From an uncultured Lachnospiraceae bacterium (GTDB lineage: Bacteria > Bacillota_A > Clostridia > Lachnospirales > Lachnospiraceae): a DNA stretch of 64,000 nucleotides. Of this stretch, positions 1 to 64,000 are shown one piece after another. The notes under the pieces were generated by a model. The model was not told the DNA's origin and made no database searches. It saw only the letters and a list, made by a program, of their open reading frames with translations. Positions within the stretch are counted from its first letter, which is position 1, and every line of letters starts with the position of its first letter. The translations under genes and the position numbers were made by a program. The stretch covers positions 1 to 64,000 of the forward strand of contig CANOBT010000013.1 of assembly GCA_947564305.1 (NCBI GenBank). Direction: 5' to 3'.

Positions 1-135
1 GTATGAAACAAAAACCTTGTTTTATTTTTATAATAGTAAAACCTTTTACCTATATCCGAATCATATTTTTATAAGATTCTGACCACAATAGAATGTGGTT
101 TTGAATATGTGACGGCGCTTGTCATGGTAACTACA

Positions 136-194
136 AATTTGTTACACATGGGTCAAGCGGACGTGCTTGCACGTACATTTGACCCACAAATTCA
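136..194. repeat. 59-bp dispersed inverted-repeat element, copy 1
   Basis: The same 59 bp recur at 34894-34952 with three mismatches (all transitions). The unit is a nested inverted repeat: outer AATTTG/CAAATT, then TGGGTCAA/TTTGACCCA, then in this copy an inner GACGTGC/GCACGT arm. It lies about 55 bp upstream of the ECF S-component start. Being intergenic, palindromic and found at two unrelated loci, it looks like a REP/MITE-like or RNA-hairpin element; function unknown. Confidence 0.8.
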
Positions 195-216
195 GTATGA
201 AAGTTTCTTTCATACT
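194..216 (+). other. Perfect hairpin in the ECF operon leader
   Basis: A 10-bp perfect stem (AGTATGAAAG/CTTTCATACT) with a 3-nt loop directly follows the dispersed repeat and precedes the Shine-Dalgarno AGGAGG at 234-239. No T-run follows, so it is not a simple terminator; a leader structure is possible. The rest of 1-248 holds a small hairpin at 82-99 (ACCACA/TGTGGT followed by TTTT, perhaps the terminator of the preceding unit). I recognise no riboswitch. Confidence 0.5.
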
Positions 217-248
217 TACGAATGCTGAAAGCTAGGAGGTAATTGAGC

Positions 249-857
249 ATGAACGAAAACAAATCAAACAAAATGGTACTTTTTATGATCCCTATCTGCA
301 TTGCTATCAATATTGTGGGAGGCAATATTGCATTAGGCTTAAAACTGCCAATCTATATTGATGCGATAGGTACGATTGTTGCAGGTTCTCTGTGCGGAAT
401 TGGCCCAGGAGTAATTGTCGGTGTAGTTACCAATATTATTACATCCATCTCTCTTCCAACACAGTTGGTATTTGCTATAGTAAACGCAGCGTTCGGTATT
501 GTTTCCGGCCTGCTTGGAAAGAAAGGTTTTATGTCCACACTGCCAAAAGCAGTCGTTACAGCGTTTGCTATATGGGCGGCAGGTTTCGGTATTTCCATTC
601 CGATCTATATTTTCGTATATGGCGGATTCAGTGGAGACGGCCTTTCTGTTTTGGTAGCTTTTGTAATGTCAACCGGAATCAGTATGGAGACGGCTGTGGT
701 CATCTGTGTTGCAGCCACAGAACTTTTTGACAAATTCTGTACGGTTTTACTTGCATTTTTAATTATCAAAAGTATGTCCGACCGATTAAAGATCAAGTTT
801 CCTAACGGGGAGGTTTTTATAAAAGGTAAAGAAAATAAAGAGCCGTCAGCTAAATGA
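249..857 (+). CDS. ECF transporter S component (substrate-binding membrane subunit)
   Basis: A 202-residue very hydrophobic protein with about six membrane segments and a charged C-terminal tail (about residues 175-202), the usual size and shape of S components (COG4720/PF07155-like). ATG 249 is preferred over the TTG at 243 because AGGAGG (234-239) sits 9 nt before it. The genes for the T and two A subunits follow at once, so this is a dedicated (group I type) ECF importer. In the membrane it would capture a small metabolite and topple in the lipid to deliver it. The substrate is not evident; the downstream PfkB kinase and LacI regulator suggest a sugar-, nucleoside- or vitamin-like compound (inference). 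Confidence 0.8.
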   Translation: MNENKSNKMVLFMIPICIAINIVGGNIALGLKLPIYIDAIGTIVAGSLCGIGPGVIVGVVTNIITSISLPTQLVFAIVNAAFGIVSGLLGKKGFMSTLPKAVVTAFAIWAAGFGISIPIYIFVYGGFSGDGLSVLVAFVMSTGISMETAVVICVAATELFDKFCTVLLAFLIIKSMSDRLKIKFPNGEVFIKGKENKEPSAK

Positions 858-886
858 CGATTTTCGTTAAAAGAAAGGATTGATGT

Positions 887-1678
887 ATGAATAATGAGTG
901 GGTAAAACAATTTGAAAAACCTCAGATAACAGGAAATGCCCTATTAGACCTGCATCCTTTTGTAAAGCTGAATATGATGGCCGTGCTCTGTATACTGAAC
1001 TTTGTATTAAAGTCCATCGGTTTTTCATTTGCTTTGTTTGTATTATCATACCTTGCTGCGATACTCGCGGGAAAACTGCGTTCATTTCATAAACTTTATT
1101 TTAAAGTAATCCTGATTTTCGGATTATGCTGGTTTATATTCAAGGCAATGTTTGTTGAAGGTGAGCATGTACTGTTTCGTTTTGCAGGAATCTGTATTTC
1201 GACGGAAAGCATTCATTCCGGTATTTCATCAAGCTTATTGATCGTAGGATTCTGCGGCATGTTTTTAGTTTTTTTCCAGCTTACGCCTATGAGCGAACTG
1301 ATGCTTGCATTTGAAAACGTCGGATTATCCAGGACTGTATCCTATGTGATGCTGTCTACCTTTCAAAGTGTAGCGGACTTGTCGGCAAATTCCAAAGTAA
1401 TCCAGGAATCACAGAAAGCTCGCGGTATTGAAACAGAAGGAAACTTATTTACAAGGGTCAAGGCATATATCCCGATTCTAGGTCCACTGGTTTTGAATGC
1501 GGTAGCAAGTACGGAAGAAAAAACAATCGCAATGGAGGCACGGGCATTTTCCGTAACCGGAAAACCAACTCATCTGCGCCAGCTACCGCCGATCAAAGCC
1601 GGACAGATCGTACTGGTGATACTGACTGAACTGCTTTTGGTAGCAGGGATTGTTCTGCGGCTGCAAGGAGGGATTTAA
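887..1678 (+). CDS. ecfT: ECF transporter transmembrane (T) component
   Basis: A 263-residue membrane protein of the CbiQ/EcfT family. It has hydrophobic segments near the N terminus (about 20-130) and at the extreme C terminus, with two coupling helices between carrying the diagnostic Ala-Arg motifs (QKARGIE near residue 178 and MEARAF near 218) that dock into the two ATPases. AAAGGATTGATGT precedes the ATG. It couples ATP hydrolysis by the next two gene products to movement of the S subunit. Length and motif placement are normal. Confidence 0.9.
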   Translation: MNNEWVKQFEKPQITGNALLDLHPFVKLNMMAVLCILNFVLKSIGFSFALFVLSYLAAILAGKLRSFHKLYFKVILIFGLCWFIFKAMFVEGEHVLFRFAGICISTESIHSGISSSLLIVGFCGMFLVFFQLTPMSELMLAFENVGLSRTVSYVMLSTFQSVADLSANSKVIQESQKARGIETEGNLFTRVKAYIPILGPLVLNAVASTEEKTIAMEARAFSVTGKPTHLRQLPPIKAGQIVLVILTELLLVAGIVLRLQGGI

Positions 1679-2533
1679 GTGAATGCGGTAGAAATCAAAA
1701 ATGTGACTTACACCTATCCGTTAGAAGATTGCTGTGCATTAAAAAATATATCTGCGGAATTTGAAACAGGAAAACTGTATGGCATTATCGGATACAACGG
1801 AAGCGGAAAAACGACATTATGCAACCTGATCCGCGGAATGATACCTTATTTCTATAAAGGTGAAATGACTGGGGAAGTCACCATATTCGGAAAAAAAATG
1901 TCTGAGATCACCCCTGAAGAGCTTGCAGTCCAGGTGGGATTTGTTTTCCAGAATCCTTTCACCCAGATAAGCGGCATCAAGGAAACGGTATTCGAGGAAA
2001 TTGCGATGGGGCTTGAAAATCTCGGTGTTCCGCGTGAAGAAATGATGCAACGCACGATGGAGATTATTGAAGCGCTTCATATCGAAAGTATTATGAAAAA
2101 TAACCCAAATGAATTGTCAGGCGGTCAAAAACAGCGGGTAGCATTTGCATCCATTATTGTCATGGACCCGCCGGTTCTTGTAATCGATGAGCCAACATCC
2201 CAATTGGACCCATACAGCACAGAAATGATCTTTGATATTATCCGTCAGATGAATGAGAAAGGAAAAACCATTATCCTTGTTGAGCATAAAACAGAACTTT
2301 TGGCTGAATATGCAGATGAAATCCTGGTGATGAATCATGGAGAAATCGTAGCAAAAGGAAAGACAGAAATCATATTTTCAGATATCCATCTGGCCGAAAA
2401 AGGGGTTGTCATCCCTCAGGTCGCTATGCTTGGACATGACTTGAGAACTGCAGGGATGAATATTTCCAAAATACCAATCACCCTTGGACAGGCAGTGGAA
2501 GTATTAGCAGGAGGGAAAAATGAATGCGATTGA
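1679..2533 (+). CDS. ecfA1: ECF transporter ATPase A1 (GTG start)
   Basis: A 284-residue ABC ATPase. Walker A GYNGSGKTT (near residue 39), Q-loop in GFVFQNP, canonical signature LSGGQKQRV (near 146), Walker B VLVIDEPTSQLD and H-loop VEHKTE are all visible. It starts with GTG immediately after the ecfT stop (TAA then GTG), with AAGGAGGG just upstream, and overlaps the next gene by 14 nt, so the two ATPases are translationally coupled and would form a heterodimer. This subunit carries the intact signature motif. Confidence 0.92.
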   Translation: MNAVEIKNVTYTYPLEDCCALKNISAEFETGKLYGIIGYNGSGKTTLCNLIRGMIPYFYKGEMTGEVTIFGKKMSEITPEELAVQVGFVFQNPFTQISGIKETVFEEIAMGLENLGVPREEMMQRTMEIIEALHIESIMKNNPNELSGGQKQRVAFASIIVMDPPVLVIDEPTSQLDPYSTEMIFDIIRQMNEKGKTIILVEHKTELLAEYADEILVMNHGEIVAKGKTEIIFSDIHLAEKGVVIPQVAMLGHDLRTAGMNISKIPITLGQAVEVLAGGKNECD

Positions 2534-3335
2534 ACTAAAAGGAGCATCTTTTCGCTATCCCAACGGATTTTTGGCGAATGACACCCTAAACCTGCGTATA
2601 GAACAGGGTGAATCTGTGGCTATAATCGGGGTGAATGGGGCCGGAAAAACCACCGCAGTCAAAATGATGAACGGTCTGTATAAGCCATGTGAAGGTGATG
2701 TCTTTGTCAATGGCATCAATACAAAGGAGCGCACCACCGCTCAAATTGCATCTATGGCAGGTTATGTATTCCAGAATCCGGACGACCAGATTTTTAATCA
2801 GACCGTTCAGGCAGAGATTGAGTATATGCCAAGATATTTCAAACTTCCGGAAGAGGAGATCCGGCAAAGGGTTAATGAAGCGGTTGAATTAACAGAAATT
2901 GGAGATTATCTTTCAAAAAATCCATATGATATTCCATTTTCCACAAGAAAATTCGTCACTATTGCTGCCATACTTGCGACAAAACCGCAATATCTGATTT
3001 TAGATGAGCCTACGGCAGGACAAGACAAAACCGGGAATGACATCCTGCGGCACCTGATTGCCTATCTGCATGAGCAAGGAATCGGTGTGATCACCATTAC
3101 GCATGACATGGAGTTTGTAGCGGAAAATTTTAAACGAGTGGTAGCCATGTCCAACAAACGGATCATAATGGATGACACGGTAGAAAAAGTATTTTCAAAT
3201 GACGAAGCATTGAACAAATGCCAAGTCAAAAAACCACAGATTGCGCAGCTGGCGGACTTACTGGGATATCCGCCGGGAACAATCTTCAGAGAACAGCTGG
3301 CAGCCCATATTTTAAATCAAAAAAATAAACAGTGA
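2520..3335 (+). CDS. ecfA2: ECF transporter ATPase A2 with degenerate signature motif
   Basis: A 271-residue ABC ATPase, partner of the preceding gene. Walker A GVNGAGKTT, Q-loop YVFQNPDDQ, Walker B YLILDEPTAGQD and H-loop THDME are present. Where the LSGGQ signature should be, the protein reads IPFSTRKFVTIA. An ECF heterodimer with one degenerate signature would have one catalytically weaker composite site, as in asymmetric ABC exporters. GGAGGGAAAA overlapping the end of ecfA1 provides the RBS. Confidence 0.88.
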   Translation: MNAIELKGASFRYPNGFLANDTLNLRIEQGESVAIIGVNGAGKTTAVKMMNGLYKPCEGDVFVNGINTKERTTAQIASMAGYVFQNPDDQIFNQTVQAEIEYMPRYFKLPEEEIRQRVNEAVELTEIGDYLSKNPYDIPFSTRKFVTIAAILATKPQYLILDEPTAGQDKTGNDILRHLIAYLHEQGIGVITITHDMEFVAENFKRVVAMSNKRIIMDDTVEKVFSNDEALNKCQVKKPQIAQLADLLGYPPGTIFREQLAAHILNQKNKQ

Positions 3336-3345
3336 GGAGAAAAAT

Positions 3346-4062
3346 ATGACACATAAAGAAGTACAAGAAACAGCTAAAATTGCAATGGATACATTAAAAA
3401 AAGAGATAAAACCAGGGATGACTGAAATAGAACTTGCAGAAATTGTAAAGCAGTCACTGGAAGGACAGGGAATCAAAAGGTATTGGTATCATGGCATACC
3501 CGCACTTGTATTCGCAGGAGAGCGTACCATTTTATCACAGGCTGCCTGTGAATATGCCCCAACAGATTATCAAATTAAAAAGAATGATATTATTACGGTA
3601 GATACGGCACCGGAAGAGGACTTGTTATGGGGAGATTATGCCAGGACTATCATTATCCAGGATGGAGAAGTTGTGCCGGATGACCAGATAAAAGATCCTG
3701 AATTCCGTGAAGGAGTGGAAACAGAAATCCGCCTTCATGAATTTATGATGGAGCATGCAAGACCAGATATGAAATTCTGTCAGCTCCATAAACTGGTCGA
3801 TGAATATCTGCATAAATTGGGATATCAAAATCTGGATTTCTTGAGTAATTTTGGCCATTCTGTCGTAGACGGTGTAGATTCTGCCACGTTTTATGAATTG
3901 AGAAATGATCCGCGGGTCTTCTTTGATGCTAAATGTGAATGCACCTTAGAAGAGGCCGGAAAGTTTACATTTGAACCGCATATCGCAAAGCCCGGCGGAA
4001 AGTTTGGATATAAGAGGGAAGATATCTTTTACTTTGTAAATGGCAGCATACAGATTTTGTAA
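3346..4062 (+). CDS. M24 (aminopeptidase P/creatinase fold) metallohydrolase-like protein
   Basis: A 238-residue pita-bread-fold protein. All five expected metal ligands can be placed: D86 (TVDTAP), D97 (GDYAR), H171 (FGHSVV), E210 (FEPHI) and E225 (REDIFYF). It lacks the N-terminal domain of full prolidases and the length is near type I methionine aminopeptidase, but the context differs: it follows the ECF genes by 10 nt with GAGGAGA before the ATG. It may hydrolyse a peptide-like or amide-linked form of the imported substrate. That is inference; members of this fold also include creatinase and non-peptidases. Confidence 0.75.
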   Translation: MTHKEVQETAKIAMDTLKKEIKPGMTEIELAEIVKQSLEGQGIKRYWYHGIPALVFAGERTILSQAACEYAPTDYQIKKNDIITVDTAPEEDLLWGDYARTIIIQDGEVVPDDQIKDPEFREGVETEIRLHEFMMEHARPDMKFCQLHKLVDEYLHKLGYQNLDFLSNFGHSVVDGVDSATFYELRNDPRVFFDAKCECTLEEAGKFTFEPHIAKPGGKFGYKREDIFYFVNGSIQIL

Positions 4063-4102
4063 ATACTGTGGCAAAACCGTCCGAAAAGACTGTAATTTCC
4101 TG

Positions 4103-4133
4103 TTGCATTTTTACCTGGAAGATGTAATTATAT
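4103..4133 (+). promoter_or_regulatory. Possible promoter of the lacI-type gene
   Basis: TTGCAT at 4103-4108 is followed after 16-19 nt by the AT-rich TAATTATAT (4125-4133), inside an imperfect TACCT/AGGTA dyad. It is the only promoter-like pattern in the 118-nt gap after the M24 gene. Weak match to consensus. Confidence 0.3.
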
Positions 4134-4180
4134 AGGTAAGAAAATGGTAAATAATACCCGTTGCAGAAAGGATGAGCGCG

Positions 4181-5209
4181 TTGAGAGCTACAATTACGGA
4201 TATTGCTGAAAAAACAGGACTTTCTATTACAACAATTTCCCAGGTTTTAAACAATAAGGGACAGCGGTTCTCTAAGAAAACCCGCGATCAAATCATTGAA
4301 GCGGCCAGAGAATTGAATTACCGTCCAAACCAGCTTGCAGTAGGGCTCTTGACTAAAAAAACAAAGACGATTGGTTTGGTGATCCCAGACGTGTGTAATA
4401 TTTTCTTTTCAGAATTTGCAAAAGGAATTGAAAATCTTGCACGTACAGAAGGATACAGCGTGATCCTGTGCAACTCGGACGACAAATTTGAATTTGAAGC
4501 GAAGAATATCCAGATGCTGACTGACCATAATGTGGATGGAATCGCAATCATCCTTTCAGCAGAAAGTTTTGGAGATAAGAACGAGGAATGCCTGAAAGCA
4601 TTGAAAATGACAGGCATTCCTGTAATATTGGCAGATTGTTTTAATGACGTTTCCGGATTCAATACTATTGAAATTGACAACCAGAAGGGGTCTTCCATCG
4701 TGGTAGACTACCTGCTTTCCTTGGGACACCGGCGCATTGGCTGTATTGTCGGTCCCCAGGGATTAAAGTCAAACAAAATACGTTTAAAAGGATACATAGA
4801 CGAATTAGAAAAAAATGGAATCCGCCCGGACACAGATTTGATATATGAAGGAGACTTCCGTTACCAGAGCGGGTATACCGGAGCACTGGAATTACTCCCC
4901 CGCAGGCCTACGGCCATTTATTGTCACAATGATATGATGGCATATGGGGCAATGAAAGCGCTCCGTGAGAAAAATCTTCGTATCCCTGACGATATATCCG
5001 TAGTCGGCTTTGATGATATCTTCTTTTCACAGCATATGGACGTCCCATTGACATCCATTCATCAGCCGGCTTATCAGATGGGCCAGCAAGCAGGAGTTAT
5101 TCTGCTTGAGGAGATTAAAAATCATAATACCGAGAAACGCCACATTGTGTTTGAGCCAAAGCTGGTCGTGCGGCAAAGTACCGGAACTGCTCCTGCAGAA
5201 ATGTCTTAG
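4181..5209 (+). CDS. LacI/GalR family transcriptional regulator
   Basis: About 342 residues. The N-terminal helix-turn-helix TITDIAEKTGLSITTISQVLN and hinge (RPNQLAVGL) are followed by a periplasmic-binding-protein-like effector domain (TIGLVIPDV..., GFDDIFFS, LTSIHQP). The GAAAGGA RBS ends at 4172, on top of an ATG there; the TTG at 4181 is correctly spaced (8 nt) and gives a standard N terminus, so I prefer TTG. It lies inside the ECF/kinase cluster and probably controls it; the palindrome at 6081-6094 is a good candidate operator. Confidence 0.9.
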   Translation: MRATITDIAEKTGLSITTISQVLNNKGQRFSKKTRDQIIEAARELNYRPNQLAVGLLTKKTKTIGLVIPDVCNIFFSEFAKGIENLARTEGYSVILCNSDDKFEFEAKNIQMLTDHNVDGIAIILSAESFGDKNEECLKALKMTGIPVILADCFNDVSGFNTIEIDNQKGSSIVVDYLLSLGHRRIGCIVGPQGLKSNKIRLKGYIDELEKNGIRPDTDLIYEGDFRYQSGYTGALELLPRRPTAIYCHNDMMAYGAMKALREKNLRIPDDISVVGFDDIFFSQHMDVPLTSIHQPAYQMGQQAGVILLEEIKNHNTEKRHIVFEPKLVVRQSTGTAPAEMS

Positions 5210-5229
5210 AGATACCGTTAAAACATCTG

Positions 5230-5245
5230 CCTGTATATATACAGG
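5230..5245 (+). promoter_or_regulatory. 16-bp perfect palindrome overlapping a Shine-Dalgarno
   Basis: CCTGTATATATACAGG is a perfect palindrome whose right end overlaps AGGAGG (5243-5248), the RBS of the gene at 5256. It could be a protein-binding site or a hairpin that masks the RBS. No other copy was noticed. Confidence 0.4.
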
Positions 5246-5255
5246 AGGATTTTAA

Positions 5256-6002
5256 ATGAAAAACATATTATTAGCAGGCGAATCGTGGATGAGTTATACC
5301 ACACATGTAAAGGGTTTTGATTCTTTTTATACCTCTACTTTTGAGTCCGGAGAAAAATGGTTGAAAAAGGCCTTAGAAAACGGAGGATATACGGTTGATT
5401 TTCTTATGAATCATCTGGCAGGCGAGCAGTTCCCGTTTGAAATGGAAGAACTGAACAAATATGATTGTGTCATATTATCAGATATAGGAGCCAATACGCT
5501 TCTTCTGCCTGCGCAGACTTTCGCATCAAGCAAAAAGATGCCAAACAGAACGAAATTAATCCGGGATTATGTCTTACAGGGAGGCTCCCTGTTAATGATT
5601 GGCGGTTATCTAACATTTTCCGGTGTAGATGCAAAGGGGAAGTGGCATGATACCTATGTTCAGGAAGTGCTTCCGGTTGAGGTGCTTACCATAGATGACC
5701 GAATGGAACACTGTGAGGGTGTGACGCCAAAGATTACCAAAAAGCATAAAGCGCTGGAAGGAATTCCTGATATATTTCCTGATGTCTTGGGTTATAACCG
5801 TACAATTCCGAAAGAAGAGGCTTTTGTTGCAGCGGAAGTAGAAGGTGATCCTTTCGCAGCATTCGGAGAATATGGCAGAGGCAGATCCGCTGTAATCACG
5901 ACCGACTGTGCACCGCACTGGGCGCCGCCGGAATTCTGCGAATGGGAATATTATGATAAATTGTGGCAGGGAATTGTAAACTGGCTGACTGGTATGGTAT
6001 AA
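5256..6002 (+). CDS. Glutamine amidotransferase-like (DUF1355/PF07090 type) protein
   Basis: A 248-residue soluble protein with a class I glutamine-amidotransferase-like fold: N-terminal Rossmann strand KNILLAGESW, CVILSDIGAN, GGSLLMIGGY and C-terminal AVITTDCAPHW. No nucleophilic Cys sits in a G-x-C-x-G elbow, so it is unlikely to be an active amidotransferase; the family is uncharacterised, often beside sugar catabolism genes (COG5426-like). AGGAGG 7 nt before the ATG is clear. It sits between the LacI regulator and a sugar kinase, so a role in the same substrate pathway is likely but undefined. Confidence 0.7.
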   Translation: MKNILLAGESWMSYTTHVKGFDSFYTSTFESGEKWLKKALENGGYTVDFLMNHLAGEQFPFEMEELNKYDCVILSDIGANTLLLPAQTFASSKKMPNRTKLIRDYVLQGGSLLMIGGYLTFSGVDAKGKWHDTYVQEVLPVEVLTIDDRMEHCEGVTPKITKKHKALEGIPDIFPDVLGYNRTIPKEEAFVAAEVEGDPFAAFGEYGRGRSAVITTDCAPHWAPPEFCEWEYYDKLWQGIVNWLTGMV

Positions 6003-6080
6003 TGAATTGAGCTGAAGCGCAAACATGTCGTCAGTTTTTAGTAAAAACCGGTAACATACGGGTATAAACAGCCGAAACAT

Positions 6081-6094
6081 CGCAAGCGCTTACA
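6081..6094. promoter_or_regulatory. LacI-family/cre-like operator
   Basis: CGCAAGCGCTTACA, which reads TGTAAGCGCTTGCG on the other strand, fits the TGNAANCGNTNNC core of LacI/CcpA-type operators. It lies 19 nt before the kinase start, just downstream of TATAAA (6063-6068). Either the local LacI protein or CcpA could bind here; sequence alone does not separate them. Confidence 0.6.
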
Positions 6095-6112
6095 AATGGA
6101 GGAACATGACAT

Positions 6113-6997
6113 ATGAAAATTTTAAATTTTGGCTCTTTAAATTTAGATTATACCTATCAGGTATCCCATATCGTAACCCCGGGAGAAACGATTACTTCTT
6201 CCAATCTGACAATCCATCCCGGCGGAAAGGGACTAAACCAGTCCATTGCCCTTGCGCGTGCAGGCACGGCAGTCTCACATGCCGGCCAGATTGGAGAGGA
6301 CGGCACAATGCTGAAAGAGATATGTGCACAAAATGGAGTAGACACAAGATTTATTGAAACAGTTCCAATCCGTTCAGGGAATGCCATCATACAGGTAGAT
6401 GAAAGCGGCCAGAACAGCATCATTCTTTTTCCGGGAGCAAACCGTGCAATCGAAGCGCCCATGATAGACAACGTATTGGAGGCATTTGAAACAGGTGATT
6501 TTCTTTTGGTCCAGAATGAAATCAGCAGCCTTCCCTACATCATTGAAAAAGCATGGAAACAGGGCCTCAAGATCATCATGAATCCCTCACCTATGGATGA
6601 AAGGCTTCAAGAATGTGATCTTTCAAAAGTTTCTATGTTTATATTAAACGAAGTAGAGGGTGCACAGTTGACCGGAAAAGAAGAGAGTTCCGATATACTG
6701 GATGAGATGCGGCATTTATTCCCTGATGCTGAAATTATATTAACACTCGGCTCACAGGGTTCCATATATTGTGGTAAGGATATACTGATACGTCAGGATA
6801 TCTTCCCCACAAAAGTCCGTGATACAACCGGTGCCGGGGATACCTTTACAGGCTTTTTTATTGCAGAATATCTGAATAGCCATGACCCGAAACTGGCGCT
6901 TGAAACAGCGAGCCTTGCTGCTTCCATTGCAGTCTCTCGCGCGGGAGCCTCGGATTCCGTACCTACGATGAAAGAAGTGAAAAACTGGCGGAAGTGA
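6113..6997 (+). CDS. PfkB-family carbohydrate kinase (ribokinase-like)
   Basis: A 294-residue kinase with both PfkB signatures: GGKGLNQSIALARAG near residue 37 for substrate binding, and DTTGAGDTFTGFF near 240 with the catalytic Asp and anion hole. The N-terminal NFGSLNLDYTYQV strand is ribokinase-like. It would phosphorylate a sugar or nucleoside using ATP. It is the last gene of the plus-strand cluster and is followed by a strong terminator. A ribokinase would fit salvage of a ribose-containing molecule through the ECF importer, but fructokinase or nucleoside kinase activity cannot be excluded. Confidence 0.88.
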   Translation: MKILNFGSLNLDYTYQVSHIVTPGETITSSNLTIHPGGKGLNQSIALARAGTAVSHAGQIGEDGTMLKEICAQNGVDTRFIETVPIRSGNAIIQVDESGQNSIILFPGANRAIEAPMIDNVLEAFETGDFLLVQNEISSLPYIIEKAWKQGLKIIMNPSPMDERLQECDLSKVSMFILNEVEGAQLTGKEESSDILDEMRHLFPDAEIILTLGSQGSIYCGKDILIRQDIFPTKVRDTTGAGDTFTGFFIAEYLNSHDPKLALETASLAASIAVSRAGASDSVPTMKEVKNWRK

Positions 6998-7002
6998 ATA
7001 TC

Positions 7003-7039
7003 ATGCCGGTGAGCCCCATGCTCACCGGCATATCTTTTT
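7003..7039 (+). terminator. Rho-independent terminator after the kinase gene
   Basis: An 11-bp perfect stem, ATGCCGGTGAG (7003-7013) and CTCACCGGCAT (7021-7031), is followed by CTTTTT. It separates the plus-strand cluster from the convergent TRAP operon. Confidence 0.9.
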
Positions 7040-8042
7040 AGAAATGTATATCCTTTAAATATTTCTCCACGATTTCCTCCGATACATTCTCTTTGATTTC
7101 TTCATAAACCGGCTGAGAATGTTCCACTAACTGCCTGTATAACTCCTCCGACAGCGTGATGACCTGTGTGCCGCTTTCCTCAATGGTCTCTACACGCTGT
7201 GCGATCCGTTCATCCGATGCTTTTCTGGACTCTTCTTTCGCAATCTCACCGGCTTCTAAAAGAATCTCCTGCTCGTCTTGTGACAAGCCTTGAAAAAATT
7301 CTTCGCTGACAATCAGCGACAACAAGTGGGGCAGATGGTTCGTCTCCACCACATAATCCTGCTGCTCATATAGACGGTTTGAAACGATGACCTCATAAGG
7401 GTTTTCCTGAGCGTCAATGGTATTTTGCTGCAGCCCGATATAAACCTCACTGAAACTCATCGGCGTCGGATTCGCCTCCAGAGTCTTCCAAAAATCCATG
7501 TGATAGCTGTTTTCCATAGTGCGGATCTTCTGCCCTTTGAAGTCCGCGATGGACTCCACATTTTTGTTCGTGGACATCACGCGAAAGCCCTGGTCGGAAT
7601 ATCCCAGCAGTTCATATCCTGCGTCCCGGTATTCCTGCCTCATTAGCTCCAAAAAACCGGCGTCATCAACCGCTTTCCTTACGTCTTCTAGCTTGTCATA
7701 AGCACAGGGAGCGTCAAATACAGCCGTGTCCGGGATAAAGTTCACCTGAGGAGCCGTGTTCTGTACAACAAAGGGGATATCTCCGTCATAACAGCTTTCT
7801 AGGAGCTCCCTGTCGCCGCCAAGTACGCTGTTTGGGTATACCTGAATCTTCATCTTACCATCGCTGAGCCGCAATACTTCTTCTGCAAATTTCTCTGCAT
7901 AAATCTGAGTTACCGTGTCCTCCGGACTTGCTGTAGCCAAAGGCCATGCGTACCGCTGCTCTTCGTCTCCGTCTGTCCTCGCACATCCTGCCAGAAGGAG
8001 CAGTGACAGGCATAATATACAAGCTTTACTTATTTTCCTCAT
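7038..8042 (-). CDS. dctP: TRAP transporter solute-binding lipoprotein
   Basis: A DctP-family protein. I start at 8042, since it begins an ideal lipoprotein signal (MRKISKAC, hydrophobic core, LLAGC lipobox) preceded by GAGAGGA; an upstream ATG at 8105 would add 21 residues with no function. The mature part has the family's solute-carboxylate Arg in a conserved context (DQGFRVMST, then GQKIRTM) and the QNTIDAQENPYEVI motif. It binds an organic acid outside the membrane and hands it to the DctQM membrane unit encoded upstream. Given the aro neighbours, quinate or shikimate is the likely ligand (inference). It is the last gene of the operon. Confidence 0.88.
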   Translation of the reverse strand: MRKISKACILCLSLLLLAGCARTDGDEEQRYAWPLATASPEDTVTQIYAEKFAEEVLRLSDGKMKIQVYPNSVLGGDRELLESCYDGDIPFVVQNTAPQVNFIPDTAVFDAPCAYDKLEDVRKAVDDAGFLELMRQEYRDAGYELLGYSDQGFRVMSTNKNVESIADFKGQKIRTMENSYHMDFWKTLEANPTPMSFSEVYIGLQQNTIDAQENPYEVIVSNRLYEQQDYVVETNHLPHLLSLIVSEEFFQGLSQDEQEILLEAGEIAKEESRKASDERIAQRVETIEESGTQVITLSEELYRQLVEHSQPVYEEIKENVSEEIVEKYLKDIHF

Positions 8043-8128
8043 ATTTTCTGTTTTCCTCTCAGTTAGGAATCGTCTGCCATAAACTGTTTTCCCGGCATCC
8101 GCCAATCATCCTTCTTTTCCTCTCACCT

Positions 8129-9421
8129 CTACCGAATCAATGCCAGGCTGATTCCCGGCACAAACGTAATCATCAGCAGCGCAATCAGAAAATACACGAT
8201 CATTGGCATTGCCTTTTTTGCAATCTCCATCACCGGAATCTCCACTAGCGAGCTTGCCACAAACAGGTTGACCCCAATAGGCGGTGTCACGAATCCGATG
8301 GCCAGATTCACGACCATGATGATTCCAAACTGAACCGGGTCCATGCCAATCTGCGTCACAATAGGGAGCAGAATCGGCGTCAAAATCAAGATAGCCGGTG
8401 TGGTATCCATAACCATGCCCACCAGAAGCAAAAAGCCGTTAATTACAAGCAACAGTACCACCGGATTCGTGAAATGTGCGAGAATCCATCCACTGATTGT
8501 CTGTGGCACCTGCATCAATGTCAATACCCTGGAAAATGCCACCGATGTCGCCAGAATAAACAGGATTGGGGCAAACGTCCGAATCGCCTCCACCATCATT
8601 TTCCAGATATCCTTTGCCTGTATGCTTTTATAAACAAACATGCTCACAAGCAGCGCATAGAAAACAGAGATAACCGCTGCCTCTGTCGGTGAAGCCACGC
8701 CTGAATAAATACATCCGAGAATAATCACCGGACTCATCAGCGCAAAAAAGCTTTCCTGCAAAACTTTCAGGATTCCTTTCTCATGGAGCGCCCCTACCAC
8801 TTCCTGGATTTTTTCTTTATCTTCCCCGTGCTTTCTGCAATAGTACACTGCATAGATCATAAGCAATGCCCCAATCAACAGCCCTGGGATGATACCTGCC
8901 AGAAATAAGTCGCTTACCGAGGCGCCGGATGCCATTCCGTACATGATAAAGGGAATACTGGGCGGTATGATAACACCCAATCCGCCTGCAACAGCCACCA
9001 CTGCGGTCGCAAACTTTTTGTCATAGCCAAGCTCGAGGAGGATTGGGATGGTCATGCTTCCCACCGCCGCTACCGTGGCTGGAGCCGAACCGGAGATTGC
9101 CCCATAGAACAGGCAGGTCACAATGACCGCACAGGGCATCCCGGCTGTCCATTTCCCCATAAAAAATGCAAATACATCAAACAGTTTTTTGGAAATTCCA
9201 CCCTTTGCCATAATGATTCCGGATAAAACGAACATGGGAACCGCCAAGAGCGGAAAACTGTCCAGCCCGCCCAACATGGAGCGGATAACGTAGGTTGCAC
9301 TTGCCGTAAAAGATGCATCAAAAGCACCTGGCAGTACCGAGACAATGCCAAGGGAGATGGACACTGGAATCGCAATTACCAGACAGACTACAAAAATCAA
9401 AAATACCACTGCTACCGGCAT
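8129..9421 (-). CDS. dctM: TRAP transporter large permease
   Basis: A 430-residue DctM-type protein with about 12 hydrophobic segments. Family hallmarks are visible: GGLDSFPLLAVPMFVLSGIIM, SGSAPATVAAVGSMTIP, GLGVIIPPSIPFIMYG and the C-terminal GFVTPPIGVNLFVASS. It uses a sodium gradient to import the solute from DctP. Its start overlaps dctQ by 10 nt (AGGGAGGGAAG upstream), so the two membrane subunits are coupled. Confidence 0.95.
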   Translation of the reverse strand: MPVAVVFLIFVVCLVIAIPVSISLGIVSVLPGAFDASFTASATYVIRSMLGGLDSFPLLAVPMFVLSGIIMAKGGISKKLFDVFAFFMGKWTAGMPCAVIVTCLFYGAISGSAPATVAAVGSMTIPILLELGYDKKFATAVVAVAGGLGVIIPPSIPFIMYGMASGASVSDLFLAGIIPGLLIGALLMIYAVYYCRKHGEDKEKIQEVVGALHEKGILKVLQESFFALMSPVIILGCIYSGVASPTEAAVISVFYALLVSMFVYKSIQAKDIWKMMVEAIRTFAPILFILATSVAFSRVLTLMQVPQTISGWILAHFTNPVVLLLVINGFLLLVGMVMDTTPAILILTPILLPIVTQIGMDPVQFGIIMVVNLAIGFVTPPIGVNLFVASSLVEIPVMEIAKKAMPMIVYFLIALLMITFVPGISLALIR

Positions 9422-10014
9422 GATGTCTTCCCTCCCTTATCCGCTTTTTCATCCTTTATATTTTTTTCAAACCCGGACGCTGCATCCGGGTCTTTCTCTT
9501 TTTCTGTATATTTCTGCTCTTTTCCAAGCATCACATTCCATTCAATCCACCATCTCTGTGCCACCCGGAATGCCACCAGCGCAAAACTAAACAACGGCGC
9601 GGCCTGTACATAGTACATCGGCAGATTCAATGCAGGGCTTGTCTGCCCGCTGTGGATGGCTGACAGAAAGAAGCGCCATGCAAAAGGCATCAGATACAAG
9701 AACAGAATCAGCTCAAAGGTGTGGTTCACCATTTTAAAAGCAGCCTTTCCCCTTCTTGGAAAGATAGCAACAAACTGCTCAATCTTGATGGAGATACATT
9801 TCTTCGTACAATAGCTGACGCTCAAAAAGCCTGCCCAGATAAAAATATACCGTGTCAGCTCCTCGGACCATGACAGCGACATTCCCAGCACATACCTGGA
9901 AAACACCTGCACACCCATGATCAGCGTCATTGCCCCCAAAAAAACGACCATCAAAAATTCTTCCAAATTTTCATTGAGCCAGCATAGGGCCCGCTTTACA
10001 GAGCCGCCTTTCAT
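9412..10014 (-). CDS. dctQ: TRAP transporter small permease
   Basis: A 200-residue DctQ protein with four predicted membrane helices and the family pattern FSRYVLGMSLSWSEELTRYIFIWAGFL. The C-terminal tail is long, charged and lysine/aspartate-rich. Start and aroD stop overlap as ATGA. It forms the membrane complex with DctM. Confidence 0.93.
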   Translation of the reverse strand: MKGGSVKRALCWLNENLEEFLMVVFLGAMTLIMGVQVFSRYVLGMSLSWSEELTRYIFIWAGFLSVSYCTKKCISIKIEQFVAIFPRRGKAAFKMVNHTFELILFLYLMPFAWRFFLSAIHSGQTSPALNLPMYYVQAAPLFSFALVAFRVAQRWWIEWNVMLGKEQKYTEKEKDPDAASGFEKNIKDEKADKGGKTSCR

Positions 10015-10772
10015 AAGCTTTTGTGAAGCAGGTTCAATACGGTCTCCAGATCGTTGACACCCATCTGTCCTGGTGCGGATGCCTTCTTGGCAGCGCCGAA
10101 TGTCAATGCGGAACCAAACACTTCTCCGCAGAGACGGCTGATGACGCCGGTTCCTGCCATCGACATTGTAATGATTGGGCGGTCAGCATGCTCTCTCGTC
10201 ATTTCTTCTGTAGCTGCAAGCAGAGTAATCACATCTTTTTTGCTTTGCGGCATCACGGCAATTTTAGGAATGTCCGCGCCTAACTCCTGCATTTTGCAAA
10301 GCCGGCTTACAATATCAGCCTGCTCCGGCGTTTTATCAAAATCATGGTTAGATGCCACGACCTTGACTCCTGCTTTGTGCACTGACTCAATAATTTCTTT
10401 TACCACTTCATCTCCGGTAAATGCTTCCACATCTACCAAGTCAACATTTCCGGTTTCCGCTACGGCCTTATTGAGCTCAGCGTAAGCCTGTGGTTCAATG
10501 GCTTTTTCACCACCTTCTTTGGAAGTACGGAAGGTAAACAAAAGCGGGGTATCCTTCAATGCCGCACGCAGTTCTACAAGAACTTCCTTTACCTTCTCTA
10601 TCTCAAATACATGCTCAAACCAGTCTACACGCCACTCTACCACATCTACCGGAATGGATTCAAATGTCTTTGCTTCATTGATAATGTCTTCCTTTGTGAC
10701 ACCTACGATTGGTACACAGATTTTCGGGATACCCTCCCCAATTTTTACATTTCTCACTACTACCGGATTCAT
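10011..10772 (-). CDS. aroD: 3-dehydroquinate dehydratase, type I
   Basis: A 253-residue type I enzyme that interconverts 3-dehydroquinate and 3-dehydroshikimate through a Schiff base. Active-site elements in order: EWRVDWFE (Glu and Arg), SNHDFDKTP (catalytic His), PKIAVMP (Schiff-base Lys), SRLCGE (Arg) and SAPGQM (Ser, Gln). I choose the ATG at 10772, with AAGGAGG 8 nt upstream, over the 10805 start. Its place between a shikimate-type carrier and a TRAP importer, away from other aro biosynthesis genes, points to catabolic rather than biosynthetic use. Confidence 0.95.
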   Translation of the reverse strand: MNPVVVRNVKIGEGIPKICVPIVGVTKEDIINEAKTFESIPVDVVEWRVDWFEHVFEIEKVKEVLVELRAALKDTPLLFTFRTSKEGGEKAIEPQAYAELNKAVAETGNVDLVDVEAFTGDEVVKEIIESVHKAGVKVVASNHDFDKTPEQADIVSRLCKMQELGADIPKIAVMPQSKKDVITLLAATEEMTREHADRPIITMSMAGTGVISRLCGEVFGSALTFGAAKKASAPGQMGVNDLETVLNLLHKSL

Positions 10773-10800
10773 CTGCATGTCCTCCTTTTTTGATTTTGCA

Positions 10801-10828
10801 GCCACTTGCAGCGCAAGTGACTGCTTAC
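10801..10828 (-). repeat. Leader hairpin element, copy A (upstream of aroD)
   Basis: On the minus strand CAGTCACTTGC-GCT-GCAAGTGGCTG forms an 11-bp stem (one G-U) ending about 24 nt before the aroD RBS. The same element lies upstream of the dapF-like gene at 33743-33770 with 22 of 28 identical bases; the six differences are all transitions and at least one stem pair changes compensatorily (G-C to A-T). The 134-nt gap 10773-10906 otherwise shows nothing clear. Confidence 0.6.
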
Positions 10829-10906
10829 TTTTACACTTCTCCTCTTTACTATAATAACGTGTCTGTCAAGAGACCTGTGTTGATATGTTTTCTTCTCTTT
10901 CCCTTT

Positions 10907-12094
10907 TTACTTTGATGCTTCCGCATTTTTCAGCAAAGTTCCATACCTCATGTTTACAAACAGTGCTAATAAAACACCTATTACGGTAATCACAATGTTC
11001 ATTATAATGACATTCACCGCTGTCATTTTGGATGCTGCACTCAAGATTGTATAATTACACAGACTTGAGGCAATCATGACCAGGCTGGTAATCGTTCCTT
11101 TAATCTTCGGGAACAGATCATTTACCGTTGCCGTTGCCATCTGCAGCACACCGCCTGCTGCAGAATATCCGATAACAAATGCGCCCACATAGCAGATCAT
11201 CGGTGTCTTTAACAGGTAAACAAACACCAGCATCACTACAGAAATTGCCGGATATATTACCAGAAAACGAACCTGTTTGAATTTCGTAATCAACGCACTG
11301 GTTACGAACAATGCGGCCAAGGTTCCTGCGGAATAGTATGTCTGCATTACGGACACCGTCTCGGAAGGGATTCCTGCGATTTCTTTTCCGAATGTCTGCG
11401 CACAGTTCAGCCAAAGCTGGAATGTAGCAGTACTTGTAAAGCCAATCAGTATCAGCGCCACACTTTCCAGAGAAAAGTGTGCATTTTTCAGATTATCAAG
11501 GAATGACTCTGACTTTCCGCTTTGGGAAGCCGCCGGAAACGGTGCAAAGATTGCAAGGACACCGAGAACCGCAATCACAATACCCGCCACAATAGCCAAT
11601 GTCAGATAAGACATTTTCGTTCCTGCCACAATGCCAAGGAAGAATGGCATCAAAAGCTGGGATACAGAAATAAATAATTTGATTCCCATAGTCGCAATAC
11701 CTGTATACTTATACATAATTTCTGCAACCGCCGGATAAGTCGCGGTATCCAGAAATGAGTTGGCGATTCCGCCCAGCACTGCTGCCACATAGGCTACCTG
11801 TACGTTGGGTGAAAATGCAATTCCCACAAAGAAGATTACATAGGATGCCACTCCGATGAGTACGGAAATCCTTCGTCCCAGTTTATCCGACAGCGGACCT
11901 GCGAAGGGCAGGGAAATCAGTCTTCCAAGCCCCAAAGCCGCTGCAATGGCTGTGACGCGCATCACATCATCCACACCCCACTGCACAATCAAGGTTTCCT
12001 TCACGACTTGCTGGCTTAAAATGGAACATCCAATTCCGTGAATAAAATAATTCATATAAAGTATAAGCGCACTTGGCAAATATTTTTTTTCCAT
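10907..12094 (-). CDS. MFS carrier, YdiM/YdiN-like (probable quinate/shikimate transporter)
   Basis: A 395-residue major-facilitator protein with 12 hydrophobic segments. GPLSDKLGRRIS in the loop after helix 2 is the MFS motif, and the C-terminal GYSAAGGVLQMATATVNDLFPKIKGTITS region resembles E. coli YdiN, which likewise lies beside ydiB and aroD. AAGGAGA lies 6 nt before the ATG. It lies 13 nt after the dehydrogenase gene. With the TRAP system it gives this operon two unrelated importers. Confidence 0.85.
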   Translation of the reverse strand: MEKKYLPSALILYMNYFIHGIGCSILSQQVVKETLIVQWGVDDVMRVTAIAAALGLGRLISLPFAGPLSDKLGRRISVLIGVASYVIFFVGIAFSPNVQVAYVAAVLGGIANSFLDTATYPAVAEIMYKYTGIATMGIKLFISVSQLLMPFFLGIVAGTKMSYLTLAIVAGIVIAVLGVLAIFAPFPAASQSGKSESFLDNLKNAHFSLESVALILIGFTSTATFQLWLNCAQTFGKEIAGIPSETVSVMQTYYSAGTLAALFVTSALITKFKQVRFLVIYPAISVVMLVFVYLLKTPMICYVGAFVIGYSAAGGVLQMATATVNDLFPKIKGTITSLVMIASSLCNYTILSAASKMTAVNVIIMNIVITVIGVLLALFVNMRYGTLLKNAEASK

Positions 12095-12107
12095 TTTTCT
12101 TCTCCTT

Positions 12108-12983
12108 TTATTCGTAACGAATTCCCAGTACTTCTTTCATATGCTCGATTGGCATTTCTTTTCCTGTCCAAAGCTTGAATGCAGCCGCACCCTGGAAGAG
12201 CATCATACCGAATCCATTCATGTTCTTGCAGCCGACTTCCTTAGCCATACGCAGAAGTTCTGTCTCTGCCGGAGCATATACGGTATCTGTCACAATCAGG
12301 TCTGGTCTTAAGAAAGATTTATCCGGAATCACTGCCTTGCCCTCTAATGGCTTCATACCTACACCTGTTGCATTTGCAAACAAATAGGAATCGTCAATCT
12401 CACGTCTCAATGCATCCAAATCTGCCAGGTCGTAAAGAGTCGCTTTACAGTTTGTCTTTGTATTAATCTTCTCTACAGTCTGTACTGCTGTATCCCAGAA
12501 TTTATCCTTCACATTGAAGATAGACATTTCCTTCACACCGTCCAACGCTGCCTGAATCTGGATTGCGGTTGCAGCTCCGCCGGCTCCTGCAATCGTCATC
12601 TTCTTTCCGATTACATCAATATCATAGTCTTTCAGAGACTGCATATATCCGATTCCGTCTGTGATATGTCCAATCAGCTTTCCGTTATCATTCACGATTG
12701 TATTCACGGCTCCGCTAAGTTCCGCTGCCGGTGACAGTTCATCCAAATATTTATGTACCACTGTCTTATTTGGCATGGATACATTAGACCCTACCATCTT
12801 CAATGCGCGAAGACCCTTAACTGCGTCCTCCAATGTGCTGTTGTCTACTTCAAATGCAAGGTACGCGTAATCCAGTCCAAGGTAAGCAAAGGCTTCATTA
12901 TGCATTGCCGGGGAGCTGGAATGTCTGATTGGATATGCCATTAAACCGATTAATTCTGTATGTCCTGTAATTCTCTCTGCCAT
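12108..12983 (-). CDS. ydiB: Quinate/shikimate dehydrogenase (YdiB-like)
   Basis: A 291-residue AroE-superfamily enzyme. Substrate site: PIRHSSSPAMHN (shikimate-binding serines), SNVSMPNK (catalytic Lys), GAVNTIV and HITDGIGY (catalytic Asp). Cofactor site: GAGGAATA, then FNVKDKFWD where biosynthetic AroE has the NADP-selective NRT-R/K motif. That, and the C-terminal TGVGMKPLEGKAV...DTVYAP...GFGMMLFQGAAAFKLWTGKEMP, closely parallels YdiB, which uses NAD(P) and accepts quinate. First gene of the minus-strand operon; expected reactions are quinate to dehydroquinate or shikimate to dehydroshikimate. Confidence 0.92.
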   Translation of the reverse strand: MAERITGHTELIGLMAYPIRHSSSPAMHNEAFAYLGLDYAYLAFEVDNSTLEDAVKGLRALKMVGSNVSMPNKTVVHKYLDELSPAAELSGAVNTIVNDNGKLIGHITDGIGYMQSLKDYDIDVIGKKMTIAGAGGAATAIQIQAALDGVKEMSIFNVKDKFWDTAVQTVEKINTKTNCKATLYDLADLDALRREIDDSYLFANATGVGMKPLEGKAVIPDKSFLRPDLIVTDTVYAPAETELLRMAKEVGCKNMNGFGMMLFQGAAAFKLWTGKEMPIEHMKEVLGIRYE

Positions 12984-13153
12984 GATATTATTCTCCTTTT
13001 TCTTCTCTTTTTAATTTGTTATCCTGGTATAAATACCTTTGATTTTTCTGTATTACTTTTGCCCTGATTGTGTCTATTTCTTTGCTGCCCTCCTTTTTTG
13101 TTAAGTTTGTAACATATCTGTTAATTTTTAGACAACCTCTTTTTCTTGACTCT

Positions 13154-13183
13154 AGTATACATGAAAACATATCATACTTCCAA
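13154..13183 (-). promoter_or_regulatory. Promoter of the quinate/shikimate operon
   Basis: On the minus strand TTGGAA (13178-13183), an 18-nt spacer and TATACT (13154-13159). Its -10 aligns without gaps with the -10 of the flavoenzyme promoter (13154 matches 16484) when the shared upstream elements are superposed. Confidence 0.65.
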
Positions 13184-13230
13184 TATATATTATTTCATTT
13201 ATCTATAGCTTTTTTGCATAGATTATGATA
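13181..13230 (-). promoter_or_regulatory. Shared upstream activator element, copy 1 (probable LysR site)
   Basis: This 50-bp block matches 16511-16560 at 35 of 50 positions with no gap, including ATATATAT, TCATT, ATAGCTT and a terminal CAT/GAT-A pattern. It sits just upstream of the operon's -35 and contains the imperfect dyad TATAGC-N6-GCATA with T-N11-A geometry typical of LysR regulators. It also lies between the divergent lysR gene and the operon. Confidence 0.65.
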
Positions 13231-13269
13231 GTATAAAAACAGGAAATTTGTACGGATTTCAGATAAGAT

Positions 13270-13288
13270 TTGCAGATTCGATCTGCAA
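13270..13288. promoter_or_regulatory. Perfect inverted repeat upstream of the lysR gene
   Basis: TTGCAGAT-TCG-ATCTGCAA, 8-bp arms and a 3-bp loop, 30 nt before the lysR start codon. It could be an autoregulatory operator or a leader hairpin. Confidence 0.45.
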
Positions 13289-13318
13289 TCGGTTACAAAA
13301 GATGTGGGGGGATTTGAG

Positions 13319-14200
13319 ATGACGTTAAATCAATTAACTTACTTTCGTAAAATCGCACGCTTAGAGCATTTCAGCCGCGCGGCAGAAGAATTAAATATTT
13401 CTCAGCCCAGCCTCAGCCGCTCCATGGATACACTGGAACGGGAACTAGGACTTCCGCTTTTTGAAAAACAGGGACGTAATGTGGTATTAACAAAATATGG
13501 ACGTATCTTTCTGACTCATGCAGAGCGCATCCTGGAAGAAGTGGCCGCTGCGGAACGAAAAATGCAGTATCTGACCAAAGGCGGCGGTCATGTGGATATC
13601 GCCTACGTCTCACCCTTGGCGAATTACTACATCCCGCATACGGTCCGTAGTTTTTTGAATCTGGAAGAAAACAAAAATGTCACTTTCAGTTTCAGCCAGG
13701 CACGGACCAGTGACCTGATTGCCGGGCTGAAAAATGAAACCTATGACATCGTTTTCGGAGCTTATGTGGAGGATCAGCCTTCCATCCATTTCACTCCCAT
13801 TTTAAAGCAGGAAATGATTATCATTACCTCCCTGGACCATCCCCTGGCCAAAGAGAAGCATGTGCCATTCGAGGTCCTCGGACAATATCCGCTCATCGGG
13901 TATGACCACAATTCCGGTCTTGGCTTATATACAAAGAAATTGTACCGCCAACGTCATATCACGCCCACTCTTGTCATCGACTGTCCCGATGAATATTCCA
14001 TCGCCGCCTTGGTGGCAGAGGATTTCGGGATTGCCCTGGTAGCAGATGTGGATACCATCCGTGATGCAAGGATCAGCCGTCTGGAGATTACAGATGAAAA
14101 AATCATCCATACAGTATATATGGCCTATATGAAAAATAAATATCTCATTCCTGCTGCAAACCGGTTTTTGAAGTTTGTACGCGAACATGCCAGTTCATGA
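13319..14200 (+). CDS. LysR-family regulator of the quinate/shikimate genes
   Basis: 293 residues. The N-terminal winged helix (LNQLTYFRKIARLEHFSRAAEELNIS, QPSLSRSMDTLERELG, LFEKQGRNVVLT) is followed by a LysR effector domain beginning VDIAYVSPLANYYIP. I start at ATG 13319, 7 nt after GGGGGA, which gives the normal N terminus; the 13304 start adds five residues. It is divergent from the ydiB operon and convergent with the flavoenzyme gene, both of which carry the same upstream element, so it likely controls both in response to a pathway intermediate (inference). Confidence 0.92.
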   Translation: MTLNQLTYFRKIARLEHFSRAAEELNISQPSLSRSMDTLERELGLPLFEKQGRNVVLTKYGRIFLTHAERILEEVAAAERKMQYLTKGGGHVDIAYVSPLANYYIPHTVRSFLNLEENKNVTFSFSQARTSDLIAGLKNETYDIVFGAYVEDQPSIHFTPILKQEMIIITSLDHPLAKEKHVPFEVLGQYPLIGYDHNSGLGLYTKKLYRQRHITPTLVIDCPDEYSIAALVAEDFGIALVADVDTIRDARISRLEITDEKIIHTVYMAYMKNKYLIPAANRFLKFVREHASS

Positions 14201-14203
14201 ACA

Positions 14204-14247
14204 GCCGCAGGACAGTATACTGTTCTAAAAGTATCCTGTCCTGCGGC
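14204..14247. terminator. Hairpin between convergent lysR and flavoenzyme genes
   Basis: GCCGCAGGACAG pairs perfectly with CTGTCCTGCGGC, continued by ATAC/GTAT after one mismatch. GC-rich and placed between convergent genes; no good T-run on either side, so termination efficiency is uncertain. Confidence 0.6.
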
Positions 14248-14306
14248 CGCTTGTCATCGCTATTTTAATAACTTTACAATTCTTTGGCTGTCAGTTATCT
14301 CCATTT

Positions 14307-16310
14307 TTATAAGTATTCTCTTTGCTCCAGTACTCCCAGAATATTTCTTCCTTCGGTTGTACCTTCAATAATCCTTCTTGCCCGGACGCTGTCACCGATA
14401 TTCATAATCTCCACAGCTCCGCTGTTTCCAAATGTATCATATAATGCCTGAAGGATTGGAGCGTTCGCCCTCATACCGAGACATACGAACCCATAATCAA
14501 ATTCCAGATCGCTCTCTGTCCCGTCCGGCAGCTTCACTAGGAATGCATCTTCCTTCACTTCCATCAGTGCTGTATTTGTCAACTGTTTTACCCCATGCTT
14601 CTCCATCAGGGTAAAGGTTCCTACCTTAGATACCGGGTCGATTCCATTTCCGATTGCAGGCATCATTTCCACGATGCTCACCTTGGCTCCGCGTGGTGCA
14701 AAGAATTCTACCACATCAAGTCCGACAGCGCCGCCGCCGATGACCACGACTTTTTTCCCGGTCATATCCTGAGGATACTCCATCACATGGTCTATCATGT
14801 TTGTAATGGAAGATACCTTGCCGCCCTCTTTGTCTATATGCTCATGCAGCCCTTTGATTGGCGGGAGCAGCGGATTAGAACCTGTGGCATTCACAATAAT
14901 ATCCGGATTCAAACTGGTAACAAGCTCAATCGTTGCCTCAGTATTTTTGAATACAAACAAATTTTTTAATTTGCTTGCTCTGTGAATCAGATAATTGGGG
15001 AAATCGGACAGTCGCTTTTTATCTGGAATCTTGGAAATAATAGCTGCCAGTCCTCCAAGTTCTGGTTTCTTTTCAATCAAAAATGTAGTACATCCTACCT
15101 CTGCTGCGGTGCAGGCTGCCTCCAAACCGGCAGTACCACCTCCGATGACCACAACATTACAGGGTTTGTTCACTTTCTTTTTCTTGTATCCTTCACCTTC
15201 ATTTACCGAAGGATTGATCGTACAGCGAATGGGACGGTTGACACCAATTCGGTTTCCGGCGCAGCCAATGTTGCAGGAAATACATTTACGGATTTCTTTT
15301 TCATCCCCAAAGCTGACCTTATTCACCCATTCCGGGTCCGCAATCAAGCCGCGCCCCATTCCGATCAGGTCTGCGTCACCACGGCCTAAAATATCCTCGG
15401 CAACCTTCGGGTTTCTGATATTGCCCATAGTCATACATGGCTTTCCGTATTTTTCCTTCACCGCCTTTGCCATGTAGGAACGCCAGCCGTCTTCCAGATA
15501 GTTTGCATCAATCTGATACTGGATGGAGCCGTTCAAACCACAGGAAACGTCGAATGCATCCACTTCTTTCTCAAAATACTGCAGATACTCCAGGGTATCT
15601 TCCAGAGTGTTGCCGCCTTCCACAAATTCATCCGCACTGATACGGACAAAAATCGGGAACGCCGCACCTACCTGCGCACGTACTTCTTCAATGACCATTT
15701 TGGCAAAACGTGCCCGGTTCTCCGGAGAACCGCCGAACTCATCTGTCCGTTTATTGGTCGTCGGGGACAGGAACTGGCTTAAAAGATAGGAATGGCCTGC
15801 ATGAATCTCTACCGCATCAAAGCCTGCAATCTGCGCACGCTTCGCTGCTTCCCCATATTTCTTTACAATCTGCAGGATTTCCTCTTTTGTAAGCGGTCTT
15901 GGAATCTCCCCGCCTGCCTTGGACGGGATATCGGATGCGGAAACCGGCTGCATATTCGTTCTTGCCGACTGTGCGGAAGCCCCTGCATGGTTAATCTGAA
16001 TGGCAATACATGCTCCATGCTTATGTATCGTCTCACACAGCTTGAAAAGACGCGGAATGTAGCTGTCATGGTCAATCCGAAGCTGCGTTGTTCCATTGGA
16101 ACCTAAAGGAGAATCCACACTTGCATTTTCTACGATCAATAGACCTGTGCCGCCTTTTGCCCTCTGCTCATAGTAGTTGATGTGCAAAAAGCTCATTTCC
16201 CCATTCTGCTCTCCATAGTTCGTGCCCATGGGAGTCATAACGATTCTGTTTTTCAGTGTCATATGTTTGATAGTAAGCGGTTCAAAAATATGTTGATACT
16301 TGCTCTGCAT
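14307..16310 (-). CDS. Old yellow enzyme-type NADH:flavin oxidoreductase/2-enoate reductase
   Basis: 667 residues, the length of the two-domain family that includes 2,4-dienoyl-CoA reductase, 2-enoate reductase and BaiCD/BaiH. Residues about 1-340 form the FMN barrel (LKNRIVMTPMGTNYGE; FDAVEIHAGHSYLLSQFLSP with the substrate-binding His). CISCNIGC plus a following Cys bind a 4Fe-4S cluster near residue 345. From about 385 an FAD/NAD half follows (VVVIGGGTAGLEAA; KVVVIGGGAVGLDVVEF). It moves electrons from NAD(P)H to reduce an activated C=C bond. AGGAGG precedes the ATG. Co-regulation with the shikimate genes suggests an unsaturated cyclohexene acid as substrate (inference). Confidence 0.9.
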   Translation of the reverse strand: MQSKYQHIFEPLTIKHMTLKNRIVMTPMGTNYGEQNGEMSFLHINYYEQRAKGGTGLLIVENASVDSPLGSNGTTQLRIDHDSYIPRLFKLCETIHKHGACIAIQINHAGASAQSARTNMQPVSASDIPSKAGGEIPRPLTKEEILQIVKKYGEAAKRAQIAGFDAVEIHAGHSYLLSQFLSPTTNKRTDEFGGSPENRARFAKMVIEEVRAQVGAAFPIFVRISADEFVEGGNTLEDTLEYLQYFEKEVDAFDVSCGLNGSIQYQIDANYLEDGWRSYMAKAVKEKYGKPCMTMGNIRNPKVAEDILGRGDADLIGMGRGLIADPEWVNKVSFGDEKEIRKCISCNIGCAGNRIGVNRPIRCTINPSVNEGEGYKKKKVNKPCNVVVIGGGTAGLEAACTAAEVGCTTFLIEKKPELGGLAAIISKIPDKKRLSDFPNYLIHRASKLKNLFVFKNTEATIELVTSLNPDIIVNATGSNPLLPPIKGLHEHIDKEGGKVSSITNMIDHVMEYPQDMTGKKVVVIGGGAVGLDVVEFFAPRGAKVSIVEMMPAIGNGIDPVSKVGTFTLMEKHGVKQLTNTALMEVKEDAFLVKLPDGTESDLEFDYGFVCLGMRANAPILQALYDTFGNSGAVEIMNIGDSVRARRIIEGTTEGRNILGVLEQREYL

Positions 16311-16483
16311 AATTCTGCTTCCTCCTGATTGGCATACTCTTCATCATCAATCTATGGTTGATATGTTTTCCAGAGAAAGAGGTCGTCTTCTGTCCATTCT
16401 TACAGCTTCTAGGAATCCTTATAGTTCGGACAGTTTTATTGTCTGTGCTCATACCGGGCATGTATGAGTTTTGTTCTGGCCTT

Positions 16484-16512
16484 ATTATAACGCGGAAATA
16501 CACATAGCACAA
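16484..16512 (-). promoter_or_regulatory. Promoter of the flavoenzyme gene
   Basis: On the minus strand TTGTGC (16507-16512), a 17-nt spacer and perfect TATAAT (16484-16489). Predicted leader about 167 nt. Confidence 0.75.
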
Positions 16513-16560
16513 ATATATATTTTATCATTAATTCATAGCTTTAGCGTATCAATCTTCATA
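16511..16560 (-). promoter_or_regulatory. Shared upstream activator element, copy 2 (probable LysR site)
   Basis: Matches 13181-13230 at 35 of 50 positions without gaps, and lies at the same distance from its -10 hexamer. It contains CATAGC-N4-GCGTAT with T-N11-A character. The following stretch to 16640 holds nothing I recognise. Confidence 0.65.
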
Positions 16561-16646
16561 CACAAGATAGGAAGCCTTCACATGATGTCCGCATGTTCAC
16601 AAAAAAAATCCGCAGTCTATTCCATGTTTCTTTCTACTTTCTGTAC

Positions 16647-16677
16647 AAAAAAAGAGGATTTCCGACTGAAAACCCTC
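16647..16677 (-). terminator. Terminator after cotJC
   Basis: Minus-strand GAGGGTTTTC-AGTC-GGAAATCCTC (10 bp with two G-U pairs) followed by TTTTTTT (16647-16653). Confidence 0.85.
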
Positions 16678-16692
16678 ATTTTTTATTCCATT

Positions 16693-17304
16693 TTAATTTG
16701 TCAAAAACTGTTTATCAAATTCCGGATTGAAGTAGTAATAATTTCTTGAATCCAACGATTCTTTTGTCTTTTCCAAAGCTTCCCCGAATCTCTGAAAATG
16801 CACCACTTCCCTTGCACGAAGAAATTTCAACGGCTCGCGTATTTCTGGATCTGAAATCATACGAAGCAAATTCTCATATACGGTGCGCGCCTTTTGTTCC
16901 GCGGCAAGGTCTTCCGTCAGGTCTGTAACTGCATCCCCCTTGGACTGAAATTCTGTTGCTGTAAACGGAACTCCCGCGGCTGCCTGGGGCCAGAGAGCCG
17001 ACGTATGGTCAATATAGTAGGCATCAAATCCGGCTTCCTTTGCTTCTTCTGTAGTAAGATTTTTAGTCAACTGGTAAACCATAGCACAGATAATCTCCAT
17101 GTGGGCAAGTTCTTCCGTACCAATATCCGTGAGCAGACCACCCACTGTTTTATCCGGCATCGTATACCGCTGAGACAAATAACGCATGGATGCTGACAGT
17201 TCTCCATCCGGACCGCCGTACTGGCTGATGATCAATTGTGCTGTTTTCGGGCAGGTTTTTGTAATTTTTACCGGATATTGCAATCTTTTTTCATAAATCC
17301 ACAT
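16693..17304 (-). CDS. cotJC: Spore coat protein CotJC (manganese catalase-like)
   Basis: A 203-residue member of the CotJC/manganese catalase family. Ligand-bearing segments of the di-metal four-helix bundle are visible: GELSASMRYLSQRY, GTEELAHMEIICAM, LAAEQKARTVYENL and REVVHFQRFGEAL. In spore formers it is deposited in the coat and may protect from peroxide. The ATG follows the stop of the CotJA-CotJB gene directly, with AAGGAGTG inside that gene's end. A terminator lies 16 nt downstream. Confidence 0.93.
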   Translation of the reverse strand: MWIYEKRLQYPVKITKTCPKTAQLIISQYGGPDGELSASMRYLSQRYTMPDKTVGGLLTDIGTEELAHMEIICAMVYQLTKNLTTEEAKEAGFDAYYIDHTSALWPQAAAGVPFTATEFQSKGDAVTDLTEDLAAEQKARTVYENLLRMISDPEIREPLKFLRAREVVHFQRFGEALEKTKESLDSRNYYYFNPEFDKQFLTN

Positions 17305-17823
17305 TTATACACACACTCCTTCCCACGGTGCCGGTCCTTTTTGCCAGCAATAACATCCTGAATTCGGATGCTCCCCATAAATATCCGCCATACAGTCCAT
17401 AGTAAGAGGCTCAAACTGAAGCGCATATTCTTTCAGAAGCTTCTTTCGTTCCATAACTGTTTTCTTCAAAAGCGAAAGTCCCTGCTTGTCCGCGGGATGT
17501 GTGTCCATAAACAAACGTACATCATCCAAGACAAAACTAATCTGTTGGATTTCCAGAAGCTTGGCTTCCCGTTTCCTGGCTTGCTCCGAATTCTCTGTAC
17601 CGGAATCTAACGCGGTTTTTGATTTTTTCATTACTTCGGATGCGATATTTCCTGCCTCTCCAAACTTCTGCTGTCCTCCTGCATTATCTCGCTCTGTTAT
17701 AAAAAACGGTTTGTTGAGCTCTGGAAAGATTGTTCCGTTTTCCAGTGCTTCCTTTTCATCATATATCTGTCCCCATTTCTGTATGGGAACAGACGCAATT
17801 GCCAGATGTTCATTTTCAAGCAT
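17305..17823 (-). CDS. Fused spore coat protein CotJA-CotJB
   Basis: About 172 residues. The N-terminal part (IASVPIQKWGQIYDEKEALENG, then IFPELNKPF) is a CotJA domain, and the C-terminal part (LLEIQQISFVLDDVRLFMDTHP..., ending CYCWQKGPAPWEGVCV) is a CotJB domain. They are joined by a polar linker of about 45 residues. In Bacillus and most Clostridia these are separate genes. I use the ATG at 17823 (AAAGGAG 10 nt upstream) rather than the 17871 start. CotJA and CotJB act with CotJC in the spore coat. Confidence 0.88.
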   Translation of the reverse strand: MLENEHLAIASVPIQKWGQIYDEKEALENGTIFPELNKPFFITERDNAGGQQKFGEAGNIASEVMKKSKTALDSGTENSEQARKREAKLLEIQQISFVLDDVRLFMDTHPADKQGLSLLKKTVMERKKLLKEYALQFEPLTMDCMADIYGEHPNSGCYCWQKGPAPWEGVCV

Positions 17824-17859
17824 AATAAAAAACTCCTTTCTGTTTGATAGATGCATATT

Positions 17860-17887
17860 TAGTATGTGCATATGGCATACTATTTAC
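17860..17887 (-). promoter_or_regulatory. Sigma-E-like sporulation promoter of the cotJ operon
   Basis: Minus strand GTAAATA, then 14-15 nt, then CATACTA, fits the mother-cell sigma-E pattern (ATA -35, CATACA-T -10), about 35 nt upstream of the coat gene start. It agrees with known sigma-E control of cotJ in Bacillus. Confidence 0.55.
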
Positions 17888-17927
17888 GAAGGGAGTTTTT
17901 AGTATATCAGGTAATGAAATCTTGGAA

Positions 17928-19280
17928 TCAAATCAGGTTCATCGCGTCACTGACATTTTTCACGCCAATCACCTTAATTCCGGTAATATCTTTTACCATA
18001 TGTACGGATACTTCCGGGATGATACAGGTGTCGAAGCCGAGCTTCCTTGCCTCTGCCACGCGCTGCTCCGGCATATTCACCGCGCGGACTTCACCACTCA
18101 GTCCCACTTCTCCAAATACAAGTAGTTTTTCATCAATTGGACGGTTTTTATAACTGGAAACAAGTGCCATAACGATTCCCAAATCTATCGCCGGTTCATT
18201 CATCCGAATCCCGCCGGCTATATTGACATAGGCATCGCAATTGGACATATGCAGCCCAATCCTTTTTTCCAAAACTGCCATAAGTAAATTCACTCTGTTA
18301 TAGTCTGTACCTGTAGCCGTCCTTCTCGGCATCCCAAAATTCGTCTGGCAGACCAGTGCCTGAATCTCTATCAGAAGAGGGCGGGTTCCTTCAAGCGAAC
18401 AAGCTACCACAGAACCAGATGCATTTTCCGGTCTCCCGCTGAGCATATACTCTGATGGATTTTCTACCTCCACCAATCCATTTTGCCTCATTTCAAATAC
18501 ACCGATTTCATTTGTTGAGCCAAACCGGTTCTTGACTCCACGCAAAATGCGGTAGGAGGCGTGCCGGTCTCCTTCAAAATAGAGCACAGTATCTACCATG
18601 TGTTCCAGGACACGGGGACCTGCCACAGTCCCTTCCTTCGTCACATGTCCCACAATAAAGATGGTCACACCCAGTCCTTTTGCAAGCTGCATAAGCACAT
18701 TCGTGGACTCCCGTACCTGAGACACACTGCCGGGGGCAGAAGCCACCTCCTCATTATACATCGTCTGGATAGAATCTATAATAGCCAAATCTGGTTTTCG
18801 GCTCTCAATAATATTACGGATACTGTCCAGATTCGTCTCACAAAGAAGCTTCAGATTGTCGCTAAACTTCCCCATACGATTGGCACGAAGCTTAATCTGT
18901 GCCAAGGATTCCTCTCCTGATACATACAATACATTTTTCTCCTGCGCAAGCTGCTGGCATACCTGCAAAAGCAGCGTGGACTTTCCGATTCCCGGGTCAC
19001 CGCCTACAAGAATCAAAGAGCCAGGTACGATTCCTCCGCCAAGTACCCGGTCCAGTTCCTCTGAGCCGGTTTCAATCCGCACCTGATCGTCTGTCTGAAC
19101 CTCCGACAGAGCTACCACCTCCGTCTCTCTTTGAGACTTTACGGCAGTTGTTTTTGCCGTGGTAACTTTTTCCTCTACAAATGTATTCCATTCTTTACAT
19201 GCCGGACACTGCCCAAGCCATTTTGTCTCCTCATGCCCGCAGTTCTGGCAGAAATATACGGTTTTCTTTCCCTTTGCCAC
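17928..19280 (-). CDS. radA: DNA repair protein RadA
   Basis: 450 residues, full length. It has a C4 zinc finger at the N terminus (CQNCGHEETKWLGQCPAC), a RecA-type ATPase (Walker A GDPGIGKSTLL; LAIIDSIQTM), the RadA-specific KNRFG motif (GVKNRFGSTNE), and a C-terminal Lon-protease-like domain (LLMAVLEKRIG, GGIRMNEPAIDLG, VFGEVGLSGEVRAV). RadA is a branch-migration helicase that helps process recombination intermediates. Confidence 0.97.
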   Translation of the reverse strand: MAKGKKTVYFCQNCGHEETKWLGQCPACKEWNTFVEEKVTTAKTTAVKSQRETEVVALSEVQTDDQVRIETGSEELDRVLGGGIVPGSLILVGGDPGIGKSTLLLQVCQQLAQEKNVLYVSGEESLAQIKLRANRMGKFSDNLKLLCETNLDSIRNIIESRKPDLAIIDSIQTMYNEEVASAPGSVSQVRESTNVLMQLAKGLGVTIFIVGHVTKEGTVAGPRVLEHMVDTVLYFEGDRHASYRILRGVKNRFGSTNEIGVFEMRQNGLVEVENPSEYMLSGRPENASGSVVACSLEGTRPLLIEIQALVCQTNFGMPRRTATGTDYNRVNLLMAVLEKRIGLHMSNCDAYVNIAGGIRMNEPAIDLGIVMALVSSYKNRPIDEKLLVFGEVGLSGEVRAVNMPEQRVAEARKLGFDTCIIPEVSVHMVKDITGIKVIGVKNVSDAMNLI

Positions 19281-19365
19281 TCAATATTCTCCATTCTTTC
19301 TAAGGAACTGTATAAAAATCACTTACTTATTTCATGTGCTCTGCCTACAATTCCTAAACAATTAT

Positions 19366-19387
19366 GGGGCAGACCCACGCCTGCCCC
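19366..19387 (-). other. Intercistronic hairpin between the conserved small gene and radA
   Basis: GGGGCAG/CTGCCCC, 7-bp stem with an 8-nt loop, 28 nt past the stop of radA's downstream neighbour at 19415. No T-run. Confidence 0.4.
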
Positions 19388-19414
19388 TACTGATTTATTT
19401 TCTTGTACTTTTTT

Positions 19415-19828
19415 TCAGCACTTTACCACTTTCACTTCCGTACTCTTATCTTCTCCGAGTTCCACGCTGACGCTCAGCTTCCCGCTCAGATTGGTTGCCA
19501 TCTTCCCGGCAGATGCGCCGCCGATCAGCACTTCATATTCACTCTCCGGCTGCAGCTCCAGGGTAAAATGTACATCCTCCGGCGCTGAAATCCTAAATGT
19601 CACCTCTGTGTCCGTTGCTTTAAAATTCTCCACCGCACTGCCTGGAACAGACTCATATACAAACATTCCGTTCCGCTCCAGCTTGGTGATTTCTGCAAAT
19701 GTCTTTACTTTATAGAGATCGCCTTCAAATTCGAAATTGTCCAGCTTGGTCTTAGATGCCAGCGTATAATCGCCAAAGCTGAGTGTTCCGTCCTCTTCTG
19801 TACGCAATAATTCTTTTACCCTTGCCAT
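19415..19828 (-). CDS. Conserved small beta-rich protein (often labelled endosialidase)
   Basis: 137 residues, soluble, no signal peptide. The sequence alternates short beta-strand-like stretches (DVHFTLELQP, YEVLIGGASAGKMATNLSGKLSVSVEL). Proteins of this type beside radA and clpC occur in Lachnospiraceae genomes and are sometimes called endosialidase; I see no sialidase Asp-box or catalytic motif and do not accept that name. CTTAGGAGGACAGG precedes the ATG and it has its own promoter. Confidence 0.7.
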   Translation of the reverse strand: MARVKELLRTEEDGTLSFGDYTLASKTKLDNFEFEGDLYKVKTFAEITKLERNGMFVYESVPGSAVENFKATDTEVTFRISAPEDVHFTLELQPESEYEVLIGGASAGKMATNLSGKLSVSVELGEDKSTEVKVVKC

Positions 19829-19966
19829 TTTCCTGTCCTCCTAAGTGTTTTAAGAATCTCCTGCTGCTGTCCACAGTCCAATGTCATTACCGGACACAAT
19901 TCACCGAGTATTCCAACACGAAATTCTCGGTGGAAAGACTGTGAATCGTCATATTCTGTTTTTCTT

Positions 19967-19995
19967 ATCTTAGTACATATTATATAATAAATCAA
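19967..19995 (-). promoter_or_regulatory. Promoter of the small conserved gene
   Basis: Minus strand TTGATT (19990-19995), 17 nt, TAAGAT (19967-19972), just past the clpC stop. Between it and the gene lies a hairpin (CACCGAG/CTCGGTG, about 19903-19933) in a 5' leader of about 130 nt. Confidence 0.55.
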
Positions 19996-20004
19996 AAAAT
20001 ATTT

Positions 20005-22449
20005 CTACTCATTTATTAGCTTTGTATAAAATTTAATCTCTTTCTTAGCAATACCTGCTTCCACATGAGCACCCGGCGTTACTTCTCCCCTTAAAATAGC
20101 CTCTGCCAGCTTATCCTCCAATTCGGTCTGCATCGCACGCCGAAGCGGACGGGCGCCATACTTCGCATCCGTTCCCTTTTCCACAATATGCGCCTTGGCG
20201 GAGTCACGCAGTGTCAAAGTGATATTCATCTGTTCCTTCAGCCGTTTTGTAAATTCCCTTACAAGCAATGTTACAATCTGCTTCATATGATTCTGGTCTA
20301 GCGGATGGAATACGATGATTTCATCAATCCGGTTCAAAAATTCGGGCCGGAAGATGAGTTTTACCTCATCCATTACATTTTGCTTCATCCGCTCATAATC
20401 ACTTTTCTTATCTTCCTTAACAGCAAATCCAAGCTTCTTCGGGTCTACGATTGCTTTTGCTCCCGCATTGGAAGTCATGATGATGACTGTGTTGCTGAAA
20501 TCTACCTTTCTTCCCTGGGAGTCCGTAATATGCCCGTCATCCAGCACCTGTAAAAGAATGTTGAATACATCCGGATGGGCCTTCTCCACCTCGTCAAACA
20601 GCACGACCGAGTAAGGATGCGTTCGCACCTGGTCGCTGAGCTGGCCGCCATCTCCATGCCCCACATATCCCGGAGGTGAGCCAATCATCTTCGCAACGGA
20701 ATGCTTCTCCATGTATTCAGACATGTCTACCCGAATCATAGAATCTTCATTTCCAAACAAAGCCTCTGCAAGAGCCTTGGACAGTTCTGTTTTTCCAACA
20801 CCTGTAGGTCCCAGAAACAGAAATGAGCCAATCGGCCTTTTGGGGTCTTTCAATCCTGTACGCCCACGCTTGACTGCCCGTGCTACTGCGCAAACTGCCT
20901 CGTCCTGTCCGATCACCCGTTTATGGAGTTCCTTTTCCAGCTTGCTAAGCCGCTGCGTATCACTTTCTTCCAGTTTTTGAACCGGAATTTTCGTCCATGC
21001 AGATACAACCTCGGCTATATCCTGCTCTGTCACAACCGGATGCTGCGATTCATTCTTCTTGTCAAAACGCTTTCGCACCGATTCCATTTTTTTCTGTACT
21101 GCCTGCTGCTCCTTCTGAATCAGATGTGCCTTTGTAAAGTCACCGGAGGCAATACTCTCCTCCTTCTCCCGAATCAATGTCTTCAAGGAGTCATCTAGCT
21201 TGGAGAGATTCTCAGGAATCCGATACCCCTTTAAGCTGACTCTGGAGCAGGTTTCATCCAGCACATCAATCGCTTTGTCCGGAAGATTACGGTCTGTAAT
21301 ATACCGCTCCGACATATGCACAGCCGCTTCCATCGCATCCTTCCCGATGGTCACTTTATGATGGCTTTCATATTTTTCCTTCAAACCCTCCAATATCTCC
21401 AGACAGTGCGTCTTTGTAGGCTCTTCCACCGTGACTGGCTGAAAACGCCGTTCCAGTGCAGCGTCTTTCTCAATATACTTCCGGTACTCTGAAAGAGTGG
21501 TTGCCCCAATCATCTGAAGCTCCCCTCTTGCCAATGCCGGCTTCAGGATATTGGAAGCATCCATTGCGCCTTCTGCACCGCCTGCCCCAATCATGGTATG
21601 CAGCTCATCCATGAATAAAATCACATTCGGATCAGACTCCACTTCTGAAATCAGAGCTTTCATCCTTTCCTCAAATTCTCCACGGTACTTGGAGCCTGCA
21701 ATCAGTCCCGGCAGATCCAATGTATAAATTCTTTTCCCTTTCATACTTTCCGGGACAATGCCGGATGCCAGCCGTTGGGCAAGCCCTTCTAAGACTGCCG
21801 TTTTTCCAACTCCCGGTTCACCCACCAGACAGGGATTATTCTTCGTACGTCTGCTTAGCACCTGCATCAGCCGGAAGATTTCCTCCTCCCGGCCAATCAC
21901 CGGGTCTAATTTTCCTTCCTCGGCCTCTGCCGTCATATCCTTGCAAAACTGCTCTACCGCCCCGTTCCTGCTCCTGGACTCTTCCTGCAGTTCCTCCTGG
22001 TAATCTCTGGGGTCCACCCCGGATGCAAAAAGGATATCCTGCAGGACCTTCTGTAAGTTTACATTCAATGTAGTCAAAATCCGGGCAGCTACACAATCCG
22101 CATCATGAATGATCGCCAGCAATAAGTGTTCTGTGCCGACTTTTTCCATATGGAAATGTCCTGCTTCCTTCACACTGTCTTCTAAAATATATTGAAGCCG
22201 CGGGCTTTTCTGGGGACGCTGCATCACCGGGCTGTCTCCCACAGGGGCAATCAGCTCCCCCATTAATTGGAGTAATTTCTCTTCTTCCACACCGTGCTGC
22301 GACAAAATCTGCCCGGCCACACCGGTGTATTCTTTGCAGAGACCCAGAAGCAAATGCTCTGTCCCTATATATGGGTGCTTCTGCTCTCTGGCGGCAGCCG
22401 CCGCATAATTGATGGCACTTTCCGCCTGTGTTGTATATTGATTCTGCAT
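20005..22449 (-). CDS. clpC: Clp protease ATP-binding subunit ClpC
   Basis: 814 residues. It has two N-terminal Clp repeats (about 1-145: [13 protein letters not shown] and [12 protein letters not shown]), AAA domain 1 (Walker [12 protein letters not shown]; Walker [11 protein letters not shown]), a UVR-like middle region ([21 protein letters not shown]) and AAA domain 2 (Walker [27 protein letters not shown]). It unfolds proteins for ClpP. The usual ctsR-mcsA-mcsB genes are absent; a GntR regulator lies 18 nt upstream instead, so it is probably not under CtsR here. AGGGAGGAG precedes the ATG. Confidence 0.96.
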
Positions 22450-22467
22450 AAACTCCTCCCTAATCTG

Positions 22468-22842
22468 TCATAGTCCTGAATAGATATCAAATATATCATC
22501 TACAAGTCCATGTACTTCTTCTCTGGTTATATTTTTACAACATCCTTTGGCCAGTACGAGCTGCAATTGTGCACGCATCTCCTCCAGAGCCTTAATCTTG
22601 TCTATGTCCACACAGATTACAGCGCCGCGCCTCTTGTCCAGGCTGATGAAGCCTTCCTGCTTCAATACAGCATATGCCTTATTGACCGTATGCATATTTA
22701 CGCCGATTGTATCCGCAAGCTGGCGGACAGACGGCAGAGAATCTCCCTCCTGAAACGTGGAGGTCGCAATCCCAAGGATGATTTGGTTCCGAAGCTGAAT
22801 ATAAATTGCCTCGTCGCTATTAAAATCAATCTCTATCAGCAT
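22468..22842 (-). CDS. GntR-family (YtrA-type) regulator
   Basis: 124 residues: an N-terminal winged helix (GDSLPSVRQLADTIGVNMHTVNKAYAVL, QEGFISLDKRRGAVI) and a short C-terminal helical dimerisation tail of about 45 residues, the YtrA subfamily layout. It is cotranscribed with clpC (18-nt gap) and may control it; YtrA-type proteins usually regulate their own operon. Confidence 0.88.
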   Translation of the reverse strand: MLIEIDFNSDEAIYIQLRNQIILGIATSTFQEGDSLPSVRQLADTIGVNMHTVNKAYAVLKQEGFISLDKRRGAVICVDIDKIKALEEMRAQLQLVLAKGCCKNITREEVHGLVDDIFDIYSGL

Positions 22843-22964
22843 AATGTCTCCTTCAGAACTGTCTCGAAATAATCTATACCTCCATTCTGGCTACGTGTGC
22901 GCCATTTCTGCGGATTATTTTACGGCAGCTCCTTATCTTAAGAATTGTTATAGGTATGGTAGCA

Positions 22965-22995
22965 CAAAAAAAGAATCTCTGCAAGAAGAGATTCT
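22965..22995 (-). terminator. Minus-strand terminator with no obvious gene
   Basis: Minus strand AGAATCTCT-loop-AGAGATTCT followed by TTTTTTT. Upstream on this strand lies only the plus-strand Uma2 gene, so it may end antisense or read-through transcripts. The gap 22843-23073 otherwise holds only the gntR leader and Uma2 RBS. Confidence 0.7.
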
Positions 22996-23073
22996 AAACT
23001 CATTCCTTGATTAGGTATATTATACATGTTATAGTATTTTTATTTAGAAGAACGAAAGGAAGGATTTCACCAT

Positions 23074-23616
23074 ATGCCCTTGCCAAAAAAGCAAATTTAT
23101 ACATCAAAAGATTACTGGAATCTTCCAGACGGACAACGTGCAGAATTAATGGATGGAAAGCTGTATGACAAGGCTTTGCCATATCCGATTCATCAGGAGT
23201 TGGTTATGGAGCTTTCCGCAACAATCCGTCAGTATATAAAAGAGCATTCCGGAACATGCAAAGTCTATCCCGCCCCACTCGCTGTAAACCTCACTGCCAA
23301 TGATAAAATATGGGTAGAACCTGATATTTCCGTCATATGCGATAAAAATAAACTCTCTGAGCGCGGATGCGAAGGGGCTCCGGACTGGATTATTGAGATT
23401 GTATCTCCAAGTACTGCCCGAATAGACTATTCGGTAAAGCTGTTTAAATACCGGACTGCCAGAGTCCGGGAATACTGGATTGTGAACCCAATGAAAGAAG
23501 CTGTTCAGACCTATATTTTTGAAGGAGAAGAGGACTCAAATCTTTTTTCTTTTGATGAAGATATACCGGTTTATATTTTCTCTGGTCTGACAATAAACAT
23601 AGCAGAACTACTATAA
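23074..23616 (+). CDS. Uma2-family (PD-(D/E)XK nuclease-like) protein
   Basis: 180 residues. Family signature: WVEPDISVICD, GAPDWIIEIVSPSTARIDYSVKLFKYRTARVREYWIV; the acidic residue in EPDIS, the Glu in IEIVSPS and the Lys in VKLFKY are the presumed nuclease-fold active-site positions. Function in cells is unknown; the family is mostly expanded in cyanobacteria and often mobile. It is a single gene, AAGGAAGGA before the ATG, on the opposite strand to all neighbours. Confidence 0.85.
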   Translation: MPLPKKQIYTSKDYWNLPDGQRAELMDGKLYDKALPYPIHQELVMELSATIRQYIKEHSGTCKVYPAPLAVNLTANDKIWVEPDISVICDKNKLSERGCEGAPDWIIEIVSPSTARIDYSVKLFKYRTARVREYWIVNPMKEAVQTYIFEGEEDSNLFSFDEDIPVYIFSGLTINIAELL

Positions 23617-23769
23617 AAGAAAATCGAGCAGAAGGCTGACCATTAATTGACCAATCGTCCTCTCATTGCACCTGGCATGCATTCTTCAAATTTTGGTGCT
23701 CTTAGCTTCATAGAAACTATTGCCTTTAAACGCCGTATCTAATTTTGCAACAGGGAATGGCATGAAGAA

Positions 23770-23799
23770 GGGCACCTGTAGTGTGTTCTACAAGTGCCC
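23770..23799 (-). terminator. Hairpin after the HicB-Panacea gene
   Basis: GGGCAC/GTGCCC with inner TGTAG/CTACA, 15 nt past the antitoxin stop. On the minus strand it is followed by TTCTTC, a poor T-run. Confidence 0.55.
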
Positions 23800-23814
23800 G
23801 AAGCGAAATCATAT

Positions 23815-24447
23815 TTAATTATGGTAATATTCCATCATAAGATTATTTGGTATGTCCTTATTATCGCTTTGTCCTTCCTCTAGGTTCCCTCTCGTTTCTT
23901 TCCACGGCCTTTCATTATGAGTATACTTTCTCAATGTATCCCCATCTTCATCCCCATACGTACTGATTACGTTATCCATGTGCCGTTTCTCGGACTCTGA
24001 GAATTTATGGGTGAGAGGATAGTTTCCTTTTCTCACAATCCTTCTGGATTTATGAGTATCAAAAAGACGTTTGTTTACCGGGCCATTCGCATAGTCTTTG
24101 AAAGTATCATTAATAAAGATAGTCTTATAAATTCCAAGACACCACGCCTGACAATAATAGACCAACTTTTGGAGCATCCAGGTATCAATTGCATTCAGCT
24201 TATCCAGAACATAAGACGCTATATCAATCGATGTCGAATTTGTAAACTCAATACGTTCATAATCCTCCGGCGGTATCTCCCGACCGATTTCTCTGGCAAA
24301 ACTTATCCATTCACCTATTGCTACATCAGCGTTTTTAAGTGACTCTTCAATCGTGGCACCATCTGCCATGCATCCAGGCAAGGATGGAACATTTGTAATA
24401 TATGCGTTGTCATCTTCGCTCCAATAGAACATTTTATTGTATGCCAT
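23815..24447 (-). CDS. Fused antitoxin: HicB-like domain plus Panacea (DUF4065/SocA-like) domain
   Basis: 210 residues. Residues about 1-65 are a HicB antitoxin fold (FYWSEDDNAYITNVPSLPGC, then MADGATIEESLKNADVAIGEWI). Residues about 75-185 are a Panacea domain (IDIASYVLDKLNAIDTWMLQ, KLVYYCQAWCLG, YANGPVNKRLFD, THNERPWKETR). Panacea is known as a promiscuous antitoxin domain that neutralises unrelated toxins; HicB normally blocks the RNase HicA. The gene overlaps the 3' end of a hicA remnant by 14 nt, with AGGAGGGG inside hicA as RBS, the usual hicAB order. The antitoxin is intact while the toxin is frameshifted. Confidence 0.85.
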   Translation of the reverse strand: MAYNKMFYWSEDDNAYITNVPSLPGCMADGATIEESLKNADVAIGEWISFAREIGREIPPEDYERIEFTNSTSIDIASYVLDKLNAIDTWMLQKLVYYCQAWCLGIYKTIFINDTFKDYANGPVNKRLFDTHKSRRIVRKGNYPLTHKFSESEKRHMDNVISTYGDEDGDTLRKYTHNERPWKETRGNLEEGQSDNKDIPNNLMMEYYHN

Positions 24448-24708
24448 CTTCAGCCCCTCCTACACCAAGTTTGTATTTACGAACAATATTTCTAACTTCT
24501 TTCACTTGGTATGGCTTAATCTTACCATCTTGAGGTTGAATATTTATCAACTCTGGAATATTATCTATACTTTACAAATATGAGAACCTTTTGTTCTTCC
24601 GTGTGTTGCCCCAATCTTTGACAGAAAAAATCTCATGTCTTCTTCCGAAATATTCTTGCCCGATTTTCCAGACATTATATTGGCACGCACCTTTTTGTAT
24701 CGGTTCAT
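24434..24708 (-). pseudogene. hicA toxin gene with a one-base frameshift
   Basis: Starting at ATG 24708 the frame reads 47 residues including KNISEEDMRFFLSKIGATHG and the catalytic-His motif RTKGSHICK, then meets TAG at 24565-24567. In the -1 frame just after the AAA at 24571-24573 the reading continues SIDNIPELINIQPQDGKIKP, then YQVKEVRNIVRKYKLG to a TAA at 24434, as expected for the C-terminal half of a HicA. One lost A in the A-run (AAAA to AAA) restores an 91-residue protein. It is either an inactivated toxin or a sequencing or phase-variation change in a homopolymer. No standard -1 slippery heptamer is present. Confidence 0.8.
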
Positions 24709-24735
24709 TTGACAATGTCTCGCTTTCAATATCTG

Positions 24736-24763
24736 CTCATAAGCTTCTTGACTGATAGGTCAA
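24736..24763 (-). promoter_or_regulatory. Possible hicA promoter
   Basis: Minus strand TTGACC (24758-24763), 16 nt, TATGAG (24736-24741), leaving a leader of about 20 nt before the hicA ATG. Confidence 0.45.
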
Positions 24764-24795
24764 AAAGATGGAACACAAAAAACTCCTTCACAAAT

Positions 24796-25253
24796 TTAAT
24801 AATCTTGTACATCAAATACACGTTTCTCAAAATAATATTTTCTATCATCGTCCGTAATTTTCCTAATGATTTTGTTGGGATTTCCTGCCGTAATCACGTT
24901 GCTGGGAATATTTTTAGCAACAACGCTTCCAACACCTATTACCACGTTGTTGCCAATCGTAATATCAGGAAGAATAACTACGCTTCCTCCAATCCACGCA
25001 TTATTACCTATGGTAACAGTGAGACCGTACTCGTATTCCGAATTCCTGCTGTCAGGATAAATTGGATGACCAGCCGTATAAATGGAAACATGCGATGCAA
25101 TCATCACATTATCACTCATTATAACTTTACCAACATCTAAAATTGTACGCCAAAAATTAGCACTACAACTCCAATGTTCTATCCATAATCGCAATAAAAT
25201 GAGGTGTCTAGCCATACATTATTTCTCGACTTACCCAAAAGAGCCTTCAACAT
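24796..25253 (-). pseudogene. Decayed maltose/galactoside O-acetyltransferase
   Basis: The 3' part is open and shows a left-handed beta-helix acetyltransferase (IMSDNVMIASHVSIYTAGHP, TIGNNAWIGGSVVILPDI, TIGNNVVIGVGSVVAKNIPS). The 5' part survives in another frame from ATG 25251-25253: LLGKSRNNVWLDTSFYCDYG, then TAG (25179-25181), then NIG. So it has a nonsense codon and a frameshift, and lacks about 50 N-terminal residues. The remnant overlaps the 3' end of the GH32 gene, consistent with a deletion that joined the two. Confidence 0.75.
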
Positions 25254-26755
25254 ACTTGGTATTTTATTTCCTCACACGCCGCAAGTCCATATGCTTCTAT
25301 GTCTGTCACAGTTACCTTTCCTCCGCAGGCACACATCCTGATTCCATTCTGCTCATTCCCCGCAAAAACATTATTGGAATGATTATTCTGATAATGATCT
25401 GTAAATATCTCGATGGAACTCTGATCTGAAAAAATATGTACATCCAGTTGTTTCTTCCCTTTCAAATACATATCGCTATGTGAGATTCCTTTGCTCCATC
25501 CATCACTATGATTGCGGTCTACAGACATCTGTGCATGTTTGAAATCAAAAGTACATACTGTCTTAAGTCCTTTCCCGCACCGCAGGTCAAGTACAAGTTG
25601 ATCTGCATCGGTCTTCCCAAGATCAATCTTAAACTTCAGTTCAAAGGAAACACCGTCCCCGGCTTTCAAATCTGTTTTCTCCGCTCCCACAACCAGCTCA
25701 TCCTGCCTGTTTTCATCCGTGCGGAGAGCTTCCAGCTCTTTTATCGGTACAAATGCCAACGTGCCGTTCTCCGTCATCCGCACTTCCCGGACGATATTAT
25801 AGGAACCGCACCACCCTTCTTTATACGTTGGACCCCAGTCCTTCCAGAACGGCATCCAGTCCCAGCAATTCGCCCATGCCACAAGAAGCCTCCTGCCGTC
25901 CGGCGCTACGAATGACTGCGGAGCATAATAATCGAAGCCCCAGTCTATCTCGCCGCTAAAATGATGAGAAAATTTTCCGGTTTCATAATCAAAATCTCCT
26001 ATCATATATACGACCGTACGCTCACCTGCCCCCATAGGAGAAACGATCAGTGCATACTGATCACCGTCTCCTACCGGGAAGAAATCCGGGCATTCCCACA
26101 TATACCCCCACTCGCCCCGGCTCTCCGCCAGGACATTAAAATAGGTCCAGTGGAACATATCCGTGGAGCGGTATAAAAGCGCCTGCGCCTTATCATCCCT
26201 GCTAGCACCGCAGACCATGTAATAAGTATCCCCATGCTTCCACACCTTCGGATCTCTGAACTGGTGTGACGGAACCCCTTCCGGCGGCGTCAGAACCGGA
26301 TTGCCCTCATATTTTTCAAAATGTATCCCATCCTCACTGTAAGCGATACACTGCGTCTGTTCGAATCCCCTGCCGTCATTCGTTACTCCTGTAAACATCA
26401 AAAACAGCTTCCCATCATGCTCAATGGCACTTCCAGAAAAACAGCCGCCACGCATATGATCATCGTAAAATTCACTTGGCGCGAGAGCAAGCGGCAGATA
26501 CTCCCAGTGGAGCAGATCCTCACTCACCGCATGTCCCCAGTGCATATAATCCCAGTGACCATAATACGGATTATACTGGTAAAAGAAATGGTACTTACCT
26601 TTATAGTAGATTAACCCGTTTGGGTCATTGATCCATCCTGTCTGTCCCATAAAATGATAGCGCTGCCGCATTTTCCCATTCTTTACTATTTCTTTCTTTT
26701 CATCAATTTCCCGCTGCGCTCTGTCTATATTGCGCTGCATTATTTCCTTAGACAT
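25247..26755 (-). CDS. GH32 beta-fructofuranosidase (invertase/inulinase/levanase type)
   Basis: 502 residues, cytoplasmic (no signal peptide). Catalytic motifs of the five-bladed propeller: WINDPNGLIYYKG (Asp nucleophile), FRDPKV (transition-state Asp) and ECPDFF (Glu acid/base), followed by a C-terminal beta-sandwich domain (about 350-500). I choose ATG 26755 with GGAGGA 7 nt upstream. It hydrolyses beta-fructosidic bonds in sucrose or fructo-oligosaccharides brought in by the ABC importer of the same operon. It is the last gene of the operon. Confidence 0.93.
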   Translation of the reverse strand: MSKEIMQRNIDRAQREIDEKKEIVKNGKMRQRYHFMGQTGWINDPNGLIYYKGKYHFFYQYNPYYGHWDYMHWGHAVSEDLLHWEYLPLALAPSEFYDDHMRGGCFSGSAIEHDGKLFLMFTGVTNDGRGFEQTQCIAYSEDGIHFEKYEGNPVLTPPEGVPSHQFRDPKVWKHGDTYYMVCGASRDDKAQALLYRSTDMFHWTYFNVLAESRGEWGYMWECPDFFPVGDGDQYALIVSPMGAGERTVVYMIGDFDYETGKFSHHFSGEIDWGFDYYAPQSFVAPDGRRLLVAWANCWDWMPFWKDWGPTYKEGWCGSYNIVREVRMTENGTLAFVPIKELEALRTDENRQDELVVGAEKTDLKAGDGVSFELKFKIDLGKTDADQLVLDLRCGKGLKTVCTFDFKHAQMSVDRNHSDGWSKGISHSDMYLKGKKQLDVHIFSDQSSIEIFTDHYQNNHSNNVFAGNEQNGIRMCACGGKVTVTDIEAYGLAACEEIKYQVC

Positions 26756-26776
26756 ATATTTCCTCCAAATCACTTC

Positions 26777-28120
26777 CTATTTATATTCATCACGGAGTTT
26801 TTTTGCAAATTCCGTATTAAGTTTAGACTCCCGCCGGGCTTTTTCTTCTTTGATACGGAATTGCTCTTCTCTCGCCGGAGCATACTCTTCCCACCGTTTT
26901 TCCCAGGATTCTCTCGCTGCCTTCATTTCTTCTGTAAGTTCAGGCATCTTTAAATTCCTCTCCGGAAGCATCGGCACATTTGGCAGTCTTTCTTCTACGG
27001 GAAGGATCGTAATCTCATCCTCCGTCGGCAGTGTCTGATACCAGTAAGCAGTAGAACTCCAGTCATCAGACAGATGATTCGCGTGACCATGTTCTATCGT
27101 TACCCGGAGACTCTTCTCAAACCGCACCGGATCCGTGATATGGAATCGGTAAGATACCTGGAAACCATCTGTATCACCTTCATGCACGATTGTTCCAAAG
27201 AACGGATAAGCATTTCTCTGCATTCCCCATGCATGGTTAAAATAATCTTCCGTTCCTGTTCCGTTAAGGCTCGGGTATTCCTCTCCGTCGATGAAGAACA
27301 TATCATTCCCCTCACCCCACCAGCTTCCCTGGTAGTGCTTAACCGTCAGATTACATCCCACATAATGCCCGGTTCCTTTTACATCGAGAACCGTGTAGTT
27401 TCCTTCCCCCTTAAAGTTCGTTACATTGTTTACTTCCGGAGAGTTTGTCTGTACATCCGGCCCCCATCCATCGCAAGGGTTCTCACGTCTCCAACAGGAG
27501 TGGAAATATGCGGTATTTTTATCTAATGGCTCTTTGTACATCTCATAATCAATATTAAAATATAAAATAAACGGAAGCTCATTTTCATTTACAATCTCAA
27601 TTTTTGCCTTCTTATTGAACGGCATCGGGAAATAGCAGGACACGGAGCACGGTGCCCCATATCTTCCAGATTCTTCCGGTTTTAAGGAAACATTAAAGGG
27701 CAGAGAACTGAAATTTCCCGGGTAACAGTTTCCAATACAGAAGAAATCACCGAACGGAGCCAATACACTTGGTGTATCCTGATCATCCCATGTAATTTTA
27801 ATCAATGCTTTCCTATAGTAGAAAGGATCATAATCGTCCCATATCACGCCAAGGGCAGGGTGAATTTCCATAACCGGCGCTGCGGATGCATTTAACACCG
27901 GATCCAGGATGCTTGGTGCTTTTACCTTACGGCATGAAGAGGTCATCCAGATATGGGTAATGCAGCCTGGTCCTTCTATTTCTCCAAGTACAATACTCTC
28001 TTTTGACGGAATCTCCCAGTAATCCTGGTTCTTGCCGCGCTGATCCCAACTTGCAAGCCTTCCGTTTCTTGCTTCCTTAATTGTTGTCAAATCCTGAAAT
28101 AATCCTGAAACCTTACTCAT
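26777..28120 (-). CDS. GH172-family (DUF2961) glycosidase
   Basis: 447 residues with the DUF2961 signature: GEIEGPGCITHIWMT near the N terminus, the GSWWGEGNDMFFIDGEEYP region and GTGTEDYFNHAWGM, whose acidic residues belong to the conserved active-site area. Family members include the Bifidobacterium alpha-D-fructofuranosidase/difructose dianhydride enzyme and alpha-D-arabinofuranosidases; the closeness to GH32 favours fructose-containing anhydrides or oligosaccharides here (inference). The C-terminal 60 residues are rich in Glu, Arg and Lys and probably helical. AGGAG precedes the ATG; no signal peptide. Confidence 0.85.
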   Translation of the reverse strand: MSKVSGLFQDLTTIKEARNGRLASWDQRGKNQDYWEIPSKESIVLGEIEGPGCITHIWMTSSCRKVKAPSILDPVLNASAAPVMEIHPALGVIWDDYDPFYYRKALIKITWDDQDTPSVLAPFGDFFCIGNCYPGNFSSLPFNVSLKPEESGRYGAPCSVSCYFPMPFNKKAKIEIVNENELPFILYFNIDYEMYKEPLDKNTAYFHSCWRRENPCDGWGPDVQTNSPEVNNVTNFKGEGNYTVLDVKGTGHYVGCNLTVKHYQGSWWGEGNDMFFIDGEEYPSLNGTGTEDYFNHAWGMQRNAYPFFGTIVHEGDTDGFQVSYRFHITDPVRFEKSLRVTIEHGHANHLSDDWSSTAYWYQTLPTEDEITILPVEERLPNVPMLPERNLKMPELTEEMKAARESWEKRWEEYAPAREEQFRIKEEKARRESKLNTEFAKKLRDEYK

Positions 28121-28159
28121 ATATATTCTCCTTTTCTTAATATTTAAAATTTATACTGC

Positions 28160-28246
28160 ACGCCGTGAAGATTGGCAGTGAAGTGCCGCTAAGATAAAGT
28201 ATGTCAGCCGAAATAGAGCTTCGTGAACTGTAAATCTCACTGGCGT
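28160..28246 (-). other. Structured intercistronic segment
   Basis: Outer arms ACGCCGTGAAGATT and AATCTCACTGGCGT pair with small bulges across 87 nt, enclosing a GGCA/TGCC hairpin. It lies in the 161-nt gap between the second permease and GH172 genes. It may be an RNA processing or stabilising structure that sets different expression of importer and enzymes. Confidence 0.35.
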
Positions 28247-28281
28247 ACAATATAAAATCATTTCAATCGTTCATACATTCA

Positions 28282-29112
28282 TTAACCCTTAACTGCTCCG
28301 GCTGTCATACCCTCCACGATATTTTTCTGGAAAAATCCGTAGAATATCAGCTCCGGAATAATAATCATAACGCTGGACGCTACAATTCCGCCGTAATCAA
28401 CTGTATAGGTTCCTTTAAAGAATGACGCGCCCATAGACAGTGTATAGTCGGAAACATCTCTGAGCATAACCGATGCAAACGGAAATTCATTCCAAATATA
28501 TAAAACATTAAATATTACAACTGTAGCGATTACCGGTTTTGTCATCGGAAGTATTACCTTAATCATAAGATCCCATATATTACACCCATCAATAACCGCA
28601 GCCTCATCAATTTCCGCCGGCAGGGATTTCAGATACCCCACAAGCAGCAGTGTATTAAAAGAAATAGATGTAGCGATGTATGGAAAAATCAATGCCAACT
28701 TTCCTCTAAGTCCAAAAAATACATTTATTTTATATACCGGAAACAGCAGGATGAATGGAGAGATTGATAGTCCCATGATCAAAAATCCATACAGCATCTT
28801 TTTTAATTTATTATTTTTAAATTCCATTCTCGCAAGGACAAAGGAACTGAAAAAGGTAATGATAAGTTCCGCTAACAATGAAATCACACAAACGAAAAAT
28901 GTATTCGCGTACAGCATTGGAAAATCCAACGTTTCCATCGCATGCTTATAATTATCAAAATTAAATGTCTTCGGCAGTGAAAGCGGGGATGACATTATTT
29001 CAGAATTTGTCTTAAAAGAAAGAACCAGCATCCACAAAAACGGGAACACAACTAATATCGTGATAAGAGCCATTAGAATATACTGGCCGGCCTTTTTTCT
29101 CTTGTTTACCAT
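28282..29112 (-). CDS. ABC sugar transporter permease (MalG type)
   Basis: 276 residues, six membrane segments, N-terminal KRKKAGQYILMALITILVVF. The coupling loop EAA motif is visible as EIDEAAVIDGCNIWDLMIKVILPM. It pairs with the upstream MalF-type permease. No ATPase gene is in the operon, so a shared MsmK-like ATPase elsewhere is expected. Confidence 0.93.
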   Translation of the reverse strand: MVNKRKKAGQYILMALITILVVFPFLWMLVLSFKTNSEIMSSPLSLPKTFNFDNYKHAMETLDFPMLYANTFFVCVISLLAELIITFFSSFVLARMEFKNNKLKKMLYGFLIMGLSISPFILLFPVYKINVFFGLRGKLALIFPYIATSISFNTLLLVGYLKSLPAEIDEAAVIDGCNIWDLMIKVILPMTKPVIATVVIFNVLYIWNEFPFASVMLRDVSDYTLSMGASFFKGTYTVDYGGIVASSVMIIIPELIFYGFFQKNIVEGMTAGAVKG

Positions 29113-29116
29113 AATC

Positions 29117-29989
29117 CTACCCCTCTCTTTCCTTCGTTACTATATTGTAGATTGCTGTAATCAGCAGTGACAATACAAATGTAAATGTTGCAAGCGACAT
29201 GCCATACCCGTAATCACTGCTGGAGAAAGTCATTGAATAACTATATGTCACCAGAGTCTCCGACAGGTGGTTTGGTCCGCCCCCTGTAGTCTGCTGCACA
29301 ATTTCAAATATCTTAAATACTCCGGTGATAATAAGCACGGCTACCGTTGAAATCGTCGTACGCATCATAGGTATGATCACGTACCTGACCTCCTGTACCG
29401 CGGTGGCGCCGTCGATCTTAACCGCCTCCATGACATCACCCGGAATCATCTTTAAACCTGCGATAAATATAGTCACAAGGTATCCTAATTGCTGCCAGAA
29501 ATATATGACCGCTATGCTGTACGGTGACAATGTATCTCCGCCAATCCACTTCTGTTTCAGCCCATCTGCCCCGATCGCGTCCAGTACATTGTTGATGATA
29601 CCGATATTGGGATCTAATATGTATACCCAGATAATACCTACAATGATCGGCGCTATGATCGCCGGGGAAAAAATCAATGCCTTTGAAAAATCTACTGCCC
29701 TTAACCGCTGATTCAATAAAAGCGCGATCAGAAATGATAATGAAAGCAAAAGGACAAATGCCAATACAAACATGACCATTGTGTTTTTAAAAGATATCCA
29801 GAATACCTTATCCTGGAACATTCTTATATAATTTTGTAAACCGATAAATTTTGCCTGCCCGATTCCTGAATATTTCGTAAAACTATACCGTACCGCTATG
29901 ATGATCGGAAGCATGATGAAAATACTGTAGACCAGCAGAGTCGGAACCATAAGACCTATTTTATATTTCTTTTTACTTAACCAATGCAT
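29117..29989 (-). CDS. ABC sugar transporter permease (MalF type)
   Basis: 290 residues, six membrane segments. The EAA loop reads VMEAVKIDGATAVQEVRYVIIPMM. N-terminal LMVPTLLVYSIFIMLPIIIAVRYSF is typical of carbohydrate uptake family 1. Four nt separate it from the next permease gene, so the two are cotranslated. Confidence 0.93.
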   Translation of the reverse strand: MHWLSKKKYKIGLMVPTLLVYSIFIMLPIIIAVRYSFTKYSGIGQAKFIGLQNYIRMFQDKVFWISFKNTMVMFVLAFVLLLSLSFLIALLLNQRLRAVDFSKALIFSPAIIAPIIVGIIWVYILDPNIGIINNVLDAIGADGLKQKWIGGDTLSPYSIAVIYFWQQLGYLVTIFIAGLKMIPGDVMEAVKIDGATAVQEVRYVIIPMMRTTISTVAVLIITGVFKIFEIVQQTTGGGPNHLSETLVTYSYSMTFSSSDYGYGMSLATFTFVLSLLITAIYNIVTKEREG

Positions 29990-30037
29990 AATATTAACCT
30001 GTCTTTCTTATGTGTTTCCTACAGTTTCTCTTTCCAT

Positions 30038-30073
30038 GATTCCGGCACCGTGTCATTTCCCGATGCCGGAATC
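30038..30073 (-). other. Stem-loop between binding-protein and permease genes
   Basis: GATTCCGGCA pairs perfectly with TGCCGGAATC around a 16-nt loop. Such hairpins after a solute-binding-protein gene commonly protect its mRNA or attenuate the permease genes, giving excess binding protein. Confidence 0.65.
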
Positions 30074-30085
30074 CATGACCGGCAG

Positions 30086-31411
30086 TTACAGGCTGTTGGC
30101 CAAAGCTGTATCAATTTTGTCAAGAGCCTCTTCCGGTTGGTATGTTCCCTGCAGGACACCGAAGATTCCATCATATAATGCTTCCTGGACTGCAGAAGAT
30201 ACCGTCAGGTCCGGCGCTGCCTGCGGACTTCCCCACCCGTTTGCAAGAGCCTCAATCATCGCGTTCATAGAATACTGGCTGTCAGAAGCTGCCGCCCCTT
30301 CATAATTTGTAGACGGGAATATAGACCCCTCATAAGAAATCTTTGCTGCCTCTTCTCCATAGTAGAATTTTAAAAAATCATATACACCTTCTTTTAAACT
30401 TTCATTCTCGGCAACTGCCGCACTGACACCAATCGGCGCTGACGGAACTTTCATAACAATATCCTGGCTGCTCTGTGAATCCGTAAATACCGGTCCCCAC
30501 CAGAATCCAATCTTATCACCAATGGTTTCGTCAAATTCTCCGCAATCCCACTGTCCTGTTCCAAACATCGCTGCCTGTCCTTCATTAAATAACTGCTTCG
30601 CATCGAAATACTCGATCGTAGCCATATTTTCCGGAAATGCATTTGCATCTTTCATACCCTGAAACTTCTCAAAACATGCTGTCAGTTCCTCATTATTAAA
30701 CTTGTCCTGACCGTCCAGAATATTTCCGATGTTGTCCTCCCAGCCATATCTTGCCAGGAACTCATTGAACTCCCACATTGCAAATGCGCTGTTTTTGCTT
30801 CCGATAGCAAGAGGTACAACGCCGCTGTCCTTTAATTTCTTTATCATCTCGATAAAGTCATCATAAGTCGTTTCATCAGTTGGATATTCCACTTCTGCTT
30901 TATCAAATAATTCCTTGTTGTAGAAAATACCCTGTACATTACACTGATATGGAAGTCCATACTGTCCATTGTCATCCTTAAATGCTGCTTCCATACCGCC
31001 CAACGCTGTTTTGATATCCTCATTTTTATCAAGAAATTCTGTCAGATCCATCAAAACACCAGCTTCGCTATATTCCGGAGCCTCCGAACCTTCAATCCAG
31101 AAAATCTGCGGAAGTGTGCCGTCTTCTGCTTTCAACTTCATGTTCTTTGAATGAGTTTCTGTATCTGCTGCTTCGAACTCTACTTTATATTTCCCCTCAT
31201 TTGCCGTATTAAAAGCCTCTACAATATTATTCGTAACCGGCTCCTGTCCTGCCGGATTTGCTACATGGATACCAAACTTGATGACCATAGCACCGCTCTC
31301 ATCCGTCTTCGGCTCTTCCGCTCCGCCTCCTGAGCAGCCTGTCAATAATCCCAATATCATTGCACTGACCGTTAAAACAGACAATAATTTTGTTAATTTT
31401 TTGTTCCTCAT
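30086..31411 (-). CDS. ABC sugar transporter solute-binding lipoprotein
   Basis: 441 residues. Lipoprotein signal (MRNKKLTKLLSVLTVSAM..., LLTGCSGGG) and an extracellular-solute-binding family 1 fold (VEFEAADTETHSKNMKLKAE, DKAEVEYPTDETTYDDF, EGQAAMFGTGQWD). It is the first gene after the operator-controlled promoter and should bind the fructo-oligosaccharide or difructose anhydride processed by GH32/GH172 (inference). AAAGGAGAA precedes the ATG. Confidence 0.93.
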   Translation of the reverse strand: MRNKKLTKLLSVLTVSAMILGLLTGCSGGGAEEPKTDESGAMVIKFGIHVANPAGQEPVTNNIVEAFNTANEGKYKVEFEAADTETHSKNMKLKAEDGTLPQIFWIEGSEAPEYSEAGVLMDLTEFLDKNEDIKTALGGMEAAFKDDNGQYGLPYQCNVQGIFYNKELFDKAEVEYPTDETTYDDFIEMIKKLKDSGVVPLAIGSKNSAFAMWEFNEFLARYGWEDNIGNILDGQDKFNNEELTACFEKFQGMKDANAFPENMATIEYFDAKQLFNEGQAAMFGTGQWDCGEFDETIGDKIGFWWGPVFTDSQSSQDIVMKVPSAPIGVSAAVAENESLKEGVYDFLKFYYGEEAAKISYEGSIFPSTNYEGAAASDSQYSMNAMIEALANGWGSPQAAPDLTVSSAVQEALYDGIFGVLQGTYQPEEALDKIDTALANSL

Positions 31412-31435
31412 ACTGTTCTCCTTTTTCTACATTCA

Positions 31436-31465
31436 TATATATGGAACCCGTTCCATATTCGTCAA
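31436..31465 (-). promoter_or_regulatory. Promoter of the fructan operon
   Basis: Minus strand TTGACG (31460-31465), 18-nt spacer, TATATA (31436-31441). The whole spacer is occupied by operator 1, so repressor and RNA polymerase would exclude each other. Confidence 0.75.
31442..31455. promoter_or_regulatory. LacI-family operator 1
   Basis: TGGAACCCGTTCCA: 6-bp arms TGGAAC/GTTCCA around CC. An identical 14-mer is at 31498-31511. Expected target of the LacI protein encoded at 31667-32650. Confidence 0.85.
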
Positions 31466-31497
31466 AAAAATTAAACTACATTGTTTTTGCTTCGAAA

Positions 31498-31511
31498 TGG
31501 AACCCGTTCCA
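31498..31511. promoter_or_regulatory. LacI-family operator 2
   Basis: Second identical TGGAACCCGTTCCA, 56 bp centre to centre from operator 1 and upstream of the -35. The spacing (about 5.3 helical turns) could allow a DNA loop. Confidence 0.8.
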
Positions 31512-31601
31512 CATAAAGCAAAAATAAAAAAATCAGACGCGCATCTTCGATTTCTTTAATCCCATTATATTACAATATTCTTACTTGTCAACAGCTTTTT
31601 T

Positions 31602-31678
31602 ACAGTCGTTTGAATTTTGTATATAATCACAGAATTTTCAAGTTTATTTTTGTGGATTATTACTAATCAAACGACTGT
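31602..31678. repeat. 12-bp inverted repeat flanking the end of the LacI gene
   Basis: ACAGTCGTTTGA (31602-31613) and TCAAACGACTGT (31667-31678) are perfect inverse copies 53 bp apart. The right arm contains the LacI stop codon. Could be a long-loop terminator for lacI or a leftover of a small insertion. Confidence 0.5.
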
Positions 31679-32650
31679 TGTATTACCTTTTCTAATTTCC
31701 ACATCTAGCACAACATTCTTATTTTTATAGACTTTTCCGTCTACTAGCCTATGGATTAAACGAACAGATTCTTTTGCCAGACCTTCAATGGGCTGCACAA
31801 TTGCTGTCATTTTCGGTTCTACCATCTCTGTGATATAAGTTCCGTCATAAGATACAAACTTAACATCCCTAGGAACCTTTCTATGGCTGCGTATGGTTTC
31901 GTTCATACATTCAATAGCAAGACGGTCAACGCCAAAAACACCGTCGAATTCAATACCTTTCGAAAATACATCCTTAACAGCTTCTCTGTAATATCTGGAA
32001 TCAAAGCGGTTCCACTCCAGTTCATAACAAATCGTTGGAATATCATGTTTTTTCATAACACGTTCAAATTCATAATGTCTTTCATGATAAGGGGATTCAA
32101 CTTCTGTTGCACCTTTAAAATGCAGTATTCTCTTACAGCCATTGGATATCAATGTCTCAGCCGCCAACCGCCCGCCATCTTTATGATTCACGGAAACTAC
32201 AGGTATATTTTCTCCGAGATAACGATCCAGAGCAACAATCGGTTTCTCTATTTTTTTGTACTCTTCCACATCCAGAGAATGTACACCTGTAATAACTCCA
32301 TCTACGATATGGCGTCTTAACATATCCAGATATTCAATCTCCGCGTTACTTTCTTTTTCTGTATTACAAAGCATCATTTTAAATCCATACCTGTAAAGCT
32401 CTGCCTCAGCATAATCAACAAACTCTGAAAAAAAGGGATTGGCAATATTCGGAACTAAAACTGCGATAATTCCTGTTTTTTTGCGATATAAATTCCTTGC
32501 CAGTTCATTGGGAGTATAGTTCAGTTCTTTTACAGCCTGTTCAATCTTTGCTCTGCTTTCTTCTGATACATAGCCACTGCTATTGAGAAACCTTGATACT
32601 GTTCCAACTCCTACTCCAGCCTGTTTTGCAACATCTTTAATGCCAGCCAT
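31667..32650 (-). CDS. LacI-family regulator of the fructan operon
   Basis: About 327 residues. Headpiece IKDVAKQAGVGVGTVSRFLN, hinge YTPNELARNL, then a ribose-binding-like effector domain (GIIAVLVPNIANPFFSEFVD, FDGVFGVDRLAIECM, MTAIVQPIEGLAKESVRLI). I start at ATG 32650 (GAGGAGG upstream), not the 99-nt longer frame. It lies upstream of the operon in the same direction, with two identical operators in between, which strongly suggests repression of the transporter and glycosidases until substrate arrives. Confidence 0.93.
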   Translation of the reverse strand: MAGIKDVAKQAGVGVGTVSRFLNSSGYVSEESRAKIEQAVKELNYTPNELARNLYRKKTGIIAVLVPNIANPFFSEFVDYAEAELYRYGFKMMLCNTEKESNAEIEYLDMLRRHIVDGVITGVHSLDVEEYKKIEKPIVALDRYLGENIPVVSVNHKDGGRLAAETLISNGCKRILHFKGATEVESPYHERHYEFERVMKKHDIPTICYELEWNRFDSRYYREAVKDVFSKGIEFDGVFGVDRLAIECMNETIRSHRKVPRDVKFVSYDGTYITEMVEPKMTAIVQPIEGLAKESVRLIHRLVDGKVYKNKNVVLDVEIRKGNTTVV

Positions 32651-32803
32651 AAATCCTCCTCTTTTGACTTTTGTTTTATACCTCCATTTTAAAGTATTTT
32701 TATAAAAAGTCAAAGATATTTTAAAAATTAGGAATATTTTATTCGCCAATCATTTGGATGAAATCATTCTCTGACCTGACAAGCAGCATATCTGAACCTA
32801 ATC

Positions 32804-32829
32804 AAAAACGGCCTGCTTTTTGCAGACCG
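32804..32829. terminator. Bidirectional terminator between the dapF-like gene and lacI
   Basis: CGGCCTGC-TTTTT-GCAGACCG (one mismatch) with T-runs on both strands (32804-32808 as A-run, CTTTTT after 32829). Ends the dapF-like transcript on the minus strand. Confidence 0.8.
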
Positions 32830-32863
32830 CTTTTTACTATATACTTATCATAATACATAGGAC

Positions 32864-33721
32864 TTACAACACCCGCAGCTTCTCTGTAAACTCACTGCTC
32901 AAACTAATCTTCGCCACATAAAATACATCCCCTGTCAGATAAGTCTCCCAGTCATCGTCAATCTCTACCTGCAAATCCCCTCCCGGCATATGCACGATCA
33001 CTTTATTTCCCGTCAGGCCAAGCTTATATGCTACGCCGGCAGCCGCACAAGCTCCTGTTCCGTTAGCCATCGTATAACCTGCCCCACGCTCAAAAGTTTC
33101 AATCGCAATATTGCTGCGGTCAATGACTTTCATAATCTCTGTATTGACCCGTTCCGGAAAATATCTTGCACTCTCTGAGAACCCTCCAATCTTACGAACA
33201 AGCTCCTCGGAAATTTCATGCATCGGAATGACACAGTGCGGATTTCCTATCGACACACAGGTCGCCGGATATAACGTATTTCCAAACACCATATCCTCAT
33301 TAATGACTTCTCTTCTCTCCCCTGTCACCGGAATCTCATCGCTGAAGAATGACAATTTTCCCATGGAAATGCGAAGCCTGCTTCCATCTTCATTCAAATA
33401 AGTAATCTCTACCATACCGCCGTCTGTCAAAAGATGGTATTTCTTCTTCTGCACATAACCTGCATCTTTCAGATATTTTGCAAAAATCCGGACTCCGTTT
33501 CCGCTTTTCTCGGCAATGCTTCCATCTGGATTCCAGATTTTAAGAGACATATGCTTTTCTCCGATAAACGGACCTTCCAGGATTCCGTCAGAACCTATAC
33601 CTGTATTGCGGTTGCAAAGCATCGCTACATTTTTCTCGTTCAGTTTCAGTTCATTTTTATTAGGGTCAAATACCAGATAATCATTTCCCAACCCGTGATA
33701 TCGCTCTACTACAGTTTTCAT
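32864..33721 (-). CDS. DapF-family protein lacking both catalytic cysteines
   Basis: 285 residues with the diaminopimelate epimerase fold and many substrate contacts: GLGNDYLVFD, CNRNTGIGSDG, WNPDGS, SGNGVRIF, IGNPHCV, ETFERGAG. But the first catalytic Cys (E. coli-type C73, normally EMCGNG) is Ser73 (EKSGNG), and the second (normally GET-ACGSG) is Asn220 with Tyr for Glu (GAGYTMANGTG). Codons AGC and AAC confirm both. A two-base cysteine racemase mechanism is therefore impossible. The same fold without cysteines is used by PhzF isomerases. I start at ATG 33721 with GGAGG upstream. Possible roles: an altered isomerase or hydrolase, or a DAP-binding protein; no function assigned. Confidence 0.85.
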   Translation of the reverse strand: MKTVVERYHGLGNDYLVFDPNKNELKLNEKNVAMLCNRNTGIGSDGILEGPFIGEKHMSLKIWNPDGSIAEKSGNGVRIFAKYLKDAGYVQKKKYHLLTDGGMVEITYLNEDGSRLRISMGKLSFFSDEIPVTGERREVINEDMVFGNTLYPATCVSIGNPHCVIPMHEISEELVRKIGGFSESARYFPERVNTEIMKVIDRSNIAIETFERGAGYTMANGTGACAAAGVAYKLGLTGNKVIVHMPGGDLQVEIDDDWETYLTGDVFYVAKISLSSEFTEKLRVL

Positions 33722-33742
33722 TATCTGCACCTCCATTTTTGT

Positions 33743-33770
33743 AACCACTTGCAACGCAAGTAATTGCCTG
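33743..33770 (-). repeat. Leader hairpin element, copy B (upstream of dapF-like gene)
   Basis: Minus strand AATTACTTGC-GTT-GCAAGTGGTT forms a 10-bp stem with two G-U pairs, ending about 9 nt before the Shine-Dalgarno. Homologous to copy A at 10801-10828 with base-pair-preserving changes. Confidence 0.6.
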
Positions 33771-33836
33771 CACGCACGTCTTTCATTTCTTTTATTATAC
33801 CCGGCATTTTTTTCAAATAATACGTAAGAAATGCTT

Positions 33837-33863
33837 TTAACATTGCAGATAATGCTCTATAAT
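33837..33863 (+). promoter_or_regulatory. Promoter of the AraC-family gene
   Basis: Perfect TATAAT (33858-33863) with TTAACA (33837-33842) 15 nt upstream, or TTTTAA at 17 nt. The start codon follows about 50 nt downstream of the likely start site. Confidence 0.5.
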
Positions 33864-33921
33864 AAAAGCAAGTTCGTGCAAGGCACCGTATAGAAAAGAT
33901 AGAGAAGTTGGGGATGAGAAT

Positions 33922-34758
33922 ATGGAAAAGTACAGCAAGAAAGGCTACCTGAACAGTGACTTTCGGATTTTTCATTTAACAGACCAAATTGCAAAGGAAT
34001 ATGAGTTCCATTACCATGAATTTCATAAAATCACCATTTTTATACGCGGGAATGTCCAGTATTTTATTGAAGGAAAAACATATGAACTGGAACCCTATGA
34101 TATCGTACTGGTAGAAAAAAATGACCTTCACCGGATTCAGGTGGACAGCACTGTCCCCTATGAACGAATCATTGTTTATATCTCTCCCGGATTTATGGAG
34201 GACTATCAGCGTGAGGACTACGATTTGAGCTTTTGTTTCCAAAAAGCCCGTGAGGAGCATTCTCATGTACTTCGGATTCCTTCCTTGGAAAAAAGCTCTC
34301 TATTCAAGATTACAAACCGTCTGGAAAAATCTTTTGACGACACAGAATATGCCAGCAGTCTGTACCGCCAGGTTCTATTTCTGGAGTTTATGATTCAGTT
34401 AAACCGGGCGGCGTTGAAAAAAAGAATCGAATTTCTGGACACCGACCTATACAATTCAAAGGTTATTGATATCCTGCATTACATTAACTCACATTTAACG
34501 GAAAATCTGGATATTGATTCGCTTGCGGCTGCCTTTTTTATCAGTAAATACCACATGATGCGTCTGTTTAAAACAGAAACAGGATATACCATCGGCAGTT
34601 ATATCACGTACCGCAGGCTCCTCCTCTCACGAGAGCTGATTGCATCCGGCACTCCCATTACGGAGGCATGCTTTGCTGCAGGGTTCCGGGACTATTCCAC
34701 ATTTTCCCGGTCCTATAAAGCGGAATTTAAGGAACCGCCGCGGAACTGGAAACCATAA
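33922..34758 (+). CDS. AraC-family regulator with cupin sensor domain
   Basis: 278 residues. The N-terminal half is a cupin (EFHYHEFHKITIFIRGNVQY, YELEPYDIVLVEKNDLHRIQ) and residues about 175-278 hold two helix-turn-helices (LDIDSLAAAFFISKYHMMRLFKTETG; PITEACFAAGFRDYSTFSRSYKAEFKEPP). Divergent from the dapF-like gene and 200 bp from it; it may control that gene. GGGGATGAGAAT precedes the ATG. Confidence 0.9.
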   Translation: MEKYSKKGYLNSDFRIFHLTDQIAKEYEFHYHEFHKITIFIRGNVQYFIEGKTYELEPYDIVLVEKNDLHRIQVDSTVPYERIIVYISPGFMEDYQREDYDLSFCFQKAREEHSHVLRIPSLEKSSLFKITNRLEKSFDDTEYASSLYRQVLFLEFMIQLNRAALKKRIEFLDTDLYNSKVIDILHYINSHLTENLDIDSLAAAFFISKYHMMRLFKTETGYTIGSYITYRRLLLSRELIASGTPITEACFAAGFRDYSTFSRSYKAEFKEPPRNWKP

Positions 34759-34782
34759 TATTCGTTCAAATAGAAAAAGAAC

Positions 34783-34842
34783 AGCGGAACCTCGTTTCCT
34801 TTTCTACTGTCCAAGGCAGTTTAGGTAAAGCGATGGTTCCGC
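34783..34842 (+). other. Long-loop inverted repeat after the AraC gene
   Basis: GCGGAACC (34783-34790) and GGTTCCGC (34835-34842), 44 nt apart. Possible weak terminator; the rest of 34759-34893 is featureless. Confidence 0.3.
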
Positions 34843-34893
34843 CATTCTTATATTACGATAGTCCAAATATTTATGGACGATAACCGATGTCCC

Positions 34894-34952
34894 AATTTGT
34901 TACACATGGGTCAAGCGGACATACTTGCACGCACATTTGACCCACAAATTCA
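34894..34952. repeat. 59-bp dispersed inverted-repeat element, copy 2
   Basis: 56 of 59 bases identical to 136-194. Here the inner arms have decayed (GACATAC opposite GCACGCAC) while the outer TGGGTCAA/TTTGACCCA arms are intact. It lies 12 bp past the anti-sigma gene stop, between convergent genes. Confidence 0.8.
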
Positions 34953-34964
34953 CTCTTTCATATC

Positions 34965-36167
34965 TTACTTCACCGGAATTGTCACATCATTGACGATGAT
35001 TTCCTGTATCTCATTCACATCCACAATACGGTTGAAAGCAAATTCCGTCCATGTTTGCGGGTGTCCGACTCCACCCAGCACGTAACCGTTGTTTTCGATA
35101 TTATCCGCACTGTCGCTGACAACATAGCTGCTCCCGTCTTTGTACTTAATTTCCAGATGCGTAAGATTTACCGGATCATATGCCTCATCTGTAGTCAGCC
35201 CAAAGCCCTTCGACATATCGATACCAATGGAAATCGGAGAATATGTCACGCATCCGCCATTCCCCATATCAATGCTCTTTACGGTGATTGGTTTCTGGTC
35301 TGTCAATGCAATCTCTTCTGTCTCTGTCTGCTTGTCAAACTCCTCCAACTCTTCCAACATCTCGTCACCCGCTTCTCCGGTATTGAATGCAGTCACCTTA
35401 TCGTCACGCTCTTTGATAGAATAAGGATATTTTTGAATGCAAAGCTGCGGTACGACACCTTCTTCCGGCAGACTTTCGCTCCAGAGCATATATGCGGTGC
35501 AATACATCTTGTCCGACGTACTTTTTTGTGTATCTATATAAATATTATAGCCGGCAAATATATCGCTTGTGGTATTAAAGCTGAAACCGTAAGTCCTGTC
35601 TTGTGTAAAATAAGCGCCCTTCCCTGCGTTTGTCTCGTCATTCCCGGCCAGCATAGTTACACCGCCTGGGCGTTCCAATGTGAAATATATAGCGGCGCCG
35701 TTCTGGTCATAAACCATATTTTCGATACGCAGAGTATGATCTCCAAGCTTCTTTTCAATAGGTTCACTTAGCGCCCCGCCGCCGGTAAGTTCCTGTGCTT
35801 TTTCCGGATCAACAGAGACAAACTCGTGGGACGGAAGGGTGATAGGAATCTCTTTTTTAGAGCCATCCATATCCGTCTTTTCCTGCACGGTTTCCATCAC
35901 AGGCGTAGATTTCTTTGTACTGTTTCCAAACATTGCATCAAAGAAATCCAGATTTGCAGCCGCATATGCAGCTCCGGGGACTGCAAGACAGCCGACTACT
36001 GCAATGGCTGCGGCAGCATAGGAAAATCTCCTGCGCGGCTTCTTTTTGCTCTGTTTCTGCTGTGCCCTTAACGTCTTATAAGTATCTTGAAGTCTGTCGT
36101 TTACGGTATCGGATATCTGGATATCCCTACTTAAAATCTCTTTCATCTCTTTTTCTGAAAATCCCAT
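34965..36167 (-). CDS. Membrane anti-sigma factor (DUF4179-like)
   Basis: 400 residues. A cytosolic N terminus (FSEKEMKEILSRDIQISDTVNDRL) is followed by a basic stretch and one membrane span (FSYAAAAIAVVGCLAVPGAAYAA, about 49-71), then a large extracellular domain ending in NEIQEIIVNDVTIPVK. This is the layout of DUF4179 anti-sigma factors. It follows the sigma gene by 15 nt and would sequester that sigma at the membrane until an external signal. Confidence 0.8.
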   Translation of the reverse strand: MGFSEKEMKEILSRDIQISDTVNDRLQDTYKTLRAQQKQSKKKPRRRFSYAAAAIAVVGCLAVPGAAYAAANLDFFDAMFGNSTKKSTPVMETVQEKTDMDGSKKEIPITLPSHEFVSVDPEKAQELTGGGALSEPIEKKLGDHTLRIENMVYDQNGAAIYFTLERPGGVTMLAGNDETNAGKGAYFTQDRTYGFSFNTTSDIFAGYNIYIDTQKSTSDKMYCTAYMLWSESLPEEGVVPQLCIQKYPYSIKERDDKVTAFNTGEAGDEMLEELEEFDKQTETEEIALTDQKPITVKSIDMGNGGCVTYSPISIGIDMSKGFGLTTDEAYDPVNLTHLEIKYKDGSSYVVSDSADNIENNGYVLGGVGHPQTWTEFAFNRIVDVNEIQEIIVNDVTIPVK

Positions 36168-36182
36168 ATTCTGCTACTCCTT

Positions 36183-36677
36183 TCAAAATGATACTGCCTG
36201 TTCCAATTTTTTCCTGCCTCTTTGAAGCCTGCTCTTCACCGTATTTTCGTTCCATTCCATGATTTCCGAAATTTCCCGTGTATTAAAACCCTCCCCATAA
36301 TACAGCAGGAATACGGTGCGGTCCTTTTCCGGAAGGTCCCGAAGAAGGTCGTAAAATTCATAGTCGCTTTCTATCAAAGTTCCTATTGGCTCCTCGGCTT
36401 CTTCCATAGATACCATACGGCTCTGCTTACGCAGGATATCGTTGCAATGATTGATTAAAATCCTGGTAAGCCATGTCTTGAAAAAGGATACGCTCCTCAG
36501 CTCTCCAATATGTTCAAACGCCGATAGAACGGTATCCTGTATGGCATCCGCAACGTCCTCTTCGTTTCTTAAATAGCTTTTCGCCACTTTGTAAAGCGCA
36601 GTTTTATTTTCTTCGATTAGCTGGATAAAAGCATCTGTGTCCTGCTTCTGCGCTCGCTTTATCAACAGCATATTCAT
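36183..36677 (-). CDS. ECF-type RNA polymerase sigma factor
   Basis: 164 residues with sigma region 2 (YKVAKSYLRNEEDVADAIQDTVLSAFEHI, FFKTWLTRILINHCND) and region 4 (LPEKDRTVFLLYYGEGFNTR, EISEIMEWNENTVKSRLQRG). Paired with the downstream anti-sigma. GAGGTGATT lies before the ATG. Confidence 0.94.
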   Translation of the reverse strand: MNMLLIKRAQKQDTDAFIQLIEENKTALYKVAKSYLRNEEDVADAIQDTVLSAFEHIGELRSVSFFKTWLTRILINHCNDILRKQSRMVSMEEAEEPIGTLIESDYEFYDLLRDLPEKDRTVFLLYYGEGFNTREISEIMEWNENTVKSRLQRGRKKLEQAVSF

Positions 36678-36711
36678 CTTGAATCACCTCATTTCTTTTG
36701 TTTTATACTTA

Positions 36712-36735
36712 TTAGACGAAGAAGTCCAGCGTTTC
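36712..36735 (-). promoter_or_regulatory. Possible autoregulatory ECF promoter
   Basis: Minus strand GAAAC (36731-36735) and CGTCTAA (36712-36718) look like ECF-sigma -35 and -10 elements, though the 12-nt gap is shorter than the usual 16. About 40 nt upstream of the sigma gene. Confidence 0.35.
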
Positions 36736-36768
36736 GGTGCAGAAAAAATATTTTTTTTATGAAAAGGC

Positions 36769-36799
36769 AAAAAAATGCCTGGAACATAAGCTCCAGACA
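36769..36799 (-). terminator. Terminator after cstA
   Basis: Minus strand TGTCTGGA/TCCAGGCA (8 bp, one G-U) followed by TTTTTTT. Confidence 0.85.
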
Positions 36800-36812
36800 C
36801 TTTTGATTCATA

Positions 36813-38546
36813 TTATTTTTTATTTTTTCCCTGCTCTGCCAATGTCTTCACACTGTCCATTGCAATCACGATTGCGAGTACCACCAGAAGGATACTGATT
36901 ACAAGCCGGATAACACTCCACGTGGTGTCCATCCCTGCCGTCACATTTCCGAAGTTTTTGAAAATCGTCTGGCACAGGGAAGTAATCGTTACAATCAGCA
37001 TAAATGCCATTGGGATGAAGAACATCTTGTTATTCTTACCCATTTTTCCAAGCCATGTAGCCACCGCCATCAGACCCAACGCTGCCAGAAGCTGATTTGC
37101 AGCTCCGAACAGCGGCCATACATTTGCATAGCCTGTCATTCCCAGTGCAACACCCAGTACCACCGTAATGGCTGTTGCCACGTAAGGATTTGTCAGAATC
37201 TTCTTATATCCATCTACATCCTTCACATCTTCCCCCGGCTCCAGCCAGAATTCCTGGAACATATAGCGCGCCAGGCGAGTCGCTGTATCCAGAGAAGTCA
37301 GACAGAATGCAGATACTGCAAGCACCAACATCGAAAAGATAACACTCTGGGCCCCCTTCAAGAACGGGATTGTAGCGCACATCTCGGAGATACCTGTCGC
37401 AAATACATTAGTCGGAACCACCAGTTCCCCACCGGAATAACGCTGCCATACATACCCTACCGCACACAGAGAAATCAATGCCAGGGCGCACTCAATCAAC
37501 ATGCCGCCATAGGCAATCGGACGCGCGTCCTTTTCATTGTCGAGCTGCTTTGCAGTTGTTCCTGAACCTACCAGAGAATGGAAACCTGAAATCGCGCCGC
37601 AGGCAATGGTAATAAACAATGCCGGGAACATATTTCCCAGAGATGCCCCTGTCGGCGCCAGTGTATCTGTAAATCCGGTGAACGCCGGAATATCCAGAGA
37701 TGCATTTCCTGTAAGCCCTGCCCCGATAATTCCAATCACAGCCACGCCCATCATAAAATAAAGCAGGAAAGAACTTAGGTAATCTCTGGGCTGAAGCAAA
37801 ATCCACACAGGGGTTACAGAAGCAACCAGAATGTAGATTCCTACAATAATCATCCATGTCGTATTGCTCAGGTAGAATGGATGGAAGTTCAGACCGATTA
37901 CCATGCAGATAATGATTGCCGCCACTCCGATAGCCGTAGACACACCCAACGGCGCATTCCTTCGGTATACAAGAATCCCGAACACAATCGAAATCACAAT
38001 AAACAAAATCGAAATCATTGCCGTAGATGCATTTGCTGCGGATGCCGCATAATCCACCTCACCGGATTCCGTAAAGGTTGCCATAAATGTATTTGCCACA
38101 ATGGATGCAAACGCGGCAACAACCAGAATCAATGTCAAATAGGAAAAGATAATAAAAATCTTCTTTGCCTTTGTTCCCATTGTCTCAGAAATCACTTCAC
38201 CGATAGACTGTCCCTTGTTGCGGATGGATGCAAACAAAGCACCGAAATCATGAACGGCACCGAAGAAAATTCCTCCGATAAGAACCCACAGCAATACCGG
38301 TACCCATCCAAACACCGCCGCCTGGATTGGGCCGTTAATCGGACCGGCGCCTGCTATCGATGAAAAATGGTGTCCCATCAATACCGGAGCCTTTGCCGGA
38401 CAATAGTCCATGCCGTCCTCCAACTCATGGGACGGGGTATTCTTTGACGGATCAATCCCCCACTGCTGCGCCAGCCATTTGCCATATGTAACATAAGCTG
38501 CAATCAGGATGGCTATCCCCACTAACAAAATTACTACTGCATTCAT
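36813..38546 (-). CDS. cstA: CstA-family carbon starvation/pyruvate transporter
   Basis: 577 residues with many membrane spans and the family's conserved N-terminal block (PAKAPVLMGHHFSSIAGAGP, INGPIQAAVFGWVP, GAVHDFGALFASIRNKGQSIG) and GFHSLVGSGTTAKQL. Relatives import pyruvate or peptides under carbon starvation. It is shorter than E. coli CstA (about 700), in the range of Gram-positive members. A strong leader hairpin precedes it. Confidence 0.92.
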   Translation of the reverse strand: MNAVVILLVGIAILIAAYVTYGKWLAQQWGIDPSKNTPSHELEDGMDYCPAKAPVLMGHHFSSIAGAGPINGPIQAAVFGWVPVLLWVLIGGIFFGAVHDFGALFASIRNKGQSIGEVISETMGTKAKKIFIIFSYLTLILVVAAFASIVANTFMATFTESGEVDYAASAANASTAMISILFIVISIVFGILVYRRNAPLGVSTAIGVAAIIICMVIGLNFHPFYLSNTTWMIIVGIYILVASVTPVWILLQPRDYLSSFLLYFMMGVAVIGIIGAGLTGNASLDIPAFTGFTDTLAPTGASLGNMFPALFITIACGAISGFHSLVGSGTTAKQLDNEKDARPIAYGGMLIECALALISLCAVGYVWQRYSGGELVVPTNVFATGISEMCATIPFLKGAQSVIFSMLVLAVSAFCLTSLDTATRLARYMFQEFWLEPGEDVKDVDGYKKILTNPYVATAITVVLGVALGMTGYANVWPLFGAANQLLAALGLMAVATWLGKMGKNNKMFFIPMAFMLIVTITSLCQTIFKNFGNVTAGMDTTWSVIRLVISILLVVLAIVIAMDSVKTLAEQGKNKK

Positions 38547-38576
38547 TACTCATCACTCCTTATTTTGATCGTTATA

Positions 38577-38611
38577 GGAAACGGCAAACCTCTTTTCCTT
38601 TTGCCGTTTCC
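38577..38611 (-). other. Perfect 12-bp hairpin in the cstA leader
   Basis: GGAAACGGCAAA and TTTGCCGTTTCC around an 11-nt loop, about 30 nt upstream of the cstA start and 32 nt past the preceding gene. No T-run, so attenuation by itself is unlikely; RNA stabilisation or a protein site is possible. Confidence 0.6.
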
Positions 38612-38643
38612 TACATATATTGAACATAGCGGACAAACCCGCT

Positions 38644-39165
38644 TTAGTTCCAAGCTTTCCTGTAGCCCTTGATCAGCTCTCTTGCCGCCCGATTCCCAGC
38701 TACCTTCTTGTTCTTCATATCAAAGACCAGAATCCTTGCCTCGCAATATCCGCGGATGCCAAAACGATAATTCTTAAAAAAACGAAATCTTCGGATTTCC
38801 TTTCTCATTTCCTCACTGATACCCTCTTCACTGAAAAAAATACCTGTAATAAAGGTATACATATGGTCTTTCTCCATACAGTTTTGACCTTGCCTTACAA
38901 TCTGCGGCTCAATGTATTCCGTGATTTCCCCGCCAAACCTGTTCAAAATCTCTTTGTCAAAAGACTGGCAACACAAGAAAAACGTATGCTCATAACAATT
39001 GGCCCGCCATAATTCGGCTTTCTCCACAAGGACATATTTTGCACTCGTTACATTAAACGCCGCATATGCATCATAAATATGCCCATTCACATCAAAGGGA
39101 CGTGTGATATCGAATGCTTCCTGGTAAGAAGCCAGAACCTTCTCAAGGAATTCCTGACCTGTCAT
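38644..39165 (-). CDS. Conserved protein of unknown function upstream of cstA
   Basis: 173 residues from ATG 39165 (AAGGAGAAC upstream); the longer 39204 start adds a poor N terminus. Soluble, alpha/beta, rich in aromatic and charged residues, ending NRAARELIKGYRKAWN. GEITEYIEPQIVRQGQNC and EEMRKEIRRFRFFKNYRFG are notable. No family recognised. The gap of 97 nt and same direction suggest it is cotranscribed with cstA and may act with it. Confidence 0.65.
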   Translation of the reverse strand: MTGQEFLEKVLASYQEAFDITRPFDVNGHIYDAYAAFNVTSAKYVLVEKAELWRANCYEHTFFLCCQSFDKEILNRFGGEITEYIEPQIVRQGQNCMEKDHMYTFITGIFFSEEGISEEMRKEIRRFRFFKNYRFGIRGYCEARILVFDMKNKKVAGNRAARELIKGYRKAWN

Positions 39166-39278
39166 ATGGATGTTCTCCTTACAAAAATTGTCCCTATTGT
39201 ACACCTGTCAAAATAATTTTGCAATGATTAATTTATACTTTTTTTAGATATATTTTAATCTTTTTTTATTTATCCCAT

Positions 39279-40244
39279 TTACCTCAAATCCAGATATGCT
39301 GCCTCTTCTTCACTCAGTTTTAAGTGCATTGCATCAATATTCTCCTGCATCCTGGAGGCTTTTGATGTACCGACTACTGCCAGAACATCCAAATCCTGCT
39401 TAAAAATCCAGGCCATCGCAATCTGGGAAACCGTACAGTTCTTTTTTGCAGCCAGTTCTTCACATCTGCGCAGACGCTCAAAGTTTTCCGGACAAACATA
39501 TCCTTTCACTGCAAATTTATCTAAAATCTTTCCCGCTTTTTCCTGCTCACAGCTCTTGACTTTTCCCGAAAGCAGACCATGTGCCAAGCTGGCATACGCA
39601 ATGAGAGGCATCCGGTTCTCCCGATACCATTCCCGCGCTCTGGCGTTGGACGGTCCGGATATGGAAACACAGCCGCCGCCCCACGGGTCATGCACCTGCT
39701 CCGCAAGCCCGAAATTAGGACTCGACACCGTAAACGGAATCAAATGGTGACTGTCGGCATATTCATTTGCCTCGGCAATCCGCTGATGAGTCCAGTTGGA
39801 AACGCCGAATGCGCCAATCTTGCCTTCCTCATGCATGGCATTCATGATTTCTACGATTTCCCCTGCCTCTACATCCGGATCATCCCGGTGCAGCAGATAG
39901 ATATCAATATAATCCGTCCTCAGATACCGGGAAGACTCCGCAAAGTCTTTGCGTATCTCCTTTTCGCTGACACGCTTCTTTCCAAAGACATCGGGATGCG
40001 CACATTTGGAAAGGATTACTACTTTGTCCCGCAGGCCGCGTTCTTCCATCCATTTTCCGATAGACTGCTCCGCCTTGCCGTACACCCGGCCAGTATCAAG
40101 GGTATTGATTCCCATGCCGTATACCGCATCCAGCAATTCCTTCCCGTCCCCTCCGTCCAAAAACGGCTGTATCGCCGTACCATACAGGATTCGGGACACC
40201 TTTTTCTCCACATAGGGAATTTCTACATACTCCATTTTACTCAT
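39279..40244 (-). CDS. Aldo/keto reductase
   Basis: 321 residues with the AKR catalytic tetrad in place: Asp and Tyr in GINTLDTGRVYGKAEQSIG, Lys in VVILSKCAH, His in DIYLLHRDDP; NADP-binding C-terminal VVGTSKASRMQEN. It lies 24 nt past the trpA stop and may be read with the trp operon, though no tryptophan role is known. Substrate unknown. Confidence 0.9.
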   Translation of the reverse strand: MSKMEYVEIPYVEKKVSRILYGTAIQPFLDGGDGKELLDAVYGMGINTLDTGRVYGKAEQSIGKWMEERGLRDKVVILSKCAHPDVFGKKRVSEKEIRKDFAESSRYLRTDYIDIYLLHRDDPDVEAGEIVEIMNAMHEEGKIGAFGVSNWTHQRIAEANEYADSHHLIPFTVSSPNFGLAEQVHDPWGGGCVSISGPSNARAREWYRENRMPLIAYASLAHGLLSGKVKSCEQEKAGKILDKFAVKGYVCPENFERLRRCEELAAKKNCTVSQIAMAWIFKQDLDVLAVVGTSKASRMQENIDAMHLKLSEEEAAYLDLR

Positions 40245-40268
40245 CTTGCTGCTCCTGCCTTTCTTTTA

Positions 40269-41051
40269 TCATCGGCCTGCCGCATCCACTGCCTCTTTCA
40301 TCTTTCCCACATATTCCGCTACATAGGGAACACACTTTTCCCCATACCTTGCAACCATCTTTACGATTGCACTCCCTACGATTGCCCCGTCAGACACACG
40401 CGCCATCTTCTCCGCCTGTTCCGGCGTTGAAATTCCAAACCCTACCGCGCAGGGCACATCTGTCGTCTCCCGAACCAGCTTCACCATCCCTGCGATGTCC
40501 GCCTTAATCTCGCTTCGCATACCGGTCACGCCAAGAGAGGATACACAGTAAATATATCCTGTGGCTTCTTTCGCGATTGTCCGAATCCGCTCTTTGGATG
40601 TAGGAGCAATCAAAGAAATAATGTCTACCCCATAGGACTTACATACATCCGAGAGTTCCCCTTTTTCCTCATACGGCATATCCGGCACAATGATTCCATC
40701 AATTCCACATTCCACACATTGCTCCATAAACTTCTCTTTTCCATAGGTGTAGATGGGGTTCAGATATGTCAGAAACACAATAGGCACAGATACTTTCTGC
40801 CTTGCCTTTTTTATCATATCAAATAATTTATCCGTTGTACATCCCGCTGCCAAAGCTCGTTCATTTGCTTCTTGAATGACCACGCCCTCTGCAATTGGGT
40901 CAGAAAACGGAATCCCGATTTCAATCAGGTCTGCCCCTGCCTCTTCCATGGCATATAAAAGCTGTTCTGTCACATCTAATGTGGGGTCCCCGCCTGTCAC
41001 AAATGGAATAAATGCCTTTTTATTCTGAAATGCATGCTCTATCCTACTCAT
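40269..41051 (-). CDS. trpA: Tryptophan synthase alpha chain
   Basis: 260 residues. [15 protein letters not shown], the catalytic Glu in [12 protein letters not shown] and Asp of the same loop, and [11 protein letters not shown] are visible. It splits indole-3-glycerol phosphate to indole, passed to TrpB. Start at ATG 41051 (GGTGGAG upstream) overlaps the trpB end by 8 nt. Confidence 0.97.
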
Positions 41052-42246
41052 AAATCTCCACCCCCCTGTATCTTGCAATTGCCGCCACGTCCTTGTCTCC
41101 GCGGCCGGAAATGTTCACCACAATGATCTGGTCTTTTTCCATCGTAGGCGCCAGCTTCATGGCATAGGCCACAGCATGGGCGCTCTCCACTGCCGGAATA
41201 ATGCCCTCTGTCCTGGACAGATATTCGAATGCCTGAACGGCCTCCTCGTCTGTAATCGGAACATATTCCGCACGTTTAGTCTCTGCCAGTCGTGCATGTT
41301 CCGGCCCGATTCCCGGATAATCCAATCCGGCGGAAATCGAGTATACCGGTGCAATCTGTCCGTACTCATCCTGACAGAAAATAGATTTCATGCCATGGAA
41401 CACACCAATGCTTCCCTTCGCAACCGCTGCTGCATGTTTTTCCGTATCCACACCTAACCCTGCTGCCTCGCATCCGATTAAGCGAACCTCCGGATTCTGA
41501 ATAAAATCATAAAATGCTCCCATGGCGTTGCTTCCGCCGCCCACACATGCGATCACCGCATCCGGCAGTTTTCCTTCCCTCTCCTGAAGCTGCGCTTTGA
41601 TCTCCTCGCCAATAATTTTCTGGAAATCACGCACAATCATAGGAAACGGATGCGGCCCCATCACGGAACCCAGGACATACAGAGTATCATCCATACGCTT
41701 TGTCCACTCCCGCATAGTTTCGTTAACCGCATCCTTCAATGTCTGGGTGCCGCTGGTCACTGCATGAACTTTTGCTCCCAGCAGTTCCATCCGGTATACG
41801 TTCAGCGCCTGTCTGTCCGTATCTTCTTTTCCCATGAAAATCTCACATTCCATACCCATCAGTGCAGCCGCTGTCGCAGTTGCCACCCCATGCTGTCCTG
41901 CCCCGGTCTCTGCAATGACCCTGGTTTTTCCCATTTTTTTCGCCAGAAGCACCTGCCCAAGCACATTGTTGATTTTATGGGAGCCTGTGTGGTTTAAATC
42001 TTCCCGCTTCAGATAAACCTTTGCGCCGCCCAAATCTTTTGTCATCTTCTCTGCAAAATATAAAATCGAGGGACGTCCTGCATAGTTTTTCAAAAGTTCA
42101 TCCAATTCTCTGTTAAATTCCGGGTCCTGACTGTATTTTTCATATGCCTCTTCCAGTTCATGGACCGCGTTCATCAATGTCTCCGGGATATACTGCCCGC
42201 CATATTGTCCATATCTGCCTTTCTGATTTTTCTCACTGCTGCTCAT
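41044..42246 (-). CDS. trpB: Tryptophan synthase beta chain
   Basis: 400 residues. PLP-lysine motif [13 protein letters not shown], phosphate loop [21 protein letters not shown] and GRGDKD at the end. I start at ATG 42246, with GAGGAGG upstream; the longer frame to 42354 adds 36 unrelated residues. It condenses indole with serine. Confidence 0.97.
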
Positions 42247-42355
42247 ATGAGCCTCCTCTCTTTCTATAAGTACTCCTGTTTGAATACTTCTGCGCACGGA
42301 GGCTGTCATGAAATGAACTTTCATGGCAACTCCCTCTATATTACGCATGAACATA

Positions 42356-42964
42356 TTACAGTCTCTTTACTGTCTCAATAAACTCCCTTACTTTCGCTTC
42401 GTCTTTCCTTCCGTCTGTCTCCACAGAACTACTCACATCCACCGCCCACGGGCGGCACCACCTCAAAGCCTCCGAAATATTGTCAGAATTCAAGCCCCCC
42501 GCAAGAAAATAATGTTTCCTAAGCTCGGGTATCAGTTCCCAACAAAATGTCTCCCCGCTTCCCCCATACTCATCCGCTTTATAAGTGTCCAAGAGCAAGC
42601 ACTCACAGGGAAGCTCCTGTGCTTTTAATATATCTTCCCTGTTTCGGACACGGACTGCTTTTATAACCGGCTTCGCTGTCCTCTCCTTTAGTTGTCTGAT
42701 ATAGGTTTCACTTTCCTCACCATGAAGCTGGATATAGTCCAAAATACCTTTTTGCGCAAGTTCTACAATCCTGTCCTGCTCTTCATTCACAAAGACCCCG
42801 ACACTTTTGATTTCCGGAATGAGATGTTTTTTCATCTCCTCTGCCTGCTCCGGTGAAATCTTCCGCTTCTTGCCGGCGAAGACAAATCCCACAAAATCCG
42901 GTTTCAACCTGTTCACCATATGAATATCTTCTATGGTTTTCAAACCACAAATTTTTATTTTCAC
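42356..42964 (-). CDS. trpF: Phosphoribosylanthranilate isomerase
   Basis: 202 residues, TIM barrel. Catalytic Cys in KICGLKT at the N terminus, YIQLHGEE, and the phosphate-binding GGLNSDNI; the late Asp is in AVDVSSSVE. Overlaps trpC by ATGA. The 109-nt gap to trpB holds no clear structure. Confidence 0.95.
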
Positions 42965-43770
42965 TTTCTGCCTCCCCGCAGCTCATCCAACATCGCTTTC
43001 TTATCCGTGCTTCGCATCAATGTCTCACCAATCAGCACCGCCTGCACATTCCCTTGTCGAAGCTTTTTGATATCCTCCGCCGTTCGGATTCCGCTTTCCG
43101 CCACAAAAATCACATTGTCCGGTACATTCCGGCGTAAATTTAAGCTATTTTCCACATTGACCGTAAAATCCTTCAGATTCCGGTTATTTACTCCCAGAAT
43201 TCTCGCACCGCAGGAGAGCGCCCGACTGATTTCCTGCTCATCATGGGCCTCCACCAAAGCGGAAAGCCCCAAGCTGTCGGCAATCTTAATGTATTCCCGC
43301 ATCTGCGTGTCTTCCAGAATGGCACAAATCAGCAGGACAGCCGCTGCCCCCAGCACCTTTGCCTCATAAATCTGGTAAGCATCCACTGTAAAATCTTTCC
43401 GGAGAACCGGAATGTTCACCGCCTTTGCGATTTCTTCCAAATATTGATCGCTTCCCTGGAAATATTCTGGTTCCGTAAGACAGGAAATCGCCGCAGCGCC
43501 AGCACGCTCATACTCCTGCGCAATCTCCAGATAGGGGAAATGCTCGGCAATCACTCCTTTAGACGGAGAAGCTTTTTTTACCTCACAGATAAAGGAAATG
43601 TCTCCGTCCCGCAATGCTTTCTCAAAAAGAAAACTGTCCTGCCCTTCTGAACCGTCTTGTCTGGACGCCGCTTTCTTTAATGCAGACGCCTTTACTTCTT
43701 CAAAAGATATACTACACTTCTTTTTCGCAACTCGTTTCCTCGTAGATTCTGCAATTTCATCTAAAATCAT
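42961..43770 (-). CDS. trpC: Indole-3-glycerol phosphate synthase
   Basis: 269 residues. ICEVKKASPSKGVI (catalytic Lys), SCLTEPEYFQGS, VLRKDFTVDAYQIYEA (catalytic Lys), GVNNRNLKDF, VAESGIRTAEDI: the complete active-site series. Overlaps trpGD by 4 nt. Confidence 0.97.
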   Translation of the reverse strand: MILDEIAESTRKRVAKKKCSISFEEVKASALKKAASRQDGSEGQDSFLFEKALRDGDISFICEVKKASPSKGVIAEHFPYLEIAQEYERAGAAAISCLTEPEYFQGSDQYLEEIAKAVNIPVLRKDFTVDAYQIYEAKVLGAAAVLLICAILEDTQMREYIKIADSLGLSALVEAHDEQEISRALSCGARILGVNNRNLKDFTVNVENSLNLRRNVPDNVIFVAESGIRTAEDIKKLRQGNVQAVLIGETLMRSTDKKAMLDELRGGRK

Positions 43771-45377
43771 TCTTCTCCATACTCCTTCGTTGCCGCAATA
43801 AACTCTTCCAGTTTCTCCAAAGCCTTCCCACTGTCAATCAGCTCCGCTGCTTTTTGAATGCCTTCTGCCAATGTAATGCCATCTATCCCAAGATACAGAC
43901 TCATTCCCGCATTCATTAATATCACATCCCGCTTTGCGCCGCGCTCCTTACCAGACAGGATATCCCTCGTAATCTGCGCATTCTCCTCCGGATTCCCCCC
44001 GACCATCTCTTCAATCCCACAGCGTCTTAATCCAAACTGCTCTGGCGTAATGGTATACCTGGATATCTCTCCAAAACGAATTTCACATACTATGGTCTCT
44101 CCTGTCAGAGTAATCTCATCCAATCCATCCTCGCCGCAGACAGCAACCCCGCGTACCACGCCCAGATTTCCCAGCACTTGCGCCAAAGGCTCTACCAGAT
44201 TTTTGTCATAGACGCCTAAAAGCTGCATCGTTGCCGCTGCCGGGTTTGACAGAGGTCCTAAAATATTGAATACGGTACGCACTCCCAATTCCTTCCGAAC
44301 CGGAGCCGCATATCTCATGGAGGAATGATAGACCGGTGCAAACATAAAGCACATTCCTGTCTTATTCAGAACCGTCTCATTCTGCTGCGCGCTCAGCGCC
44401 ACATTTGCTCCCAAATGTTCCAATACATCCGCCGCACCGCTCTTACTGGATACACTCCGGTTTCCATGCTTTGCCACCGGAACTCCGCCTGCTGCCACTA
44501 CAAACGCAGAAGTGGTAGAGATATTAAATGTTCCCACTTCATCTCCGCCTGTACCTACAATATCAATGACTTCCCGCTCCGGATGGATTTTTACGCCCTT
44601 CTCACGCATGACCTCCGCAAATGCAGTAATCTCATCAATACTCTCGCCCTGCATCCGAAGTGCTGTCAAGAATCCCCCCATCTGTGCCTGAGTAGCAGTT
44701 CCGTCCATCATCTCCTCCATGACCTGCTTGGCAGTCTCATAACTCAAATCTTTTCCTTGCAGTAATTCGTAAATTGCTTCTTTAATCATAATCCTTTTTT
44801 CCTTTCCTGTTCTGATATCTAAAAAATTTTTTAAAATATGAATTCCCTGTTCCGTCAAAATAGATTCTGGATGAAACTGCAGTCCATAAACCGGATATTG
44901 TTTATGCTGTACCGCCATGACTTCCCCTTCGGGAGAGACGGCAGTGACCGAAAGCGTGTCTGGAACTGTCTCCTTTTTAGCTACAAGAGAATGATATCTG
45001 GCTGCATCCAATTCCTGCCCCAGTCCGGCAAATAATTCACAATCCTGGTTTAGAGTAATCCTGCTTTTCTTTCCATGCATCAGTTTCCCTGCCGGTGAAA
45101 TCTGCGCCCCATATACTTCACAGATGGCCTGATGCCCAAGGCAGATTCCCAGGATTGGTATCTTCCCTTGAAATGTTTTTACGACCTGTTCGCAGATTCC
45201 CGCATCCTTCGGGTATCCGGGTCCAGGTGAGAGTACGATATGGTCGGGAGCCATCTCCGTGATTTCCTCCACCGTCACCTTATCATTTCTTACAACACGG
45301 ATATCCGGCTGTAAGGTTCCCAGATACTGTACCAGGTTATACGTAAAGCTGTCATAATTATCAATCAATAATACCAT
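43767..45377 (-). CDS. trpGD: Fused anthranilate synthase glutaminase and phosphoribosyltransferase
   Basis: 536 residues. Residues 1 to about 190 are the TrpG amidotransferase (SPGPGYPKDAG, Cys79 in LGICLGHQ, FHPES). From about 195 TrpD follows, with the PRPP motif VGTGGDEVGTFNISTTSAF, KHGNRSVSSKSGAADVLE and FNILGPLSNPA. The same fusion exists in E. coli. It supplies ammonia to TrpE and converts anthranilate to phosphoribosylanthranilate. Confidence 0.96.
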   Translation of the reverse strand: MVLLIDNYDSFTYNLVQYLGTLQPDIRVVRNDKVTVEEITEMAPDHIVLSPGPGYPKDAGICEQVVKTFQGKIPILGICLGHQAICEVYGAQISPAGKLMHGKKSRITLNQDCELFAGLGQELDAARYHSLVAKKETVPDTLSVTAVSPEGEVMAVQHKQYPVYGLQFHPESILTEQGIHILKNFLDIRTGKEKRIMIKEAIYELLQGKDLSYETAKQVMEEMMDGTATQAQMGGFLTALRMQGESIDEITAFAEVMREKGVKIHPEREVIDIVGTGGDEVGTFNISTTSAFVVAAGGVPVAKHGNRSVSSKSGAADVLEHLGANVALSAQQNETVLNKTGMCFMFAPVYHSSMRYAAPVRKELGVRTVFNILGPLSNPAAATMQLLGVYDKNLVEPLAQVLGNLGVVRGVAVCGEDGLDEITLTGETIVCEIRFGEISRYTITPEQFGLRRCGIEEMVGGNPEENAQITRDILSGKERGAKRDVILMNAGMSLYLGIDGITLAEGIQKAAELIDSGKALEKLEEFIAATKEYGEE

Positions 45378-45416
45378 CTTTCATACCTCATTTTTATTAA
45401 GTAAACCACCGTCTGT

Positions 45417-46955
45417 TTACAGCCCTTCAGCCTCTCCGGCCCGAATCACTGCCTGGATTACTGCAGCCGCCTTATTTCCTGACTCCTCATATTCGGTCTC
45501 CGGCACGCTGTCTGCTACGACACCACCACCGGCCTGGACATAGACCATATCGTCCTTGCGCACCGCCATACGGATTGCAATACAGGTATCCATATTTCCT
45601 GTAAAATCAATATATCCAATGGCTCCACCATAAATCCCTCTTTCCTCCTGCTCTAATTCCTCAATAATCTGACAGGCACGTATTTTCGGAGCTCCAGAAA
45701 GGGTTCCTGCCGGCAGCACCGCCTCAATGGCATCCAGTGCATCCCGTCCCTCCTGGATATCCCCCTCTACTTGAGAACAAATATGCATGATTCGGGAATA
45801 TTTATGAATCATCTGATATTCGGTCACTTCAACAGAGCCATACTGACTGATTCTCCCCAAATCATTTCTTCCCAAATCTACCAACATATTATGTTCTGAC
45901 AATTCCTTTTCATCTCTCAGCAGTTCTTCTGCGAATGCCGCATCTTCCTCTTCCGTCTTTCCCCTTGGCCTGGACCCGGCCACGGGAAATGTCACCAATC
46001 TCCCTCTATTCAACCGTACCAGAGTCTCCGGGGATGTACTCATTAGTTCCAGATCTTCCGAATGGAGATACACCATATAGGGGGAAGGATTTGTCGTGCG
46101 GAGTACCCGGTATGCATTCAGCAGGCTTTGCTTCATCGGACTTTGAAACTGTCTGGATATCACGGCCTGGAAAATATCTCCGCTTCGGATGTATTCTTTC
46201 GTCCGCTCCACCTGTTTACAATAATCCTGCTTTTCTGTCGTACAGGTAAAATGGATTTCCTCCTTTTGTGCAAAGCCTTCTGGAATTTCCTGCTGTATCA
46301 GATTGGCCAGCTTTTCGATCTCCGCTGTGGCTTCCCCATAATTTTCCAATACCTTATCTGTTTTCATATTTACAATCAAAATCAGCTTTTGTTTTAGATG
46401 GTCATATGCGATAACTTTATCAAACATCATCACATCATAATCGGGAAATGCACCTTTCCTGATATCCAGTACCGGTTCTGCATAACCAATCATGGAATAG
46501 GCAAAGTATCCTACAAACCCTCCGGTAAATGGCGGCAACTCCGGAAGTGAAGGGGCTTTGTAGTCTTTCAGTATCCCCCGCAGAACTTCCAGAGGATGGT
46601 CCGTACATACCACCCGCTTCTTTCCTTCTTCCTCAATCGTCACTTCGGACTGTTTGTTTTCTATTCCCTCACCATGATTGGTTCCATTTTCCGTCTTTGC
46701 ATTGTTATCAGCCGTGTTTTCCCTGCCTCTGCATGTGACCCGCATCACCGGATCACATCCGAGGAAAGAATACCGCCCCCACTTCTCACCGCCCTCCACA
46801 CTTTCCAGCAGATAATAACGGCTGCTTTTTCGCGCCAATTTTCTGAGGATTGCGATTGGAGTCGTACTGTCTCCGAACAATTCCCGACAGATGGGGATTA
46901 CCGAATATTTCCCGGCAAGTTTCATAATTGTTTCACTATCTGGTTTTAACATCAT
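45417..46955 (-). CDS. trpE: Anthranilate synthase component I
   Basis: 512 residues, chorismate-binding. Feedback-site LLES near residue 53; catalytic features DIFQAVISRQF, PSPYMVYL, AGSRPRG, DLGRNDLGRI and GTLSGAPK; GGGVVADS near the end. An extra low-complexity segment rich in Asn, Glu and Thr at about 79-112 is likely a surface loop. First gene behind the T-box. Confidence 0.96.
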   Translation of the reverse strand: MMLKPDSETIMKLAGKYSVIPICRELFGDSTTPIAILRKLARKSSRYYLLESVEGGEKWGRYSFLGCDPVMRVTCRGRENTADNNAKTENGTNHGEGIENKQSEVTIEEEGKKRVVCTDHPLEVLRGILKDYKAPSLPELPPFTGGFVGYFAYSMIGYAEPVLDIRKGAFPDYDVMMFDKVIAYDHLKQKLILIVNMKTDKVLENYGEATAEIEKLANLIQQEIPEGFAQKEEIHFTCTTEKQDYCKQVERTKEYIRSGDIFQAVISRQFQSPMKQSLLNAYRVLRTTNPSPYMVYLHSEDLELMSTSPETLVRLNRGRLVTFPVAGSRPRGKTEEEDAAFAEELLRDEKELSEHNMLVDLGRNDLGRISQYGSVEVTEYQMIHKYSRIMHICSQVEGDIQEGRDALDAIEAVLPAGTLSGAPKIRACQIIEELEQEERGIYGGAIGYIDFTGNMDTCIAIRMAVRKDDMVYVQAGGGVVADSVPETEYEESGNKAAAVIQAVIRAGEAEGL

Positions 46956-47040
46956 CTATCTCATCCTTTCTTGAAAAAGCCGCAAAAGCAATCTCCTCTG
47001 AAAATCAGATTTCCCAAAATCACATTTTTGCTGATTCCCT

Positions 47041-47400
47041 AAAACAAAAAGTCCCTGCCCCACTGGAAAATAACTTTCCAATGGGACAGGGACGAATCAT
47101 CTGATAATCCACCTGCGGTGCCACCCAAATTGCCTGCCTGTTCCGATATTTTGAAACAGACCTAATCGGCCACTCTTTCATGTACTAACATACACTTCCT
47201 GCTGGTAACGGACAGGATTCCCGTCAGCGTCTACTTTTCCCAATCTCTGAGAAGTTCAAGCTGCCCTCACAAGTCCATTCAGTAAAAACTCTTGCTGCCG
47301 TAATCCCACCGCCTACGGCTCTCTGTGAACAAATATCTTTACTTACTCCTCTTGTTCAACGGTTTCACGCGTTAAATTGCTAACTCGATGATACATAGTA
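47041..47400 (-). ncRNA. T-box leader of the trp operon
   Basis: On the minus strand the T-box sequence TGGGTGGCACCGCAGG (47112-47127) is near-canonical, and the terminator stem GTCCCTGTCCCATTGGAAA/TTTCCAGTGGGGCAGGGAC (47051-47093) is followed by a T-run. The Stem I region (about 47270-47380) contains TGG at 47275-47277 as the probable Trp specifier codon. Uncharged tRNA-Trp should favour the antiterminator and turn on trpE to trpA. Confidence 0.93.
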
Positions 47401-47438
47401 TATGCTGATGAATCGAAAATGTCAAGATTTTTTTGTTT

Positions 47439-48938
47439 TTAATTTTTGTTTAAATCCTCTAACTGCGAATCATAGCTTTTGGCATCCAATTCAAACCAGA
47501 ACTCCACGCCATTGTCATAATTACGTACTCCATACTGCTGATGGAATGATTCCATAATTGCCTTTACAATCGACAACCCGATTCCATTCCCGCCATATTC
47601 TCTCGTATGTGCCTTATCCACCTTATAAAACTTATCCCAAAGTTTTTCTAAGTCTTCTTCTGGAATCGGTGTTCCACTGTTAAAGACAGTAATATGCGCA
47701 ATCTCTCCTCTGCGCATCACTCGTATTTCAATCCGCTTCTCATGGTCCACGTGATGAATGGCGTTGGTCAGATAGTTACGAAATACCTGCTCTGTCTTAA
47801 ACTCATCTGCCCATACAAACAGGGATTCATCTGCAATAAAATCTACGGATGCCTCTGCCTGCTGAATCAAAATTTCACAGCTTGCAATCACACCCCGGAT
47901 TAAACGAATCACATCAAAACGTTCCACATCCAATTCCTCCGAGCCAAATTCGAGCTGATTCAGAGTGAGCAGATTCTTCACCATCTGATTCATCTTATTG
48001 GATTCATCGATAATCACATCACAATAAAACTCCCGGCTCTCCGGGTCCTCATTGACTCCTTCCTTCAACCCTTCTGCATAACCCTGAATCAAGGCAATTG
48101 GGGTCTTTAGCTCATGGGACACATTTCCCAAAAACTCTGTCCGCATCATCTCTATTTTTTCTTTCTGTTCAATATCCTTCTGTAATTGATGGTTTGCACT
48201 CTTTAATTCTGATACGGTCTTCTCCAATTTTTGGGACATGGTATTAAAGCTTTCCCCAAGTATCCCAATCTCATCCTTCCCGCCGCCTGTGTATTTTGCA
48301 TCAAAATCCAGATTCGCCATGCGTTTGGAAAGAGCTGCCAACTCCAATATCGGAGTCGTAATCTTCTGGGAAAAGAACCAGACAAACAATGCGCCAAACA
48401 CCAGAGTGATAATCCCCACATATGCGAGAAATTTATTTGCAAGAGCCGCACTGTCCCTGATGCTTTCCAGTGGTGTCCTCAGCAGAAACCAATAGTCATT
48501 GGACAGGATTCCAAACATCTCCAGATACATCGTTCCGTTATTCAAAACATCTCTGGCCCTGTAAATCACATAGTTCTCTTCTTCATCCAGAGTCTCTCCC
48601 ATATTCTGTCCTGTAATATATCCGAACAGCTGAGAGAACATCACTTCTTTTCTTCGTTCCGTACAAAGGATAAGTTCCGCCTCTTGGTCTACCACCATCA
48701 GAAAAATATTGGTCCTGTCGCTCTGACGCTGGATTTCTTCCTGCTGCTGTTCCTCCCCCAGTTTTCCGTCCGTAATCACACGTTCAAGCATCTGATACAT
48801 CTCTGTCATATCGGACTTTTTATGAGAAATATAGTACTGTCCCAAAAAACTGGAATTGATAATAAATACCAGAGACAGCAGCATCACAATCAACCCCAAA
48901 AATACGACCACAAGCTGCCGCTTAATTGAATTCATCAT
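47439..48938 (-). CDS. Sensor histidine kinase
   Basis: 499 residues. Membrane helix 1 (about 7-30), an extracellular sensor of about 130 residues, helix 2 (about 165-188), HAMP, HisKA with the phospho-accepting His in FLGNVSHELKTPIALIQGY, and HATPase boxes NYLTNAIHHV and GGNGIGLSIVKAIMESF. It lies 11 nt after its response regulator and is the last gene of the ABC/two-component operon. Confidence 0.95.
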   Translation of the reverse strand: MMNSIKRQLVVVFLGLIVMLLSLVFIINSSFLGQYYISHKKSDMTEMYQMLERVITDGKLGEEQQQEEIQRQSDRTNIFLMVVDQEAELILCTERRKEVMFSQLFGYITGQNMGETLDEEENYVIYRARDVLNNGTMYLEMFGILSNDYWFLLRTPLESIRDSAALANKFLAYVGIITLVFGALFVWFFSQKITTPILELAALSKRMANLDFDAKYTGGGKDEIGILGESFNTMSQKLEKTVSELKSANHQLQKDIEQKEKIEMMRTEFLGNVSHELKTPIALIQGYAEGLKEGVNEDPESREFYCDVIIDESNKMNQMVKNLLTLNQLEFGSEELDVERFDVIRLIRGVIASCEILIQQAEASVDFIADESLFVWADEFKTEQVFRNYLTNAIHHVDHEKRIEIRVMRRGEIAHITVFNSGTPIPEEDLEKLWDKFYKVDKAHTREYGGNGIGLSIVKAIMESFHQQYGVRNYDNGVEFWFELDAKSYDSQLEDLNKN

Positions 48939-48949
48939 AATGCGGTTCC

Positions 48950-49630
48950 CTAACCCTCCACTTCAAACTTATAGCCCATCCCCCAAATGGTTTTAATCAG
49001 TTCACCCTTATCTCCCAGCTTGCTCCTCAGCTTTTTCACATGAGTGTCAATGGTACGCGCATCCCCGAAATAATCGTAGTTCCATACATGGTTTAAAATT
49101 TTCTCTCTGGACAAGGCTATTCCCTGATTCTCGATAAAATATGACAACAGTTCAAATTCCTTAAAGCTTAAATCTACCGGTCTGTCATCAATCTTCACAA
49201 TATGTGCCGCCTTGTCCACCACGATACCGCCTGCATTGATTATATCGTTCTTCTCCGCGCCAAGTGTCCTCCTGAGAATAGCCTCCACACGTGCCACCAG
49301 AATCTTCGGGCTGAATGGTTTTGAAATATACTCATCCACCCCAAGCTCAAACCCCTGCAGTTCGTCCCTCTCATCAGAGCGTGCTGTCAGCATGATCACC
49401 GGCACTTTAGAGTGTTCTCGAATCTCGCGGCATACCTGCCATCCGTCCATCTTCGGCATCATCACATCGAGAATAACGAGCGCCACATCTTTATCCTCGT
49501 AAAAGATGTCCATCGCTTCCATTCCATCGCCGGCCTCCAGAACCACATATCCTTCCCGCACAAGGAAATCCCGCACCAGTTTGCGCATCCTGCTCTCGTC
49601 ATCTACTACTAAAATCTTAATCTTATCCAT
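48950..49630 (-). CDS. OmpR-family response regulator
   Basis: 226 residues. Receiver domain (ILVVDDESRMRK; phospho-Asp in LVILDVMMPKMDGWQ; Lys in YISKPFSPKIL) and winged-helix DNA-binding domain (VDLSFKEFELLSYF, RTIDTHVKKLRSKLG). AAAGGAGA precedes the ATG. Likely controls its own ABC exporter operon. Confidence 0.96.
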   Translation of the reverse strand: MDKIKILVVDDESRMRKLVRDFLVREGYVVLEAGDGMEAMDIFYEDKDVALVILDVMMPKMDGWQVCREIREHSKVPVIMLTARSDERDELQGFELGVDEYISKPFSPKILVARVEAILRRTLGAEKNDIINAGGIVVDKAAHIVKIDDRPVDLSFKEFELLSYFIENQGIALSREKILNHVWNYDYFGDARTIDTHVKKLRSKLGDKGELIKTIWGMGYKFEVEG

Positions 49631-49725
49631 CGTGCAAATCTCCTTTTCCTGCCGTTGTCTTTATCATCGTTCATATTCTTTATGATTATTCAAATCCCCT
49701 TGTGAAATCTGTCCCTTGTTAACAT

Positions 49726-52700
49726 CTATTCCACACTCTTTAATGATTCTACCATATCAATTTTCTTCAGTTTAAAATACATCACTCCATTGACAAACGC
49801 AGAGAATCCGATTGTAATCAGGAATCCGTACACAAAGCTGCTAAAGTCAATATTCCGGCCAAACATTGCCGAATCAATCTCAACCGTCACAATCACGAAC
49901 TGATGAAGGAATTTGCCCAGTACGATTCCCGCCAATGCGCCTAACACAGTCAATATAATATTTTCCCGGTATACATACTGCGCCACTTCACCGGGATAGA
50001 ATCCCAACACTTTCAATGTGGCAAGTTCTCGTTTTCGTTCTGTGATATTGATATTATTGAGGTTATACAGTACCACAAATGCCAGCATTCCCGCTGAAAT
50101 CACCAATACTACCATTACAATATTCAGACTGACAAGCATATCATTGAGCTGCGCTTCAATATCTTTTGTGTAGCTGGCACTGAGCGCTCCTTTTTCTTTC
50201 AGTACTGCCTCTCCTACGTCTTCCAGCGCCTTCTCATTCCCCTCCTTCATGATAAAGTAAATGGAATTATAATCCGGGACCTTTCCATATACTTCTTCAT
50301 ACAGCGAAGGAGTCATGTATAAATAATGCTGCATATAGTTTTCGCAGATTGCAGAAATTGTGATCTCGATTTCCCCTTTCACATCATCTTTAATAAAGAT
50401 AGTATCACCTACACCTGCCTCCAGTTCCTTTGCCATCTTTTCTGTCAAAATAACGCCTTCATCATTTAATGTAAAGACTTCTTTTGTCACCCTGTCTCTG
50501 TGGATGACAAATTCCGGAAACTTTTCTACATCTGCCGGGACATTAAGGAATACGTCCTTCTTCTTTTTTCCACGTCCGATTGTCACCTGTTTCAACAAGT
50601 TTACTTCCGTTTTGTCCACTCTGGAATCACTGTCCAATTTCTCACAGGCGGATGCTTTCTCCTCCGCCGACGCATCCTCATTTAAAATAATATCTCCATC
50701 ATAAATCTGTAATTCATGGTACTGCAATACGCCAATATCAAAGATAGAATCTCTCAGTCCGAATCCCACCAGCAGCAGTGCCATACAGCCGCCTATACCG
50801 AAAATCGTCATGAAAAATCTCTTTTTATAACGGACAAGATTACGCACCGTGGCCTTCCACGTAAAGTTCAGCCTGTTCCAGATAAAAGGAATCCGCTCCA
50901 GCAAAACGCGTTTTCCCTGTTTGGGTGTGGGCGGGCGCATCAGTTCCGCCGCCTGTTCCCGCAGTTCCCGGTAACAGGAGAAAATGGTTGCAAGCAATGT
51001 GCATGCCAGTGCCGCCACCGATGCCGTCAAAGCATAATACAGGTTGTAAGGGGTCACTACATTGGGGATATGTTCATACATGATTCCATATGCCACAATG
51101 ATGATATATGGAAATACTTTTTCTCCAAACAATACGCCTACAATACTTCCAAGGATTGTTGCAATGGCAGCGTATCCCAGATATTTTGCAGCAATCGAAT
51201 GCCGTTCATATCCCAGTGCTTTTAAGGTCCCAATCTGAGTCCTCTGTTCCTCTACCATACGGGTCATGGTAGTCAGGCTGATCAAAGCCGCTACCAGGAA
51301 AAATAATACCGGGAATACCTGGCCGATGGCACGCATCCGGTCCGCATTTTCTCCATACCCCGCGTGTTCTGTCAGATCGCTCCTGTCATTGATATACCAT
51401 TTTGCGTGTTCTATTTTGCTGATTTCGTCCTCAGCGTCCCGCAGCTCCTTCTCTCCGTCTGCGATTTTTTTCTCCGCGTCTGCCTTCGCCTTCTCATATT
51501 CTTCCTCGGCATCTGTCAGTTCTGTCTTCTTTCCGGTCAGCTCTGTCTGGGCATCCTTAAGCTGGCTTTCCCCCTGCCAAAGCTGATACCATCCGTCATT
51601 AATCTGAGCCTGACCGTCTGCAAGCTGGTTCCGACCGGATTGAATCTGCTTTTTCGCATCATCCAACTGGACCAGTCCGTCATCTAATTGTTTTTTTGCA
51701 TCATTTAACTGGGTTTTCCCGCTGTCCAACTGTGTCTTGCCGTCTGCAAGCTGAACTCTGGCGGACTCCAGTTCCGCTTTGCCTTCCGCTAACTGTTCCC
51801 TTCCTTCATCAAACTGAATCTGGGCTGCCTGAATCTGCTCCCAGGCTGCTTCCAACTGTATGCGGCCGGATTCTAATTCAGCTTCGCCTTCTTTCAGTTG
51901 GACACCGGCTGATTCCAGTTTGGCCAGACCGGATGATATCTGGGCTTTTGCGTCGGTGAGCCTTTTCTCTTCCGCGGACAATCCGGACAATTGTGTGTTC
52001 TGGGTAGCCAGTTCTGTTTTCAGGGTAGTCAGAATTCCAGTCTCGGTATTCAACTGTGTATTCAAGGTCTGCAAACTGGATGCATTATTAGGATCGTTTG
52101 AATCCAATTGGTCAATTTGTTCCTGCAGTCCCGCAATTGTTGCCTCCGAAGCAGCAATACCTGCATTCAGATTTGCGATTCCCGCCTCGATTAATTTCTT
52201 ACCCGCATCTAACTGCACAAGCCCATTGTCCACCTCTGCCTGCTGGCTCTGCAGATTCTGTTTCTGCTGGTTATACTCCTGCTTTTTCTGGTCAAACGTC
52301 TCCTTCTGTTGGTCATATTCACTTTTCTTTTCATAATACTGTTCTTTCTGCTGATTAAAGGACTCCAACTGCTCATTATACTCCGCCAGGCGCTGATTGT
52401 ATTCATTCACCCCTTTGTTAAACTCAGCCAGGGCTTCATCATACTCTGCTGAACGCCGATTAAATTCCCCTAACTGTTTGTTATATTCTTCCACATGTCC
52501 GTTATACTCAGCAACTTTCTGATTTAACAGTCCGTTCTGCTTCTCCAGTTCTGCCGAATTGCGGTTCACCTCGTCCTGACTTGAAATCAGCTGGGCACGG
52601 GAATCTTCCAGTTTTACAGCAGAGTCATCCGCCTGTGATTTTCCATCATTCCACTTCTTCCAACCATCCTTAATTTTACTTTCCGCATCCTTTAGTTCTT

Positions 52701-53538
52701 TCTCGGCTTCTTTTTTCGCATCCTCCAGTTCCTGCCTTGCCTCGTCCAGTTCTTCATTTGCCTCGTCTATGATATCCTGATAACGGGCTTCCTCCCGTTT
52801 TTTGCGGATTCCTTCCACCTGTTCCGTTACTTCCTCTATGCGGTCCGTATACGCATCCGTAAATTCCGTCAGTTCCGCTGCCCCTTCCACAGACAGATAC
52901 AGCTCTGTGTAGACATCCATATCAAAGCTTTCCTCAGGTACACAGATGAATGCGGCAATGCTTCCGGTGCCAATAGTCGTACTTCCCCTGTGAAATGCGA
53001 TATAACATGGACTGCTGACAGCACCGACTATGGTAAAGGTATCTCTGGAAAGGATATCCGTAATCTCATCCTCCGTACCGGATGTAAAGGTAATCTTATC
53101 CCCAATTTCATATCCGCTGACCCCCAGATAATCCACATCCACCACGCATTCGTCTGCTTTCTCGGGAAGCCTGCCTTCCTCTACCGTCAATACATTCATG
53201 GTAGGCAGAATCGACATGATATGTACCGCCTGCTGGCTGTCATTCGCCATGCACAGCGCATCCACGGAATATCCGTACTCCACTTTCTCTACACCGTCCA
53301 GCTTTTCCAGTGCCCGGATATCCTCATCTGTCAGTCCCAGGGTACTGATCACCTGTAGGTCCATCAGATTTTTTTCATCAAAATATTCATCTCCGGAGTA
53401 CCGCATGTCCGGCTCCGTAGCACGGATTCCTGAAAAAAATGCAACCCCGATCGCCACTATAAAAAATATGGATAAAAAGCGCCCCAGGCTTGTCCGGATT
53501 TCCATAAAAAAATCTTTTCTCAATGCTTTTTTATTCAT
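49726..53538 (-). CDS. FtsX/MacB-like ABC permease with a very long coiled-coil insert
   Basis: 1270 residues. Membrane helix 1 (about 18-40), an extracellular domain, then about 235-745 of nearly continuous coiled coil, first Glu/Lys-rich, then repeats of the type YNQQLAEYNEQ and later LESGRIQLEAA/LADGKTQLDSG every 7 or 14 residues. FtsX helices follow at about 770-895, a second MacB-like domain, and the last FtsX helices at about 1150-1265. It works with the ATPase encoded upstream. Such permeases in Clostridia are thought to export or sense envelope-active compounds; the coil may span the cell wall (inference). Confidence 0.88.
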   Translation of the reverse strand: MNKKALRKDFFMEIRTSLGRFLSIFFIVAIGVAFFSGIRATEPDMRYSGDEYFDEKNLMDLQVISTLGLTDEDIRALEKLDGVEKVEYGYSVDALCMANDSQQAVHIMSILPTMNVLTVEEGRLPEKADECVVDVDYLGVSGYEIGDKITFTSGTEDEITDILSRDTFTIVGAVSSPCYIAFHRGSTTIGTGSIAAFICVPEESFDMDVYTELYLSVEGAAELTEFTDAYTDRIEEVTEQVEGIRKKREEARYQDIIDEANEELDEARQELEDAKKEAEKELKDAESKIKDGWKKWNDGKSQADDSAVKLEDSRAQLISSQDEVNRNSAELEKQNGLLNQKVAEYNGHVEEYNKQLGEFNRRSAEYDEALAEFNKGVNEYNQRLAEYNEQLESFNQQKEQYYEKKSEYDQQKETFDQKKQEYNQQKQNLQSQQAEVDNGLVQLDAGKKLIEAGIANLNAGIAASEATIAGLQEQIDQLDSNDPNNASSLQTLNTQLNTETGILTTLKTELATQNTQLSGLSAEEKRLTDAKAQISSGLAKLESAGVQLKEGEAELESGRIQLEAAWEQIQAAQIQFDEGREQLAEGKAELESARVQLADGKTQLDSGKTQLNDAKKQLDDGLVQLDDAKKQIQSGRNQLADGQAQINDGWYQLWQGESQLKDAQTELTGKKTELTDAEEEYEKAKADAEKKIADGEKELRDAEDEISKIEHAKWYINDRSDLTEHAGYGENADRMRAIGQVFPVLFFLVAALISLTTMTRMVEEQRTQIGTLKALGYERHSIAAKYLGYAAIATILGSIVGVLFGEKVFPYIIIVAYGIMYEHIPNVVTPYNLYYALTASVAALACTLLATIFSCYRELREQAAELMRPPTPKQGKRVLLERIPFIWNRLNFTWKATVRNLVRYKKRFFMTIFGIGGCMALLLVGFGLRDSIFDIGVLQYHELQIYDGDIILNEDASAEEKASACEKLDSDSRVDKTEVNLLKQVTIGRGKKKKDVFLNVPADVEKFPEFVIHRDRVTKEVFTLNDEGVILTEKMAKELEAGVGDTIFIKDDVKGEIEITISAICENYMQHYLYMTPSLYEEVYGKVPDYNSIYFIMKEGNEKALEDVGEAVLKEKGALSASYTKDIEAQLNDMLVSLNIVMVVLVISAGMLAFVVLYNLNNINITERKRELATLKVLGFYPGEVAQYVYRENIILTVLGALAGIVLGKFLHQFVIVTVEIDSAMFGRNIDFSSFVYGFLITIGFSAFVNGVMYFKLKKIDMVESLKSVE

Positions 53539-53639
53539 ATAAAAAACCTGCCACCTTTATTTTTATGATAAGCCCCACTCATTTATATAACTAATCTGCT
53601 CTTCAGATTAATCATATGCCTGCCATTCCATCACACATT

Positions 53640-54344
53640 TTACCATTCGATAAACTCAATAGACAACGGATGTGCATTCGTTTCCATGTGAGAAACCTTT
53701 CCGTTTTTAATCTTGATCAAACGGTCCGCCATAGGCGCCAGAGCAGAATTGTGCGTGATGACAATCACCGTCATCCCCTTTTCTCTGCACATATCCTGCA
53801 GTAACTTTAAAATTGCCTTTCCGGTATTGTAATCCAATGCCCCGGTAGGCTCGTCACACAGTAAGAGTTTCGGATTTTTCGCCAGTGCACGTGCGATGGA
53901 AACCCTCTGCTGCTCCCCACCGGAAAGCTGCGCCGGGAAATTATCCAACCGGTCTCCAAGCCCTACATCCTCTAAAACAGTCCGCGCGTCCAACGGGTCC
54001 TTGCAGATCTGCAGCGCAAGCTCCACATTTTCCTTTGCTGTCAGGTTCGGCACCAGATTATAGAATTGGAATACAAATCCAATATCATTTCTGCGATACC
54101 CTGTAAGCTGACGTTCATTATATCCGGTAATGTCCTCCCCATCCACGGTGATCATTCCCGTTGTAGCCGTATCCATTCCGCCTAAAATATTCAATACCGT
54201 TGTCTTCCCTGCACCGCTGGGACCTACAATCACAACAAATTCTCCTTTTTGAATGGAAAAATTAATTCCATCCACCGCACGGATTTCTACTTCGCCCATT
54301 TTGTATACTTTTGTTATGTCCTGCAGTTGCACAAAATCTGCCAT
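53640..54344 (-). CDS. ABC transporter ATPase (LolD/MacB type)
   Basis: About 234 residues. Walker [11 protein letters not shown]-loop FVFQFYNL, signature [15 protein letters not shown], Walker [14 protein letters not shown]-loop VITHN. I choose ATG 54344 (AGAGGAAGAG upstream). Energises the coiled-coil permease 100 bp downstream. Confidence 0.95.
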
Positions 54345-54408
54345 ATATCTCTTCCTCTCGTTTAAATTCCCCGACAAAAAACAATCTCATCTCTTTTCAT
54401 ACGTATCT

Positions 54409-54437
54409 ATTATACCCTCAAATACATTCTAAAACAA
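54409..54437 (-). promoter_or_regulatory. Promoter of the ABC/two-component operon
   Basis: Minus strand TTGTTT (54432-54437), 17 nt, perfect TATAAT (54409-54414). Leader about 58 nt. Confidence 0.75.
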
Positions 54438-54479
54438 TCCTGGATTTTCAGTTCTTTTTTCACAGTTTTATTATCTTTT

Positions 54480-55754
54480 CTATTCATGCAATCTGCTTTT
54501 TCTAATCTTCCAACATTCTCTCTGCTCTTTCTCTAATTTAGGAAGCTGATACTGCCGCATCTCACCATATCCCGAAAGCGCCAGTATCAAAAGAAAATTT
54601 TTCTGCGCCCCAAGATATGCGTTTGTCGGGTCATGCCATTCATGAACGGTATGTATCCCGCCTTCCTCTCCGCCCCGGCCAACTGCAATTGCCGGAATTC
54701 CAAGTGCAATTGGAATATTGGCATCCGTACTAGACTCATCTCGAAGTTCCGGCTCCAATCCAAGTATCTTCGCCGCATCCCATGCCGCTCTTACAATCCT
54801 GCAGTCTTCCTCCTGCTTCCCCGCCGGGCGAACCCCTAGCAGTTCAATATCCGCCGTAACCATATTCTCCACAATTGATTTCTGGCTGTTCCAACGCTGA
54901 TTTTCTGATTCCACCGCCAAGTAGACCGCCTGTTTCATTTCATGAACCAGCCTTTCCAGTTCATATTTACTGTCTGAACGGATATCCACCAGCATCTCCG
55001 CTTCTGCAGATATCGTATTGACAGAGGTTCCTCCCTTGATAACTCCCACATTAAATGTAGTCTTCGGCTGCTTTGGAATCTGAAAGTCTGCAATCCGGCT
55101 TATGGCCCTTCCCATTGCATGAACCGGATTTGGTATCCCAAAATCCGAAAAGCTATGTCCGCCTGCACCATGAAAATGTACTTTAAACCGCTGACTTCCG
55201 GTTGCCGTATATACAATTCCCGCCGTCACAAGATTATCAATCGTCACGAACCCGTCCAGCACATTTGGCTTTCCAAAAATATGTTTTACACCCCGAAGAT
55301 CCCCCAAGCCTTCTTCGCACACATTGGCACAGAAAATGATATCCCCATTTCCCCGAATATGACTGGTCATCATTGCGCGTGCAATTGTAAAGAGTTCGGC
55401 GATTGCCCTCGTATCATCATTAATGCCCGGACAAATATAACGGCTTCCTTCCTGCTTGATCGTCAAATCCGTATCTATCGGAAATACCGTGTCCGTATGT
55501 GCCGCCAGCATCAATACCGGGCCATTACCCGCACCCCTTATCACTCCAAAGACATTGTGTACTTCATCCATATATACATCTTCCAACCCAATGTCCACAA
55601 ATTTACGCATCACATATTCTGCTTTTTCCTTTTCATGAAAAGACGGTGCAGGAATCTGGCACATCTCCAACAGCTCCTGACAGGTCCGCTCATTATCTTC
55701 TTTTATATACTGCAATGCTTTTGATATCTGCCGATTCTCCAGTAATCTCTTCAT
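54480..55754 (-). CDS. M20-family metallopeptidase (peptidase T-like)
   Basis: About 424 residues. Di-zinc ligands can be placed: His and Asp in LAAHTDTVFP, Asp in GINDDTRA, Glu pair in CEEGLGD, Asp in TIDN and His near the C terminus in GGIHTVHEW. The middle dimerisation domain is HFHGAGGHSFSDFG. Start at ATG 55754 with GGAG upstream. Cytosolic tri- or dipeptidase; exact substrate unknown. Confidence 0.9.
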   Translation of the reverse strand: MKRLLENRQISKALQYIKEDNERTCQELLEMCQIPAPSFHEKEKAEYVMRKFVDIGLEDVYMDEVHNVFGVIRGAGNGPVLMLAAHTDTVFPIDTDLTIKQEGSRYICPGINDDTRAIAELFTIARAMMTSHIRGNGDIIFCANVCEEGLGDLRGVKHIFGKPNVLDGFVTIDNLVTAGIVYTATGSQRFKVHFHGAGGHSFSDFGIPNPVHAMGRAISRIADFQIPKQPKTTFNVGVIKGGTSVNTISAEAEMLVDIRSDSKYELERLVHEMKQAVYLAVESENQRWNSQKSIVENMVTADIELLGVRPAGKQEEDCRIVRAAWDAAKILGLEPELRDESSTDANIPIALGIPAIAVGRGGEEGGIHTVHEWHDPTNAYLGAQKNFLLILALSGYGEMRQYQLPKLEKEQRECWKIRKSRLHE

Positions 55755-55831
55755 ATTTCTCCATTCCATTACATCTTTTTGTTATTTTTTGATTACATTT
55801 TATCATTTTTCCGTTTTCTTACAAGAGGTTT

Positions 55832-55958
55832 CTACGGGCAAGACTCCATTTCCGTTTGGTTGTTCTTGTAACATGTTTCAATTTTGACCGCTACAGTATC
55901 TCCAAACATTGCCTGCAGCCGTTCTGTAAGCATCCTACTTAAATTCTTCGTATCCCAT
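55832..55958 (-). pseudogene. Remnant of a DUF5688-like gene
   Basis: ATG 55958 with AGGAGA upstream reads MGYEEFK then TAG. One base over, the frame runs RMLTERLQAMFGDTVAVKIE and ends at 55832. The start MNYEEFK-type and the following helix-strand order resemble the N terminus of DUF5688 proteins common in Lachnospiraceae; the rest is gone. Confidence 0.5.
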
Positions 55959-56003
55959 TTTTATTCTCCTCTGATAAATAATATTTTTCTTATGGACTAC
56001 ATT

Positions 56004-56038
56004 AAAAAGGGGATAATAACCTGCCCGGTTACTATCCC
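56004..56038 (-). terminator. Terminator after the Rpn remnant
   Basis: Minus strand GGGATAGTAACC-GGGCA-GGTTATTATCCC (12 bp, one G-U) followed by CCTTTTT. Confidence 0.85.
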
Positions 56039-56086
56039 TCTGCTGTTAGAATCACTATTTAGAAATTTTCTCTGCTACTAACTTCC

Positions 56087-56425
56087 TTATAGGTATTTCT
56101 TAGATACTTCTGGACTCAGATTATACTGTTCCTGAATTTTAGTCAGAATAGTCTGCAAAGGTATTCCCATACCCTTTAATACCGAAACTGTTCCTCTGAT
56201 GCCCTCTTCCCTGCCTTCTTCTCTAATCGTCTTTGCTTCATGCTCCAAAATTTTTCCACCCATTACTGATTGCACTCCTTCCAAGCTCTTTTTTCAGCGA
56301 CTTTCTGAGACTACTCTATTGGAATAATTAAAACTGGTGCAATCATGAAATAAAGTACAAAACACATCATCATAAGGCGTACTTGCTAATTTTATCTCAC
56401 TTATTAAACTTCCTCTTTCTATCAT
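56087..56425 (-). pseudogene. Internally deleted Rpn-family nuclease/transposase gene
   Basis: From ATG 56425 the frame reads LASTPYDDVFCTLFHDCTSF, the PYDDVFRTL N terminus of Rpn (PD-(D/E)XK recombination-promoting nuclease) proteins, and stops at TGA about 56292. The usual C-terminal tail then appears in another frame (LEHEAKTIREEGREEGIRGT, then GIPLQTILTKIQEQYNLS). Some 200 middle residues, with the catalytic site, are missing. Confidence 0.7.
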
Positions 56426-56463
56426 TTAATTTGTAGTACCTCTCTTTTTTCTCCGTAACCCCA

Positions 56464-56700
56464 TCAAGCAGCCTTAGAATAATCAACGATTGAAATTCTG
56501 CTTACTATCTTCCCTAAATCATCCAAAATATCATCAATTTTTTCTGCAGTAGAATTTCTATAGACAATTTCTCCACACTGATTGCATTTTAAACAGGGAA
56601 CATTCTCAATAATAACATAGCAATCTTTAAGCTGTGCAAAATACGTTGTCTTACCTTCTTCCATTTCTCCGCTTTTGCATCTTGTACATCTCATATTCAC
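56464..56700 (-). CDS. YgiT-type zinc finger (MqsA-like) antitoxin
   Basis: About 76-78 residues (GTG 56700 or ATG 56694 start). Two CxxC pairs (RCTRCKSG and CLKCNQCGE) form the zinc domain of MqsA; the C-terminal helix-turn-helix of E. coli MqsA is absent. No MqsR or DUF4258 toxin is next to it; it follows a RelE-like toxin by 34 nt and may have been captured by that operon. Confidence 0.75.
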   Translation of the reverse strand: MNMRCTRCKSGEMEEGKTTYFAQLKDCYVIIENVPCLKCNQCGEIVYRNSTAEKIDDILDDLGKIVSRISIVDYSKAA

Positions 56701-56734
56701 TCAAGCTCCTTTTGATTCCCAAGTTTTCAACTGC

Positions 56735-56989
56735 CTAAAGTCTTTTATAAACGTCTCCCCGATTATCTATGTTTTCAATATCAATCAGCCTTATACCATC
56801 ATCAACTGTATATAAAATTCTGCAGTCACCTACTCGAAGACGATAAAGATTATGCCCTTTTAACTTCTTGATATCTGTTCCCTCCGGCAATCTGTATATG
56901 GCTCGGTAGAGCTGTAAACGCTTATTTCTATCCTGTCTATCAAGAAACTTTTTCGCCTGCTTCTCAAAAATAATTTTATAAGTCGGCAT
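56735..56989 (-). CDS. RelE/ParE-type toxin
   Basis: 84 residues. YKIIFEKQAKKFLDRQDRNKR, then KLKGHNLYRLRVGDCRILYTV, is the classic RelE core with basic residues for mRNA binding. Overlaps the antitoxin gene by 14 nt. Expected ribosome-dependent mRNase blocked by the upstream partner. Confidence 0.88.
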   Translation of the reverse strand: MPTYKIIFEKQAKKFLDRQDRNKRLQLYRAIYRLPEGTDIKKLKGHNLYRLRVGDCRILYTVDDGIRLIDIENIDNRGDVYKRL

Positions 56990-57203
56990 ACGTCAGTTCT
57001 TCTTTCTCTAAAAGTTCTTCCAAGCTAACCACAGACCCATCATTATTTTTTTCCGCATCCGCAATCATTGCCCTATCCCATTCGTCAGGCTCAACTTCCT
57101 CAATATCTGTTTTTTCAATGCTTAATATCAATTTTGAAACATACGCAAGTTTATATTCCGGTAATCGGTCAATAACCTGTTTTATCCGTTCTCTCTCACT
57201 CAT
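56976..57203 (-). CDS. RelB-like antitoxin of the RelE pair
   Basis: 75 residues, acidic. N-terminal helices RERIKQVIDRLPEYKLAYVSKLILS suggest a small DNA-binding/dimer domain, and the acidic tail (PDEWDRAMIADAEKNNDG, SLEELLEKEEL) would wrap the toxin. GGAAGGTG precedes the ATG. Confidence 0.8.
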   Translation of the reverse strand: MSERERIKQVIDRLPEYKLAYVSKLILSIEKTDIEEVEPDEWDRAMIADAEKNNDGSVVSLEELLEKEELTYADL

Positions 57204-57284
57204 AGTCCGTTCACCTTCCTATCCTTCATTATCACTCTATACATCCTATAAATATTCTATTTTGAAAGTAATTTCTTTATAGCC

Positions 57285-57313
57285 ATTATACCCTTAATCA
57301 ATATCTAAAACAA
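57285..57313 (-). promoter_or_regulatory. Promoter of the relBE-like operon
   Basis: Minus strand TTGTTT (57308-57313), 17 nt, perfect TATAAT (57285-57290); leader about 75 nt. The stretch 57314-57480 has only a G-rich 31-codon frame (57371-57466) that I do not believe is a gene. Confidence 0.7.
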
Positions 57314-57486
57314 TCCCAAATTCCCCCTTCCTTCCAAAACCAGATTCACTCATCACCACCACTCCAACATTTACCAAACCATCGCCATTACGCCGCCGCC
57401 CACTTGTCGCCACATCCCACCCCAAGCCTTTAGATGAACTTCTTCCTCTAAACGTTTTTTTCCCATTATTTCCCTATAAAACCAAC

Positions 57487-57526
57487 GAAAAAAGGCTCAG
57501 TTCCGGTATTCTCAGAACCAAGCCTT
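57487..57526 (-). terminator. Terminator directly after the tRNA 3' fragment
   Basis: Minus strand AAGGCTTGGTTCT pairs with GGAACTGAGCCTT (G-U containing, about 11 bp) and is followed by TTTTTTCG. Its position 2 nt past the tRNA-like end suggests it is the original terminator of the tRNA gene used as integration target. Confidence 0.75.
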
Positions 57527-57527
57527 A

Positions 57528-57560
57528 TGCGTGGAAACAATGGGGCTCGAACCCATGACC
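57528..57560 (-). other. 3' fragment of a tRNA gene: attachment site of the integrated element
   Basis: Minus strand ATGGG-TTCGAGC-CCCAT is a perfect T-arm, followed by TGTTTCC-A as acceptor 3' strand and discriminator. No D-arm, anticodon arm or complementary GGAAACA acceptor 5' strand precedes it, so it is the end only. A tyrosine integrase gene lies 840 bp away, so this is the att duplicate left by integration at a tRNA 3' end. The complete tRNA should lie beyond the right edge of the window. Confidence 0.75.
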
Positions 57561-57709
57561 ACTTTTAGAATATTTGCTCGTTTTCTTGTTTTCTATAAGA
57601 GAGCACCTGGCAGACGGAGTGGTAAGGCTTCCTTTAAAAAAAGCGTAGGCAATTCGTCGCCGTAGTTTTTTTTAAATCATTTGATTGGATAGACCTGCCA
57701 CTTCTGCCG

Positions 57710-57976
57710 TCAAAACTGTTTTAAGATATCATGATGACCTACGTCCAACAGAATAATCATCTTATCGCCCTCATAATACCAGATAATACGGATATCCATA
57801 TTGACACTGCATTCAAAAAGTTCTTCCGTTCCCTGAATCCGTTTGGTGCGTAATGATGGATGGGAAGGATTTTCTGCCAGAAGTTCCAGTTTGTTCTTTA
57901 GCTGATTTTTCTCCTGCGCGGTCAGCCTTTTAAAATGTTTCTGAAACCGTGGCGTAAAAGTGAATTCATATCCCAT
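57710..57976 (-). CDS. RelE/YafQ-type toxin
   Basis: 88 residues: FTPRFQKHFKRLTAQEKNQL, LRTKRIQGTEELFECSVNMD, IRIIWYYEGDKMIILLDVGHHD. Fits RelE-fold mRNases, with the family's C-terminal GxHDxLK ending. Start overlaps the antitoxin stop (TGATG). Confidence 0.87.
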   Translation of the reverse strand: MGYEFTFTPRFQKHFKRLTAQEKNQLKNKLELLAENPSHPSLRTKRIQGTEELFECSVNMDIRIIWYYEGDKMIILLDVGHHDILKQF

Positions 57977-58236
57977 CAGTCTCCCTCCAACTTTTCAAAC
58001 AGAGCATCTACACTGTCAAAAACAGGCTGCTCACCGGAGGCAATCTTTGCTTTTACATCACTGATTTCTTCTTTCAGCTCATCTAAATATTTTTTTGGAT
58101 AGACGACAACCGGCATGAGGAATATAGTACCGTCTTTTTCAAAGATTTCCAACTTATCTCCCTCTGATAGACCCAACTTTACAATAATCTCTTTTGGAAT
58201 CGTGACCTGTGATTTCTGACGTAGTTCCGCCAACAT
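57976..58236 (-). CDS. AbrB/MazE-type antitoxin
   Basis: 86 residues. N-terminal swapped-hairpin DNA-binding motif (ELRQKSQVTIPKEIIVKLGL, SEGDKLEI) and a C-terminal helical acidic tail for toxin binding. I start at ATG 58236 (GGGAGATG upstream). It lies between att site and integrase, so the pair is cargo of the element and could stabilise it. Confidence 0.88.
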   Translation of the reverse strand: MLAELRQKSQVTIPKEIIVKLGLSEGDKLEIFEKDGTIFLMPVVVYPKKYLDELKEEISDVKAKIASGEQPVFDSVDALFEKLEGD

Positions 58237-58398
58237 AATATCATCTCCCTTTTTGTCCAAGTTTGAAAATAAGATTTTCCCACTTTCTCACTCATTAGTA
58301 TATCCATATTCAGAAAATAATGCAAGGGACATACAAAATTTCAAAACCATTTGTATGCCCCTTTGAATATGAAGTACTATCAATTACAATGTCCACAA

Positions 58399-59577
58399 TT
58401 ACAAAGCCTGTGCAAATGCAGTATCCAGTTTCTGCATATCATCACGCATCCTCTCAAGCTGTGAATGCTGATAACGCTTTGAACTCTGCACGGTGCTGTG
58501 TCCGCCTGTTCCAATCATAGAGAGTTCACTGAACCCTTCAATATTCGAGCATAGCGTGAAGTAGGTATGGCGCAAGTCGTGCAAGCGGAATTGCGGCAGG
58601 TCTGGACAGTCTTTTTTCATGAACCGTTTGAAGTTCTTGTACAGTGCCATTGGCGTAAGAGAAGCATGCGGCTCTTTGTTCATAATGAATACACTGTTAC
58701 CGCCTTGGAATCCCGGTTTTGATTGGAATTTCATATGCTCTTTCCTTGCACGTTCCAAAATCTGATATACCGTTCCCCCAACTGCCAATGGGATGGTACG
58801 TTTCCCAGACTTTGTTTTCGTCTCTTTCTCGATTAACTGGCTATTCACCTGCACAATCGACCTCTGCACTTTGATGTAAGCCTCATCCTTATCCAGAACG
58901 ATATCTTCCCATCTGAGACCTGCTAACTCTGAGCGTCTCAATCCTCCTGCAAGACAGCAGACAGCAATTAAAAGTTCCATTGCTCTGTTCTGAGTCTCAT
59001 AAGCTCTGTCCAACATCACCCTTACCTGACCGATTGTATAAGCATTCCCCTCCACTCCTGCAGGTTTCGGCAGGCGGACGAATGCACAGGCAGTACTTTC
59101 CTGTCTCTTGATGTAGTTATCATTCATTGCCTCTTTCAATATGGCTGAGATAAAATAGAGATAGTTCCGAATGGTTTTAGGTGCTTTCCCTATCTTCACA
59201 TATCGATTCACCATATCCTGCAAAACTTCAACCGTAATCTCTGTGAGAGTATAATTTCCTAGACAGTCACGCACGCCGCCACTAGTCTTATACATCTGTA
59301 TGTACGCTTCTTTGGTTGTTGGAGATAGATACAGCGTATACTTAGGAAAATAAACCTGCTCCACATAATCCTTGAAAAGCATATACTTCTTCTGCAGGAA
59401 ATCCCCAAAATCAGCATTCAGATTCATTTCACAGCAAATCTTCTTCGCCGCATCTTTGGTAGTCCCTGCCGGAAGCGTCTGATAGGTACGGTCACGTCTG
59501 CCATCCCTAACCAAATCTCTGACGATACGATATCTTACGCCATACTTGCGTTTTACCGTCTCCAGATAGTAACCCAA
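58399..59577 (-). CDS. int: Tyrosine recombinase (integrase)
   Basis: 392 residues, TTG start with AGGTGA 7 nt upstream. N-terminal AP2/SAM-like region (KYGVRYRIVRDLVRDGRRDR), core-binding domain, and catalytic domain with Arg in GGLRRSELAGLRWED, Lys in KTKSGKRTIPL, HxxR in HDLRHTYF, His in GTGGHSTVQ and Tyr in KRYQHSQ. Integrates and excises the element at the tRNA 3' end. Confidence 0.95.
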   Translation of the reverse strand: MGYYLETVKRKYGVRYRIVRDLVRDGRRDRTYQTLPAGTTKDAAKKICCEMNLNADFGDFLQKKYMLFKDYVEQVYFPKYTLYLSPTTKEAYIQMYKTSGGVRDCLGNYTLTEITVEVLQDMVNRYVKIGKAPKTIRNYLYFISAILKEAMNDNYIKRQESTACAFVRLPKPAGVEGNAYTIGQVRVMLDRAYETQNRAMELLIAVCCLAGGLRRSELAGLRWEDIVLDKDEAYIKVQRSIVQVNSQLIEKETKTKSGKRTIPLAVGGTVYQILERARKEHMKFQSKPGFQGGNSVFIMNKEPHASLTPMALYKNFKRFMKKDCPDLPQFRLHDLRHTYFTLCSNIEGFSELSMIGTGGHSTVQSSKRYQHSQLERMRDDMQKLDTAFAQAL

Positions 59578-59595
59578 TTTTAATCACCTCACTTT

Positions 59596-59811
59596 CTAAT
59601 AATCCTTTACTGGAAACACCTGTGATTTTGATTCATTCAGCAGTAACGATTCCACTTCATGCCGGATGTAATAATACGTGTGTCCAATTTTCTTATAATG
59701 CAAATAAGTATTAAGGAACGCACGTAGTTTCCTGGAATCCATGTTGACGTATTCCTTTTGAATTTGTTTCACGGTCAGACACTGCTGATTACTCTTTGTT
59801 ACATGCTTCAT
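59596..59811 (-). CDS. Excisionase-like small DNA-binding protein
   Basis: 71 residues, basic; LTVKQIQKEYVNMDSRKLRA, then IGHTYYYIRHEVESLL, resembles a winged-helix recombination directionality factor. AAGGAGG precedes the ATG; 18 nt before the integrase gene, the normal xis place. It overlaps the upstream gene by 23 nt. Confidence 0.7.
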   Translation of the reverse strand: MKHVTKSNQQCLTVKQIQKEYVNMDSRKLRAFLNTYLHYKKIGHTYYYIRHEVESLLLNESKSQVFPVKDY

Positions 59812-60160
59812 GTTTACCTCCTTCTTTCGTATAATATAAGTTTAAAAGGTTCAATATATCCATTTTGCGTCTTTGTGAAGACACCTGCTTGAATAATCGG
59901 TTAATTTTTCCACGAACTAAATAATCCCACATTTCACTATGTTGAGCAATCGCTGCCCCTACTCTATTTATCTCTGACCTGCTAATGTTGCCAATCACTA
60001 TATAATAGTTAGCCGTAACGATTATATCCAGTTCTGAATTTATAAACTTATATTCCTCTTTAATAATATCTTCCATAGATGTAAGGTCAACAAGTTCCCT
60101 AAAATAGCTGCCATACAGCTCATATATTTTTATTTCATTGATATAAAGCACTTTTTTCAT
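59789..60160 (-). CDS. Unknown protein of the integrated element
   Basis: Up to 123 residues; alpha/beta with LDIIVTANYYIVIGN in the middle and a basic C-terminal region (RGKINRLFKQVSSQRRKMD). GAAAGG abuts the ATG at 60160, so the GTG at 60151 (9 nt spacing) may be the true start. No family recognised. Confidence 0.55.
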   Translation of the reverse strand: MKKVLYINEIKIYELYGSYFRELVDLTSMEDIIKEEYKFINSELDIIVTANYYIVIGNISRSEINRVGAAIAQHSEMWDYLVRGKINRLFKQVSSQRRKMDILNLLNLYYTKEGGKHEACNKE

Positions 60161-60178
60161 CCTTTCTTTTTACTCCTT

Positions 60179-60272
60179 GTGGCATAGCCACATACACCCC
60201 CTAATCCCCCTCAAAGGGGGACTGCACCAGAAGATACGGCTTTTTCATATGAAAAAGCCTAATGTCTTCTGG
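60179..60272. repeat. Cluster of three inverted repeats in the element
   Basis: GTGGC-ATA-GCCAC (60179-60191), TCCCCC-TCAAA-GGGGGA (60205-60221), then a nested structure: outer CCAGAAGA/TCTTCTGG (60227-60272) enclosing the 22-bp perfect palindrome 60238-60259 (GGCTTTTTCAT and its complement). Placed between the small genes and close to the iteron region. Possibly a terminator, a recombination accessory site or part of an origin. Confidence 0.65.
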
Positions 60273-60288
60273 CGATAGTAAAACAGAA

Positions 60289-60414
60289 TCAGCATTCTAT
60301 CCCAGATTCTTCTTTTATCTGGTCTATTAAGCTAATCTGCTTTTCAGCCGCTTCAGCTTGATGCAGCAGATACTGCCAGTATTCTTCATCAATATTTTCA
60401 TTTTGAATATCCAT
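60289..60414 (-). CDS. 41-residue small protein of the element
   Basis: ATG 60414 with strong AAAGGAGG upstream; reads MDIQNENIDEEYWQYLLHQA, then EAAEKQISLIDQIKEE and a Cys end. Acidic, probably one long helix. Good RBS and clean start and stop argue it is real. Function unknown. Confidence 0.6.
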   Translation of the reverse strand: MDIQNENIDEEYWQYLLHQAEAAEKQISLIDQIKEESGIEC

Positions 60415-60450
60415 CAGAATATTTCCTCCTTTAGTTTAATTTAGTTTAAT

Positions 60451-60614
60451 TCGCAAGTATTGACAGAATATCGCCTGAAATAATTCTAAACGTTTGCTTT
60501 TCCTTTTGCGATTCTGTCGATATTGCGATATTTTTTATAAAAAATTTAAATATTATAGTTTATTGCAATTTATTCAGTAAATTTTTTTACGAAATTTATC
60601 GCAAGTATCGCAAG
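60451..60614. promoter_or_regulatory. Iteron-like repeats and AT-rich tract: candidate replication origin
   Basis: Repeat A, TCGCAAGTATTGACAGAATA plus TCGC (60451-60474), is mirrored by repeat B on the minus strand, TCGCAATATCGACAGAATCG plus C (60508-60528). A third partial unit TCGCAAGTATCGCAAG lies at 60599-60614. Between B and C is a 70-bp stretch with almost only A and T. It adjoins the primase/helicase-like gene, as origins of satellites and IMEs often do. A 10-bp tandem TTAGTTTAAT lies at 60431-60450. Confidence 0.6.
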
Positions 60615-60619
60615 TCCAA

Positions 60620-62029
60620 TCACTTCACGTTATTCCACCAAAGAGTAATTTCCCGGAATGCACCAGTATTTTTTATTTTGAAAACCAGACCATATTCCTG
60701 CTCTAAATTGCTTTTCAAGGAATTAAGTTTTCTGCTCAATACGTTGGGCTGTTTCGGTAGAACACTTTTGTCAATCCCATTGTCTACAGAAATCTCTTTT
60801 AATTCACGCAAAAGTTCTGATACCGAACCTTGAAAACTATCCCGCATCTGCATAAACTCAATCAGACAGGCTCCTACAACGTCATCTGAGATTGCCACGT
60901 GGTTTATCTTACTCTGGTTATCCCATAACAGTTGTGAAATTGTGTCGTCCTCATATCCTAACGCCCTTCCTATACGAACCATCAAATCAAAAGCGTCTGC
61001 CATGCGGGTTTTGGAAACTGTTACAGGTTCTTCATCATTTAGTGCCGTAGCAAGAAGTTTAAAGCAGCATCCCAATATCAAAGATAAGTCATCCAAAAAA
61101 AGAGCATTCAGCTTTTCTTCCGTCATTATTTCTTTTGGATTCAGTCTATCTAATGTCAACAGAATGCTTCGGTCTAAAATATCATTCTCCCGACACGCAA
61201 TATCTGTTCCCGTCATTACGATAAGAGTTCGAAGATTAAGATGAATTTCTTCTGTATTCTTATATAATGCCCTACGTGTGTAACCACCCCCTGTTACTGC
61301 TTCAGCAATCAAATCTGAGTTAGATGTATTGGTCGATAAAACGTTATCAAGCACTACCATATAATTATTATGTAAGCGTAGCGCAAAATCATCTCTCTTC
61401 CTTGAAGTAACTACTAAATCCATATCCCGCGGGTCCACAATCGTAGAAATTTCTTTTGCAATCTGACTCTTACCCGCTCCCTTACTACCTGATAAAATTA
61501 ATATCGGATGTCCGATATTATTACCGGAAAAAGCGCATACTAAATACAAGCCAAGTATCATAAGGTCTACTTCCTTCAAATGAAAATGCTTTTTCAATAA
61601 TACTAAAAGTTCTGTCTCATCTACTTCTAAATCTGGTGTAACCTGCATGCGCATAGATGTACTGTTCTTGAACCGCATTGCAGGTGTTTCAATAAGTTCT
61701 ACGATTCCATCATGAACCCATACAGATTCATCCTTTTCATTTGCTAATCTATAGACAATACTGCCATCCTCCTCATTCCAAATGCGTGTTTCTAAACTGT
61801 AATCAACCTTATTGCTGTACGCATCCAGACGCATCTCTTCCCGGATTTGCTCAAACTTCTGACTCGAAACCATCTTGTTGAACTTTTGGCGGTATACTGT
61901 TCGATACTCCATTTCAAACTCCTTAGAATCAATCTCAAAATTCAGATGCCTCCCTTTCAGATTAACCGAACAATAATAGGTATTGTCTTCTGTTACAAAC
62001 GGAGTGAACACCTTTTTATTGTATATCAT
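60620..62029 (-). CDS. Primase/helicase-like AAA ATPase of the element
   Basis: 469 residues. A central P-loop ATPase: Walker A LSGSKGAGKSQIAKEI (near 180), Walker B-like NYMVVLDNV, then sensor-like TLIVMTGTDI and ILDRSILLTLDRL, as in virus/satellite D5-type replicative helicases. The first 130 residues may be a degenerate primase or binding domain, and the C terminus ends in a winged-helix-like region (LSRKLNSLKSNLEQEYGLVF). GGAGGGAG precedes the ATG. Likely starts replication of the excised element from the adjoining repeats. Confidence 0.75.
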   Translation of the reverse strand: MIYNKKVFTPFVTEDNTYYCSVNLKGRHLNFEIDSKEFEMEYRTVYRQKFNKMVSSQKFEQIREEMRLDAYSNKVDYSLETRIWNEEDGSIVYRLANEKDESVWVHDGIVELIETPAMRFKNSTSMRMQVTPDLEVDETELLVLLKKHFHLKEVDLMILGLYLVCAFSGNNIGHPILILSGSKGAGKSQIAKEISTIVDPRDMDLVVTSRKRDDFALRLHNNYMVVLDNVLSTNTSNSDLIAEAVTGGGYTRRALYKNTEEIHLNLRTLIVMTGTDIACRENDILDRSILLTLDRLNPKEIMTEEKLNALFLDDLSLILGCCFKLLATALNDEEPVTVSKTRMADAFDLMVRIGRALGYEDDTISQLLWDNQSKINHVAISDDVVGACLIEFMQMRDSFQGSVSELLRELKEISVDNGIDKSVLPKQPNVLSRKLNSLKSNLEQEYGLVFKIKNTGAFREITLWWNNVK

Positions 62030-62130
62030 GCTATTTTTCTCCCTCCTCTTTATGGAAAATAAAATTTTTTTAGTTACTTAGCTTAGCGGATGGAACGTTT
62101 GTCCATCCACTATTAATTTTCATCCCTTCC

Positions 62131-62706
62131 CTAGATTAAATCTTCTGAAAGAATTTCCTCTGGATTATATTTAATTTCATCCAAGTCTGGCATCTTAAGA
62201 AAATATTTTTCTAAGAGATAGCCTTTAAAAAGCATCTCCCTTAATGGAGTCACATCAACAGAAAAATCAATATCATTATCAAGAGTCTCCTCCAAAAATT
62301 GAATATCGCTAACCTTGTATTTCCCGTCTTCTTCCGTAAAACGAAAACGGAATTTACATTCACGGAATGCGTTGAAATCAATGTAATTACCATATATTCT
62401 TATGGTTCTACATCTCCTAAAAAGATTTAGCAGTTCCATGTTCTCGCCATCCACAAGTGGATAATACCTTTTGAACGAAAAACCGAAGTCTTTTTCAACT
62501 GTTGAGAAACCGAGAACGCAGTATTGAACATCCTCATGTTCTTCAAAGCAATACTCTGTAATCTGTATTACATATTTGTCATAGTAGTGACTGCTGTCTG
62601 AAGGGATTGCTTCAAATTCCTCAACCACCTTACTCGGAATGTAATTATATTCCTTTGTACAGATTCTTTCCTTATCCGTATAACAGAGGTCTTTATAAAG
62701 TTTCAT
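62131..62706 (-). CDS. Unknown protein of the integrated element
   Basis: 191 residues, acidic, rich in Phe, Tyr and Cys, mainly beta in the middle (YCVLGFSTVEKDFGFSFKRY, ECKFRFRFTEEDGKYKVSDI). No motif recognised. AGGAGG precedes the ATG; 101 nt upstream of the ATPase gene and in the same direction. Confidence 0.65.
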   Translation of the reverse strand: MKLYKDLCYTDKERICTKEYNYIPSKVVEEFEAIPSDSSHYYDKYVIQITEYCFEEHEDVQYCVLGFSTVEKDFGFSFKRYYPLVDGENMELLNLFRRCRTIRIYGNYIDFNAFRECKFRFRFTEEDGKYKVSDIQFLEETLDNDIDFSVDVTPLREMLFKGYLLEKYFLKMPDLDEIKYNPEEILSEDLI

Positions 62707-62983
62707 GTTTAATTCCTCCTATAAAATAGCCTGTCCGGTTGAACTACCAAGTTCTTATGCGCTTTGAGCGGAGTTATCATAATATAGAAAATAAGCTTTG
62801 CCTACTTACCTCAAAACGATATATTCCAATCGACAGGCAGGTTTATGAGTTGCAAAAATTATCATATCAAACTCACAGAAGTAAATATACGCCACAATTT
62901 CGTCCAAAAAGTTCATTTTTTGTCCCCCTTTATGCCGTCCTAGCCATATTTTCCTTAGTTTTCCAAGATTCAAAACAACAATA

Positions 62984-62989
62984 TATTAT
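62984..62989 (+). promoter_or_regulatory. Possible -10 of the gene at 63028
   Basis: TATTAT with a poor TTTCCA at about 18 nt upstream. The divergent gap 62707-63027 shows nothing else; an 87-codon frame in it has no RBS. Confidence 0.3.
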
Positions 62990-63027
62990 AGGTACTTTTT
63001 AAAAATCAGAAATGGAGGACAATATTT

Positions 63028-63714
63028 ATGAATAAAGGAAACAATTCTAAATCAAGCTTAGCAAAAATTATATGGAATGAACACAGGAAAGAGATAGAAG
63101 AACACGCAGATTCCAACACAGATTCAGATTTTGAAAGTAACACTATCAAAACCATAGAGCGATTGATAGCTAAAATTGAAGATGGATTTTTATCAAATCC
63201 AAAGATGTTCAAAAAAGATGTCGAAAACAAGATAGAAAAAGACGGTGAAAGGAAAACACATAAAATATATGAATATTCAGATAATTTTATAACATTAACC
63301 AAATTTATAGCAAATTTAAAATTTGGAAAAATACCTATTAACAATATGACTATTGATACATTTTTAAGAAATTGCAAAAAACTTCAAATTAATGTTCATT
63401 CGGTAGATGCCATAGCATTTAATGCTCTGACATCTTTTTTTAATAAATATTATTATTTTTTACAGAAAAATCATATCACAAACGAACGTGAAGCTATCCA
63501 TAATCTGTGGCAAGTCTGTTCGAATCTCTCGCTTCTTGAGTCGGATGCTTGTTCTCTAAAAAATTGGAATATGTTTAGAGAAAAAGAAGGGAAATGGTTA
63601 TCTGAAAATAAATATGAAATCAAAAAAAAATTACTTTTATACTGTGTGTCTACTAGGCGTGGCAACATTTGTTTCGCCGGTAAAGAGCTCAAAGAACTTG
63701 TATTGCTGCTATGA
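63028..63714 (+). CDS. Unknown AT-rich gene of the integrated element
   Basis: 228 residues, Lys/Asn/Ile-rich and markedly more AT-rich than the chromosome. Polar N terminus (NKGNNSKSSLAKIIWNEHRK), then mostly helical. A good GGAGG lies 8 nt before the ATG. It is the only plus-strand gene in the element. I recognise no domain; it could be cargo (for example defence) or a regulator. Confidence 0.6.
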   Translation: MNKGNNSKSSLAKIIWNEHRKEIEEHADSNTDSDFESNTIKTIERLIAKIEDGFLSNPKMFKKDVENKIEKDGERKTHKIYEYSDNFITLTKFIANLKFGKIPINNMTIDTFLRNCKKLQINVHSVDAIAFNALTSFFNKYYYFLQKNHITNEREAIHNLWQVCSNLSLLESDACSLKNWNMFREKEGKWLSENKYEIKKKLLLYCVSTRRGNICFAGKELKELVLLL

Positions 63715-63731
63715 TAAGGGAATAATATGTA

Positions 63732-63769
63732 ATTTGGGGGCACTTCTTTAGTATGAACTGCCCCCAAAT
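63732..63769 (+). terminator. Hairpin after the unknown gene
   Basis: ATTTGGGGGC and GCCCCCAAAT, perfect 10-bp stem, 18-nt loop, 17 nt past the stop at 63714. No T-run. Confidence 0.5.
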
Positions 63770-63782
63770 CCCACTATTGTAA

Positions 63783-64000
63783 CGGTAGTGTAAAATAATT
63801 TGTGTTTCTGGTAAAAAATGGCTCCTTTTTGGTAAGAATTAAGGTATGACAATTCTTGCGGAAAAGGAGTATTTTTATGGCAGTTGCAAAGGAGCAAATC
63901 CGACAAATTATTTCACAAAATAACATTAGCAGTGTAGCAGATGTGTATTCTCTTCTCAAAGAAAGTTTCAAGGATATCCTTCAGGAACTTATGGAAGCCG
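63783..64000 (+). mobile_element. IS256-family insertion sequence, left end (cut by window)
   Basis: A GGTAGTGTAAAATAATTTGT-type terminal sequence near 63784-63805 is followed by a short leader and a transposase gene. The exact left boundary and target duplication cannot be fixed because the right end is outside the window. Confidence 0.65.
63877..64000 (+). CDS. IS256-family transposase, N-terminal part
   Basis: 41 codons remain: MAVAKEQIRQIISQNNISSV, then ADVYSLLKESFKDILQELME. This helical N terminus and the ILQELMEAE-type motif are typical of IS256/mutator transposases. AAAGGAG lies 7 nt before the ATG. Catalytic DDE residues lie beyond the window. Confidence 0.75.
   Translation, partial: MAVAKEQIRQIISQNNISSVADVYSLLKESFKDILQELMEA

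What the first reader, a model, noticed from the sequence alone, without database searches (positions are those of the whole stretch)
13154..16560. A collinear 50-bp regulatory element links the flavoenzyme to the quinate/shikimate operon
The promoter regions of the ydiB operon (13154-13230) and of the 2-enoate-reductase-like gene (16484-16560) align without gaps: 35 of 50 identical upstream bases and -10 hexamers in the same register (offset 3330 for both). A divergent LysR gene lies between. This supports one LysR regulon and makes the flavoenzyme part of the pathway, although it is on a separate transcript.
Basis: partly seen in the sequence, partly recalled or inferred. Interest (0 to 1): 0.72.

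Follow-up and report, generated by a model that had tools for sequence, protein, structure and literature searches.

The report
Shared switch for quinate-degrading genes
A gut-type clostridial bacterium carries two matching control sites, one before its quinate/shikimate genes and one before a neighbouring flavin enzyme, and the same pairing in many relatives suggests that the enzyme belongs to this pathway, which may serve to dispose of surplus electrons.

Summary
A matrix built only from 39 ydiB promoters of other genomes finds exactly two sites in the window: 13157-13224 (ydiB operon, 35.9 bits) and 16487-16554 (flavoenzyme, 34.9 bits); the third scores -3.6. Both have a LysR-type layout: -10, activation site, T-N11-A dyad near -65. 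In relatives these two places are the best pair in 58 of 80 loci, and in two Clostridium species the flavoenzyme gene follows ydiB on the same strand. The regulator's effector domain is closest to QuiR (5TED, shikimate-bound). Corrections: LysR is convergent with the flavoenzyme gene, and in 30 of 80 loci a second QuiR-like LysR, with another half-site, lies beside the flavoenzyme; the window's flavoenzyme site is of the first type (+25 bits), its ydiB site near neutral (+3). New: a Rex-like (NADH-sensing) operator follows the ydiB -10 (at most 2 of 14 positions off in 62 of 73 leaders), but the window's in-register copy is degenerate. I infer a hydroaromatic electron sink in which the flavoenzyme reduces the C=C of 3-dehydroshikimate. 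Nothing was tested biochemically.

The parts
12108..12983 (-). ydiB-like quinate/shikimate dehydrogenase, first gene of the presumed operon
   Evidence: NCBIfam NF001313 shikimate dehydrogenase above cut-off (520 bits); NF009390 quinate/shikimate dehydrogenase 348.8 against cut-off 349
10907..12094 (-). MFS transporter
   Evidence: PF07690
10011..10772 (-). aroD, type I 3-dehydroquinate dehydratase (start at 10772 assumed; the longest ORF starts at 10805)
   Evidence: TIGR01093, PF01487
9412..10014 (-). TRAP transporter small permease (DctQ)
   Evidence: PF04290
8129..9421 (-). TRAP transporter large permease (DctM)
   Evidence: PF06808, TIGR00786
7038..8105 (-). TRAP solute-binding protein (DctP)
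   Evidence: PF03480
13319..14200 (+). LysR1, QuiR-like LysR-type regulator, divergent from ydiB, convergent with the flavoenzyme gene
   Evidence: PF00126 + PF03466; best PDB match 5TED Lmo0488, E 3e-34 over residues 90-288, E 4e-49 with the family profile
14307..16310 (-). OYE/2,4-dienoyl-CoA-reductase-type flavoenzyme with FMN barrel, CxxCxxxC...C cluster motif and pyridine-nucleotide domain
   Evidence: PF00724, PF07992; BaiCD model 481 bits, below its cut-off of 825; alignments with 6qkg, 1ps9, 3krz, 3kru and 1z41
13157..13224 (-). LysR-type promoter element of the ydiB operon
   Evidence: 35.9 bits with the out-of-clade matrix
13154..13159 (-). -10 hexamer TATACT
   Evidence: sequence
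13201..13224 (.). recognition dyad, T-N11-A at 13206/13218, centre about -65 from the predicted start; near neutral between the two half-site types (+3.1)
   Evidence: start site inferred from the -10
16487..16554 (-). LysR-type promoter element of the flavoenzyme gene
   Evidence: 34.9 bits with the out-of-clade matrix
16484..16489 (-). -10 hexamer TATAAT
   Evidence: sequence
16531..16554 (.). recognition dyad, T-N11-A at 16536/16548, LysR1-type (+25 bits against LysR2-type)
13118..13135 (.). Rex-like operator CTGTTAATTTTTAGACAA near the conserved position, 3 of 14 positions off, so weak
   Evidence: conserved position in relatives
13098..13115 (.). second Rex-like site TTGTTAAGTTTGTAACAT, 2 of 14 off, outside the conserved register
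   Evidence: best such site in the 64-kb window; 0.3 expected at exactly 2 mismatches

Best explanation
The two elements are operator-promoters of one QuiR-like LysR activator (LysR1). Shown by computation: the same 68-bp layout before both genes, in this window and in relatives. Inferred: on binding quinate or shikimate (or a product), LysR1 held at the -65 dyad shifts to the AT-rich site near -35 and activates both the ydiB-MFS-aroD-TRAP operon and the flavoenzyme gene. The operon imports quinate/shikimate and turns it into 3-dehydroshikimate (YdiB, AroD). The flavoenzyme then reduces the ring C=C of 3-dehydroshikimate (or a close enone), and a YdiB-type dehydrogenase reduces the ketone, so that the hydroaromatic acid takes up electrons. 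The Rex-like operator just behind the ydiB -10 in relatives would tie expression to high NADH; in the window this second control looks weakened.
For: Out-of-clade matrix hits exactly two places in the window. The same two places are the best pair in 58 of 80 loci, and the OYE site is in the top two in 64 of 76 loci that hold the OYE gene. Dyad type: +25 bits LysR1-type for the window's OYE site; in two-LysR genomes the types separate fully (ydiB 17 of 17 positive, OYE 21 of 21 negative, non-redundant, leave-one-out). A LysR2-type paralogue elsewhere in the genomes of L001 and L002 has a LysR2-type dyad of its own (-16.5, -17.0). Effector domain closest to 5TED, described as QuiR bound with shikimate (PMC11602165, passages). 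Same-strand ydiB-OYE order in L036 (47 bp between hit bounds) and L035, and OYE-ydiB in L078 and L080. Co-occurrence 9 of 11 against 3 of 139 (8 of 10 without the centre genome). Catalytic motif IHAGHSYL aligned with YqjM IHAAHGYL, where dienoyl-CoA reductase has VMGSEGYL; four cluster cysteines kept. Rex-like operator with at most 2 of 14 off in 62 of 73 ydiB leaders, 33-36 bp from the -10 in 66 of 73; Rex-type gene in 9 of 9 genomes searched.
Against: No binding or expression data. Three of 12 sampled OYE genomes (G182, G179, G120) have no YdiB hit near the OYE gene; a fourth (G071) is undecided, on separate contigs. The window's ydiB dyad is only weakly LysR1-type (+3.1, below the leave-one-out range of 9.2-31.6), and L002's OYE dyad likewise (+3.1). 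Among single-LysR loci 6 of 22 non-redundant OYE dyads are LysR2-type. Neither the dyad columns alone nor the activation-site columns alone put both window sites in the top six. The Rex-like box is degenerate in the window and absent from its OYE leader; at 1 mismatch the box is no commoner in four genomes than its reversed control, within one site. The substrate of the flavoenzyme is inferred only.
Confidence: 0.6

Rival explanations
1. The flavoenzyme promoter in this lineage is read by a LysR2-type paralogue acting from elsewhere in the genome, as a divergent LysR2 probably does in the two-LysR relatives, so there are two regulons with look-alike sites.
For: LysR2 lies beside the flavoenzyme gene in 30 of 80 loci, and both LysR1 and the one LysR2 tested match QuiR best; LysR2-type paralogues (45-46%) exist in the genomes of L001 and L002; the left half of the OYE dyad in L001 and L002, CTATAG, is found in LysR2-type sites too.
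Against: The OYE dyads of window, L001 and L002 score LysR1-type (+25, +15, +3), whereas the dyad beside that paralogue is LysR2-type (-16.5, -17.0), and the paralogue sits next to a DUF6198 gene in L116. The window's own genome is not held, so presence or absence there is unknown.
Confidence: 0.15
2. The flavoenzyme acts on another plant-derived enone or enoate that arrives together with quinate (for example the hydroxycinnamate half of chlorogenic acid) and is merely co-induced.
For: The protein matches models of enzymes with varied substrates (BaiCD, bilirubin reductase, mycofactocin OYE), all below their cut-offs; quinate comes in food as chlorogenic acid (recalled; also stated in PMC11602726, passages).
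Against: In two Clostridium loci it is in line with ydiB and near aroD, and it co-occurs with YdiB; none of the eight cluster proteins scanned is an esterase.
Confidence: 0.25
3. The likeness of the two promoters is a recent local duplication or gene conversion without regulatory meaning.
For: The two sites of the window are rather alike (41 of 68), at the top of the range.
Against: Identity stops at the element; both sites are kept in their place in loci of Lachnospiraceae, Clostridium, Mogibacterium and others, with same-genome identity of 27-41 of 68.
Confidence: 0.02
4. The palindrome behind the ydiB -10 is not a Rex operator but the site of another repressor.
For: The genome-wide count at 1 mismatch equals the reversed control in G003 and G010 and exceeds it by one in G004; G001 has none; the window's copies are degenerate.
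Against: It matches the consensus quoted for clostridial Rex (PMC5367854, PMC9600882, passages). Of six places with at most 1 mismatch in three genomes, four have an ORF of 250 residues or more within 350 bp: an L-lactate dehydrogenase, a GAPDH (here the site also overlaps the end of an upstream ORF), an iron-containing alcohol dehydrogenase and the ydiB operon itself.
Confidence: 0.25

Closest known systems
QuiR of Listeria (Lmo0488, PDB 5TED), LysR-type regulator of shikimate-induced genes
   Same: Best PDB match of LysR1 and of the one LysR2 tested; its paper's title says shikimate-induced activation of protocatechuate genes (Prezioso 2018, seen only in the reference list of PMC11602165)
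   Different: Described there for protocatechuate formation (aromatisation); here none of the eight cluster proteins scanned is a dehydroshikimate dehydratase, and an OYE-type flavoenzyme is present. I recall, from no call, that a gene annotated NADH oxidase lies next to quiR
QsuR / ShiR of Corynebacterium glutamicum
   Same: LysR-type regulators that answer to compounds of the quinate/shikimate route (PMC11258901 and PMC9332510, passages)
   Different: QsuR answers to chorismate; no flavoenzyme partner known to me
Rex regulon of clostridia
   Same: Operator consensus TTGTTAANNNNTTAACAA (PMC5367854, PMC9600882, passages)
   Different: A quinate/shikimate operon among its targets is not something I saw in those passages
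OYE / 2,4-dienoyl-CoA reductase / BaiCD type Fe-S flavoenzymes
   Same: Domain order and cluster cysteines
   Different: Below the cut-offs of BaiCD, bilirubin reductase and mycofactocin OYE models; YqjM-like HxxHxY instead of the dienoyl-CoA reductase motif

Membership tests
LysR-type regulated promoter | T-N11-A dyad centred near -65 and activation site near -35, with a LysR gene alongside | tested here: met
   transcription start inferred from the -10. The layout rule itself is recalled
LysR-type regulated promoter | Binding and effector-dependent activation | not testable with these tools
   needs EMSA, footprint, expression
One regulon (LysR1 reads both sites) | Both sites clearly of the LysR1 half-site type | tested here: inconclusive
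   all six scores of window, L001 and L002 are positive (ydiB/OYE: +3.1/+25.0, +18.0/+15.0, +23.1/+3.1), but two are near zero
QuiR-type regulators | Effector domain homologous to QuiR | tested here: met
   5TED is the best PDB match
QuiR-type regulators | Shikimate as ligand | not testable with these tools
   ligand-contact residues were not compared
Rex operator | Match to TTGTTAANNNNTTAACAA at the promoter | tested here: inconclusive
   met in relatives (62 of 73 with at most 2 of 14 off); in the window 2 and 3 off, and the copy near the conserved position is the weaker
BaiCD | Score above the curated cut-off | tested here: not met
   481 bits against 825
Bilirubin reductase, long form | Score above the curated cut-off | tested here: not met
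   369 bits against 750
OYE superfamily (Oxidored_FMN) | FMN barrel with His/His/Tyr active site | tested here: met
   PF00724 284 bits; H170, H173, Y175 aligned with YqjM, invariant in 13 of 13 rows of 82% identity or more

The most novel reading that the evidence does not exclude
Gut and rumen clostridia carry a widespread, dually controlled hydroaromatic electron-sink pathway: a QuiR-like LysR senses quinate/shikimate and Rex senses NADH, and a dedicated OYE-type Fe-S flavoenzyme is the missing dehydroshikimate ene-reductase that saturates the ring. A paralogous LysR with a changed half-site serves the flavoenzyme in one set of genomes, while in the window's branch the flavoenzyme promoter is read by the first LysR.
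Probability: 0.4. Interest if true: 0.75.

Novelty: new variant of a known kind. Interest (0 to 1): 0.55.

Why it matters
As far as I know, quinate from coffee, tea and fruit reaches the colon in quantity, and the reduction of its ring by anaerobes is not assigned to genes (recalled, not searched beyond the ten listings named below). If right, this names the regulator, the importers and the ring-reducing enzyme of that route in common gut clostridia, shows why it would be switched on when NADH is in excess, and makes the chemistry directly testable with one purified flavoenzyme. It also gives a natural case of two paralogous LysR proteins with different half-sites that divide a regulon in some genomes, while one serves it in others.

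Tried and rejected
The window's own genome is not held, so no whole-genome search of it was possible. Rfam gave no match at gathering threshold in 6500-17500, so no known riboswitch there. The structure prediction of the flavoenzyme (13 near relatives) came out at mean pLDDT 53 and pTM 0.43; it was not used and no fold search was run. Recent duplication of the promoter was rejected because identity ends at the element and both sites are kept in relatives. I first took LysR2 to be wholly absent from the window's clade; a LysR2-type paralogue is present elsewhere in the genomes of L001 and L002, so I withdrew 'absent' and tested its own site instead. The link between LysR2-type OYE dyads and a LysR2-like gene is only a tendency: of the 29 loci searched, 6 of 7 with a negative score have a LysR2-like hit of 44% or more in the genome (L051 is the miss), 6 of 21 with a positive score have one too, and L044 had no classifiable site.

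Rows dropped or moved: L028 and L029 were misregistered in the first block extraction, left out of the matrix and re-placed by hand positions. L079, whose second LysR is only 29% identical, was counted as 'single', not 'two-LysR', from then on (in it still counts as two-LysR). Near-identical sites were removed for the matrix (80%) and for the type test (85%); the counts keep near-copies. The 47 sites of alignment A2 were chosen by me (24 ydiB, 23 OYE) and cut as 68-mers, so their lack of gaps is partly by construction. Loci L019, L020, L021 and L026, whose OYE/LysR2 site lies further than 300 bp from the OYE gene, were added by hand for and are missing. Model R1 was built from both window sites, so its window hits are no independent test; in whole genomes only 150 candidates of the first look were scored per genome. 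The 59% line for YdiB was drawn after seeing the list (the next value is 56%), and the centre genome G003, itself found through its LysR, is one of the 150; without it the count is 8 of 10 against 3 of 139, p 1.4e-9. L117-L120 were only searched with tblastn, L121 and L122 were not analysed.

I saw listings only, plus passages of PMC5367854, PMC9600882, PMC11602165, PMC9332510, PMC11258901 and PMC11602726. No listing showed me a paper that ties an OYE-type flavoenzyme or Rex to quinate/shikimate genes; only open-licence PMC papers are searched. Naranjo Pinta 2018 on gut quinic acid and Prezioso 2018 on QuiR are not held: the first I know from recall and from the reference list of PMC11602726, the second from recall and the reference list of PMC11602165. 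The reduction of quinate/shikimate by lactobacilli (Whiting and Coggins, 1970s) is recalled, from no call.


Full report
What is there. On the minus strand the window holds a presumed operon ydiB (12108-12983), MFS transporter, aroD and a three-gene TRAP transporter down to 7038. A LysR gene (13319-14200, +) is divergent from it, and a 667-residue flavoenzyme gene (14307-16310, -) follows, convergent with LysR. The flavoenzyme has the FMN barrel, the pyridine-nucleotide domain and the four cluster cysteines of the 2,4-dienoyl-CoA reductase type. It scores below the cut-offs of the BaiCD, bilirubin reductase and mycofactocin models, and carries the HxxHxY motif of YqjM rather than the dienoyl-CoA reductase motif.

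The observation. To test this without the window itself, I took 80 loci with a LysR relative from named genomes (the 80 best of 384). The ydiB-LysR intergenic regions were aligned and 68-bp blocks extracted. A matrix was built from 39 non-redundant blocks, without the window and its two nearest relatives. It finds exactly two places in the window, 13157-13224 (35.9 bits) and 16487-16554 (34.9 bits); the third-best is at -3.6. The two places stand out only by the whole element: dyad columns alone put the flavoenzyme site first but not the ydiB site in the top six, activation-site columns alone the reverse. Forty-seven chosen sites from both promoters align without gaps, partly by construction. 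The block reads: -10, about 15 variable bases, ATA..TC.AATACAT.TTTT, a short spacer, TTGATAG-N7-CTATCAA. The dyad holds the T-N11-A of LysR-type sites and is centred about 65 bp before the start predicted from the -10. The layout rule is recalled.

Conservation. Scored with the same ydiB-trained matrix, the best two places of a whole locus are the ydiB and the OYE promoter in 58 of 80 loci. The OYE promoter is in the best two in 64 of 76 loci that hold the gene. Of 77 OYE upstream regions of 300 bp (window included), 67 reach a score matched by at most 2 of 200 shuffles. Misses include loci cut by contig ends, loci where the stronger hit points the other way (L034, L050, L070), loci with weak OYE sites (L013, L044), and three Clostridium loci with another gene order (L031, L035, L036). 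Further sites precede TRAP genes in L013, L024, L048 and L066. With a profile of all sites, in the genomes of L001 and L002 only one more hit stands out, next to another LysR.

The flavoenzyme in the pathway. In Clostridium thailandense (L036) the order on one strand is ydiB, OYE (47 bp between hit bounds), MFS, aroD, behind the LysR-divergent promoter; in C. ljungdahlii (L035) it is aroD, ydiB, OYE (68 and 215 bp). In C. magnum (L031) an OYE gene is the nearest recognised gene behind that promoter (472 bp). In L078 and L080 a YdiB-like gene, the only one seen in those loci, follows the OYE gene on the same strand. In 150 genomes drawn evenly from the family of L003, 12 have the OYE gene (E <= 1e-180). 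Of these 12, by my reading, eight have a YdiB-like gene of at least 48% identity within 3 kb, one (G071) is undecided because of contigs, and three have none near. Of 11 genomes with a YdiB of at least 59%, 9 have OYE; of the other 139, 3 have it (Fisher p 1.4e-10, not corrected for kinship, the 59% line drawn after the fact). Without the centre genome it is 8 of 10 and p 1.4e-9.

Two LysR types. In 30 of 80 loci a second LysR lies between LysR1 and the OYE gene, divergent from OYE; it is 36-41% identical to LysR1 by tblastn in 28 of them, 34% in L040 and 29% in L079. In a tree of 110 LysR sequences the 29 LysR2 rows form one side of a branch (100/100; L079's long branch is unsure), while window, L001 and L002 group among LysR1 (100/100 for the three). 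The recognition helix reads SQPSLSRS in most LysR1 and QPSLSHA in most LysR2. The dyads differ accordingly: LysR1-type TTGATAG..CTATCA at ydiB, LysR2-type .TATAGA..CTATGA at OYE. The log-odds separate 17 of 17 ydiB sites from 21 of 21 OYE sites of two-LysR loci (non-redundant, leave-one-out). In single-LysR loci 16 of 22 non-redundant OYE dyads are LysR1-type and 6 LysR2-type. In the window the OYE dyad is LysR1-type (+25), in L001 +15, in L002 +3; the ydiB dyads are +3, +18 and +23. The genomes of L001 and L002 do hold a LysR2-type paralogue elsewhere (45-46%), next to a DUF6198 gene in L116, and its own dyad is LysR2-type (-16.5, -17.0). So the single-regulon reading is the best one for the window, less so for L002, and the two near-zero scores keep it short of proof.

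Ligand. The best match of LysR1 in the PDB is 5TED (E 3e-34; 4e-49 by profile), and so it is for the one LysR2 tested, of L005 (E 1e-51). 5TED is QuiR of Listeria monocytogenes bound with shikimate (PMC11602165, passages). A hydroaromatic ligand is therefore likely, but the contact residues were not compared.

A second operator. Behind the ydiB -10, relatives share a palindrome TTGTTAA-N4-TTAACAA: at most 2 of 14 positions off in 62 of 73 leaders (window included) and at 33-36 bp from the -10 in 66 of 73 (near-copies kept). OYE leaders of two-LysR loci have it with at most 3 off in 21 of 25, 17 of them at 36-38 bp; single-LysR loci in 5 of 40, the window's clade in 0 of 3. This is the consensus quoted for clostridial Rex (PMC5367854 and PMC9600882, passages). 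A gene with the PF06971 domain (that of Rex, recalled) is found over cut-off in 9 of 9 genomes searched. Six places with at most one mismatch in three genomes (none in the fourth, G001) include those before an L-lactate dehydrogenase, a GAPDH, an iron-containing alcohol dehydrogenase and the ydiB operon; two have no ORF of 100 residues within 350 bp. Against it: the reversed control pattern is about as common in these genomes, and the window's own copies are 2 and 3 off.

Mechanism. From the families: YdiB oxidises quinate or shikimate, and AroD links 3-dehydroquinate and 3-dehydroshikimate (established knowledge). 3-Dehydroshikimate is an enone, the substrate class of HxxHxY flavoenzymes (recalled). 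None of the eight cluster proteins scanned is a dehydroshikimate dehydratase, so I infer that the ring is reduced, not aromatised, and that the sum of the steps takes up NADH. That Rex-like control sits on the operon in relatives fits this. Substrate, product and cofactor are not shown.

Verdict. It is a new variant of a known kind: a QuiR-type quinate/shikimate regulon with an OYE-type flavoenzyme and probable Rex control in relatives.

Noticed in passing
window 13098-13135; relatives' ydiB leaders: Rex-like palindromes between the ydiB -10 and start codon, conserved in most leaders examined (62 of 73 with at most 2 of 14 off), degenerate in the window.
   Followed up: yes
L003-L007, L009, L011 and other two-LysR loci (30 of 80): A second QuiR-like LysR divergent from the flavoenzyme gene, with a changed recognition helix and half-site.
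   Followed up: yes
L116:7325-9150 (and, by likeness, L115:4831-6617): A LysR2-type paralogue divergent from a DUF6198 gene, with its own LysR2-type site; function unknown.
   Followed up: partly
G008:C114:53310-54041 (genome of L040): The LysR2-like gene there is matched only from residue 47 on and has an internal TGA, so it looks broken.
   Followed up: no
L033:3-7065, L038:1-7010, L048:13911-20861, L066:13913-20830, L035:428-4696: A parallel set of MFS, YdiB-like (46-51%) and OYE-like (31-33%) genes, with TRAP genes in L033, L038, L048 and L066, beside the first; possibly a second hydroaromatic pathway.
   Followed up: no
L028:14629-15489, L037:13387-14244, L040:16951-17811: A second YdiB-like gene (54-55%) next to the flavoenzyme gene, on the other strand, a candidate for the ketone-reducing step.
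   Followed up: no
window 23815-24447 (-): One ORF joins a HicB/UPF0150-like N-terminus to a SocA/Panacea antitoxin domain.
   Followed up: no
window 16471-16749: A 92-residue ORF on the plus strand overlaps the flavoenzyme promoter; probably chance.
   Followed up: no
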